From positions 1 to 36,007 of the forward strand of contig JAPONY010000005.1 of the NCBI GenBank assembly GCA_026713705.1: a DNA stretch of 36,007 nt, in the 5' to 3' direction. The notes below the pieces were generated by a model that was not told where the DNA came from, made no database searches, and saw nothing but the letters and a program-made list of their open reading frames with translations. This DNA is from Gammaproteobacteria bacterium. Lineage in GTDB: Bacteria > Pseudomonadota > Gammaproteobacteria > Poriferisulfidales > Poriferisulfidaceae. Position numbers and translations under genes: made by a program. Position 1 is the first letter of the stretch. Every line of letters begins with the position of its first letter. Of this stretch, positions 1 to 36,007 are shown in pieces.

Positions 1-208
1 CCCGTTGCCGGGCCAGGGCAGAGAGGGGAGAGGGAGCACTCATCGCATTCACCTTACAATGAAAAACATTATCAGATATTGTGCCAGAACCTCCGCCGGC
101 TGGCAATCTACCCGCAAATCTCAAAAATCTGACGTGCACCCGTAGTGAAAGATTTATAATGGGATGGCGTCGGAATACCTGCACCGCGAACTAACCCCCC
201 ACGCAAAA

Positions 209-547
209 ATGAAACCAGCTGCCCTCGACCAGCTTTTGCCGAAAATGGTGGAAACCATCGTGACCGAGGTTGACCCTGAACAAGTGATCCTGTTTGGTTC
301 GCATGCGCGGGGTGACGCGTCGGAGGATTCGGATGTCGACCTGATCGTTGTGGAATCGGAACCGTTTGACAAAAATCGCGACCGGGGCGCCGAAGCCGTA
401 CGCCTATGGCGGGCACTCGCCGGATTTTCAATCTCCAAAGACATCCTGGTCTACAGCCGCGACGAGGTGGAATACTGGCGTGATTCCCTGAACCACGTTC
501 TGGCGCGCGCATTGAGAGAAGGCCGGGTGCTTTATGAGCGACCTTAA
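209..547 (+). CDS. MNT-type nucleotidyltransferase, antitoxin of a HEPN/MNT pair
   Basis: This is a minimal nucleotidyltransferase fold protein of the MNT family. Such proteins neutralize a partner HEPN ribonuclease, in characterized cases by adding AMP to it. The signature LFGSHARG followed by a SDVDL motif carries the Gly-Ser and the two Asp residues expected for NTP and metal binding. ATG at 209 is preferred because family members begin about 20-30 residues before LFGS; an in-frame ATG at 164 would add 15 residues. Neither start has a clear ribosome binding site, and a TATAAT lies at 155-160. The end overlaps the following HEPN frame by 14 bases, the usual coupled arrangement. The partner is frameshifted, so this antitoxin may have no working toxin to control. 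Confidence 0.85.
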   Translation: MKPAALDQLLPKMVETIVTEVDPEQVILFGSHARGDASEDSDVDLIVVESEPFDKNRDRGAEAVRLWRALAGFSISKDILVYSRDEVEYWRDSLNHVLARALREGRVLYERP

Positions 548-949
548 GCTCGCCCGCGTACTTTTGACGGCGGCAGAACGGGACATCACCGCCCTTCGCG
601 GCATGGCAGACGCAAAGGTCTTTGCGAACGAGATCTTCGGTTTCCCTGTGCGGCAAGCCACAGAAAAACTCCTCAAGGCCAATCTCTCCTTGCCGGAAGA
701 ACCCTATCCGGCAACCCACGATTTGATGCGGCGGCTGGAGTGGCTCAAAGCCCACCAGCCGGAAGCGGGAGATCGTTTCGACGACCTGACCGCGTATAAC
801 CCTTACGCTGTTCAACGTCGCTACAGTGCTGGCGATCCCGGATTGAGTCCACCGGATCGAAACGCGGCCTACAGCTTCTGGAAGTGTTTGTGGCATGGAG
901 TCGGAAGGACTTGGCAGAAAATAGCCCATGTCAAGTCCCTAGCCGTTGA
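534..949 (+). pseudogene. HEPN-domain toxin gene with a single-base frameshift
   Basis: The first 110 or so codons read as a HEPN domain: an N-terminal helix (LARVLLTAAERD), the conserved helix RQATEKLLKANL, the PATHDL segment, and the C-terminal AYNPYAVQRRY. After about base 867 the open frame turns into an atypical tail (YSFWKCLWHGVGRT) that runs on to 1010. One base less in phase, the sequence gives LQLLEVFVAWSRKDLAEN and stops at 947-949, which is what the last HEPN helix normally looks like. Restoring one base near 867-870, where the run CC stands, reconnects the two halves. The unshifted reading would make a 158-residue protein with a foreign tail that overlaps ispB by 4 bases. HEPN toxins are RNases, so inactivation is plausible; a sequencing error is the alternative. 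Confidence 0.75.
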
Positions 950-1006
950 AATGCCCACCCAGCCTGATACCTTTGCCAAGCCGCAATCCGACCGGCCCTG
1001 CCCCGC

Positions 1007-1981
1007 GTGACCCTGGAACAGATTCGTGCGCTGGTCGCTGACGACCTCGCCGCGGTAGACCGCCTGTTGCGCGAACAGTCGCGCTCCGAGGTCGGTCTGG
1101 CGGACCAGGTCGCCCAGTACATCATTGAAGCCGGTGGCAAGCGCCTCCGAGCCGTCCTCGTGCTCCTGTGTGGTCGCGCGCTGGGCGGGCTGCGCCATCC
1201 GGACGCCTCTTTCATGCTGGCGGCAGTCATCGAGTTCATCCATACCGCCACCCTGCTGCACGACGACGTGGTGGACAACTCGGAGATCCGGCGCGGCCGG
1301 AAGACCGCGAACAAGATCTGGGGCAACGAGGCCAGCGTGCTCGGCGGGGATTTCTTCTACTCCCGCGCCTTCGGCATGATTGCCAAGATCAACCAACCCG
1401 AGGTGACCCGCATCCTGGCCGACGCCTCCAACGCGATCGCGGAAGGTGAACTGCTGGAGCTGATGCATGCCGGCCATGTCGAACTGGGCGAGGATCAGTA
1501 CCTGACCATCATCGAAGGCAAGACGGCCAAGCTGTTTGAAGCCTCCTGCGAAGCCACCGCGCGCATCGAGGGGGCGAGCGACGACCGCACCCGGGAGCTG
1601 ATCGACTTCGGCCGGCTGCTGGGCGCCGCATTCCAGATCGCGGACGACGCGATCGACTATCTGGAGGACAACCCGGAAGCGGACAAAAGCGTGGGGGACG
1701 ATCTGGCGGGCGGGCGTCTGACCCTGCCGTACATCTACGCTCTGCGCGAAGCCGAGAAAGAAGACCAGGACTTCCTCCGCCGCGCAATCCAGTCCGGCCA
1801 GCGCGAACACATCGGGGAAGTCTGCGCGATCATGCACCGATCCGGAGCCATCGACTATGCCTGGGAACAAGCCCGGGACTTTGCGCAACGAGCCCAAAAG
1901 CACTTGGGTGCGATAGATGCCTCTCCATGGCGGGATGCCTTGGATGGAGTAACCCGGTTTTCAGTCTCCCGAAGGTATTGA
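1007..1981 (+). CDS. ispB: polyprenyl (octaprenyl-type) diphosphate synthase
   Basis: This trans-prenyltransferase adds isopentenyl diphosphate units to farnesyl diphosphate and makes the side chain of respiratory quinones. Both Asp-rich motifs are present: LLHDDVVD in the first half and QIADDAIDY in the second. The GGKRLRAVLVLL substrate motif lies near residue 45. The 324-residue length and N-terminus (MTLEQIRALVADDLAAVD) match IspB proteins of gammaproteobacteria. The start is GTG; no in-frame ATG lies upstream before the TGA at 965-967. Chain length cannot be read from sequence alone, but quinone-8 is usual in this group. It is a chromosomal housekeeping gene flanked on both sides by toxin-antitoxin loci. 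Confidence 0.93.
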   Translation: MTLEQIRALVADDLAAVDRLLREQSRSEVGLADQVAQYIIEAGGKRLRAVLVLLCGRALGGLRHPDASFMLAAVIEFIHTATLLHDDVVDNSEIRRGRKTANKIWGNEASVLGGDFFYSRAFGMIAKINQPEVTRILADASNAIAEGELLELMHAGHVELGEDQYLTIIEGKTAKLFEASCEATARIEGASDDRTRELIDFGRLLGAAFQIADDAIDYLEDNPEADKSVGDDLAGGRLTLPYIYALREAEKEDQDFLRRAIQSGQREHIGEVCAIMHRSGAIDYAWEQARDFAQRAQKHLGAIDASPWRDALDGVTRFSVSRRY

Positions 1982-2015
1982 GGCGAAGATTCGCTCCCTG
2001 CCCGCCATTCCTCGC

Positions 2016-2420
2016 CTAGTGACTGGCGGGATTAATCTGCTGTATGGGCCCGGGGTAACTGGCAAGGGTTCTATCCGTGGTTAAAAGAGTAAGCCCTTCG
2101 GCTTGAGCCTGCGCCACCAAAACCCGGTCGAACGGATCCTTATGTATTGGAGGAAGCGTACTCACTGCGGCCGCATGGTTGCCCGCGACAGCTAGTTCCA
2201 GGTAATCGTTCTCCAGTAAATGCCGGCGTAGCAGGAAAGGGTCCACCTTAAAGTCTGTACGTTCTTTGCTGCTCTTGATCGCAACTTCCCAGATGGATGC
2301 CGCACTGAAGAATGCCTGGTTGTCCTGATCCTCAATCAGTGCAAGTACGGAAGCCGGCAACCATTTTGACTCCCCCGCTGCTACCCGAAGCAGCACATGG
2401 GTATCCAAGAGCAGTTTCAC
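2016..2420 (-). CDS. PIN-domain ribonuclease toxin (VapC-like)
   Basis: A 134-residue PIN-domain protein. LLLDTHVLLRVAAG supplies the first catalytic Asp, ASIWEVAIK the conserved Glu, and HKDPFDRVLVAQAQ plus LLTTD the C-terminal Asp residues that complete the metal site. The DTHxLL variant is typical of the PIN subgroup paired with Phd-type antitoxins. Proteins of this class cut RNA, often tRNA, but the target cannot be predicted. The gene overlaps the stop of the upstream antitoxin by 4 bases (2417-2420), consistent with translational coupling on the minus strand. It converges on ispB, 35 bases away. All catalytic residues are intact. Confidence 0.88.
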   Translation of the reverse strand: MKLLLDTHVLLRVAAGESKWLPASVLALIEDQDNQAFFSAASIWEVAIKSSKERTDFKVDPFLLRRHLLENDYLELAVAGNHAAAVSTLPPIHKDPFDRVLVAQAQAEGLTLLTTDRTLASYPGPIQQINPASH

Positions 2421-2671
2421 TGGCCTCCGTCCTCGCCCTCGAAGAGGGTCGCGATTTCTTTAGAATACATACGGTCGAAATCATCCGGAACCTCAATCTG
2501 CCCACTCATGAAACCGACCCTGCGCTTCGCCTTGGCCTCCGGCACTGTTACTGCCGTAACCCTGACCATCGGCTTGCCCGAAATCGCAATAACAAAAGGC
2601 TCGCCATCCACCGCGGCCTTGACGAGGCGCGAAAGATGGGTTTTCGCTTCGTGCATGTTCACCGTGCGCAT
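2417..2671 (-). CDS. Phd/YefM-type antitoxin
   Basis: An 84-residue antitoxin. The N-terminal half (MHEAKTHLSRLVKAAVDGE followed by FVIAISGKPMVRV) is the classic Phd/YefM DNA-binding fold. The C-terminal tail (GQIEVPDDFD...LFEGEDG) is the flexible toxin-binding part and resembles antitoxins that precede DTHxLL PIN toxins. The ATG has GGAGG eight bases upstream on the minus strand. Such antitoxins bind their own promoter with the toxin; the AT-rich stretch at 2690-2720 with repeated ACTAA-like units is the likely site, though no clear palindrome was seen. Confidence 0.88.
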   Translation of the reverse strand: MRTVNMHEAKTHLSRLVKAAVDGEPFVIAISGKPMVRVTAVTVPEAKAKRRVGFMSGQIEVPDDFDRMYSKEIATLFEGEDGGQ

Positions 2672-2949
2672 GTCACACCTCCGAACTTGATTTAGTTAGT
2701 TTAGTTTATCTTTCAACTGTTGTAAAACCTATGCTGAACTTCAACTTCACTAGCGTCCAACTAAATTCAATATTAGAATCAACTGGTTAGAAGGGGCCAG
2801 GTCGTCCATCAGGTCGTCACCATCGGAAAATAGTCTTTTATCGCTTAGCAATCATAGACTTAGATGCAGGCAAAAAGTTTTATTGCTAGTGAGCAGCGAA
2901 ATAAAAGCTTTGGAATCATTGGGTTGCAACGCCACATCCATGTCCTGTT

Positions 2950-3552
2950 TCAAATCGATATAGATTCCGGTCTTTTATCATCCAGGTCCGGTTCCGGCAG
3001 ATTAAGATTCGTTTGTGCATGGAGCAATGGAGACCATTCGGTTGGCAGGGCCCGGTTTTCGAGACTCCGGCGCAGAGTACCCGTACATTGCATAAGAAAA
3101 GTGTCCCAGTCCGCCTCACTATTGAAAGTCAAGATCTGTTCTTCCTGCATGTTGAATAAAAGGGCCTTTTTCGACGCACGTATCAGGCGCAAAATGTTAA
3201 GAACCGTTCCTGGACTTTTGCCATCCCATATCATGAACCCGAACTCAGCCTCGCGTGCCATCTCACGGTCCTTTGCAGCATAAAACTGGAATTTCTTTTT
3301 GTTTCCGGAGGCATTGATGCAGCGTGTTGCCCAGTGACCGATATTGTTACGGCAGGATTCACCAGAACAATACACAGTCACATCATCGTAATGCTCATTA
3401 GCCAGGTATTTCTGGACAGCCTTATCAGCTCCATTGGCGTCTCCAATCAAGATCGAACAGTTTTTCTCGATTACATGGTGAAGAAGCCAGTGTTTTGCCG
3501 GTTCCGGCAAGAGTAAAATGTGGCGTGAACCTCCTATGAACACAGTATTCAT
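2950..3552 (-). CDS. SLOG-superfamily nucleotide-binding protein
   Basis: A 200-residue soluble protein. The N-terminus VFIGGSRHI and the later LIGDANGADKAVQKYL are the glycine-rich elements of the SLOG (SMF/DprA-LOG) Rossmann-like fold, which binds or processes nucleotides and their derivatives. Further apparently conserved blocks are CSGESCRNN, FYAAKDREMA and MIWDGKSPGT. The last 60 residues are less ordered. Its ATG overlaps the stop of the upstream phosphoribosyltransferase frame by 4 bases (ATGA), so the two are translated together. SLOG proteins have been proposed as sensors or processors in nucleotide-centred conflict systems, and pairing with a phosphoribosyltransferase fits that idea, but the function here is unknown. 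Base composition is more AT-rich than that of the sulfur genes. Confidence 0.7.
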   Translation of the reverse strand: MNTVFIGGSRHILLLPEPAKHWLLHHVIEKNCSILIGDANGADKAVQKYLANEHYDDVTVYCSGESCRNNIGHWATRCINASGNKKKFQFYAAKDREMAREAEFGFMIWDGKSPGTVLNILRLIRASKKALLFNMQEEQILTFNSEADWDTFLMQCTGTLRRSLENRALPTEWSPLLHAQTNLNLPEPDLDDKRPESISI

Positions 3553-3965
3553 TGAAGGTTTCTCGTCTTGGCAACAGCCAGGACGCGAACGGCCTCTGCT
3601 TCACCTTGGCTGACAAGTAAATCGGTCACCGCGTTCATCGTAGCTCCAGAGCGATAGAGGTCGTCAAATACTAAAATACTTTTCTCCTGTGTACAAGTGC
3701 GGCCGACGTCATAGAGTCCATCCAACAATTTCTTTCGCCTATTACTATCCATGACACCCTTCAACGGGGTTGCAGAACGAGTAGTCGTCACACATTCGAC
3801 TACAGGCAAATCAAATTTTTCACCGATCCCTTGGGCCAAAACGATCACCGGCTGGACAGATCGTTTCCCAGAAGGCGGAACTGGAACGATCAAATCAAAC
3901 TTGTTCCTGGATTCTTCTCCCGAAATTGGGCGAAATCCACCCCACCGCTTCTCCGATAATCTCAA
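3549..3965 (-). CDS. phosphoribosyltransferase, N-terminally truncated chimeric frame
   Basis: From FDLIVPVPPSGKRSVQP onward (about residue 23) this is a ComF-like type I phosphoribosyltransferase. ILVFDDLYRSGATMNA is the PRPP-binding loop with its two Asp residues. The first 22 residues, beginning at a TTG codon, are not phosphoribosyltransferase sequence: the DNA from about 3898 upward is a decayed hepT gene read in another frame. The gene has therefore lost its own 5' end through a rearrangement near 3900 and may be inactive or expressed only as a fragment. The downstream SLOG gene overlaps by 4 bases. Related phosphoribosyltransferases occur next to SLOG/DprA-like genes, so the pair is probably an old functional unit. 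Confidence 0.65.
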   Translation of the reverse strand: MRLSEKRWGGFRPISGEESRNKFDLIVPVPPSGKRSVQPVIVLAQGIGEKFDLPVVECVTTTRSATPLKGVMDSNRRKKLLDGLYDVGRTCTQEKSILVFDDLYRSGATMNAVTDLLVSQGEAEAVRVLAVAKTRNLQ

Positions 3966-4096
3966 GACGCCGAATCACCGAATCCTGCAACTTCCTGCTC
4001 CTGCAGGAATTCGTGGTGTGAGACGCCTTCGACGCAGGTCTTCGCTATACGTGCTGAGGCAAGAATGTCCGGAAGGCTTTCGACATCACGATCCAT
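3898..4096 (-). pseudogene. hepT (DUF86 HEPN toxin) remnant, frameshifted and truncated
   Basis: The ATG at 4096 overlaps the end of the upstream nucleotidyltransferase gene by 11 bases, the usual MNT-HepT arrangement. The frame gives MDRDVESLPDILASARI and then FLQEQEV, typical of HepT, and hits a TGA soon after. With one base skipped at 3988 the family sequence continues as QDSVIRRLEIIGEAVGWISP, and after a second shift near 3929 as QFREKNPGT. The reading then ends abruptly at about 3900, where phosphoribosyltransferase coding begins in the third frame. The lost C-terminal part contains the RNase motif (R-x4-6-H) of HEPN toxins. Two indels plus truncation make this a clear pseudogene. Confidence 0.85.
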
Positions 4097-4397
4097 AGAT
4101 GAGCTCCGCAGACTCCAGCATCGCCTCGCAGCGCAGATGGTTCAGGCTTTTCTCGATGCCGCGCCGGCTGACCAGATCAACCTCGCGCCCAAGCATCGCC
4201 TCCAATTCCTCCTCCATTCGAATCAGGTCGAACAGGGTGTGATGAGCCTCTTCATCGAAACTGACCAATAGGTCAATGTCGCTCTGTGGCCCGAAGTCAT
4301 CACGCAAAGCGGACCCGAAGATGGATAACTCCGTGATGCTGTTCGCGCGACAGAATTCGGCAAGGCGATCTTGGGGAATGCGTGCTTCAGGATTCAT
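4086..4397 (-). CDS. MNT-type nucleotidyltransferase (MntA-like antitoxin)
   Basis: A 103-residue minimal nucleotidyltransferase. IFGSALRDDFGPQSDIDLL contains the Gly-Ser and paired Asp active-site signature. The segment REVDLVSRRGIEKSLN is common in MntA proteins that pair with HepT. ATG at 4397 is chosen since MNPEARIPQDRLAEF matches the usual N-terminal helix. An in-frame ATG at 4415 would add six residues, and the open frame extends to 4511 with an unrelated sequence. The partner hepT downstream is destroyed, leaving an intact antitoxin-like gene without its toxin. Confidence 0.85.
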   Translation of the reverse strand: MNPEARIPQDRLAEFCRANSITELSIFGSALRDDFGPQSDIDLLVSFDEEAHHTLFDLIRMEEELEAMLGREVDLVSRRGIEKSLNHLRCEAMLESAELIYGS

Positions 4398-4529
4398 AGT
4401 GGAAAACCCGGTCATTGGTATTAAACCGGAAATAACCAGCGCGGGACTGCTGGCGATAGCCCCGCTCTCCCGATGCCGTGCCAGCGTTCTTGCAGAACTA
4501 ATGGGAACCATGCTGTGAAAGTAGCACCC

Positions 4530-5702
4530 CTAACCCTCTTCCCGCAACTGTGCCACCATGGTCGGCAGGCTCGCCACTTCTATGTTTTCGCTTGCCCGAA
4601 AAGAGTCGTCCCCGGCATAGACCAAGAAAGTCCTGTCAGGGTGGAGATCCTCTTGCGCCCGGAACAACCCCTCAGGGGGTTTAGGCGTCAACCCACTTTT
4701 GACCTCGATAATCCAACGCCCGCGTCGCCCGCCCAGATCCAGCACCAAGTCCACCTCCGCACCCTTGGCCGTGCGGTAGAAACTTGCCTGAGCCTCTGGA
4801 GTGGCAGCAAGCAAGGTCTCGATTACGAAACCTTCCCAGCTCGAACCCGAGACCGGATGCCCCATCAGGTCATCGAAAGTCTCCAGACGCAGCAATGCAT
4901 GCACCAGGCCGGAATCCCGGATGTATACCTTGGGGGATTTGACCAGACGCTTTCCGATGTTCTCGATCAGGGGCTCCAGACGCCGAACCAGCATCAGATC
5001 GGCCAAAAGGTCAACATAGCGCTTGACCGAGGTGGCGGAAACGTCCAGGCTCGAAGCCAGGCGCGAGGCATTCAGGCATTGACCCTGGTTATGTGCCAGC
5101 ATGGCCCATAGGCGGTTCAGAAGCGCGGCAGGCACCCGCATCCCGAATTCCGGAATGTCGCGCTCCAGGTAGGTACGAATCAAGTCTCGCCGGAGCGAAT
5201 AGCTGCGAGCATCCGAAGCGGCCAGAAAACAGTCCGGGAACCCTCCGCGCAGCCATAAGCGCTGCCGGGTTTCGGCGTCGGGCGCCACCTCGGACATCGT
5301 CAGCGGCGTCATGTCCACATACGCGATCCGCCCGGCCAGCGACTCCCCCGACTGCCGCAAGAGGTCCATGGACGCTGATCCCAGAAAGAGATACAGCCCA
5401 TCACGGCGACCTTCCTGACGCGCCTGATCAATCAGGCCGCGCAACGTCCGGAACAATCCCGGTGCGCGGTGGATTTCATCGAGAATTACCAACTTGTCAA
5501 GATGCTGAGACAGGAACCATTTGGGCTCCCGGAGCTTCTCCAAGCTTTCATCGTCCTCCAGGTCAAGATAAACCGAGGGACGAGATTGCGCTATTTTCTT
5601 GGCCAGTGTCGTCTTGCCTACCTGCCGGGGTCCAATAATTGCGACCGAGGACTGGAACTCCAATGCCTCGGTTACCTGATTCTCTACACTTCTCTCAAGC
5701 AT
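4530..5702 (-). CDS. DUF4143 AAA-type ATPase
   Basis: A 390-residue ATPase of the family with an N-terminal AAA_14 domain and a C-terminal DUF4143 domain. The Walker A motif IGPRQVGKTTLAKK is near residue 25 and Walker B LVILDEIHRAP near residue 70. SASMDLLRQSGESLAGRI contains the sensor-like polar stretch. A winged-helix-like segment (NASRLASSLDVSATSVKRYV) follows near residue 220, and the end has KGAEVDLVLDL...WIIEVKSG, resembling a nuclease-like D-ExK arrangement. The family is widespread, often in accessory regions, and its biological role is not settled. The ATG directly abuts a 35-bp near-perfect palindrome (5703-5737), suggesting self-control. A second family member is encoded at 12074. 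Confidence 0.88.
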   Translation of the reverse strand: MLERSVENQVTEALEFQSSVAIIGPRQVGKTTLAKKIAQSRPSVYLDLEDDESLEKLREPKWFLSQHLDKLVILDEIHRAPGLFRTLRGLIDQARQEGRRDGLYLFLGSASMDLLRQSGESLAGRIAYVDMTPLTMSEVAPDAETRQRLWLRGGFPDCFLAASDARSYSLRRDLIRTYLERDIPEFGMRVPAALLNRLWAMLAHNQGQCLNASRLASSLDVSATSVKRYVDLLADLMLVRRLEPLIENIGKRLVKSPKVYIRDSGLVHALLRLETFDDLMGHPVSGSSWEGFVIETLLAATPEAQASFYRTAKGAEVDLVLDLGGRRGRWIIEVKSGLTPKPPEGLFRAQEDLHPDRTFLVYAGDDSFRASENIEVASLPTMVAQLREEG

Positions 5703-5737
5703 GGTGCAAATTCTACATTAAATGTTGAATTTGCACC
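5703..5737. promoter_or_regulatory. 35-bp near-perfect palindrome at the DUF4143 ATPase start
   Basis: The arms GGTGCAAATTC and GAATTTGCACC flank a second palindrome, ACATTAAATGT. The whole element is symmetrical about A5720, with 17-base arms and one mismatched pair. It ends on the base next to the ATPase start codon, so no ordinary ribosome binding site exists outside it. It could be an operator, an RNA hairpin that masks the start, or the terminus of a mobile unit. Confidence 0.7.
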
Positions 5738-5918
5738 AATGTATAAAATATTGCATACAAACAATCAGTTATGTCTATGATAACTTTAACTGCATGGGAT
5801 TGCTCTCCTCCCCACTCTATTCATTCTCTGGATTTACTGCCGGGACGCGCCACTACCACATTTCATAATTTCTTTATATTCGGGCAAGACATACTGGTTC
5901 GCTGTTAAAGTAAGCAGC

Positions 5919-8015
5919 ATGGCTGATAAGAAAGACCTAATCCAGCGCTATAACTGTCGCGAGATCTCGCAATTGCAATTCAACCTGCGAGTCGTCATGC
6001 AGGGGGCGGACAAGAGCACCCCGGTGCTGGAGCGCCTGCGCTTCCTGTGCATCGCCAGCCGCAACCTCGACGAGTTCTTCGAGGTGCGGGTCGCCGCCCT
6101 GCGCCAGCTGGTCAAGTACGGCACCGAAGCGCAGAGCGGCGAGGGCCTGACCGCCCAGGAGATCCTCGCGGAAATCTCCAAGCAGGCCCATTCCATCGTC
6201 AAGATCCAGTACCGGCTGCTGCAGAGAAGCGTGCTGACCGCGCTGCGCGCGCGCGACATCTCTTTCCTGCGCCGCCACGAGTGGGACAAGGCCCAGCGGC
6301 AGTGGGTCCGCCAGTACTTCCGCCGCAACATCCTGCCCATCCTCTCCCCGCTCGGACTCGACAGCCGCCATCCGTTCCCGCGCGTGCAGAACAAGAGCCT
6401 CAACTTCATGGTCAAGCTCGCCGGCAAGGACGCCTACGGCCGGAGTACCGAGTATGCCGTCGTCACCGCGCCGCGCTCCCTGCCCCGCATCGTGCGCCTG
6501 CCGGACGAGGTCGGCAACAAGCGCGACAGCTACGTCTTCCTGTCCTCGATCATCCACGACAACCTCGAGGACCTGTTCCCCGGGCTCAAGATCAAGGGCT
6601 GCCACCAGTTCCGCGTCACCATGGACAGCAACCTGTTCTACGACGAGGAAGAGGTGGAAAGCCTGCGCGACGTGCTGGCCGGCGTGCTGCCGGAGCGCCA
6701 GTACGGCGAAGCGGTGCGCCTGGAAGTCGTCAACGACTGCCCGCGCGACATCATCCGCTTCCTGCGCGAGCAGTACCAGCTCGACGCCGGCAGCGTCTAC
6801 GAGGTCAACGGGCCGGTCAACCTGTACCGCCTGATGAACTTCCCGGAACTGATCGACCGGCCGGACCTGCGCTATCCGCCCTACCGCCCGAAGACGCCCA
6901 AGGCGTTTCGGAACCTGCCGGCCTCGGGAAGCCTGTTCGACCTGCTGGACCGGCAGGACGTCCTGCTGCACCACCCGTTCAATTCATTCGAGTGGACCAT
7001 CCGCTTCCTGCGCGAGGCTGCCGCAGACCCCAAGGTGGTCGCCATCAAGCAGACGATCTACCGGACCGGGCTCGAGTCCGACCTGACCGACATCCTGGAA
7101 TCGGCAGCCCGATCGGGCAAGGAAGTCACCGTGATCATCGAACTGAGCGCGCGCTTCGACGAAGAGGCCAACATCCAGCTGGCCCAACGGCTGGAGCAGG
7201 CCGGCGCCCAGGTGCTGTACGGCGTGGTCGGCCACAAGACCCACGCCAAGATGATGCTGGTGGTCCGCCGCGGCGAGGACGGCCTGCGCCGCTATGCGCA
7301 CCTCGGCACCGGCAACTACCATCCGGTCACGACCCGCCTGTATACCGACTACGCCCTGCTGACGGCCAACCAGGACCTGTGCGAGGACGTGCACAAGATC
7401 TTCCTCCAGGTGGCCAGCCTCGGCCGGGCACCCAGGCTCAGCCTGATGTACCAGTCGCCGCTGACCCTGGGCCAGGGAATCATCAAGAAGATCCAGGCGG
7501 CCGCCGAGCGGGCCCGAAAAGGAGAAAAAGCGGTCATCTACAGCAAGATGAACGCGTTGACCGAATACGGGATTGTCGACGCCCTCTACGAGGCATCCCA
7601 GGCCGGCGTCACCATCGATCTGCTGGTGCGCGGCGAATGCCGCCTGCGCCCCGGCGTCAAGGGCCTCTCGGACAACATCCGCGTCCGTTCCATCGTCGGA
7701 CGCTTCCTGGAGCACACCCGGGTGTTCTATTTCCGCACCGGCGAGGACGAGGAGATGTACCTCTCGAGCGCCGACTGGATGACCCGGAACATTCACCGCC
7801 GCGTGGAAACCATGTTCCCGGTGCTGGACAAGAGCATCAAGAAACGGATCATGCGGGAGATCTTCGAGACTTACTCTGCAGACAACTGCCAGAGCTGGCA
7901 GATGGAACCCGACGGCACCTACACCAAGGCCGCCATCGGCCGCGGGCACAAGCGCTTCTCCGCACAGGAAGCGCTGATGGCGATGCATGGAGAAATCGAT
8001 GCAACCCACCTATAG
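5919..8015 (+). CDS. ppk1: polyphosphate kinase
   Basis: Ppk1 transfers the gamma phosphate of ATP to a growing polyphosphate chain, reversibly, through a phosphohistidine. At 698 residues it has the family's normal length and four-domain layout. The motif GHKTHAKMMLV near residue 440 holds the catalytic His, and EHTRVFYFRTG near residue 597 holds the second essential His. HLGTGNYHP is the conserved glycine-rich segment between them. The N-terminus LIQRYNCREISQLQFNLRV corresponds to the usual start region. The end overlaps ppx by 29 bases, so the synthetic and degradative genes are coupled. Polyphosphate storage is common in sulfur oxidizers. No strong ribosome binding site precedes the ATG. 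Confidence 0.96.
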   Translation: MADKKDLIQRYNCREISQLQFNLRVVMQGADKSTPVLERLRFLCIASRNLDEFFEVRVAALRQLVKYGTEAQSGEGLTAQEILAEISKQAHSIVKIQYRLLQRSVLTALRARDISFLRRHEWDKAQRQWVRQYFRRNILPILSPLGLDSRHPFPRVQNKSLNFMVKLAGKDAYGRSTEYAVVTAPRSLPRIVRLPDEVGNKRDSYVFLSSIIHDNLEDLFPGLKIKGCHQFRVTMDSNLFYDEEEVESLRDVLAGVLPERQYGEAVRLEVVNDCPRDIIRFLREQYQLDAGSVYEVNGPVNLYRLMNFPELIDRPDLRYPPYRPKTPKAFRNLPASGSLFDLLDRQDVLLHHPFNSFEWTIRFLREAAADPKVVAIKQTIYRTGLESDLTDILESAARSGKEVTVIIELSARFDEEANIQLAQRLEQAGAQVLYGVVGHKTHAKMMLVVRRGEDGLRRYAHLGTGNYHPVTTRLYTDYALLTANQDLCEDVHKIFLQVASLGRAPRLSLMYQSPLTLGQGIIKKIQAAAERARKGEKAVIYSKMNALTEYGIVDALYEASQAGVTIDLLVRGECRLRPGVKGLSDNIRVRSIVGRFLEHTRVFYFRTGEDEEMYLSSADWMTRNIHRRVETMFPVLDKSIKKRIMREIFETYSADNCQSWQMEPDGTYTKAAIGRGHKRFSAQEALMAMHGEIDATHL

Positions 8016-8928
8016 CGTCCTGGATCTCGGGTCCAACAGTTTTCACATGATCTACGCCCGCGTGGAGGAGGACGGGCGCATCGCCGTGCTCGACAAATTC
8101 AAGCAGTACGTCTCGCTCGGGGCCGGCCTGAAGAAGAATGGCGAAATCCGGGAAAGCTACCAGCATGCCGCCATCAACTGCCTCCGGGAGGCCTCCCGGG
8201 TCATCCGCAAGCAGAATCCGACCTATTTCTCCGCGGTCGCCACCAATGCTTTCCGTTGCCAGAAGGACGACTATTTCAAGAACTTGTGCGAGCGCGCGCT
8301 GGGCCGTCCGATCCGCGTCCTGAGCAGCGAGGAGGAAGGCGACTACATCTACCGAGGCGTAGTGCAGACCACGCCCCTGTCCGGCCAGGACCACTGCATC
8401 CTCGACATCGGCGGCAGCAGCACCGAATTCATCCTCGGCAGCGGCGCCCGCGCCAGTTGCATCCTGAGCTGGCAACTCGGCAGCGCCGTCTTGACCGAAC
8501 GCTTCTTCGACACCCGCATGTTGCGGCCCGCCAACTGGCAGGCCGCAGTCGATTATGCGGACGAGACCATCACGCTGGCCGGCAAAGGCCGCATTAACCT
8601 GCCCGGCATCCAGACCATGTACGGTGCCTCCGGAGCCATCCGCGCCATCAGCAACACCATGATCAAACTGGGCATCAACGACACCGGAATCATCGATGCC
8701 GAAGCAGTGGAAGAATTGGTTCAGAGACTACTGAATATCCGCATCGGATCCCACTTCAAACACCTGGATCGCTACCGGGTACAGGTTTTCCTGGGCGGAC
8801 TCGCGATCCTACATACCCTGTTCGAACTGCTGGATGTCCACGATCTGAAACCAGCTCGGGGTGCGATCCGAGAGGGCGTACTGCTTGAACTACACCAGCA
8901 GGCCCATACTACTGCGAAAGCCGCATAA
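7987..8928 (+). CDS. ppx: exopolyphosphatase, short single-module form
   Basis: This member of the Ppx/GppA phosphatase family removes terminal phosphates from polyphosphate (or pppGpp). YSVLDLGSNSFHMIYARV at the N-terminus is the phosphate-1 motif of the ASKHA fold, and CILDIGGSSTEFILG near residue 140 is the phosphate-2 motif. YGASGAIRAI near residue 215 completes the nucleotide-binding set. At 313 residues it ends after the two ASKHA subdomains and lacks the C-terminal HD-like helical region of the ~500-residue E. coli enzyme. Short forms are known in many bacteria. Translation could start at 7987 or at an ATG at 7999, both inside ppk1. Confidence 0.9.
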   Translation: MEKSMQPTYSVLDLGSNSFHMIYARVEEDGRIAVLDKFKQYVSLGAGLKKNGEIRESYQHAAINCLREASRVIRKQNPTYFSAVATNAFRCQKDDYFKNLCERALGRPIRVLSSEEEGDYIYRGVVQTTPLSGQDHCILDIGGSSTEFILGSGARASCILSWQLGSAVLTERFFDTRMLRPANWQAAVDYADETITLAGKGRINLPGIQTMYGASGAIRAISNTMIKLGINDTGIIDAEAVEELVQRLLNIRIGSHFKHLDRYRVQVFLGGLAILHTLFELLDVHDLKPARGAIREGVLLELHQQAHTTAKAA

Positions 8929-8977
8929 TTCTCACGGCCCTACGATGTCCGTCGGGCATCGGCGAATGGGCCAAACT

Positions 8978-9243
8978 TCAATCCGGCTGATCCAAATCTT
9001 CCTTCAACGCCTCGACATTTTTGAAAGACTCTACTTTTTTCCGAGCCGAGCGTCGCGCATGGTGGCAAGGGTCTCTTCGTTTGGCACCAAAGGCTCGAAG
9101 GGCAACGCCTTCTCGACCGCTACGCGAGTTAACATCATTCGAAAGGCATCGGAAACCGTCAGACCCATGCTGGCCAGCACGATGACAGCCTCTTTCTTGA
9201 TTTCCTCGTTGATACGAGCACGAACCACGGCATTTGCAGGCAT
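8978..9243 (-). pseudogene. RelB/DinJ-family antitoxin gene with homopolymer frameshift, no toxin
   Basis: The ATG at 9243 opens MPANAVVRARINEEIKKEA and LASMGLTVSDAFRMMLTRV, the ribbon-helix-helix half of DinJ/RelB antitoxins. FEPLVPNEETLATMRDARLG follows and then a stop at 9031-9033. That stop lies right after a run of six A (minus strand). With one more A the frame would continue as VESFKNVEALKEDLDQPD and stop at 8978-8980, which is the usual toxin-binding tail. As it stands the tail is lost. A RelE/YafQ toxin gene would be expected next, but the sequence runs straight into the convergent 3' end of ppx. The locus is an orphan. Confidence 0.78.
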
Positions 9244-9434
9244 AGCTTCACCATTGGAATAGAAAACTGAGCTACATTGTAGTCTAAAGTTCGGGAAACC
9301 AAGTCCATTCCAAGAGACTCGTGTCAAGAATAGCAAAAATATTATTTATTTCGCTAGTAAAATCAAATATATTTATAAATTCAAAATTAGATTTTGGATT
9401 TACGGTGTTTTTTCTGGCATCCTCCGATATTAGG

Positions 9435-9468
9435 AACACGGGTTCCGTGTTATACTTTATCCGTGTTC
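9435..9468 (+). promoter_or_regulatory. operator/promoter of the small-antitoxin/PIN pair
   Basis: AACACGG (9435-9441) and CCGTGTT (9445-9451) form an inverted repeat with a 3-base loop. A third half-site, CCGTGTTC, lies at 9461-9468. A TATACT -10-like hexamer at 9451-9456 sits between the half-sites, so a bound antitoxin-toxin complex would block transcription of the genes at 9487 and 9704. No convincing -35 was seen. Confidence 0.55.
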
Positions 9469-9486
9469 TCACGTTTTAGGTGCGGA

Positions 9487-9714
9487 ATGAACCTTACAGT
9501 TGTTGTTGACGATGCTACTTTAAAACGTGCTCGCATCCGGGCAATTCAGGAGAATACTTCGGTAAATGCGTTGATTCGGGAATACTTGGTGGCGTATGCC
9601 AAGGCCGACCGGCGTCATACCGAAGCATGTAAGCGAATATTAGCCTTGTCTCAAGCCTGTCAATCAGGACGCGGTGACGCCACATGGACCCGGGAAGACC
9701 TCTATGAGCGTTAA
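9487..9714 (+). CDS. small antitoxin, probably ribbon-helix-helix type
   Basis: A 75-residue protein starting MNLTVVVDDATLKRARIRA. The beta strand LTVVVDD followed by a helix of basic residues and a second helix (SVNALIREYLVAYAKAD) is the pattern of ribbon-helix-helix antitoxins of PIN toxins. The C-terminal [13 protein letters not shown] is the likely toxin-binding tail, of a kind common in this group. The ATG at 9487 is chosen over earlier in-frame codons because it begins the DNA-binding strand. The gene overlaps the PIN gene by 11 bases and is preceded by an operator-like repeat at 9435-9468. Confidence 0.78.
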   Translation: MNLTVVVDDATLKRARIRAIQENTSVNALIREYLVAYAKADRRHTEACKRILALSQACQSGRGDATWTREDLYER

Positions 9715-10129
9715 CTCCATATTCGTAGACACGAATGTGCTGGTCTATCTGTTTGATACGCACTCTCCCGATAAGCAACTCCAAGCGCAAAAGATTCTGT
9801 ATGAAGAACGAGGACGAATTGCTGTAAGTGTTCAGGTGCTTGGAGAATTCTACGTGACAGTAACTCGAAAACTGGCTGCACCTCTAGCCCCCGATATTGC
9901 CATACAAGCCGTTGATGAATTCTCTCAGTTTCAAGTGCACGCCCTTCATCCCGAGTTGGTTCGCTCTGCTATGCGCCGTAGCCAATCGTCGCGGCTGTCA
10001 TACTGGGACTCGCTGATTGTGGAAACAGCATTAAGTGCTGGGACAGAGATTCTGTATACCGAAGACCTTCAAGATGAGCAAGAAATCGGTGATCTCCAGA
10101 TTATCAACCCTTTCCGCCATGTCAGGTGA
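9704..10129 (+). CDS. PIN-domain ribonuclease toxin
   Basis: A 141-residue PIN protein, [18 protein letters not shown]. The first Asp is in VDTNVLVY, the conserved Glu in [10 protein letters not shown], and the later Asp residues in [12 protein letters not shown] and ILYTEDLQ. All expected metal-binding residues are present, so the RNase should be active. The start at 9704 lies inside the antitoxin gene, which implies coupled translation. The stop overlaps a possible GTG start of ilvD by 4 bases (GTGA), so the toxin locus lies immediately before a biosynthetic gene and may share its transcript. Confidence 0.87.
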
Positions 10130-11862
10130 ATCCTTATAATCAGCACCGCAACAAAGCCGCTACCCCCAGACTCAACATGCCCCGCTTGCCGCGCCCGCAC
10201 TCCAGCGTGATCGTCGACGGCTTGGAACGAGCACCCGCCCGCTCCATGCTGCGCGCCGTCGGTTTCGGCGACGATGACTTTCGACGTCCTCAGGTCGGCA
10301 TTGCCTCCACCTGGAGCGAAGTGACGCCCTGCAATATGCACATCGACCGGCTGGCCCGCCAAGCGGCCACAGGCGCCAACCAGGCCGGTGGAAAACCCGT
10401 CACCTTCAACACCATCACCGTGTCCGACGGCATCTCCATGGGCACGGAAGGCATGAAATACTCCCTGGTGTCGCGAGAACTGATCGCCGACAGCATCGAG
10501 GCGGTGACGGCGGGAGAAGGTTTCGACGCGCTGGTGGCGATCGGCGGCTGCGACAAGAATATGCCGGGATGCCTGATGGCGATCGCGCGGCTCAATCGCC
10601 CGGCCGTCTTCGTCTATGGCGGCACCATCGCTCCCGGTCGACACCGTGGAAAGAACATCGACGTGGTCTCGGTGTTCGAGGCCGTCGGAGAGCGGGCCAA
10701 GGGCCGGATCTCTGCGCGGGAATTATCTGCGATCGAGTCTTGCGCCATCCCCGGAGCCGGGTCGTGCGGCGGCATGTACACCGCCAACACCATGGCCTCG
10801 GCAATTGAAGCGCTGGGCATGAGCCTGCCCGGCAGTTCGGCACAGATGGCAACCTCCAAGGCCAAACATGAAGACTGCCGCCGGGCCGGCGAGATGGCGG
10901 TCCAGTTGCTGAAGCTCGGCATCACCCCCCGCGACATCATGACGCGCAAGGCTTTCCTCAATGCCATCGCCGTGGCGACCGCCCTGGGCGGTTCCACCAA
11001 TGTCGTCCTGCACCTGCTGGCCATGGCCCGTTCCATGGGCGTGCGCCTTTCGCTGGATGACTTCACAAGGGTCGGCCGCAAAGTGCCCGTGGTCGCGGAC
11101 CTGCGCCCGTCCGGGCATTACATGATGTCGGAACTGGTACGGATCGGAGGGATCCGTCCCCTGATGAAACGCCTGCTGGATGCCGGACTCCTGCACGGGG
11201 AATGCCGGACGGTCACCGGGCGCACCATGGCCGAGGACCTGAGCGAAGCACCCGACTACCCGGAAAAACAGGAAATCATCCGCCCGTTCTCCGACCCGAT
11301 CAAACCGGACAGCCACTTGGTTATCCTGCGTGGCAACCTGGCACCCGAGGGTGCCGTGGCCAAGATCACCGGCAAGGAGGGTTCTACTTTTGCCGGACGC
11401 GCCCGCGTGTTCGATTCCGAGGAGCGGGCTCTGCGCGCAATTCTGGACGGTTCCATCCGGGCCGGCGACGTGGTGGTAATCCGCTACGAAGGTCCCCGCG
11501 GCGGGCCCGGCATGCGCGAAATGCTCGCCCCGACTTCCGCCATCATGGGCCGGGGTCTCGGCAGCGACGTGGCCCTGATTACCGACGGACGCTTCTCCGG
11601 CGGCTCGCACGGATTCGTGATCGGACACATCACCCCGGAGGCTGCCGTCGGCGGCCCGCTGGCCTGGGTGAAAAACGGTGACCGCATTGCCATCGACGCC
11701 ACCCGCCGGGAGATCACCCTGCAGGTTCCGAAGAGGGAGCTAAATCGCCGGCGCAAGGCCCTGAAGCCGCGCCGCCCGCGTTACCGTACCGGCGTGCTGG
11801 CAAAATATTCGCGCAGCGTGCGCTCCGCGTCGGAAGGCGCCGTGACGGATATGCCAGACTGA
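10126..11862 (+). CDS. ilvD: dihydroxy-acid dehydratase
   Basis: IlvD dehydrates 2,3-dihydroxy-3-methylvalerate and -isovalerate, the third step of isoleucine and valine synthesis, using an Fe-S cluster. Cluster-binding cysteines are visible in [19 protein letters not shown] and [16 protein letters not shown]. The later block [18 protein letters not shown] and the C-terminal [17 protein letters not shown] are family signatures. The length of about 560-578 residues is normal for the larger IlvD subgroup. Two starts are possible: GTG at 10126, which overlaps the PIN stop, and ATG at 10177, which begins [20 protein letters not shown]. Neither has a clear ribosome binding site; the ATG gives an N-terminus closer to typical family members. 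Confidence 0.94.
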
Positions 11863-11955
11863 ATCCCTCCCTGTCCTCCCCTCCATCGCGTTGCGACATG
11901 GAGAGACGGAGATTATTGCTTTCCAGCCCCGTTTTCGCTTATAGATCCACCCTAG

Positions 11956-12038
11956 ACTTTAAATCAGACGGTATGTGGGCTTTCAATTGGTCGGCGCTTG
12001 ACTTTAAATTAGACGAGAGTAAACTTTAAATCAGACGG
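11956..12038 (+). repeat. three direct repeats before the second DUF4143 ATPase gene
   Basis: The 16-mer ACTTTAAATCAGACGG occurs at 11956-11971 and 12023-12038, with a variant ACTTTAAATTAGACGA at 12001-12016. Start-to-start spacings are 45 and 22 bases, roughly four and two DNA helical turns, so all copies face the same side of the helix. The last copy ends 35 bases before the ATG at 12074. The arrangement suggests cooperative binding by a regulator, possibly the ATPase itself. Confidence 0.75.
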
Positions 12039-12073
12039 CACCGCTATTGCGGATTTCCCCGCCTGATTTACGC

Positions 12074-13291
12074 ATGTATCCCCGATTCATTGAAAATCAG
12101 ATCCATGAAGCCTTGGCGTATACCAGGGTCATTATGATTTGCGGGCCCCGGCAGTCTGGAAAGACCACTCTGGCAAGACAGGTTGCTGGAGGAACGATGC
12201 CCTTTATCACTTTGGACGATGAGGCTTCGCTCAAAGCCGCCTTAGCCGACCCGACCGGTCAGTTGCGTGGTTTGGACCGAGCCGCCATTGACGAAGTACA
12301 GCGTGCGCCCAATCTCCTCCTCGCGATTAAGGCTTCTGTAGATCTGAACCCTCGCCCGGGTCGCTTTCTTCTTACAGGGTCTGCCAACTTGATGACTCTC
12401 CCCCGTGTCGCCGATTCGCTCGCCGGACGCATGAAAGTGGTCCGCCTGATGCCTTTGGCCCAAGCGGAACTGCATGGCAAGCAGCCATCCTTCCTGGAAC
12501 AAGTGTTTGCCGGAAAACCTCCACGGTCTGTCCCAGCAACGGTTGGAGATTCCCTCATGGAGAGGGTCCTTGCTGGCGGATACCCTGAGGCTGTCGCATT
12601 GCCGCGGAAACATCGAGAGGATTGGCACCTGGATTACGTGGACGCGCTTATCCAACGTGATATCCATCACATCGCCCAAGTTGAGCAGTTGAACATGATG
12701 CCAAAGCTTCTTCGCGTTCTCGCCGAATACTCCGGTCAACTCGCCAACTACTCCAGGTTAGGCTCTATGCTTGGCATGAATCAAGTCACCACCCAAAAAT
12801 ACGTCGGCATTCTTGAGAACCTGTTTCTTCTGCACGCCTTGAAACCTTGGCATGCAAACACCCTCAAGCGTCTGGTTAAAACACCTAAACTGCACTTCCT
12901 TGATTCTGGATTGCTTGCCTCGTTGAAACGAATTTTCCCGGAACACCTCCGCCGAGACAAATCGCCACTCGGCCCGGTGCTGGAAACTTTCGTTCTTGGC
13001 GAGCTTCTGAAACTTGCAAGCTGGGATGCCGACCGGTACGAATTTTCACATTTCCGCGACAAAGATAAAAACGAGGTGGATATCGTCATGGAAAATAGCC
13101 GCGGACAAGTCGTCGGCATTGAGGTCAAGGCCGCAGCCTCTGCGTCCGGAAAAGATTTCGCAGGCTTGCGCCGCCTTGCCGCCGGCTGCGGTGACCGGTT
13201 TGTTATGGGCTTGGTCTTATACGATCACGAATACACTTTGTCGTTCGGTGACCGGATGTACGTTGCGCCTATCTCTACACTCTGGGCCTAA
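12074..13291 (+). CDS. DUF4143 AAA-type ATPase, second family member
   Basis: A 405-residue ATPase with the same domain order as the protein at 4530-5702 but a clearly different sequence. Walker A is ICGPRQSGKTTLARQ near residue 25 and Walker B AAIDEVQRAPN near residue 75. GSANLMTLPRVADSLAGRM is the matching post-Walker B block. The winged-helix-like region is SRLGSMLGMNQVTTQKYVG near residue 235, and the C-terminal DKNEVDIVMEN...VVGIEVKAA resembles the nuclease-like D-ExK motif. ATG at 12074 is preferred to a TTG at 12047, which would add nine residues. Codon use is less GC-biased than in ilvD upstream. Three phased direct repeats precede it. Confidence 0.87.
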   Translation: MYPRFIENQIHEALAYTRVIMICGPRQSGKTTLARQVAGGTMPFITLDDEASLKAALADPTGQLRGLDRAAIDEVQRAPNLLLAIKASVDLNPRPGRFLLTGSANLMTLPRVADSLAGRMKVVRLMPLAQAELHGKQPSFLEQVFAGKPPRSVPATVGDSLMERVLAGGYPEAVALPRKHREDWHLDYVDALIQRDIHHIAQVEQLNMMPKLLRVLAEYSGQLANYSRLGSMLGMNQVTTQKYVGILENLFLLHALKPWHANTLKRLVKTPKLHFLDSGLLASLKRIFPEHLRRDKSPLGPVLETFVLGELLKLASWDADRYEFSHFRDKDKNEVDIVMENSRGQVVGIEVKAAASASGKDFAGLRRLAAGCGDRFVMGLVLYDHEYTLSFGDRMYVAPISTLWA

Positions 13292-13323
13292 GCCAACCAA
13301 GACATCAAGCCGATTCCCGAAAC

Positions 13324-13662
13324 TCAATAGCCTCCCTTGCGGCGGCTCTCGGGCAATCCGGCGATGCGCCCTCCCTGCTTGCTCGGGTCACCGGGGAACA
13401 GATCGTAGAGGGTCTTGGCGTTGATTCTCTCATTCCAGAGTTTCCCAAAGTGCTTGACCAGGTTGCGAGTGTTCGGCTGGTTTCCGGCATTCTGGAAAAA
13501 TTCCTCGCGCAGGTGCTTGATGACATCCCAGTGGCGCGACGTCAGTTCCAAGTCTTCGGATTGTGCGATGTGCTCGGCCAGACCCTCGCTCCAGTCGTCC
13601 GCATTGACCAGATAGCCGGTTGGCGTAGTCTCTATCGTCTTTCCGTCGAGTTCGATGCTCAT
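13324..13662 (-). CDS. DsrC/TusE-family protein lacking the C-terminal cysteines
   Basis: A 112-residue DsrC-fold protein. ELDGKTIETTPTGYLVNADDW, SRHWDVIKHLREEF and NTRNLVKHFGKLW align with the DsrC encoded at 18714. True DsrC and TusE end in a flexible arm with one or two redox-active cysteines (here CKYAGLPKPTGCV in DsrC). In this protein the arm reads GGRIAGLPESRRKGGY: both cysteines are missing, and the protein has no cysteine at all. It therefore cannot carry sulfur as a persulfide or trisulfide. Cys-less relatives have been proposed to be regulatory (the RspA group). The ATG has GGAGG upstream. Being close to dsrA, it might act on the same pathway, but this is inference. Confidence 0.85.
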   Translation of the reverse strand: MSIELDGKTIETTPTGYLVNADDWSEGLAEHIAQSEDLELTSRHWDVIKHLREEFFQNAGNQPNTRNLVKHFGKLWNERINAKTLYDLFPGDPSKQGGRIAGLPESRRKGGY

Positions 13663-13710
13663 GCAGTCCTCCGTGAATTTCTGAAGAAAGGATCGAAAAA
13701 TGTACCCTAA

Positions 13711-13716
13711 ATTATA
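13711..13716 (-). promoter_or_regulatory. possible -10 box for the DsrC-like gene
   Basis: The minus strand reads TATAAT exactly, 48 bases upstream of the ATG at 13662. No good -35 hexamer is found 16-18 bases further up, so this is only a partial promoter match and may need an activator. Confidence 0.3.
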
Positions 13717-13778
13717 GCGAGTGCCCCCACCCGAATTTCCCGGGTTATGGCCTCAGCAAGCAACTTGTATAGGAAAGG

Positions 13779-14096
13779 CTATACCGTCGCCATGTCTTTT
13801 GCGCGACGACGCACCTGCATGCGGATAGATTCACCGCGCTCGACCAACTCCTTCGACAGTTCATGCACCTTTTGGGCATTCAGCCAAAACTCTGGAGCCT
13901 GTTCGAAAAATGCAGCCAATGCAATTGCCGTCTCTGCGCTTATGCCCCTGCGCTCATGCACAATTTCATGTAGACGGGTTGCTGGTAACCCTATTGCCTG
14001 AGCAACGCCATGTACGGTCAATCCCATTTCCGCAATCTGCTCAAGCAATAACGCTCCGGGATGCGTAGCGATTCGCTGTGTGGGAATTAAAGTCAT
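13779..14096 (-). CDS. higA: HigA-type antitoxin
   Basis: A 105-residue helix-turn-helix protein. THPGALLLEQIAEMGLTVHG and IGLPATRLHEIVHERRGIS form the XRE-type DNA-binding fold in the HigA/VapI arrangement, with the characteristic SAETAIALAAFFEQAPEFWL after it. The antitoxin binds HigB and represses the promoter. It follows the toxin gene by 17 bases on the minus strand; toxin-first order is normal for higBA. The last 20 residues are rich in Arg. A palindrome upstream of higB at 14437-14461 is the probable operator. Confidence 0.9.
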   Translation of the reverse strand: MTLIPTQRIATHPGALLLEQIAEMGLTVHGVAQAIGLPATRLHEIVHERRGISAETAIALAAFFEQAPEFWLNAQKVHELSKELVERGESIRMQVRRRAKDMATV

Positions 14097-14113
14097 CTTC
14101 TTGTCTTCAGTTT

Positions 14114-14404
14114 TTAATTTTTATTGTAGTGGTTAGTTAACTCCACCTTGTACGCACTTCCATTCCTCCACTGAAAGCATATTCTCCAGCCTCGGGAAAC
14201 CCGAAGACTGTATTGTCCCTTGCGATCTCCACTCAACCGTTCAAGGTGGTTTCCTGGCGGTACCCGTAAGTCACCAATGTCTTTCGCAGCATTAAGACGA
14301 TCCAATTTCACCCGGGCTCGTTGTAAGACACCCGGAGGAAACAAGTTTTTCCTGGTTCCGTGGAAAATATCTTCGGTGCGTTTATCTGCGAAAGAACGGA
14401 TCAT
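14114..14404 (-). CDS. higB: HigB-type mRNA endonuclease toxin
   Basis: A 96-residue RelE-superfamily protein starting MIRSFADKRTEDIFHGTR. KLDRLNAAKDIGDLRVPPGN and the C-terminal YSLRVSRGWRICFQW are the hallmarks of HigB (Killer/RelE-like) toxins, which cut mRNA on the ribosome. The basic residues of the RVSRGWRICF strand are intact. The gene is first in a two-gene operon with higA. AGGA lies 9 bases before the ATG. This is one of the few toxin-antitoxin loci here with no visible damage. Confidence 0.9.
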   Translation of the reverse strand: MIRSFADKRTEDIFHGTRKNLFPPGVLQRARVKLDRLNAAKDIGDLRVPPGNHLERLSGDRKGQYSLRVSRGWRICFQWRNGSAYKVELTNHYNKN

Positions 14405-14436
14405 GCCATTTCCTATGCAGCCTTACGGAACCTCCT

Positions 14437-14461
14437 GCGTATTATGATAAACGTAATACGC
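14437..14461. promoter_or_regulatory. palindromic operator of higBA
   Basis: GCGTATTA and TAATACGC form perfect 8-base arms around a 9-base centre. The element lies 33 bases upstream of higB, where HigA dimers normally bind. It also lies 72 bases before the divergent gene at 14533 and could influence both. Confidence 0.6.
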
Positions 14462-14532
14462 CTTTAATGCAAATTTAAGGAAAGCCGTAATCAAATAGAA
14501 TGCGCCTTTCAACTCACGGACAGGACCGGATT

Positions 14533-14970
14533 ATGACTGAATCTGTATGGGGCATACACATGAAAGAGATGTGCAAGGAGCCTGTAGTCAATGGATTCAT
14601 CGGAATTGGCTGGAAAACAATGCGTAACCTTTCCGACTTGCCAGATGACCGTAAAGAGATCAGGAAACTCATCCAAATAGCATATCCGCGACATTCGTCT
14701 TACACAGCGGGGTCCGATGCCGGAGTTCTCTACCGTTTCCTGTACGGAGTTTCCATCGGCGACATTGTCGTCTATCCCGATACGTCAAAACCAGATCGCC
14801 TGGTGCATATTGGCAAGATTGCTGGTGACTATCAATATTTTCCTGATGGAAACCCTTACCCAAGCCGCCGATCAGTCAACTGGATTGCACATATTCCCCG
14901 CGATTATTTTTCCGAATCATCGCGGTCTTCGATAAGTGCTAGAAAAACTTTTTATAAGATTAAAAAATGA
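14533..14970 (+). CDS. stand-alone Mrr-N/restriction-system-like domain protein
   Basis: A 145-residue protein. SVWGIHMKEM, NGFIGIGWKTMRNLSDLPDD, SIGDIVVYPDTSKPDRLVHIG and SISARKTFYKIKK follow the pattern of the N-terminal domain found in some restriction-system (Mrr-like) proteins, where a nuclease domain comes next. Here the protein stops right after that domain and no nuclease is encoded downstream. It may be a truncated gene or a stand-alone recognition module. ATG at 14533 is chosen because it begins the domain; an in-frame ATG at 14500 would add 11 unrelated residues. AT-rich composition marks it as accessory DNA. I do not assign a function. Confidence 0.6.
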   Translation: MTESVWGIHMKEMCKEPVVNGFIGIGWKTMRNLSDLPDDRKEIRKLIQIAYPRHSSYTAGSDAGVLYRFLYGVSIGDIVVYPDTSKPDRLVHIGKIAGDYQYFPDGNPYPSRRSVNWIAHIPRDYFSESSRSSISARKTFYKIKK

Positions 14971-15013
14971 TTCCGAGTTCCGGGCGGCTCTGGGTTAGGA
15001 AGTAAGTTCGGCT

Positions 15014-15030
15014 CCAATCCAGAAGATTGG
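15014..15030. repeat. inverted repeat in the dsr upstream region
   Basis: CCAATC and GATTGG form perfect 6-base arms around 5 bases, followed by TCTT. It could be a weak terminator of the gene at 14533 or a regulator site for dsr. Neither is certain. Confidence 0.4.
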
Positions 15031-15061
15031 TCTTAACTTGAACTCTTGAACCCAGCCCCTA

Positions 15062-15079
15062 CCCCTTAGGGGATATAAT
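15062..15079 (+). promoter_or_regulatory. probable dsr promoter with overlapping palindrome
   Basis: TATAAT at 15074-15079 is a perfect -10 hexamer about 100 bases before dsrA. Directly before it lies the 11-base palindrome CCCCTTAGGGG (15062-15072), in the spacer position. The best -35-like hexamer, TTGAAC at 15046, is 22 bases away, too far for unassisted sigma-70 use. This looks like a regulated promoter. AGGAGG at 15161-15166 is the ribosome binding site of dsrA. Confidence 0.45.
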
Positions 15080-15176
15080 AGTTGGTTCCCGGCTTACCCC
15101 ATAGTGAAATTTATATCTGCTTCAAAATCATTTATCCTATGCACTGGCCACGTGTTTGACAGGAGGACCGTGAACC

Positions 15177-16439
15177 ATGACAGACGAACAGCATAAAACG
15201 CCCATGCTGGACGAGCTGGAGCAAGGCCCCTGGCCAAGCTTCATTTCCGGCATCAAACGTCTCCGCGACCAACACCCTGACGAACGGGTCAACGGCGTCG
15301 CAAACGACCTTCTCGGTCAATTAGAACATTCCTACGAAACCCGCAAGGGCTACTGGAAAGGAGGCACGGTCAGCGTCTACGGTTACGGCAGCGGCATCAT
15401 CCCGCGATTCTCCGAAGTCGGCACCGCCTTCCCCGCCTCCAAGGAATTCCACACCCTGCGCGTGCAACCGCCCGCAGGCAACTACTACACCACCGACGTT
15501 CTCCGCCAGCTCGGCGACAGCTGGGAACGCTGGGGCTCCGGCCTGGTGACCTTCCACGGTCAGACCGGCAACATCATGTTCATCGGCGCCAGCACGGAAA
15601 ACACCCAGCATTTCTTCGACGAGATCAACGACTACGGGTTCGACCTCGGCGGTGCCGGTCCTTGCGTACGCACCGGCATGTCCTGCGTCGGCGCGGCCCG
15701 CTGCGAACAGTCTAGCACTGACGAGATGCGGGTCCATCGGACCCTGCTCAACAACTTCACCGACGACGTGCATCGCCCGGCGCTGCCGTACAAGTTCAAG
15801 TTCAAGGTGTCCGGCTGCGGCAACGACTGCATGAATTCGATCGAGCGTTCCGACTTCTCCATCATCGGCACCTGGCGTGACGACATGAAGGTGAACCAGG
15901 ACGCCATCGCGGGCTACCTTGAGACCAAGGGTCGCCAGTACCTGATCGACAACGTGATCGCGCGCTGTCCGACGAATGCCCTGTCCCTGTCGGACGACGA
16001 TCAGCTGGAGGTCGACAACCGCAACTGCGTGCGGTGCATGCACTGCCTGAACGTACTGCCCAAGGCCCTGTCGCCGGGAGACGACAAAGGCGTCTCGATC
16101 CTGATCGGTGGCAAGCGCACGTTGAAGATCGGTGACCTGATGGGCACCATGATCGTGCCGTTCATGAAACTCGATACCGAGGAAGACTACGAGCAGCTGG
16201 TCGAACTCGCCGAGGAAACCATCGACTTCTGGGCCGAGAACGGCCTGGAGCACGAGCGTTGCGGCGAGATGATCGAACGCATCGGCCTGGTCAACTTCCT
16301 GGAAGGCATCGGCGTGGAGGTGGATCCCAACATGATCAACGAGCCGCGCACCAGTTCCTACGTCCGCATGGACGACTGGGAGGAAGAGGCCGAGAAGTGG
16401 TTCCAGCGCAAGGCCGAACAATCCCAGGCTGCGGCCTGA
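15177..16439 (+). CDS. dsrA: dissimilatory sulfite reductase (reverse type), alpha subunit
   Basis: DsrA and DsrB form the siroheme-Fe4S4 enzyme that, in sulfur oxidizers, turns DsrC-bound sulfur into sulfite in the cytoplasm. The cofactor cysteines are in CVGAARCEQ (about residues 170 and 176) and SGCGNDCMNS (about 214 and 218). A ferredoxin-type insert NCVRCMHCLNVLPKAL near residue 285, with RCPTNALS just before it, binds the additional cluster. Length is 420 residues, normal for the family. The ATG has a strong AGGAGG. It heads an operon in which all following genes are a few bases apart. The A. vinosum-like gene order and presence of dsrL and dsrEFH argue for the oxidative direction. Confidence 0.97.
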   Translation: MTDEQHKTPMLDELEQGPWPSFISGIKRLRDQHPDERVNGVANDLLGQLEHSYETRKGYWKGGTVSVYGYGSGIIPRFSEVGTAFPASKEFHTLRVQPPAGNYYTTDVLRQLGDSWERWGSGLVTFHGQTGNIMFIGASTENTQHFFDEINDYGFDLGGAGPCVRTGMSCVGAARCEQSSTDEMRVHRTLLNNFTDDVHRPALPYKFKFKVSGCGNDCMNSIERSDFSIIGTWRDDMKVNQDAIAGYLETKGRQYLIDNVIARCPTNALSLSDDDQLEVDNRNCVRCMHCLNVLPKALSPGDDKGVSILIGGKRTLKIGDLMGTMIVPFMKLDTEEDYEQLVELAEETIDFWAENGLEHERCGEMIERIGLVNFLEGIGVEVDPNMINEPRTSSYVRMDDWEEEAEKWFQRKAEQSQAAA

Positions 16440-16457
16440 ACGCGGAGGGATTGATTC

Positions 16458-17531
16458 ATGGCCACTGAACATCGCTCGCCGGTCGAATCCGGTTGCCCGG
16501 ACGGCTTCCAGTACCTGCACCCGCTGATGCGCAAGCATTACGGGAACTGGGCCTATCACGAAGACCCCCGCCCCGGCGTGCTGCGCCACGTCGCGCACAA
16601 CGGAGAAGCCATCTGGACCGTTCGCGCCGGCACCCAGCGCATCCTGGACGTGTTCACCCTGCGCAAGCTGTGCGACATCGGGGATGAATTCGGCGATGGC
16701 TACGTGCGTTTCACCATCCGCAGCAACATCGAATACATGGTGTCCGACGAGGACAAGGTCGAACCGCTGATCGACGCACTGGAAGATTCCGGCTTCATCG
16801 TCGGCGGCACCAAGAACTCGGTGGCGATGATCTCGCACACCCAGGGCTGGCTGCACTGCGACATCCCCGGCACCGACGCCTCCGGCGTGGTCAAGGCGAT
16901 GATGGACGAGTTGATCGACGAGTTCCGTGGCTGGAACATGCCCAACCGGGTGCACATGACCACGTCCTGCTGCCAGATCAACTGCGGCGGCCAGGGCGAC
17001 ATCGCGATCAATGTCCAGCACACCAAGCCGCCCAAGATCAACCACGACCTCGTCTCCAACGTCTGCGAGCGCCCGTCGGTGGTGGCCCGCTGCCCGGTCG
17101 CGGCGATTCGCCCGGCCCTGGTCAACAACAAGCCTTCGCTTGAAGTCGACGAGAAGAAGTGCATCTGCTGCGGAGCCTGCTATCCGCCCTGCCCGCCCAT
17201 GCAGATCAACGATCCGGAGCACACCAAGCTGGCCATCTGGGTCGGCGGCAACCACTCCAATGCCCGCGGCAAGCCCACGTTCCAGAAGCTGGTTGCGGCC
17301 GGCATCCCGAACAATCCGCCGCGATGGCCGGAAGCCACCGCCGTGGTCAAGCGCATCCTGCGCGCCTACCGCGACGACGCCCGGGATTGGGAACGCATGA
17401 ACGACTGGATCGAGCGGATCGGTTGGCCTCAGTTCTTCGAACGCGCCGGCCTGCCGTTCACCAAGTTCCATATCAACAACTGGCGCGGCTCCCGGGCCAG
17501 CCTCAATGCCTCGGCGCATATCCGCTTCTGA
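16458..17531 (+). CDS. dsrB: dissimilatory sulfite reductase (reverse type), beta subunit
   Basis: The beta subunit, 357 residues. HMTTSCCQINCGGQGDIAI near residue 175 carries the siroheme/cluster cysteines, and the ferredoxin domain KKCICCGACYPPCPPMQI is near residue 235. GNWAYHEDPRPGVLRHV near the N-terminus is typical of DsrB. It starts 18 bases after dsrA with GGAGG-like bases before the ATG. In the heterotetramer one siroheme per alpha-beta unit is catalytic. No damage is visible. Confidence 0.97.
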   Translation: MATEHRSPVESGCPDGFQYLHPLMRKHYGNWAYHEDPRPGVLRHVAHNGEAIWTVRAGTQRILDVFTLRKLCDIGDEFGDGYVRFTIRSNIEYMVSDEDKVEPLIDALEDSGFIVGGTKNSVAMISHTQGWLHCDIPGTDASGVVKAMMDELIDEFRGWNMPNRVHMTTSCCQINCGGQGDIAINVQHTKPPKINHDLVSNVCERPSVVARCPVAAIRPALVNNKPSLEVDEKKCICCGACYPPCPPMQINDPEHTKLAIWVGGNHSNARGKPTFQKLVAAGIPNNPPRWPEATAVVKRILRAYRDDARDWERMNDWIERIGWPQFFERAGLPFTKFHINNWRGSRASLNASAHIRF

Positions 17532-17556
17532 GCCTTGATTCCTGGGAAGTGTCGCT

Positions 17557-17949
17557 GTGAAATTCGGAATCCTGGTCAACGAGGGTCCTTACCAGCACCA
17601 AGCCTCTGATAGCGCCTATCAATTCACCCGTGCGGCGCTGACTGCCGGGCACGAGGTGTTTCGGATATTCTTCTACCACGACGGGGTCAACAACGGCACC
17701 CGCCTGACCGTGCCGCCGCAGGACGACCGCAACGTCGTGGATCGCTGGTCGGAGTTGGCTCAGGAACACAGTCTGGACCTGGTCCTTTGCGTGGCCGCGG
17801 CACAGCGCCGCGGGCTCCTCGACGCCGATGAGGCCAAACGCCACAAAAAAGACGCCGACAACATTGCCCCGGGGTTCCGCATCTCGGGACTGGGGCAATT
17901 GATCGAAGCCGCCATCCAGTCGGACCGGCTGGTGACTTTCGGAGATTGA
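17557..17949 (+). CDS. dsrE: sulfurtransferase subunit DsrE
   Basis: DsrE is the catalytic part of the DsrE2F2H2 hexamer that passes sulfane sulfur toward DsrC; it is related to TusD. The conserved Cys is in LVLCVAAAQRRG at residue 78, the same number as in A. vinosum DsrE. The start is GTG, and MKFGILVNEGPY begins the fold. The protein has 130 residues. The stop is directly followed by dsrF. dsrE, dsrF and dsrH together are a marker of sulfur-oxidizing rather than sulfate-reducing Dsr systems. Confidence 0.95.
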   Translation: MKFGILVNEGPYQHQASDSAYQFTRAALTAGHEVFRIFFYHDGVNNGTRLTVPPQDDRNVVDRWSELAQEHSLDLVLCVAAAQRRGLLDADEAKRHKKDADNIAPGFRISGLGQLIEAAIQSDRLVTFGD

Positions 17950-17951
17950 GG

Positions 17952-18368
17952 ATGAGCGAAGAAGGCGTCGTCAAGAAACTCATGTACGTCAACCGCAAGG
18001 CGCCGTACGGCACCATCTATGCGCTGGAGTCGCTGGAGGTCGTCCTGATCGGCGCGGCGTTCGACCAGCAGGTCAGCCTGGCTTTCGTCGACGACGGCGT
18101 ATACCAATTGGCCCGGAACCAAAGCACCGACGGCATCGGCATGAAGAACTTCTCCCCCACCTACGCGGCACTCGGCGACTACGACGTTCGCGACATCTAT
18201 GTGGAACGCGAATCGCTGGAAGCACGCGGGCTGACCGTCGAGGACCTGATGCCGCTCACCTACGAGGACGAGGACGACGACTGGGCGGAGAAAGAGTCGC
18301 TCCGGGTCGTCGACAGCAAGGAACTGGCTGCGCTGATGAGCGAACAAGACATCGTGCTGAGCTTCTGA
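17952..18368 (+). CDS. dsrF: sulfurtransferase subunit DsrF
   Basis: A 138-residue DsrE-fold subunit related to TusC. KKLMYVNRKAPYGTIYALES and GAAFDQQVSLAFVDDGVYQL are the family hallmarks. It contains no cysteine, so it is structural rather than sulfur-carrying, as expected for DsrF. The ATG at 17952 lies two bases after the dsrE stop; an in-frame TTG at 17946 is a less likely start. It forms the hexamer with DsrE and DsrH. Confidence 0.95.
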   Translation: MSEEGVVKKLMYVNRKAPYGTIYALESLEVVLIGAAFDQQVSLAFVDDGVYQLARNQSTDGIGMKNFSPTYAALGDYDVRDIYVERESLEARGLTVEDLMPLTYEDEDDDWAEKESLRVVDSKELAALMSEQDIVLSF

Positions 18369-18370
18369 CC

Positions 18371-18679
18371 ATGAGCCTGCTGCACACCATCAACAAGTCT
18401 CCGTTCGAGCGCAATGCCCTGCAGTCCTGCCTGCGGCTCGCGGAAGACGGCCATGCAGTCCTGCTGATCGAGGACGCCGTCGTGGCGGCCCTGGACGGGA
18501 CCGAGCATGCCGAAACCATCAAGAATGCAACGGGACGTCTGTCCGTATACGTGCTGGGTCCCGACCTGGACGCGCGCGGACTCCCGAAAGATCGCATTAT
18601 CGACGGCATTGAAGTCGTCGATTACGACCGATTTGTGGCGCTCACGTGCGAACACGACAGCGTCCAATCATGGTTATAA
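18371..18679 (+). CDS. dsrH: sulfurtransferase subunit DsrH
   Basis: A 102-residue protein related to TusB, third subunit of DsrEFH. MSLLHTINKSPFERNALQSC places the conserved Cys at residue 20, as in characterized DsrH. VLLIEDAVVAAL and VYVLGPDLDARGL are other typical blocks. It starts two bases after dsrF. The role of the DsrH Cys is less critical than that of DsrE Cys78 in studied systems. Confidence 0.94.
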   Translation: MSLLHTINKSPFERNALQSCLRLAEDGHAVLLIEDAVVAALDGTEHAETIKNATGRLSVYVLGPDLDARGLPKDRIIDGIEVVDYDRFVALTCEHDSVQSWL

Positions 18680-18713
18680 CTAAAACAGTCTCAATGAGAC
18701 GGGAGTAACAATC

Positions 18714-19046
18714 ATGCCCCTTGAAGTCAACGGAAAAAATTACGAAACTGACGAGGAAGGCTATCTGGCCAACATCCAGGAATGGGAACCTGATCTGGCG
18801 AATGCCATGGCCGAAGCTGACGGCGCCGCTCTGGGCGAGAACCACTGGGAAGTGATCAATTTCCTTCGCGAGTACTACGAGGAATACCAGATCGCCCCGG
18901 CAGTCCGCGTCCTGACCAAGGCAATCGGCAAGAAGCTGGGCAAAGACAAGGGCAACAGCAAGTACCTGTACGAGCTCTTCCCCTACGGCCCGGCCAAACA
19001 AGCCTGCAAATACGCAGGTCTGCCAAAACCGACCGGTTGCGTCTGA
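18714..19046 (+). CDS. dsrC: sulfur carrier protein DsrC
   Basis: DsrC is the sulfur-carrying substrate of DsrAB. At 110 residues it ends in CKYAGLPKPTGCV: the penultimate Cys109 and a second Cys eleven residues earlier, the pair that makes the trisulfide or internal disulfide. YLYELFPYGPAKQA before them is nearly invariant in the family. It receives sulfur from DsrEFH and, when oxidized, is thought to be handled by DsrMK in the membrane. A purine-rich GGGAG lies before the ATG. Compare the cysteine-free paralogue at 13324-13662. Confidence 0.97.
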   Translation: MPLEVNGKNYETDEEGYLANIQEWEPDLANAMAEADGAALGENHWEVINFLREYYEEYQIAPAVRVLTKAIGKKLGKDKGNSKYLYELFPYGPAKQACKYAGLPKPTGCV

Positions 19047-19089
19047 ACCTGCGCCCAACCGCCTGCCGGCGGTTCCGGCGCAAGCTGAC

Positions 19090-19827
19090 ATGGATGCAGC
19101 AAGCCTGGCTCTGACCTTCCTCTACTACGGCGCCGCCTTGGTGCTGGCGCTCGGGCTTGCCTTGCGCATCCGCCGGTACGCCACGGTCCCGGCCCCATTG
19201 AAAATCCCGACCACGCCGGCTCCGACCAATCGCATCGGCGTCGTCCTGCGCATGATTCGGGAACTGACCTTGTTCGAAAGCCTGTTCAAGTCGAACAAAT
19301 GGATCTGGCTGTTCGGCTGGATGTTCCACTTCGGCCTGCTGCTGGTGCTCCTGCGCCATCTGCGCTATTTCACCGATCCCGTCTGGGGCTGGGTGGCGTT
19401 CCTGCAACCGTACGGGAAATATGCCTCCCTGATGATGGTCCTCGGGCTGCTGGGCCTCTGGTTCCGGCGCGTGGCGGTGGACCGGGTGCGCTATATCTCC
19501 GCGCTGTCCGACCACCTGATGCTGGCCCTGCTGATCGCCATCGGCGTGACCGGCATTGCCATGAGCTTTGCCGTCGGCACGGACGTGGTGGCCGTCAAGG
19601 CATTCTTCCTGGGGCTCATGTGGTTCGACTGGCAGCCGCTGCCGTCCGACCCGCTGCTGTATGGACACCTCGTCCTGGTCGCATTGCTGATGCTGATCTT
19701 CCCGTTCAGCAAGCTGTTGCATGCCCCGGGCATGTTCTTCAGCCCCACCCGCAATCAGGCCGACAATCCCAGGGAACGCCGCCATGTTTCCGCCTGGGCA
19801 CTGAAACTTGAGAAAGGCAATGGCTGA
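19090..19827 (+). CDS. dsrM: DsrM, cytochrome b-type membrane subunit of DsrMKJOP
   Basis: A 245-residue NarI-like integral membrane protein with about five hydrophobic segments. The first is near residues 4-25; others include WLFGWMFHFGLLLVLLRHL, LMLALLIAIGVTGIAMSF and GHLVLVALLMLIFPFSKLLH. His residues in FHFG, LLRHL, DHLM and GHL are likely heme b ligands. It links quinone to the cytoplasmic DsrK. The stop overlaps the dsrK start by 8 bases. Confidence 0.94.
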   Translation: MDAASLALTFLYYGAALVLALGLALRIRRYATVPAPLKIPTTPAPTNRIGVVLRMIRELTLFESLFKSNKWIWLFGWMFHFGLLLVLLRHLRYFTDPVWGWVAFLQPYGKYASLMMVLGLLGLWFRRVAVDRVRYISALSDHLMLALLIAIGVTGIAMSFAVGTDVVAVKAFFLGLMWFDWQPLPSDPLLYGHLVLVALLMLIFPFSKLLHAPGMFFSPTRNQADNPRERRHVSAWALKLEKGNG

Positions 19828-21352
19828 GCAACCCGCTTTCGACATCCCGGAACTCAAGCCCTATCCGGTCATCCCGAAATTGGTCGAGGATGCCATGGCG
19901 CACAGCCAGCCGTTCGTCGCCAAGTCCGACTTCCAGGGTCCGCTGGGCTTCCCGGGCGAACTGGTGGACGACTGGCAGGACGTCGCGGTGAAGAAGATGG
20001 GCGAGTTGACCGACCGCTACCGCTCGCTGCAGGTGTTCCTTGATTCCTGCGTCAAATGCGGCGCCTGCACCGACAAGTGCCACTACTATCTCGGCACCAC
20101 CGACCCCAAGAACATGCCGGTGGCCCGCCAGGACCTGTTCCGCAAGGTGTACCGGCGCCACTACACGTTCGCCGGCAAGTACCTCCCGTGGCTGGTCGGC
20201 GCCGAAGACCTGACCGAAGAAGTGCTCGACGACTGGTACAAGTATTTCCACCAGTGCTCGCAGTGCCGCCGCTGCTCGGTGTACTGCCCCTACGGCATCG
20301 ACACCGCGGAAATCTCGATGGCGGCGCGTGAAGTCATGGATTCGATCGGGAAGGGCCAGAAGTACTGCAACGAGATCATCGGCAAGGTCCACACCATCGG
20401 CAACAACCTCGGCCTGCCGGAGCCAGCCCTCGTGGATACGTTGGAAGGCCTGGAAGAAGAGATTGAGGAAGACACCGGCGTCGCGGTCAAGTTCCCGGTG
20501 GACCAGAAAGGGGCCGACATCCTGCTGGTCACCCCTTCCGCTGATTTCTTCGCCGAGCCCCATGTCGATGGCCTGATCGGATACGCCAAGGTCCTGCACG
20601 AGGCAGGACTGTCGTGGACCCTGAGTTCGCACGCCTCCGAGGCGGCGAATTTCGGCATGTTCATCGGCAGCTACGAAAACATGCGCAAGGTCGCGCTGCG
20701 CATCCGGGAAGCGGCGCTGGACCTCGGCGTGAAACGCATCGTATTCGGCGAATGCGGGCACGCCTGGCGGGTCGCCTACAGCTTCCTCAATACGCTGGCC
20801 GGCCCCTTCGACTTCCTGGACCCGAACTACCCGGTTCCCCAGCACATCTGCGAGGTCACCCACGGACTGATCCAGGAAGGGAAGTTGCGCCTGGACAAGT
20901 CGCAGAACGACGACATGGTGATGACCTATCACGACTCCTGCAACGTCGCCCGCGCCTCGCGCATGGGAGACGTCCCGGGTGGACAGTTCACCATCCCGCG
21001 CGACATCATCCGCGCCAGCTGCAACCATTTCTACGACATGCCGGCCGACACCGTGCGCGAAGCGACTTACTGTTGCGGCGGCGGCGGCGGGCTTTTGACC
21101 GACGACCTGATCGAGCTACGCGTCAAGGGCGCCCTGCCTCGCATGGAGGCCCTCAAGCAGGTTGTTGATGACCATGGCGTCACCCATATGGCTGCCATCT
21201 GCGCGATCTGCAAGAGCCAGTTCGCCAAGGTCCTGACCTACTATGGATTCCAGATGGATCAGATCGTCAGCGTTCACCAATTGGTGAGCAATGCCATCGT
21301 CCTGACCGGAAGCGAACAAGAGAAAGAGGCCGAGCTGAGCGAGGCCGCCTGA
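19820..21352 (+). CDS. dsrK: DsrK, HdrD-like iron-sulfur subunit of DsrMKJOP
   Basis: A 510-residue cytoplasmic protein related to the catalytic subunit of heterodisulfide reductase. Two Fe4S4 motifs are visible, CVKCGACTDKCHYYLG near residue 76 and CSQCRRCSVYCPYGID near residue 145. The CCG domain follows, with YHDSCNVARASRMG and YCCGGGGGLL in the C-terminal half, the site of the special cubane cluster that acts on disulfides. The probable substrate is the DsrC disulfide or trisulfide. ATG at 19820 is chosen; an in-frame TTG four codons upstream is unlikely. It overlaps dsrM by 8 bases. Confidence 0.95.
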   Translation: MAEQPAFDIPELKPYPVIPKLVEDAMAHSQPFVAKSDFQGPLGFPGELVDDWQDVAVKKMGELTDRYRSLQVFLDSCVKCGACTDKCHYYLGTTDPKNMPVARQDLFRKVYRRHYTFAGKYLPWLVGAEDLTEEVLDDWYKYFHQCSQCRRCSVYCPYGIDTAEISMAAREVMDSIGKGQKYCNEIIGKVHTIGNNLGLPEPALVDTLEGLEEEIEEDTGVAVKFPVDQKGADILLVTPSADFFAEPHVDGLIGYAKVLHEAGLSWTLSSHASEAANFGMFIGSYENMRKVALRIREAALDLGVKRIVFGECGHAWRVAYSFLNTLAGPFDFLDPNYPVPQHICEVTHGLIQEGKLRLDKSQNDDMVMTYHDSCNVARASRMGDVPGGQFTIPRDIIRASCNHFYDMPADTVREATYCCGGGGGLLTDDLIELRVKGALPRMEALKQVVDDHGVTHMAAICAICKSQFAKVLTYYGFQMDQIVSVHQLVSNAIVLTGSEQEKEAELSEAA

Positions 21353-21379
21353 AGACCACTCCCAGGAGAGGAGAACCCT

Positions 21380-23338
21380 ATGAGTACCTCAAACGAGTCC
21401 CCATCAGACCAGAAACTCACGTTTCGTCGTTTCGAAGACGACGACTACCAGTGGACCAAGCCAGGAGATTCGATCTTCGAGGCGGATCATTCCCACAAGT
21501 GTCCGACCTACGTGCACCGCACCCCGCCGTGCCAGGGCAGCTGCCCGTCCGGCGAGGATATCCGCGGCTGGCTCGACATCGTGCGCGGCATCGAAACCCC
21601 GCCGGAAGGCATGAGCATGCAGGAATACGCCTTCCGCCGCTCGACCGACGCCAACCCGTTCCCGTCCATGATGGGCCGGGTCTGCCCGGCCCCGTGCCAG
21701 GACGGCTGCAACCGGAATCATGTCGAGGACTTCGTCGGCATCAATTCGGTCGAACAGTACATCGGCGACGAAGCCTACAACGAGGGCTTCAAGTTCGAGT
21801 CCCCCGAGAAGACCAGCGGCAAGCGGGTCGCCGTCATCGGCGGCGGGCCGGCCGGCCTGGCGGGCGCCTACCAGTTGCGCCGCCGCGGCCATGCCTGCAC
21901 CATCTTCGAAGGCCAGGAGGAACTCGGCGGCATGATGCGCTACGGCATCCCCGGCTACCGCACGCCCCGCTCCTACCTGGACCGCGAAATCGAGCGTATC
22001 CTGGAAATGGGCGACATCGAGGTGCGCAACAACACCAAGGTCGGAACCGATGTCACCATCGAGGAAATCGAGAAGGAATTCGACGCCATCCTCTGGGCGA
22101 TTGGCTGCCAGACCGGGCGCAAGCTTCCTGTCCCCAACAGTGATGCCCCGAACTGCATCTCCGGCGTGGCTTTCCTCGAAGCGTTCAACAAGGGTCACCT
22201 GCAGGTGACCGCCGACCGCGTCATCTGCGTCGGTGGCGGCGACACCTCTATCGACGTGGTCTCCGTCGCCAGGCGTCTCGGCAAGATCCCGAGCATGGAA
22301 GAGAAACTGCGTCCCGAGCATGTCGTCGGCGGCTACGTGGCACACGATGCCGCAATGGCCGCAGCCCGTGAAGGGGCGAACGTGACGCTGACCTCCCTGT
22401 TCCCCAAGGAGGAAATGACCGCGGCCGAGCACGAAGTGCACGATGCCATGCGTGAAGGTGTCGATATTCGCGATGGTGTCATGCCGGTCGAGGTGCTGCT
22501 GGACGATACCGGCCGGGCCCGCGCCCTGAAAATGGCGGAATGCACCATAGAAGAAGGCCGTCCGAGCCCCGTGGAAGACACGGAATTCGAAATCGAGGCG
22601 GACCTGATCGTGTCCGCCATCGGCCAGGGCGGCGACCTCAGCGGCGGCCTGGCGGAACTCGACAACGGCCGCGGCCTGATCGATGCCAGCAAGTTCTTCG
22701 AGGTCGACGGACGACCCGGGCACTTCGTGGCCGGCGACATCATCCGCCCGCATCTGCTGACCACCGCCATCGGGCAGGCGTCCATCGCCGCCGAGGGCAT
22801 CGACCAGTACCTGAAAGACGCCGAACTCCGCAAGCGCCCGAAAGTGGATGTCCATCACTTCGACCTGCTGGCGAAGCTGAGCGAGGCCGGGCTGGATCCC
22901 AAGCCTTACGAGATCGGCGAGACCCGGGGCACCGACGGCAGCGATTTCTCGGTACACAACTACGAGGATCGCTCCAGCCAGGAAATCATCACCCACGAAA
23001 AACTGTTCCTTGCCCACTTCCCCTTTCAGTCCCGTGTCCTGCGTGGCGAGTCCGGACCCGACAGCGAGGCGGTGCTGGGCCACTTCGAGGAACGCGTGGT
23101 GGGCCTGAGTGAAGAGGAGGCGGTTTCCGAGGCCGGGCGCTGCATGAGCTGCGGCATGTGCTTCGAATGCGACAACTGCGTCGTGTTCTGTCCGCAGGAC
23201 GCCGTGTTCCGGGTCAAGAAAGACGAGCATACGACCGGACGCTACGTCGACACCGACTACGACCGGTGCATCGGCTGCCATATCTGCGCCGACGTCTGCC
23301 CGACCGGCTACATTGACATGGCTCTGGGAGAGCATTGA
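21380..23338 (+). CDS. dsrL: DsrL, NAD(P)H:acceptor oxidoreductase partner of DsrAB
   Basis: A 652-residue iron-sulfur flavoprotein related to the small subunit of glutamate synthase. The N-terminal Fe-S region has CPTYVHRTPPCQGSCPSGED and RVCPAPCQDGCNRNH. The FAD fold starts GKRVAVIGGGPAGLAGAYQL near residue 150, and the pyridine-nucleotide fold CVGGGDTSIDVVSVARRLG near residue 285. The C-terminus carries two ferredoxin clusters, CMSCGMCFECDNCVVFCP and CIGCHICADVCPTGYID. DsrL transfers electrons from DsrAB to NAD(P) during sulfur oxidation and is required for it in A. vinosum. AGGAGAGGAG precedes the ATG. Confidence 0.96.
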   Translation: MSTSNESPSDQKLTFRRFEDDDYQWTKPGDSIFEADHSHKCPTYVHRTPPCQGSCPSGEDIRGWLDIVRGIETPPEGMSMQEYAFRRSTDANPFPSMMGRVCPAPCQDGCNRNHVEDFVGINSVEQYIGDEAYNEGFKFESPEKTSGKRVAVIGGGPAGLAGAYQLRRRGHACTIFEGQEELGGMMRYGIPGYRTPRSYLDREIERILEMGDIEVRNNTKVGTDVTIEEIEKEFDAILWAIGCQTGRKLPVPNSDAPNCISGVAFLEAFNKGHLQVTADRVICVGGGDTSIDVVSVARRLGKIPSMEEKLRPEHVVGGYVAHDAAMAAAREGANVTLTSLFPKEEMTAAEHEVHDAMREGVDIRDGVMPVEVLLDDTGRARALKMAECTIEEGRPSPVEDTEFEIEADLIVSAIGQGGDLSGGLAELDNGRGLIDASKFFEVDGRPGHFVAGDIIRPHLLTTAIGQASIAAEGIDQYLKDAELRKRPKVDVHHFDLLAKLSEAGLDPKPYEIGETRGTDGSDFSVHNYEDRSSQEIITHEKLFLAHFPFQSRVLRGESGPDSEAVLGHFEERVVGLSEEEAVSEAGRCMSCGMCFECDNCVVFCPQDAVFRVKKDEHTTGRYVDTDYDRCIGCHICADVCPTGYIDMALGEH

Positions 23339-23359
23339 TTTCGGGGTGATCTGCGCGCT

Positions 23360-23788
23360 ATGCGGGCAACTTTTCTCATGCTGTCAGTCGTCACGCTGAC
23401 AGCGCTCTCGAATGCCTCTGCCGAGGGGTTGGGGCCGTTTATTCCCGAAGCCAAGGGCGAGCAATGCGTGGAGCCGACCCAGGTGATGCGCGAGCGGCAC
23501 TGGGAATTCATCCTGCACCAGCGCGACGAGACCGTGCACAAGGGCATCCGCACCACCCGCCATTCCCTGAAGAACTGCCTGGAGTGCCACGTGCAGCCGG
23601 ACGAGGAAGGGCGATTCCCGCGGAGTTCCGAGCCGACCCATTTCTGCACCAACTGCCACGTCTTCGCCGGCATCCGCATCGACTGCTTCGAATGCCACGC
23701 CGACCGCCCGCATGAGGCCTACGGCGCAATCCCCCGCCACTCCCGGCTGAGCCTGAACGACATGTTCCGCAAGAGGCCTGTCCGATGA
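23360..23788 (+). CDS. dsrJ: DsrJ, periplasmic triheme cytochrome c
   Basis: A 142-residue exported cytochrome. MRATFLMLSVVTLTALSNASA is an N-terminal signal peptide or membrane anchor. Three CxxCH heme sites are present: CLECH, CTNCH and CFECH. A fourth Cys in EQCVEP near residue 35 could be the unusual Cys heme ligand reported for DsrJ. It is the periplasmic redox subunit of DsrMKJOP. The stop overlaps the dsrO start by 4 bases. Confidence 0.94.
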   Translation: MRATFLMLSVVTLTALSNASAEGLGPFIPEAKGEQCVEPTQVMRERHWEFILHQRDETVHKGIRTTRHSLKNCLECHVQPDEEGRFPRSSEPTHFCTNCHVFAGIRIDCFECHADRPHEAYGAIPRHSRLSLNDMFRKRPVR

Positions 23789-24507
23789 GCCTGGACCTCA
23801 CCCGGCGCGAATTCCTGCAAGGTGCCGGTGCGGCCGGTGCCCTGACCCTTGCACCCGGAGTGTTCCTGTATGCCAAGGACCCGGAAGCCCCGGTGACCGA
23901 CGCCGTGCGCTGGGGGCTGCTGGTGGACACCCAGGTGTGCCAGGAAGACTGCAATGCCTGCGTGGACGCCTGCAATGAAGAGCACAACCTGCAGGACCTC
24001 GGCCGTCCCGAAACCGATGCACAGTGGATCCGGAAATTGAACGTGCGCGACCCGCTTGGCGGGAGGACCATCTCGCTGCCGATGATGTGCCAGCACTGCG
24101 AGAATCCCCCTTGCGTGGACGTCTGCCCGACGGGTGCCTCGTTCCGCCGCGAAGACGGCATCGTGCTCGTCGACAAACATACCTGCATCGGCTGTCGCTA
24201 CTGCATGATGGCCTGCCCCTACAAGGCGCGTTCGTTCATCCATGAGAACCTGACCGAGCAGTTGCCCGACGCGCCGCGCGGCAAAGGCTGCGTCGAGAGC
24301 TGCACCATGTGCGTACACAAGGTCGATGCCGGGGAAAACACGACCGCCTGTGCGGAAGCCTGTCACAAGGACGGGCACCAGGCCATTTTGTTCGGAGACC
24401 TGAACGATCCGGACAGCGAGATCTCCAAGCGGATCCGGGAGTTCGGCGCCACCCAGATCCGGGCCGACCTCGGGCTCAACACCGGCGTACGCTACCAGAA
24501 CCTATGA
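23785..24507 (+). CDS. dsrO: DsrO, periplasmic ferredoxin-like subunit
   Basis: A 240-residue protein with a twin-arginine signal, LTRREFLQGAGAAGALTL, so it is exported folded. It is related to the beta subunits of molybdopterin oxidoreductases and has four groups of cysteines: CQEDCNACVDACNEEH, CQHCENPPCVDVCPTGA, CIGCRYCMMACPY and CTMCVHKVD with CAEACH. These bind several Fe4S4 clusters. It passes electrons between DsrJ and the membrane subunit DsrP. Both ends overlap neighbours by 4 bases. Confidence 0.95.
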   Translation: MSLDLTRREFLQGAGAAGALTLAPGVFLYAKDPEAPVTDAVRWGLLVDTQVCQEDCNACVDACNEEHNLQDLGRPETDAQWIRKLNVRDPLGGRTISLPMMCQHCENPPCVDVCPTGASFRREDGIVLVDKHTCIGCRYCMMACPYKARSFIHENLTEQLPDAPRGKGCVESCTMCVHKVDAGENTTACAEACHKDGHQAILFGDLNDPDSEISKRIREFGATQIRADLGLNTGVRYQNL

Positions 24508-25703
24508 GCATCGCCTCGACCCGTTACGCCACGCTGGACGCCGGCCGCAACTACTGGGGCCTGCTCGCCGTCCTGGCGGGCGTGGTACTGGCCGGATTCG
24601 CCGGATTCCTCCACCTGGAGCACGAGGGCCATTGGATCACCGGCATGAACAACCAGGTCGTGTGGGGCATCCCGCATGTCTTCGCCGTGTTCCTGATCGT
24701 CGCGGCTTCCGGCGCGCTGAATGTCGCCTCCATCGCTTCCGTGTTCGGCCAAGCTGCCTACAAGCCGCTGGCCCGCCTGTCCGGGCTTCTGGCCGCCGCC
24801 TTACTGTCCGGCGGTTTGGCCATCCTGGTACTGGACCTCGGTCGGCCGGATCGGCTGATCGTGGCCATGACCTACTACAACTTCAAGTCCATCTTCGCCT
24901 GGAATATCTTCCTTTACACCGGGCTGCTGGCGGTGATCGCCGTCTACCTGTTCGTGCTGTTCCAGCCCGCACTGGCCCGCTGGACCCGGGCCGCCGGCAT
25001 CATGGCCCTGCTGTGGCGCCTCATCCTGACCACCGGCACCGGCGCCATCTTCGGTTTTCTGGTCGCCCGCCAAGGATACGACGCGGCCATCATGGCGCCC
25101 CTGTTCATCATCATGTCGTTCTCGTTCGGCACGGCCGTATTCCTGCTGGTCCTGGCCGCGGCCTGCCGGGGCTCTGGGAGGGTGCTTGGCGATGCCCTGC
25201 TGTTCCGCCTGAAGAACCTGCTCGCCGTGTTTGTCTCCGCGGTGCTTTATTTCGTCCTGGCCTACCACCTCACCAACCTCTACGCCACCGAGCACCACGG
25301 CTTCGAGGCATTCATCCTGAATTTCGAAAGCCTGTATTCGAAACTCTTCTGGCTCGGGCAGGTTGGCCTCGGCTCTCTCTTACCGCTCGCCTTGTTTTAC
25401 TCGCCGAAGACCCGGAACTGCCGCGTCAGCGCGCTTGTCGGCGCGAGTCTGGTCATCATCGGCGGCCTGATCCAGATGTACGTCATCATCATCGGCGGGC
25501 AAGCGTATCCGCTGATCCTGTTCCCCGGCATGGAAGAAAGCAGTTCGTTCTTTGACGGTGTGGTTGCGTCCTACGTGCCAAGCATCTGGGAGTTCCTGCT
25601 GGGCATCACCGGGGTCGGCATCGGCCTGATCCTCACCGTCGCGGGCCTGGGCGCACTGGACATCCTCCCCGAGGACCTGTCGGATCCCGAGCCGGCCAGC
25701 TAA
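24504..25703 (+). CDS. dsrP: DsrP, NrfD-type integral membrane subunit
   Basis: A 399-residue protein of the NrfD/PsrC family with about ten hydrophobic segments, such as GLLAVLAGVVLAGFAGFLHL, AALLSGGLAILVLDLGRPD and GASLVIIGGLIQMYVIIIGG. It binds or reacts with quinone and docks with DsrO. The ATG at 24504 overlaps the dsrO stop (ATGA); a longer reading that begins at 24309 lies inside dsrO and is not real. The last 25 residues are a short cytoplasmic tail rich in acidic residues. Confidence 0.94.
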   Translation: MSIASTRYATLDAGRNYWGLLAVLAGVVLAGFAGFLHLEHEGHWITGMNNQVVWGIPHVFAVFLIVAASGALNVASIASVFGQAAYKPLARLSGLLAAALLSGGLAILVLDLGRPDRLIVAMTYYNFKSIFAWNIFLYTGLLAVIAVYLFVLFQPALARWTRAAGIMALLWRLILTTGTGAIFGFLVARQGYDAAIMAPLFIIMSFSFGTAVFLLVLAAACRGSGRVLGDALLFRLKNLLAVFVSAVLYFVLAYHLTNLYATEHHGFEAFILNFESLYSKLFWLGQVGLGSLLPLALFYSPKTRNCRVSALVGASLVIIGGLIQMYVIIIGGQAYPLILFPGMEESSSFFDGVVASYVPSIWEFLLGITGVGIGLILTVAGLGALDILPEDLSDPEPAS

Positions 25704-25712
25704 GTCTTAATC

Positions 25713-27101
25713 ATGGCCGGCCAACACCGCCGGATCTACCTGTCGGCAAGCCGGAAGTCCAGCGGCAAGACCTGCCTCTCCATCGGCCTCCTGCATACGC
25801 TCGCCCGGCAAGGCGTAAAGACCCAGCCTTTCAAGAAAGGGCCCGACTACATTGATCCGATGTGGTTGTCCCGCGCCGCCGGGCAACCCTGCTACAACCT
25901 GGACTACAACACGCAAACCAGCCAGGAGATCCTTGAGACCGCCGCCCGGGGTTCCGCGGCCGATTACGCCCTGATCGAGGGCAACCTCGGATTGTTTGAC
26001 GGCATGGCAACCGACGGCTCCGACAGCAACGCCGCCTTGGCCAAGCTTCTGCAGGCGCCCATCGCGCTCATACTGGATTCCGAGGGAATGGCTCGCGGCA
26101 TCGCGCCGCTGGTTCTCGGCTATCAGCAGTTCGATTCCAAGCTGCAATGGGCTGGCGTGATTCTCAATCGGACTGCCGGCAGTCGACACGAATCCAAGCT
26201 CATCCATGCCGTGGAACAACACACCGACCTTCCGGTGCTGGGTGCCGTCGGGAGATCCCCGGACATGCAACTCGCGGAACGCCACCTCGGGCTCATCACC
26301 CATGCCGAGCAGGCCGACGCGGACCAGCGCATCGAAAAAATGGGCCGGGTCGTGGCCGAGAGTGTCGATGTCGAAAGACTGCTCAGTCTCGCGGGTAGTC
26401 CGGTTGCAGATCTGAAAACAGAAGCTCCAGCATCCGCGCCTGCACCGGACCTCCGCATCGGCTATGCCCGGGACGCCGCATTCGGGTTTTACTATGCGGA
26501 TGATCTGGAACAGTTCGCCCGGTTGGGTGCGGAGTTAGTACCGTTTGATGCGCTGCACGACACCGATCTCCCCGAGATGGACGGCTTGTGGCTCGGCGGC
26601 GGGTTTCCGGAAACCCAGGCCGAAGCTCTGTCAACCAATGCTTCGATGAAGGAGGCCTTGCACGACCGCATTGCGGCCGGGCTGCCGACCTATGCCGAGT
26701 GCGGCGGTCTCATGTACCTGTCCCGGCAGATCTCCTGGGAAGATCAGACTCACGAGATGGTGGGCGTCGTCCCCGGCGATTGCGTGATGGACTCGCGCCC
26801 GCAAGGGCGAGGGTTGGTGGAACTGGAGGCCACGGGCGACTTCCCATGGCCCGAGGTGCCCTCAGGGTTGCAAGTGCCTGCACATGAATTTCACTACTCG
26901 CGCCTGGAAAACCTGAGTGGCGATCTTCGCTGGGGCTGGCAGGTTCGGCGTGGAACTGGCACGGCCGAGGAAATGGACGGATTGATTTTAGGCAATCTGT
27001 TTGCCAACTACTGCCACTTGCGGCACACAAAGCGTTTTGAATGGATTCGGCATTTTTTGGGATTCGTGAGAGAGCGTGCCAGCAAGCAAACACAAAATTG
27101 A
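25713..27101 (+). CDS. dsrN: DsrN, cobyrinic acid a,c-diamide synthase family (siroheme amidation)
   Basis: A 462-residue CbiA/CobB-type amidotransferase. The ATP-binding loop is LSASRKSSGKTCLSIGLL at the N-terminus, FKKGPDYIDPMWL is the substrate segment, and YAECGGLMYLSRQ near residue 330 contains the glutaminase Cys. In dsr clusters this enzyme is believed to amidate siroheme to the siro-amide of DsrAB. It starts 9 bases after dsrP and is the last recognizable dsr gene; dsrR and dsrS, which follow it in A. vinosum, are not here. Confidence 0.93.
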   Translation: MAGQHRRIYLSASRKSSGKTCLSIGLLHTLARQGVKTQPFKKGPDYIDPMWLSRAAGQPCYNLDYNTQTSQEILETAARGSAADYALIEGNLGLFDGMATDGSDSNAALAKLLQAPIALILDSEGMARGIAPLVLGYQQFDSKLQWAGVILNRTAGSRHESKLIHAVEQHTDLPVLGAVGRSPDMQLAERHLGLITHAEQADADQRIEKMGRVVAESVDVERLLSLAGSPVADLKTEAPASAPAPDLRIGYARDAAFGFYYADDLEQFARLGAELVPFDALHDTDLPEMDGLWLGGGFPETQAEALSTNASMKEALHDRIAAGLPTYAECGGLMYLSRQISWEDQTHEMVGVVPGDCVMDSRPQGRGLVELEATGDFPWPEVPSGLQVPAHEFHYSRLENLSGDLRWGWQVRRGTGTAEEMDGLILGNLFANYCHLRHTKRFEWIRHFLGFVRERASKQTQN

Positions 27102-27105
27102 GGGT

Positions 27106-27591
27106 ATGCTTTGGAAGCGCGCAATTAACATTGGAACTGCGGTTTTAGCGGCAGCGGCCACCCCAGCTGTAACCTATGGACTGTTGAATTTCTTTCTAGG
27201 ATCCTATTTCTACTTACTGATCACTTACGCTGTTTTTATTTTTGCACTTGCTCACGCAGCAATATTAGGACTTCCCATCTACCTGATTTTGTCCCAGAAA
27301 AGAGAACTCACTCGCGCCATCTCCATTTTCGCGGGTTTCATTGTCGGAAGTGTTCCAATGACGCTTATATCCTTGCCAGACCCGATAGAATCAGACCAGA
27401 TGGCAGTAATTGGGTCTGCGGCTATATTAGGCGCCCTCGGCGGCTTTGTGTTCTGGTTGACGCTCCATATCTTAGGTAAGCCAGATTCAGCCACAAGGCA
27501 TAACTCCCCTTTCATCTCACTACAGACAATATTTCCATTAGTCTTAGTCATTACATCCATTGCAATTTTAATAATCCCAACTATAAGCTAG
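27106..27591 (+). CDS. small integral membrane protein of unknown function
   Basis: A 161-residue protein with four clear hydrophobic segments: NIGTAVLAAAATPAVTYGLL, YFYLLITYAVFIFALAHAAI, GSAAILGALGGFVFWLTLHI and IFPLVLVITSIAILIIP, plus a weaker one around AISIFAGFIVGSVPMTLISL. No motif was recognized. ATG at 27106 is preferred, with GAGGG just upstream; a GTG at 27076 inside dsrN would add ten residues. The gene is much more AT-rich than dsrN, which it follows by 4 bases, so it was probably acquired separately and may ride on the dsr transcript. It occupies the place of dsrR. Confidence 0.55.
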   Translation: MLWKRAINIGTAVLAAAATPAVTYGLLNFFLGSYFYLLITYAVFIFALAHAAILGLPIYLILSQKRELTRAISIFAGFIVGSVPMTLISLPDPIESDQMAVIGSAAILGALGGFVFWLTLHILGKPDSATRHNSPFISLQTIFPLVLVITSIAILIIPTIS

Positions 27592-27632
27592 ATTGAACCT
27601 TCAGCAGCCCGAGATCCAGTAGTAAACCAGCC

Positions 27633-27651
27633 AGCCCGTCAGGGCTTTCTT
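27633..27651 (+). terminator. possible terminator after the dsr region
   Basis: AGCCC-GTCA-GGGCT is a 5-base stem with a tight loop, followed by TTCTT. It lies about 40 bases after the membrane protein stop. The stem is short and the T run is interrupted, so efficiency is uncertain. Confidence 0.4.
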
Positions 27652-27673
27652 GGGAAAATTTCGGAAAACCCAA

Positions 27674-27691
27674 ACCACCTTTTAAGGTGGT
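27674..27691. repeat. perfect inverted repeat, 8-base arms
   Basis: ACCACCTT and AAGGTGGT are separated by only TT. It has no T run after it. It could be part of the transcription end region or an operator for the AbrB/PIN pair 88 bases downstream. Confidence 0.45.
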
Positions 27692-27720
27692 GATGAGAAA
27701 TGTGGTCTAGGGACATTGCC

Positions 27721-27749
27721 TTGACTTATTTTATAAGTAAGGATATTAT
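27721..27749 (+). promoter_or_regulatory. sigma-70-type promoter of the AbrB/PIN pair
   Basis: TTGACT at 27721-27726 and TATTAT at 27744-27749 are separated by exactly 17 bases, close to consensus. The palindrome ACTTAT-TTT-ATAAGT (27724-27738) covers the -35 and spacer, and GTAAGGATA is repeated at 27737 and 27757. These are likely antitoxin binding sites. The ATG is 30 bases after the -10. Confidence 0.65.
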
Positions 27750-27778
27750 TTAGAAAGTAAGGATAATTATATTAATCA

Positions 27779-28018
27779 ATGCTTGAATCGGCCATCACAT
27801 CCAAGGGGCAGACTACGCTACCGAAGCCTGTACGGGAAGCACTCGGGGTTTCTTCAGGAGACCGCGTACGCTACGTCATTCTTGATGACGGCATTCGAAT
27901 CTTGCCTCTGAGATCCCTCAAAACGTTGTTTGGCGCACTTAAATCTCACTATAGCGGGCCGCCGGCAACACTGGAAGACATGGACCGTGCCATCGCGAAA
28001 GGGGCATGCGAAGAATGA
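27779..28018 (+). CDS. AbrB/SpoVT-type antitoxin
   Basis: A 79-residue protein: MLESAITSKGQTTLPKPVRE and ALGVSSGDRVRYVILDDGI form the swapped-hairpin AbrB DNA-binding fold. The tail LKTLFGALKSHYSGPPAT...MDRAIAKGACEE is the toxin-binding part, of a kind common in VapB antitoxins. It overlaps the PIN gene by 13 bases. A near-consensus promoter with a palindrome lies directly upstream, which fits self-repression. Confidence 0.87.
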   Translation: MLESAITSKGQTTLPKPVREALGVSSGDRVRYVILDDGIRILPLRSLKTLFGALKSHYSGPPATLEDMDRAIAKGACEE

Positions 28019-28419
28019 TTGCGCTTGATACGAACGTATTGGTTCGTTATCTGCTTGACGACGATGAACACCAAACGAAAGCGGCTCGGAATTTTCTTTC
28101 GGGATTAACCCCCGAGCAACCAGGCTTTGTCTGTCGCGAAGTGACCGTTGAACTTGCTTGGGTTCTCCAGAACACCTATGGATTGCCTCGTAATCTGATT
28201 TCAGAAACACTGGAAGATCTTGTTGCCACTAAAGAACTTAAGTTTGAATCTGCCGACGATGTGGTATCTGCCATTAATCATTACAGAGAGGGCGGAGCCA
28301 GCCTGCCCGACCGGATGATTGCGGCAGCAGCCAAACGGCGCGGGGCACATCCTCTCTACACTTTTGACCAAAAGCTAGCGCGCCTTGAAGGAGTCTCACT
28401 GCTAGAAGAGCCAATTTGA
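28006..28419 (+). CDS. PIN-domain ribonuclease toxin (VapC-like)
   Basis: A 137-residue PIN protein. The catalytic acidic residues are in IALDTNVLVRYLLDDD, REVTVELAWVLQ, ASLPDRMIAAAAKRRG and LYTFDQKLA, all intact. The start may be ATG at 28006 or ATG at 28015, which overlaps the antitoxin stop (ATGA). The gene forms a complete, apparently functional AbrB/PIN locus between the dsr and sox clusters. Confidence 0.9.
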   Translation: MRRMIALDTNVLVRYLLDDDEHQTKAARNFLSGLTPEQPGFVCREVTVELAWVLQNTYGLPRNLISETLEDLVATKELKFESADDVVSAINHYREGGASLPDRMIAAAAKRRGAHPLYTFDQKLARLEGVSLLEEPI

Positions 28420-28521
28420 AGATACTCCAAGCGAAAGTCTACTTCATCAAATCATCGACACTACGATAATGAATCAGCCTTTCTTCCGGCTGGGCCTGAC
28501 GAATGGCTTCCTCTGGTATCT

Positions 28522-28842
28522 TCAGTCTTTGGTCTCGCAGCGATAATCGGGGAATCCCGCCTCTGCCATCGCAAGTTCTTTCACGCAACACCGCACACCC
28601 GACGCGGTCACCGTGTCCGGCCCATGCGAAATAATTTTGGACCCGACACACCGATCTATCAGATCCATTGTGTCGCCAGCGTCCTGGATGAGCATATAGG
28701 CAGCTTCACGATCCAAAGCCGTAGCGCAGAAATTCGGCGCGTCTGTCTCGATCACGCGGCATATCTTGTCGGCGTCTTCCTGCCAACCGGCCGCCGCTTG
28801 GGTCGCAACTGCCAGTAGTACTGAAAATGCTAGTGTTTTCAT
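28522..28842 (-). CDS. small exported cysteine-rich protein, function unknown
   Basis: A 106-residue protein with a signal peptide (MKTLAFSVLLAVATQAAAG). The predicted mature part of about 87 residues has six cysteines, in DKICRV, NFCATAL, DRCVGSK, VRCCVKE and YRCETKD, enough for three disulfides in the periplasm. No family was recognized. The ATG has AGGAG upstream. A small start-less open frame ends on its start codon (ATGA). It is convergent to the PIN gene. It lies close to the sox genes, but there is no evidence of a link. Confidence 0.6.
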   Translation of the reverse strand: MKTLAFSVLLAVATQAAAGWQEDADKICRVIETDAPNFCATALDREAAYMLIQDAGDTMDLIDRCVGSKIISHGPDTVTASGVRCCVKELAMAEAGFPDYRCETKD

Positions 28843-29152
28843 AATGTGTCTCCTGTTATGAAAGCAGTTTTATTTTCCCCCGTGGTTTTTGGAGTGTTAC
28901 TTGCCAAATTGCCCGCTAGCCTTATCTGGCTCGCTAGGTGGTTGTCTTCTGCTGGCAAACAGTAGGTGATAACACCTGTAGCGACAGGTAGGACGAGCAT
29001 AAACAGGTCTTTGACCTGCTGGAAGTCTCCTACAATTTCCTCTCTTATAAAAGAGGAAAACTCCCGGTGTAACTCCAGGGCGTTTCCCTTTAGGGGATTT
29101 CAACACACGCACTGTCTAAGCTCTGTCCAGTCTTGTCAAGTATATATTCCTT
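28843..29152. other. intergenic region with clustered stem-loops and an 86-codon open frame
   Basis: No standard gene was recognized. Hairpins: AGGTG/CACCT (28964-28977), ACCTGT/ACAGGT (28974-28989, sharing its left arm with the first), CAGGTC/GACCTG (29004-29018) and TTTCCTCT/AGAGGAAA (29036-29059). The first two exclude each other, as in attenuators. On the minus strand a frame is open from 29099 to a stop at 28839-28841, with its first ATG at 29000. It reads HREFSSFIREEIVGDF and then a hydrophobic LFMLVLPVATGVITYCL. It may be a gene remnant. Confidence 0.4.
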
Positions 29153-29863
29153 TCAATCTTGTTCGTGACTTTCCCCTTGCAAAACCTTTGACAAGGCTGC
29201 TGCAATTAACCCTGCTGGCACGGCCACAATACCCAAGCCACACATGAGAATCAGGAAAGTGAACAGTTTTCCCCCTGCAGTTATGGGATAAAAATCTCCA
29301 TAACCAACCGTAGTTAAAGTTGTGACCGCCCACCATAAACTATGAAAGATTGATGGGAAGTTTTCGGGCTGGGCTTCATTTTCAAAATAATAGATTCCCG
29401 CAGCTGCGAAATAGAGCAACATCAGCGTGACACATAGAAATATGAGAGCTTCGGCCTTGGCATACGACAGGGCTTTTCCAAAACGGTCCATCGCATTGCT
29501 GTACTTGGCAACTTTCAAAATGCGGAAAATGCGCAATAGTCGAAAAACCCGTATGGAACGAAGATCAATTCCAAGGGAAAGATAAAACGGAAGAATGGCA
29601 AGCAAGTCAATAATCCCATAAAAACTGAAAATGTAGTCCCGCTTGCTAGGCGCTGTAGAGATACGCAAAAAATATTCAACCGTGAACAGTACAGTTACCA
29701 CCACTTCGGAGATGCCAAGAATCTGCTTGGTGATAGAAGGCAGATTAGGTAGCGTCTCGACAGACAGAGTGATAATCGAGAAAACGATTAAAAAGAGAAC
29801 AAACAAATCGAACGTGCGGCCTGCAACCGTGTCAGATCGTTGCACAATGTCATAGATTTTCAT
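29153..29863 (-). CDS. voltage-gated-type potassium channel
   Basis: A 236-residue six-helix cation channel. The pore filter TTLTTVGYGDFYP near residue 190 marks potassium selectivity. The S4 helix RSIRVFRLLRIFRILKVAK near residue 105 has an Arg or Lys about every third position, the voltage sensor pattern. S1 (TFDLFVLFLIVFSIITLSVE) and the last helix (FTFLILMCGLGIVAVPAGLI) are evident. It has no C-terminal RCK or cyclic-nucleotide domain. Base composition is AT-rich relative to the sox genes. It may set potassium flux or membrane potential; no connection to sulfur metabolism is visible. Confidence 0.9.
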   Translation of the reverse strand: MKIYDIVQRSDTVAGRTFDLFVLFLIVFSIITLSVETLPNLPSITKQILGISEVVVTVLFTVEYFLRISTAPSKRDYIFSFYGIIDLLAILPFYLSLGIDLRSIRVFRLLRIFRILKVAKYSNAMDRFGKALSYAKAEALIFLCVTLMLLYFAAAGIYYFENEAQPENFPSIFHSLWWAVTTLTTVGYGDFYPITAGGKLFTFLILMCGLGIVAVPAGLIAAALSKVLQGESHEQD

Positions 29864-29950
29864 TTGAAACCCCTATATCTTTGGGCTATAAATGTCCGCT
29901 GAATTTACGAATATCGACATGTGTCTTCTCTACAGAGATACTGGAACCCT

Positions 29951-30985
29951 CTATTCCATCAGATTGATCACCACACCCTCTTCCTGCAGCCGGTCTGCAC
30001 GCACCTGAATGTAACGCTGGAATTCGTCGTACTCTAAATACGCGCCCGAAGCCACGTAGTCCAAGATGGACTGCACATGAAAGGCCTTGACGTACCCTTC
30101 ATTGCGGAACACCTCTTTGCCTTCTGCATCGAACATCACCTGCGTGGGAACCGTCTTGACTCCCAAGCGCATGGCCCAATTCAAGGAATCTGTCTTTTTC
30201 CTTGACGGGGTCGTCAGCGTCTCCCGCGCACGAATGTCCACCACTGCAACCTCGAATTGTTCGAGAAGGTCCCGTGTCTCCGACCGACGGAAAATGTCTT
30301 GGTGCAATTCGTCACAACCCAAGCATTCCTTCTGCTCGAACATGACCAGCAGAGGCTTGTCGCGGTCGCGCTCCGTCAGATCGAAAGGCGGTCCAGACAG
30401 AGTCGAAGACTCCACATGCAGGACACCGTTTCCGGCCTGCTTATCCTGGCTCCCGTAGTATTCGACAAACCGTTCATTCGTATAGCGCCGCTCCGCGATA
30501 AAGCGCATCACTGCTCGAAACCGGGGTGGCGGATAGTAGCCGTTCATGCGGAATACGACTGAACCATCCTCGCCAAAGACCAGCAATGTCGGAGTGAACA
30601 TCACTTTGGTTTTCATCGCATATTTCCCTTCGGGCAAAGCTTCCCCGTCCACATCGGTCACTTCCAGGGCGCCGAACATATTGATTGCGACGATATCGAA
30701 GTGCTGCTGGACATACTCGGCAATGTCGTACTGGCCCAGATCATTCTCGATGAACATCTTGCAGTACGGACAACCGTCCTGATAGAAATACAACATCAGA
30801 TGGCGGCCTTCCGCAGAGGCCTCTTCGACATCTTCATTCAAGTCCAAGAACGACTGCTTGAACCACTCCGGGTGAGGCACATAACCCGGGTTGGTCATGT
30901 CCGAATCCAACGCAGGGTCGGACTCGGCCCAAGCCGCAGGCCATGCCAGCGTCCAGATCAGGAAAGCGGCAGACAGCCTGCGCAT
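29951..30985 (-). CDS. soxW: SoxW-like periplasmic thioredoxin with two thioredoxin domains
   Basis: A 344-residue exported protein (signal MRRLSAAFLIWTLAWPAAWA). The first thioredoxin-like domain has the redox motif DGCPYCKMF near residue 70 and the second EQKECLGCDELH near residue 215. In the second domain KTVPTQVMFDAEGKEV contains the cis-Pro. SoxW proteins keep Sox components reduced in the periplasm. At 344 residues with two domains this one is longer than the single-domain SoxW of Paracoccus. It is last in the sox operon, 7 bases after the HbpS-like gene. Confidence 0.82.
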   Translation of the reverse strand: MRRLSAAFLIWTLAWPAAWAESDPALDSDMTNPGYVPHPEWFKQSFLDLNEDVEEASAEGRHLMLYFYQDGCPYCKMFIENDLGQYDIAEYVQQHFDIVAINMFGALEVTDVDGEALPEGKYAMKTKVMFTPTLLVFGEDGSVVFRMNGYYPPPRFRAVMRFIAERRYTNERFVEYYGSQDKQAGNGVLHVESSTLSGPPFDLTERDRDKPLLVMFEQKECLGCDELHQDIFRRSETRDLLEQFEVAVVDIRARETLTTPSRKKTDSLNWAMRLGVKTVPTQVMFDAEGKEVFRNEGYVKAFHVQSILDYVASGAYLEYDEFQRYIQVRADRLQEEGVVINLME

Positions 30986-30992
30986 AACCCGG

Positions 30993-31460
30993 TTATTCTT
31001 CGAACTCCAAGTCGTCCGCTACCGCATCGAGGCCAGCCTGCGCACAGGCTTCGTCAATTTCTCCGGTCGCACCGGAAACTCCGACGCCTCCGTAAAACTG
31101 ACCTCCCGCCTCGATCGGCAATCCACCACGCATGCGAGTCAGCTTCCTGCTTGTTTGGGCCAGGGTTTTTGAAAGATCTGCACTCGGCAGGCGCATGTTC
31201 GCCGAAGTCTTGGCCTTTTTCTTGGCGATCTTAAGTGTGACCGGCGAGGCCAACGCATGACGCAACAACGCCTGAATCCGGCCATCGCGCGCCACGACTA
31301 CGGCCGTGACCTGATAACCTGTCTCGGAACAATGCTGCAAGGCGGCATTCACGATGCGCTGGGCAATGTCCGCGGTGATCAACTTGACCGTGACCGTATT
31401 GCCTGCAACGGCCGGCATCGTCAAGCACAACAAAAACAGACCTGTAATTGCTCGCTTCAT
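30993..31460 (-). CDS. GlcG/HbpS-family (former DUF336) exported protein
   Basis: A 155-residue protein with signal peptide MKRAITGLFLLCLTMPAVA. ITADIAQRIVNAALQHC, VTAVVVARDGRIQALLRH and MRGGLPIEAGGQFYGGVGVS are the family hallmarks; HbpS binds heme. The C-terminus DEACAQAGLDAV is also typical. It is placed between soxB and soxW, 14 bases from soxB. A role in heme handling for SoxXA or in redox sensing is possible, but this is inference. Confidence 0.82.
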   Translation of the reverse strand: MKRAITGLFLLCLTMPAVAGNTVTVKLITADIAQRIVNAALQHCSETGYQVTAVVVARDGRIQALLRHALASPVTLKIAKKKAKTSANMRLPSADLSKTLAQTSRKLTRMRGGLPIEAGGQFYGGVGVSGATGEIDEACAQAGLDAVADDLEFEE

Positions 31461-31474
31461 GAGTCCCTCCCTGC

Positions 31475-33220
31475 TCAGGCTCCAAGCCCAGGATTGTCCT
31501 GGATATTCAATAAATTAGGCTTGTTCAGCACCGGAAGATTGACTTCCTTCTTCGAGAGCAGCCATTCCCGTACTATATCCCAGACCGGCGGCCCCGGCGC
31601 CACCGAACCGACCACTCCCCAGCCGCTCACCTTGTAGCCACGCTTCGGGTCCAGTGCCGCACCGTCGCGGGTACGTAAGTCACGGATCCTGTCTCCGACC
31701 TGCGCCGTAGGATCAAGGCTGTATTCGATTCCGGCCACGCGCACCATATCCCCGCCCTGCTGCTGATAGGGATCCAGGTTGAAGAGGTTGTCCGCCACAT
31801 CCTCCAGAATCAACTTGATCTGCTCTCCGCTCATTTCGTTCATGTACGTTTCCGGATACGTGATCGCAGTCTGATCCAGCACGTGTTCCATGGTCAGGGT
31901 TTCTCCCGGCAGAACGGTCGTCCCCCACCGAAAACCCGGTGACAAGGCAACCTCGGCATCGTAATGCTCCAGGAGCGCCTCGCAGATCACCTGGTCGAAA
32001 GTCCCGTTGAAATTACCCCGGCGATACAAGGTCTGGCCAGCCACGGCCAGCGGCTGACTCAGGGTCTCCAGATGCGGCTCTCGCATCCGCTCGATCCAAG
32101 CCTGCATTTCGGGGTCCGGCGGCAACATGGAAGAGAAAACCGGAAGCAGGCGATAGCGGAATCCAGCCAAGCGGCCCTGTTTCACCTGGAAATCCATCAC
32201 CCCCAGAAACTTCCCGTTCGACCCCGCATTGGTCACCAGCGTCATCCCGCCGGGATTCTGCACCTCGATGGCCGCCGGCACTCCATCGTGGGTATGCCCT
32301 CCGAAGATGGCATCCAGCCCCGACACTCGGGAAGCCAGTTTGAGATCCACGTCCATGCCGTTGTGCGACAGCAACAGAACCAGGCCCGGATTGTGGCGTG
32401 ACCGAATCTCTTCCACCAGTGCCTGCAAGGGGGCCTCCTGAATGCCGTAACTCCAGTTGGGAACGAACCGCTTGGGGTTCGCGACCGGCGTGTACGGAAA
32501 CGCCTGTCCGATCACGGCCATCTGAACACCTCCGACTTCGCGCAGAGTATAAGGCCGGAACGCGTGCCCGGTGTCCTCGTCGAAGGCTGGCAATTCATCG
32601 AATATCGCTTCCTCCGTCAAGTAGATGTTCTGAGCCACGAATTCGGCGTTTGACTGCGCCAGATTGGCGCGTAATACTTCTTCCCCGTACGTGAATTCCC
32701 AGTGTCCGGTCATCACGTCGACTCCAAGACGGTTGCATGCCTCCACCATGTCCGTGCCTCGGCTCCACAGGGCCGTGCCTGATCCTTGCCAGGTATCTCC
32801 GCCGTCCAGCAACAAAGTCTGCTCCACGCCTACGGCATCCCGCAAGCGCGCGATCAGTGTCGACAGGTGTGCAAAGCCCCCGACCTTGCCGTAGGTCTCG
32901 GCCAAGGACGGAAAATTCAAATAGGTCAGCGCATGCGCTTCCAGGCTGTCTGCAGCCAAACCAAAATGCTCCAGAAAAGCCTGCCCCACCAAATGAGGCG
33001 GCCGCCCGAGCGCCGTGCCGAGCCCCAGATTCGTATCCGGTTCGCGAAAGTAGACCGGCAGCAGCTGCGCGTGGCAGTCGGTGAAATGCAGGATCCGGAC
33101 ATTGCCGAACGCGGGAAGATCATATAGAGCATTCGCGGCACGTGCACCACGATGCGGCAGCATCCCTGCCGCTGAGGCCGCCACCATCACCGACAAGAAT
33201 TCGCGCCGGTTCAGATGCAT
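31475..33220 (-). CDS. soxB: SoxB, thiosulfohydrolase
   Basis: SoxB cleaves sulfate from the thiosulfonate on SoxY by hydrolysis with two manganese ions. The protein has 581 residues. The twin-arginine signal is LNRREFLSVMVAASAAGML. The metallophosphatase motifs follow: ILHFTDCHAQLLPVYFREP near residue 45, LLDGGDTWQGSGTALWSRG near 140, TGHWEFTYG near 170, LLSHNGMDVDLKLA near 285 and IFGGHTHDGVPA near 310. The C-terminal 5'-nucleotidase-like domain is complete, with WGTTVLPGETLT. It starts 8 bases after soxK. Confidence 0.96.
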   Translation of the reverse strand: MHLNRREFLSVMVAASAAGMLPHRGARAANALYDLPAFGNVRILHFTDCHAQLLPVYFREPDTNLGLGTALGRPPHLVGQAFLEHFGLAADSLEAHALTYLNFPSLAETYGKVGGFAHLSTLIARLRDAVGVEQTLLLDGGDTWQGSGTALWSRGTDMVEACNRLGVDVMTGHWEFTYGEEVLRANLAQSNAEFVAQNIYLTEEAIFDELPAFDEDTGHAFRPYTLREVGGVQMAVIGQAFPYTPVANPKRFVPNWSYGIQEAPLQALVEEIRSRHNPGLVLLLSHNGMDVDLKLASRVSGLDAIFGGHTHDGVPAAIEVQNPGGMTLVTNAGSNGKFLGVMDFQVKQGRLAGFRYRLLPVFSSMLPPDPEMQAWIERMREPHLETLSQPLAVAGQTLYRRGNFNGTFDQVICEALLEHYDAEVALSPGFRWGTTVLPGETLTMEHVLDQTAITYPETYMNEMSGEQIKLILEDVADNLFNLDPYQQQGGDMVRVAGIEYSLDPTAQVGDRIRDLRTRDGAALDPKRGYKVSGWGVVGSVAPGPPVWDIVREWLLSKKEVNLPVLNKPNLLNIQDNPGLGA

Positions 33221-33228
33221 GGAGAAAC

Positions 33229-33540
33229 TTATTGCAAAAAGGGTTCGGGCCCGACCTTGCCGGCCTGCGAGGTCATTTGCTCATAACCCCGATGCCCTTG
33301 CTGTTCGGCCTTCTTCGCCAGTTTCACGGCCGCTTCGAAGTCGCCTGCCTCAGCCAGTTTCTTGGCTTCCTTCAGGAGCTTTTCGGTGTCCCGCCATTCG
33401 CCGCTGACCGAAGCCGCCTGCTGCTGCGCGGCAACCGCCGCTTCGTATGCCATATCGAAGTCCGACTGGTCGGCCGCAGACGCAACTGCGGCAGTCCCGC
33501 ACAAGGCCAAAGCGGCGAGAGCTGGCGTACAGAATTTCAC
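33229..33540 (-). CDS. soxK: SoxK, SoxXA-binding protein
   Basis: A 103-residue exported protein with signal peptide MKFCTPALAALALCGTAAVA. The mature part is almost entirely helical: DFDMAYEAAVAAQQQAA, WRDTEKLLKEAKKLAEAGDF and EAAVKLAKKAEQQG, followed by GYEQM. This matches SoxXA-binding proteins (SoxK), which bind SoxXA and raise its activity in green and purple sulfur bacteria. The position between soxA and soxB supports the name. Confidence 0.85.
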   Translation of the reverse strand: MKFCTPALAALALCGTAAVASAADQSDFDMAYEAAVAAQQQAASVSGEWRDTEKLLKEAKKLAEAGDFEAAVKLAKKAEQQGHRGYEQMTSQAGKVGPEPFLQ

Positions 33541-33547
33541 GACAGCC

Positions 33548-34402
33548 TCACTTCCGTGCCGCCGGCCCGTTCAGGGGCAGGCCATTGCTCATGCGGGTGT
33601 GGAAGTATTCCAGATTCCGGTACTCTTCGCCCTGAGCCTTGAACGGCTTGGCCCGTACCTGCTTGTTGCAACCGGTATAGCGGCGGTGCAGGGGTCCAAT
33701 CGCGCCCCACTTCGACCGGTAGACCGGCCAGCCGGTTGCCTGGCCCAGCGCCGGACTCAAGGATTCGGTGCGCAACTTGCGCCCCGCCATGCTGAAATGA
33801 CAGTGCGCGCAGGCAAAATTCAACTGGCCGCGGCGCGTGAAATAGAATTCGCGTCCTTTCTTGTACGCTTCCAGTGCGCGAGGATCGTCTTCGGGCACCA
33901 CCACGTTGATGATCTGGCCTCGCGACTCGTACGCCATGTAAGCCAGGATGTCCACGATCGCACCCTTCTTGTACTTCAGAGGCTCCTCGCCATTGGCCTC
34001 GCGGCACTGGTTGATCGCAAGCGCCAGAGTCAGCACCTGCCCCTGATCCCTGTCCCACCTCGGGTAGTGATGCTGCACTCCCGGCTCCCCGAAACAGTCC
34101 GCATAGGATTTCCCGTTGGCAAACGGGGTGTTCCACATCTCTTCGCCGTTGGCGATCGCCACCTCATACGGGGGGAATTCTTCGATCAGCTCCCAGTTTG
34201 CGCGCCAGGCCGGGTCCAGAGCGTACGAGCCGTTGGCGAATTCCTCCCAGGGAAGGTCGGGGAACTTGTTCTTGAAGAACTGCTGAATCCCCTCCAGGTC
34301 CTTGTCGGGGTCCACCTCGCCATCCGCACCCACGTTGGCATTGACCACCAGTCCCGCAAACAGCAGGCAAACTGAGCAGGCCAAAGCCTTTCGGGAAATC
34401 AC
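33548..34402 (-). CDS. soxA: SoxA, monoheme cytochrome c subunit of SoxXA
   Basis: SoxXA oxidatively joins thiosulfate to the Cys of SoxYZ. The protein has 284 residues with signal peptide (ISRKALACSVCLLFAGLVVNANVGA). A single CxxCH heme site, FACAHCHFSM, lies near residue 187. HRRYTGCNKQVRAKPF near residue 235 contains the Cys that becomes the cysteine persulfide heme ligand. The first heme site of diheme SoxA is not present; only DCFG and NQCRE remain in that half, perhaps as a disulfide. The start is GTG, overlapping soxZ by 4 bases. Confidence 0.94.
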   Translation of the reverse strand: MISRKALACSVCLLFAGLVVNANVGADGEVDPDKDLEGIQQFFKNKFPDLPWEEFANGSYALDPAWRANWELIEEFPPYEVAIANGEEMWNTPFANGKSYADCFGEPGVQHHYPRWDRDQGQVLTLALAINQCREANGEEPLKYKKGAIVDILAYMAYESRGQIINVVVPEDDPRALEAYKKGREFYFTRRGQLNFACAHCHFSMAGRKLRTESLSPALGQATGWPVYRSKWGAIGPLHRRYTGCNKQVRAKPFKAQGEEYRNLEYFHTRMSNGLPLNGPAARK

Positions 34403-34707
34403 TTGACTTCCACCTCCAGTGCATCGGAGTGACCCTGATTATCGGTCCAGGCCAGAGTCAGGAGATCGCCCTTGGAGCCTTTGTACTTGAACGACAGGTA
34501 CGGATTCTTGGCGACACCGGTTCCCCAGTTCGCGGTGAAGACGACCTCGCCTCCGACCGTCGCCGTCACCTCCTGTATGAAATGCGCCGGAATGACGTTG
34601 CCGTCACCATCTTTGCGCAGTCCCGTCTCCATCGGATGGGTAATTAGGGCCTTCACGGTCACGACACCGTCTTTTTCCTTGGCCCGCACACGCATGCTTC
34701 CCGCCAT
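34399..34707 (-). CDS. soxZ: SoxZ, sulfur carrier complex subunit
   Basis: A 102-residue all-beta protein without signal peptide that is exported together with SoxY. MRVRAKEKDGVVTVKALITH and IPAHFIQEVTATVGGEVVF are typical. The ATG at 34707 has AAGGAG upstream; a longer in-frame reading to 34743 is unlikely. SoxZ positions the SoxY arm. It overlaps the soxA GTG by 4 bases. Confidence 0.95.
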   Translation of the reverse strand: MAGSMRVRAKEKDGVVTVKALITHPMETGLRKDGDGNVIPAHFIQEVTATVGGEVVFTANWGTGVAKNPYLSFKYKGSKGDLLTLAWTDNQGHSDALEVEVK

Positions 34708-34723
34708 GATTTTGTCTCCTTGT

Positions 34724-35161
34724 TTAGCCGCCGCAGCCGCCAATGGTTACTTTGACTTCCCGTACACCGGAATATGACTTGCCGCCCGCTTCCACGAGTG
34801 CCACGACATTGGATGTTTTCAACATCTTCACCCGGGTCGAGACATACGGGACCGAATCGGGGGTCAGATCGTACGTAGAGGTCAGCGACAGAGGGTTCTG
34901 CTCGACCACGATGCTGATCCGGGTTACATCTTCGAGCGTCGTGGAAACTGAAATCGGGACCACCGCGCCATTTTCCGCAATGTCCGGTGCGGTAATGGTG
35001 ATGGCATCGCTGGGTGCCGGCTTGCTGCCTGCCAGCATGTCAATAAGCGCGCCAGACTCTTGCGCCTCGAATGCGTCCTTGGGCCAGGCGGCATGCACGG
35101 AACCTGCAACGAACAGTGTCCCGAGACCCAGGCCCGCAGTTAGAAAAGTTCTTCGATCCAT
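34724..35161 (-). CDS. soxY: SoxY, covalent sulfur carrier
   Basis: A 145-residue protein ending in VKVTIGGCGG, the swinging arm whose Cys carries thiosulfate intermediates. The N-terminus MDRRTFLTAGLGLGTLFVA is a twin-arginine signal, which also carries SoxZ out of the cytoplasm. The core (VVPISVSTTLEDVTRISIVV) is the SoxY beta sandwich. It lies 16 bases before soxZ and 18 after soxX. Confidence 0.96.
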   Translation of the reverse strand: MDRRTFLTAGLGLGTLFVAGSVHAAWPKDAFEAQESGALIDMLAGSKPAPSDAITITAPDIAENGAVVPISVSTTLEDVTRISIVVEQNPLSLTSTYDLTPDSVPYVSTRVKMLKTSNVVALVEAGGKSYSGVREVKVTIGGCGG

Positions 35162-35179
35162 GGTCTCATTCTCTCCCAG

Positions 35180-35521
35180 TTAAAGGGTGTAAAGAAACTC
35201 GACAATCTTGTCGATTTCCTCTTCCGTCAGAATTTGGTGCTTGCCGAACGGCGGCATCATGGCATGAGGGCGAAATTGCGGCTGATTCCAGACATTCTGC
35301 CGCAAAACTTCCTTGTCGGGAAAACGCGTCTGCATGGCTACCAGCGGCACGGAAATGTTGCCCGACGCCTGGCCCCCCGGAATGTTGTGGCAGGAAAGGC
35401 AATTTCCCTTCTTGACGTCGAAGGCGATTTGTCGCCCTTCTTCGATCATCTGATCATCCGCTTGCACCAGCGGCGCGAAGCCCACGCATACGGTCACGAA
35501 CAACAGCCGAAAGCCTTTCAC
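35180..35521 (-). CDS. soxX: SoxX, monoheme cytochrome c subunit of SoxXA
   Basis: A cytochrome of 113 residues with signal peptide starting VKGFRLLFVTVCVGFAPLVQA. The heme site is KGNCLSCHNIPGG near residue 41, and HAMMPPFGKHQILTEEEI provides the distal Met. GTG at 35521 is chosen because it places the signal peptide at the very N-terminus; a TTG at 35566 would add 15 residues. It is the first gene of the operon soxXYZAKB-hbpS-soxW. Confidence 0.92.
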   Translation of the reverse strand: MKGFRLLFVTVCVGFAPLVQADDQMIEEGRQIAFDVKKGNCLSCHNIPGGQASGNISVPLVAMQTRFPDKEVLRQNVWNQPQFRPHAMMPPFGKHQILTEEEIDKIVEFLYTL

Positions 35522-35713
35522 TCGGGGTTCCTGCAACAATCTGTTTGACCGAGGTATTGTACACAACGGAAGAGGGAAAATGTTACAGATTTGGCGAAAA
35601 TTCCCGTTGAATCACTCTATTCCAATATGGAAATGAGCCTGAAGGCGAGAGGGTGAGCGTGGCGGGAGTGGGAGTGGTTAACAGGGGTTTGCATTCTACC
35701 TGACGGGAGGGAT

Positions 35714-35743
35714 GCTGCCGTCGGTGGCCGGGCGGGCGGCAGC
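35714..35743. repeat. inverted repeat between soxX and the partial transposase gene
   Basis: GCTGCC (35714-35719) and GGCAGC (35738-35743) flank an 18-base GC-rich loop. It might be a terminator for the minus-strand gene ending at 35803 or part of the end of an insertion sequence. The remainder of 35522-35802 shows no gene and no convincing promoter, though soxX must be transcribed from here. Confidence 0.35.
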
Positions 35744-35802
35744 CCGGGATTTCCTTGAAATTCCCCATTCGTCAAGTCCGTGTCCGGGAGGCGTGAGCGG
35801 TC

Positions 35803-36007
35803 TCAGGCTGCCGAGGCCAGATGGGCCAGGATCGGCTCGAACAGCTTCTTCCGTTCGCGCAGCAGGCGCGCGGCCGAGTCGTTGTCGCTGAGCCGCCGGG
35901 CCTGAAGCGCCAGCTGTTCCAGCGTCACGCCCGGGCGCAGGAACGAGGCCGCGTCCGGCAGCGAGCGGAACTTCTCGTACGGCGTCCTCAGGTCCTGCGG
36001 GCGGTAC
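35803..36007 (-). CDS. C-terminal end of a probable transposase (partial, cut by window edge)
   Basis: The last 67 codons of a GC-rich gene entering from the right edge. It reads YRPQDLRTPYEKFRSLPD and LRPGVTLEQLALQARRLSDN, then ends in EPILAHLASAA. The TPYEKFRSLPDA block looks like the tail of integrase-core (DDE) insertion-sequence transposases, where RTPYE follows the catalytic domain. The catalytic part lies outside the window, so the assignment is tentative. If correct, a mobile element sits about 280 bases upstream of the sox operon. Confidence 0.5.
   Translation of the reverse strand, partial: YRPQDLRTPYEKFRSLPDAASFLRPGVTLEQLALQARRLSDNDSAARLLRERKKLFEPILAHLASAA

Follow-up and report, generated by a model that had tools for sequence, protein, structure and literature searches.

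A cysteine-free DsrC-family protein with a conserved C-terminal arm accompanies the dsr genes of sulfur-oxidising bacteria

The window analysed here is a stretch of 36,007 nucleotides from a gammaproteobacterial genome (assembly GCA_026713705.1, contig JAPONY010000005.1, positions 1 to 36,007 of the forward strand). It carries a dsr operon and, on the opposite strand, a second gene of the DsrC family whose product lacks cysteine. The features of the locus are listed below.

13324–13662, minus strand: cysteine-free DsrC-family protein, 112 aa, arm ...FPGDPSKQGGRIAGLPESRRKGGY (open reading frame and PF04358/TIGR03342 profile matches)
13779–14404, minus strand: HigA/HigB-like toxin-antitoxin pair, located between the cysteine-free dsrC and dsrA
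15060–15075, no strand assigned: conserved 16-bp palindrome TACCCCTTAGGGGATA, consensus TATCCC-N4-GGGATA, candidate dsr operator in the dsrA upstream region
15177–16439, plus strand: dsrA (TIGR02064, 615 bits)
16458–17531, plus strand: dsrB (TIGR02066, 533 bits)
17557–18679, plus strand: dsrE, dsrF and dsrH (TIGR03012, TIGR03010 and TIGR03011)
18714–19046, plus strand: dsrC, encoding the true two-cysteine DsrC (profile matches and sequence)
19090–21352, plus strand: dsrM and dsrK (DsrM by an NF038037 match below the cut-off, dsrK by sequence and gene order)
21380–27101, plus strand: dsrL, dsrJ, dsrO, dsrP and dsrN (J below the curated cut-off, O and P by sequence and gene order)

The cysteine-free gene starts with an ATG at 13662, downstream of a GGAGG-type ribosome-binding site, and is read from the minus strand; an earlier note on this DNA had given the exact extent of the reading frame, which stands, but the strand had to be corrected. 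The gene is divergent from dsrA, with 1514 bp between the two start positions. Both the dsr operon that the note had placed 1.5 kb away (dsrABEFHCMKLJOPN) and the true two-cysteine DsrC said to coexist with the cysteine-free protein are present. The 1.5-kb spacer is filled by the HigBA-like pair and by an open reading frame of 156 aa (14500–14970) without a match in Pfam or NCBIfam. In the nearest relative (L032) the spacer measures only 244 bp and does not contain the HigBA-like pair, which is therefore probably a recent insertion; in the window this pair and an AAA_14/DUF4143 gene (12047–13291) flank the cysteine-free dsrC. Exactly two PF04358 proteins, the cysteine-free protein and DsrC, were found in the source genome (1.94 Mb, 95.6% complete), and no TusE was found there. 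Within our collection the closest genome is a candidatus Porisulfidus MAG associated with a sponge; its cysteine-free protein is 99% identical.

Homology of the protein to DsrC is not a chance resemblance, as it matches the PF04358 DsrC profile with 108 bits (3.1e-31) and TIGR03342 (dsrC_tusE_dsvC) with 96.6 bits, above the cut-off of 53.5. There is no cysteine among its 112 residues. The two cysteines of the DsrC arm are both replaced (KQACKYAGLPKPTGCV in DsrC compared with KQGGRIAGLPESRRKGGY in the cysteine-free protein): in the alignment with DsrC from the same operon, the CysB position is occupied by Gly, and the PKPTGCV end is exchanged for PESRRKGGY, which is two residues longer. Sequence and alignment bear out what the earlier note had said about the missing redox cysteines and, as far as the DsrC mode of sulfur carriage is concerned, its statement that the protein cannot carry sulfur, since without cysteine the persulfide or disulfide chemistry of DsrC is not available to it. 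Neither the CX10C pattern with penultimate cysteine that marks a two-cysteine DsrC nor the penultimate cysteine of TusE is present. The score against the TusE equivalog model NF008562 is 82.8 bits, below the cut-off of 191 that the true DsrC (134 bits) also misses. An AlphaFold2 model (pLDDT 89, pTM 0.82, with about 53–75 at the end of the arm) matches A. vinosum DsrC (1yx3) with TM 0.85 and Z 16.7, and 1sau with Z 16.8, in agreement with the earlier view that the DsrC fold is kept.

Within the genus, dN/dS of the cysteine-free gene is 0.01–0.07, as low as that of dsrC, and points to strong purifying selection. The C-terminal arm (LFPGDPSKQGGRIAGLPESRRKGGY) is more conserved than the body of the protein, the mean entropy being 0.17 bits in the last 22 residues compared to 1.18 in the rest among 79 distinct orthologues, part of which were gathered by patterns that include the arm. 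For this reason conservation was also checked in 30 proteins obtained by whole-protein match: GY is the end of all 30, it is extended to GGY in 29 of them, and the full RKGGY is present in 28. A single one has a cysteine in the arm, away from the positions of the DsrC cysteines. A tree was also built from 90 members of the family; it rests on few columns and leaves the deep order unsettled. In this tree the cysteine-free proteins form a single clade (support 100/96) and do not group with DsrC; E. coli TusE, the TusE-like proteins and several further subgroups resembling DsrC fall outside the clade as well.

The distribution of the gene was surveyed in 369 gammaproteobacterial genomes with a DNA pattern for ESRRKGGY followed by a stop codon, which also admits ETRRKGGY. 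The pattern was found in 60 genomes, and dsrA is present in 55 of these compared with 62 of the 309 genomes without the pattern (p = 1e-26 by Fisher’s test). All five exceptions are contig ends; two still hold the start of a divergent dsrA, and in the remaining three the contig breaks within the neighbouring TauD-like gene or a short way past it. The 62 dsrA genomes that do not show the exact tail include 48 with a match that reaches residue 112, beyond the 105–108 where true DsrC matches stop; 30 of the 48 were inspected as sequences and the other 18 were assigned by alignment range, the weakest at 44–47% identity. In total, the cysteine-free gene accompanies dsrA in about 103 of 117 gammaproteobacterial genomes, while a residue-112 match occurs in none of 59 that lack dsrA, and the co-occurrence with dsr that the earlier note had proposed to check is borne out. 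The control set also took in one dsrA-positive genome (G123), which acted as a positive control. The gene is not apparent in 14 of the 117 dsrA genomes, which indicates that it is not essential for the reverse Dsr (rDsr) pathway. An unlinked cysteine-free gene was found in 25 further genomes, mostly Rhodobacterales, and all 25 have a match to the dsrA model (over the curated cut-off in 20, the others being pieces of dsrA or dsrB, one of them a weak fragment only). In Rhodobacterales the gene is not linked to dsr on its contig, yet dsrAB is present in the genome. The protein tracks dsrAB and not the tRNA thiolation genes.

Where the cysteine-free gene and dsrA are located on one contig, they are divergent in 68 of 73 genomes and 1.5–4.9 kb apart. 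This includes every one of the 40 pattern-positive cases (1.5–3.5 kb apart) and 28 of the 33 others. The usual order on the strand of the cysteine-free gene is a TauD-like dioxygenase (PF02668), a Cas6/Cmx6-like protein (PF09559) and the cysteine-free dsrC. In one representative the Cas6/Cmx6-like protein scores above the NCBIfam Cas6 cut-off, and it resembles a relative of Cas6 that sulfur oxidisers have domesticated. Its gene and that of the TauD-like dioxygenase adjoin dsrA at about 35 loci (L037, L052, L060 and L151 among them).

Copies of the cysteine-free dsrC are also present in two viral contigs, at the following positions.

L204:10001-10309: viral copy on a contig (L204/L165) with T4-type baseplate wedge and tail genes (PHROG 232, 350)
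L205:10001-10336: viral copy on a 219-kb viral contig

The first copy has a complete arm (PSKQGGRISGLPESRRKGGY), and its place in the tree is within bacterial sequences of the PS1/Thioglobus type; the second is diverged and ends in GLPYVARKGGY. Records of isolate phages and plasmids yielded only TusE-like matches, none of which reaches residue 112.

These observations describe a protein that is under selection, tied to dsr in its distribution and conserved in its arm, and that has no cysteine. In our judgement there is about an even chance that it is a dedicated non-redox accessory of the reverse (sulfur-oxidising) Dsr pathway, a DsrC look-alike that would modulate one of the Dsr proteins. DsrC inserts its arm into DsrAB and also meets DsrEFH and DsrK. 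The cysteine-less arm would be the conserved functional part of an accessory with the DsrC fold, and we infer that it has a binding partner; the KQ and AGLP motifs common to both arms suggest one of the binding sites of DsrC. Docking of the arm in a DsrC-binding site appears most likely because the fold, these motifs and the conserved Arg/Lys are common to DsrC while the cysteines are replaced by the fixed, longer tail ESRRKGGY. DsrAB would be the first candidate for the docking site, followed by DsrK or DsrL, and docking could modulate the access of DsrC or the activity of the enzyme without any sulfur being carried. The proposal of the earlier note, a regulator or decoy of DsrAB, DsrEFH or DsrMK, is a plausible hypothesis. 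Conservation of the arm could, however, also serve a partner outside the Dsr system.

A less likely alternative is that the protein regulates transcription of the dsr genes through the helix-turn-helix-like part of the DsrC fold. A proposal of this kind has been published for RspA: the 2014 BBA review by Venceslau et al. reportedly describes a ‘regulatory sulfur-related protein’ of the DsrC superfamily for which the conserved cysteines are not needed. As a DsrC superfamily protein without these cysteines, the cysteine-free protein fits this idea, and its clade may be the whole or a part of the RspA group. Binding of DNA by A. vinosum DsrC was reportedly observed by Grimm et al. in 2010. Divergence from dsrA would suit such a role, since regulators are commonly encoded in a separate divergent operon. 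A winged helix is also resembled by the DsrC fold, as the model has weak matches to PerR, Fur and LexA (Z 4–6, below the informative level of the tool). In addition, the region 15000–15176, which the earlier note had named as a possible DNA target, does contain a conserved palindrome, the end of which is overlapped in the window by a TATAAT box (15074–15079).

The distribution of this palindrome does not follow the cysteine-free gene. Among the Gammaproteobacteria examined it is found in 10 of 15 dsrA upstream regions from genomes without the gene and in 19 of 24 from genomes with it (about 1.3% would be expected by chance), and it was found in none of 17 dsrA upstream regions of Rhodobacterales, although the gene is present in nearly all of these. 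Exact copies of the motif are rare: one or two per genome occur in 6 of 15 whole genomes, and in 5 of these 6 a copy is located at dsrA; at the promoters of unlinked cysteine-free genes, 1 of 37 reached the score threshold of 10 (L056). The presence of the palindrome goes with the dsr promoter of Gammaproteobacteria and with the Cas6-like gene. Because it occurs without the cysteine-free gene and is absent in Rhodobacterales that have the gene, it is probably not the operator of the cysteine-free protein, which probably does not read it. The protein itself also speaks against the DNA target proposed earlier: its putative recognition helix (65–75) varies at most positions except T65, R66 and K70, of which R66 and K70 are common to DsrC, its body is acidic with a charge of about −7, and its invariant part is the arm. 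We also considered that the palindrome might act as RNA, in the form of a hairpin that the Cas6-like protein cuts. This is disfavoured, as both half-sites show about the same amount of variation (in 50 sites, stem positions 3 and 5 have 18 C-A mismatches compared with 14 U-G), which fits a DNA dyad and not an RNA stem and makes a DNA operator the likelier of the two.

It is improbable, although conceivable, that the cysteine-free protein works with the TauD-like dioxygenase and the RNA-binding Cas6-like protein, for instance to process or modify RNA in connection with sulfur oxidation. The three genes stand in a row on one strand at no fewer than 35 gammaproteobacterial loci, and the Cas6-like protein is present in all 14 dsrA-bearing Gammaproteobacteria among those listed and in none of the 6 without dsrA. 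Nevertheless, it is found in none of 18 Rhodobacterales-type genomes that keep the cysteine-free protein and dsr, and it is present in 10 dsr genomes seemingly without the cysteine-free protein. Moreover, in the genus of the window the TauD-like/Cas6-like pair is relocated to another contig (C19 in the source genome; C19:18678-19274, L289:6628-7305), and the cysteine-free gene is still beside dsrA.

Very unlikely in our opinion is a thiocarboxylate-type sulfur carrier without cysteine, in which the -GGY end would be trimmed to Gly-Gly and activated; the near-invariant -RKGGY end would fit, but neither an adenylating enzyme nor a JAMM protease recurs in the gene neighbourhood, and the fold is that of DsrC and not a beta-grasp. 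Least credible of all is that a TusE or DsrC copy has degenerated here under relaxed selection, as the loss of both cysteines and the lack of a TusE in the genome could indicate, but the low dN/dS, the near-invariant arm, the separate clade and the co-occurrence with dsr contradict it, and the first three rule out a TusE that recently lost its cysteine, the outcome that the earlier note had set against its own reading.

The accessory that we favour can be compared with the known members of the family. With DsrC (A. vinosum 1yx3 and DsrC of the same operon) it shares fold, length, arm motifs and the conserved Arg/Lys; unlike DsrC, it has neither redox cysteine, its longer arm has the ESRRKGGY end, and it belongs to a clade of its own and is encoded divergently outside the operon. 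With TusE (E. coli b0969) it shares the PF04358 fold, whereas TusE keeps the penultimate cysteine and the cysteine-free protein tracks dsrAB rather than tRNA thiolation genes. DsrC homologues without the cysteines are an already known kind, RspA being one example. In the parts of the sources available to us, cysteine-less DsrC homologues outside the dsr operon are described in the Solemya velum symbiont (PMC4287430), and a phage survey reports five phage DsrC without either cysteine motif, leaving their role open (PMC8190135). Those proteins likewise have lost the conserved arm cysteines and come from a sulfur-oxidiser or phage context; the same parts of the two papers describe neither a clade nor synteny, co-occurrence or an arm consensus for these proteins. 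In the open-access literature, with most subscription literature outside its coverage, we found no description of the clade with the fixed ESRRKGGY arm, of the near-universal link between this clade and rDsr, of the divergent cysteine-free dsrC operon with the Cas6-like gene, or of the phage copies presented here. Sulfur oxidisers contain other DsrC-like subgroups without the penultimate cysteine, which end in fixed tails of their own, RAWSTG, KLMLDV/KLWLDL and PMPQPDT (L169, L172-L174, L176-L178, L180-L184, L187, L188, L190), so the DsrC family contains several unstudied non-canonical arms.

Sulfur oxidation by the rDsr pathway drives many marine and symbiotic ecosystems, and the control of electron and sulfur flow through DsrAB is largely unknown. 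A protein that accompanies rDsr so closely, with the DsrC arm under strong selection and all of its chemistry gone, makes this question testable. We can speculate further, and regard it as possible but rather doubtful, that the protein is a dedicated non-redox mimic of DsrC that would place its fixed arm in a Dsr enzyme (e.g., the DsrAB channel) and gate sulfur oxidation, a near-universal and overlooked component of gammaproteobacterial rDsr that phages may have captured to control sulfur oxidation by the host. For annotation, the finding is a warning that proteins of a cysteine-free clade are among the ‘dsrC/tusE’ calls, and ‘dsrC’ genes of phages may be modulators rather than carriers.
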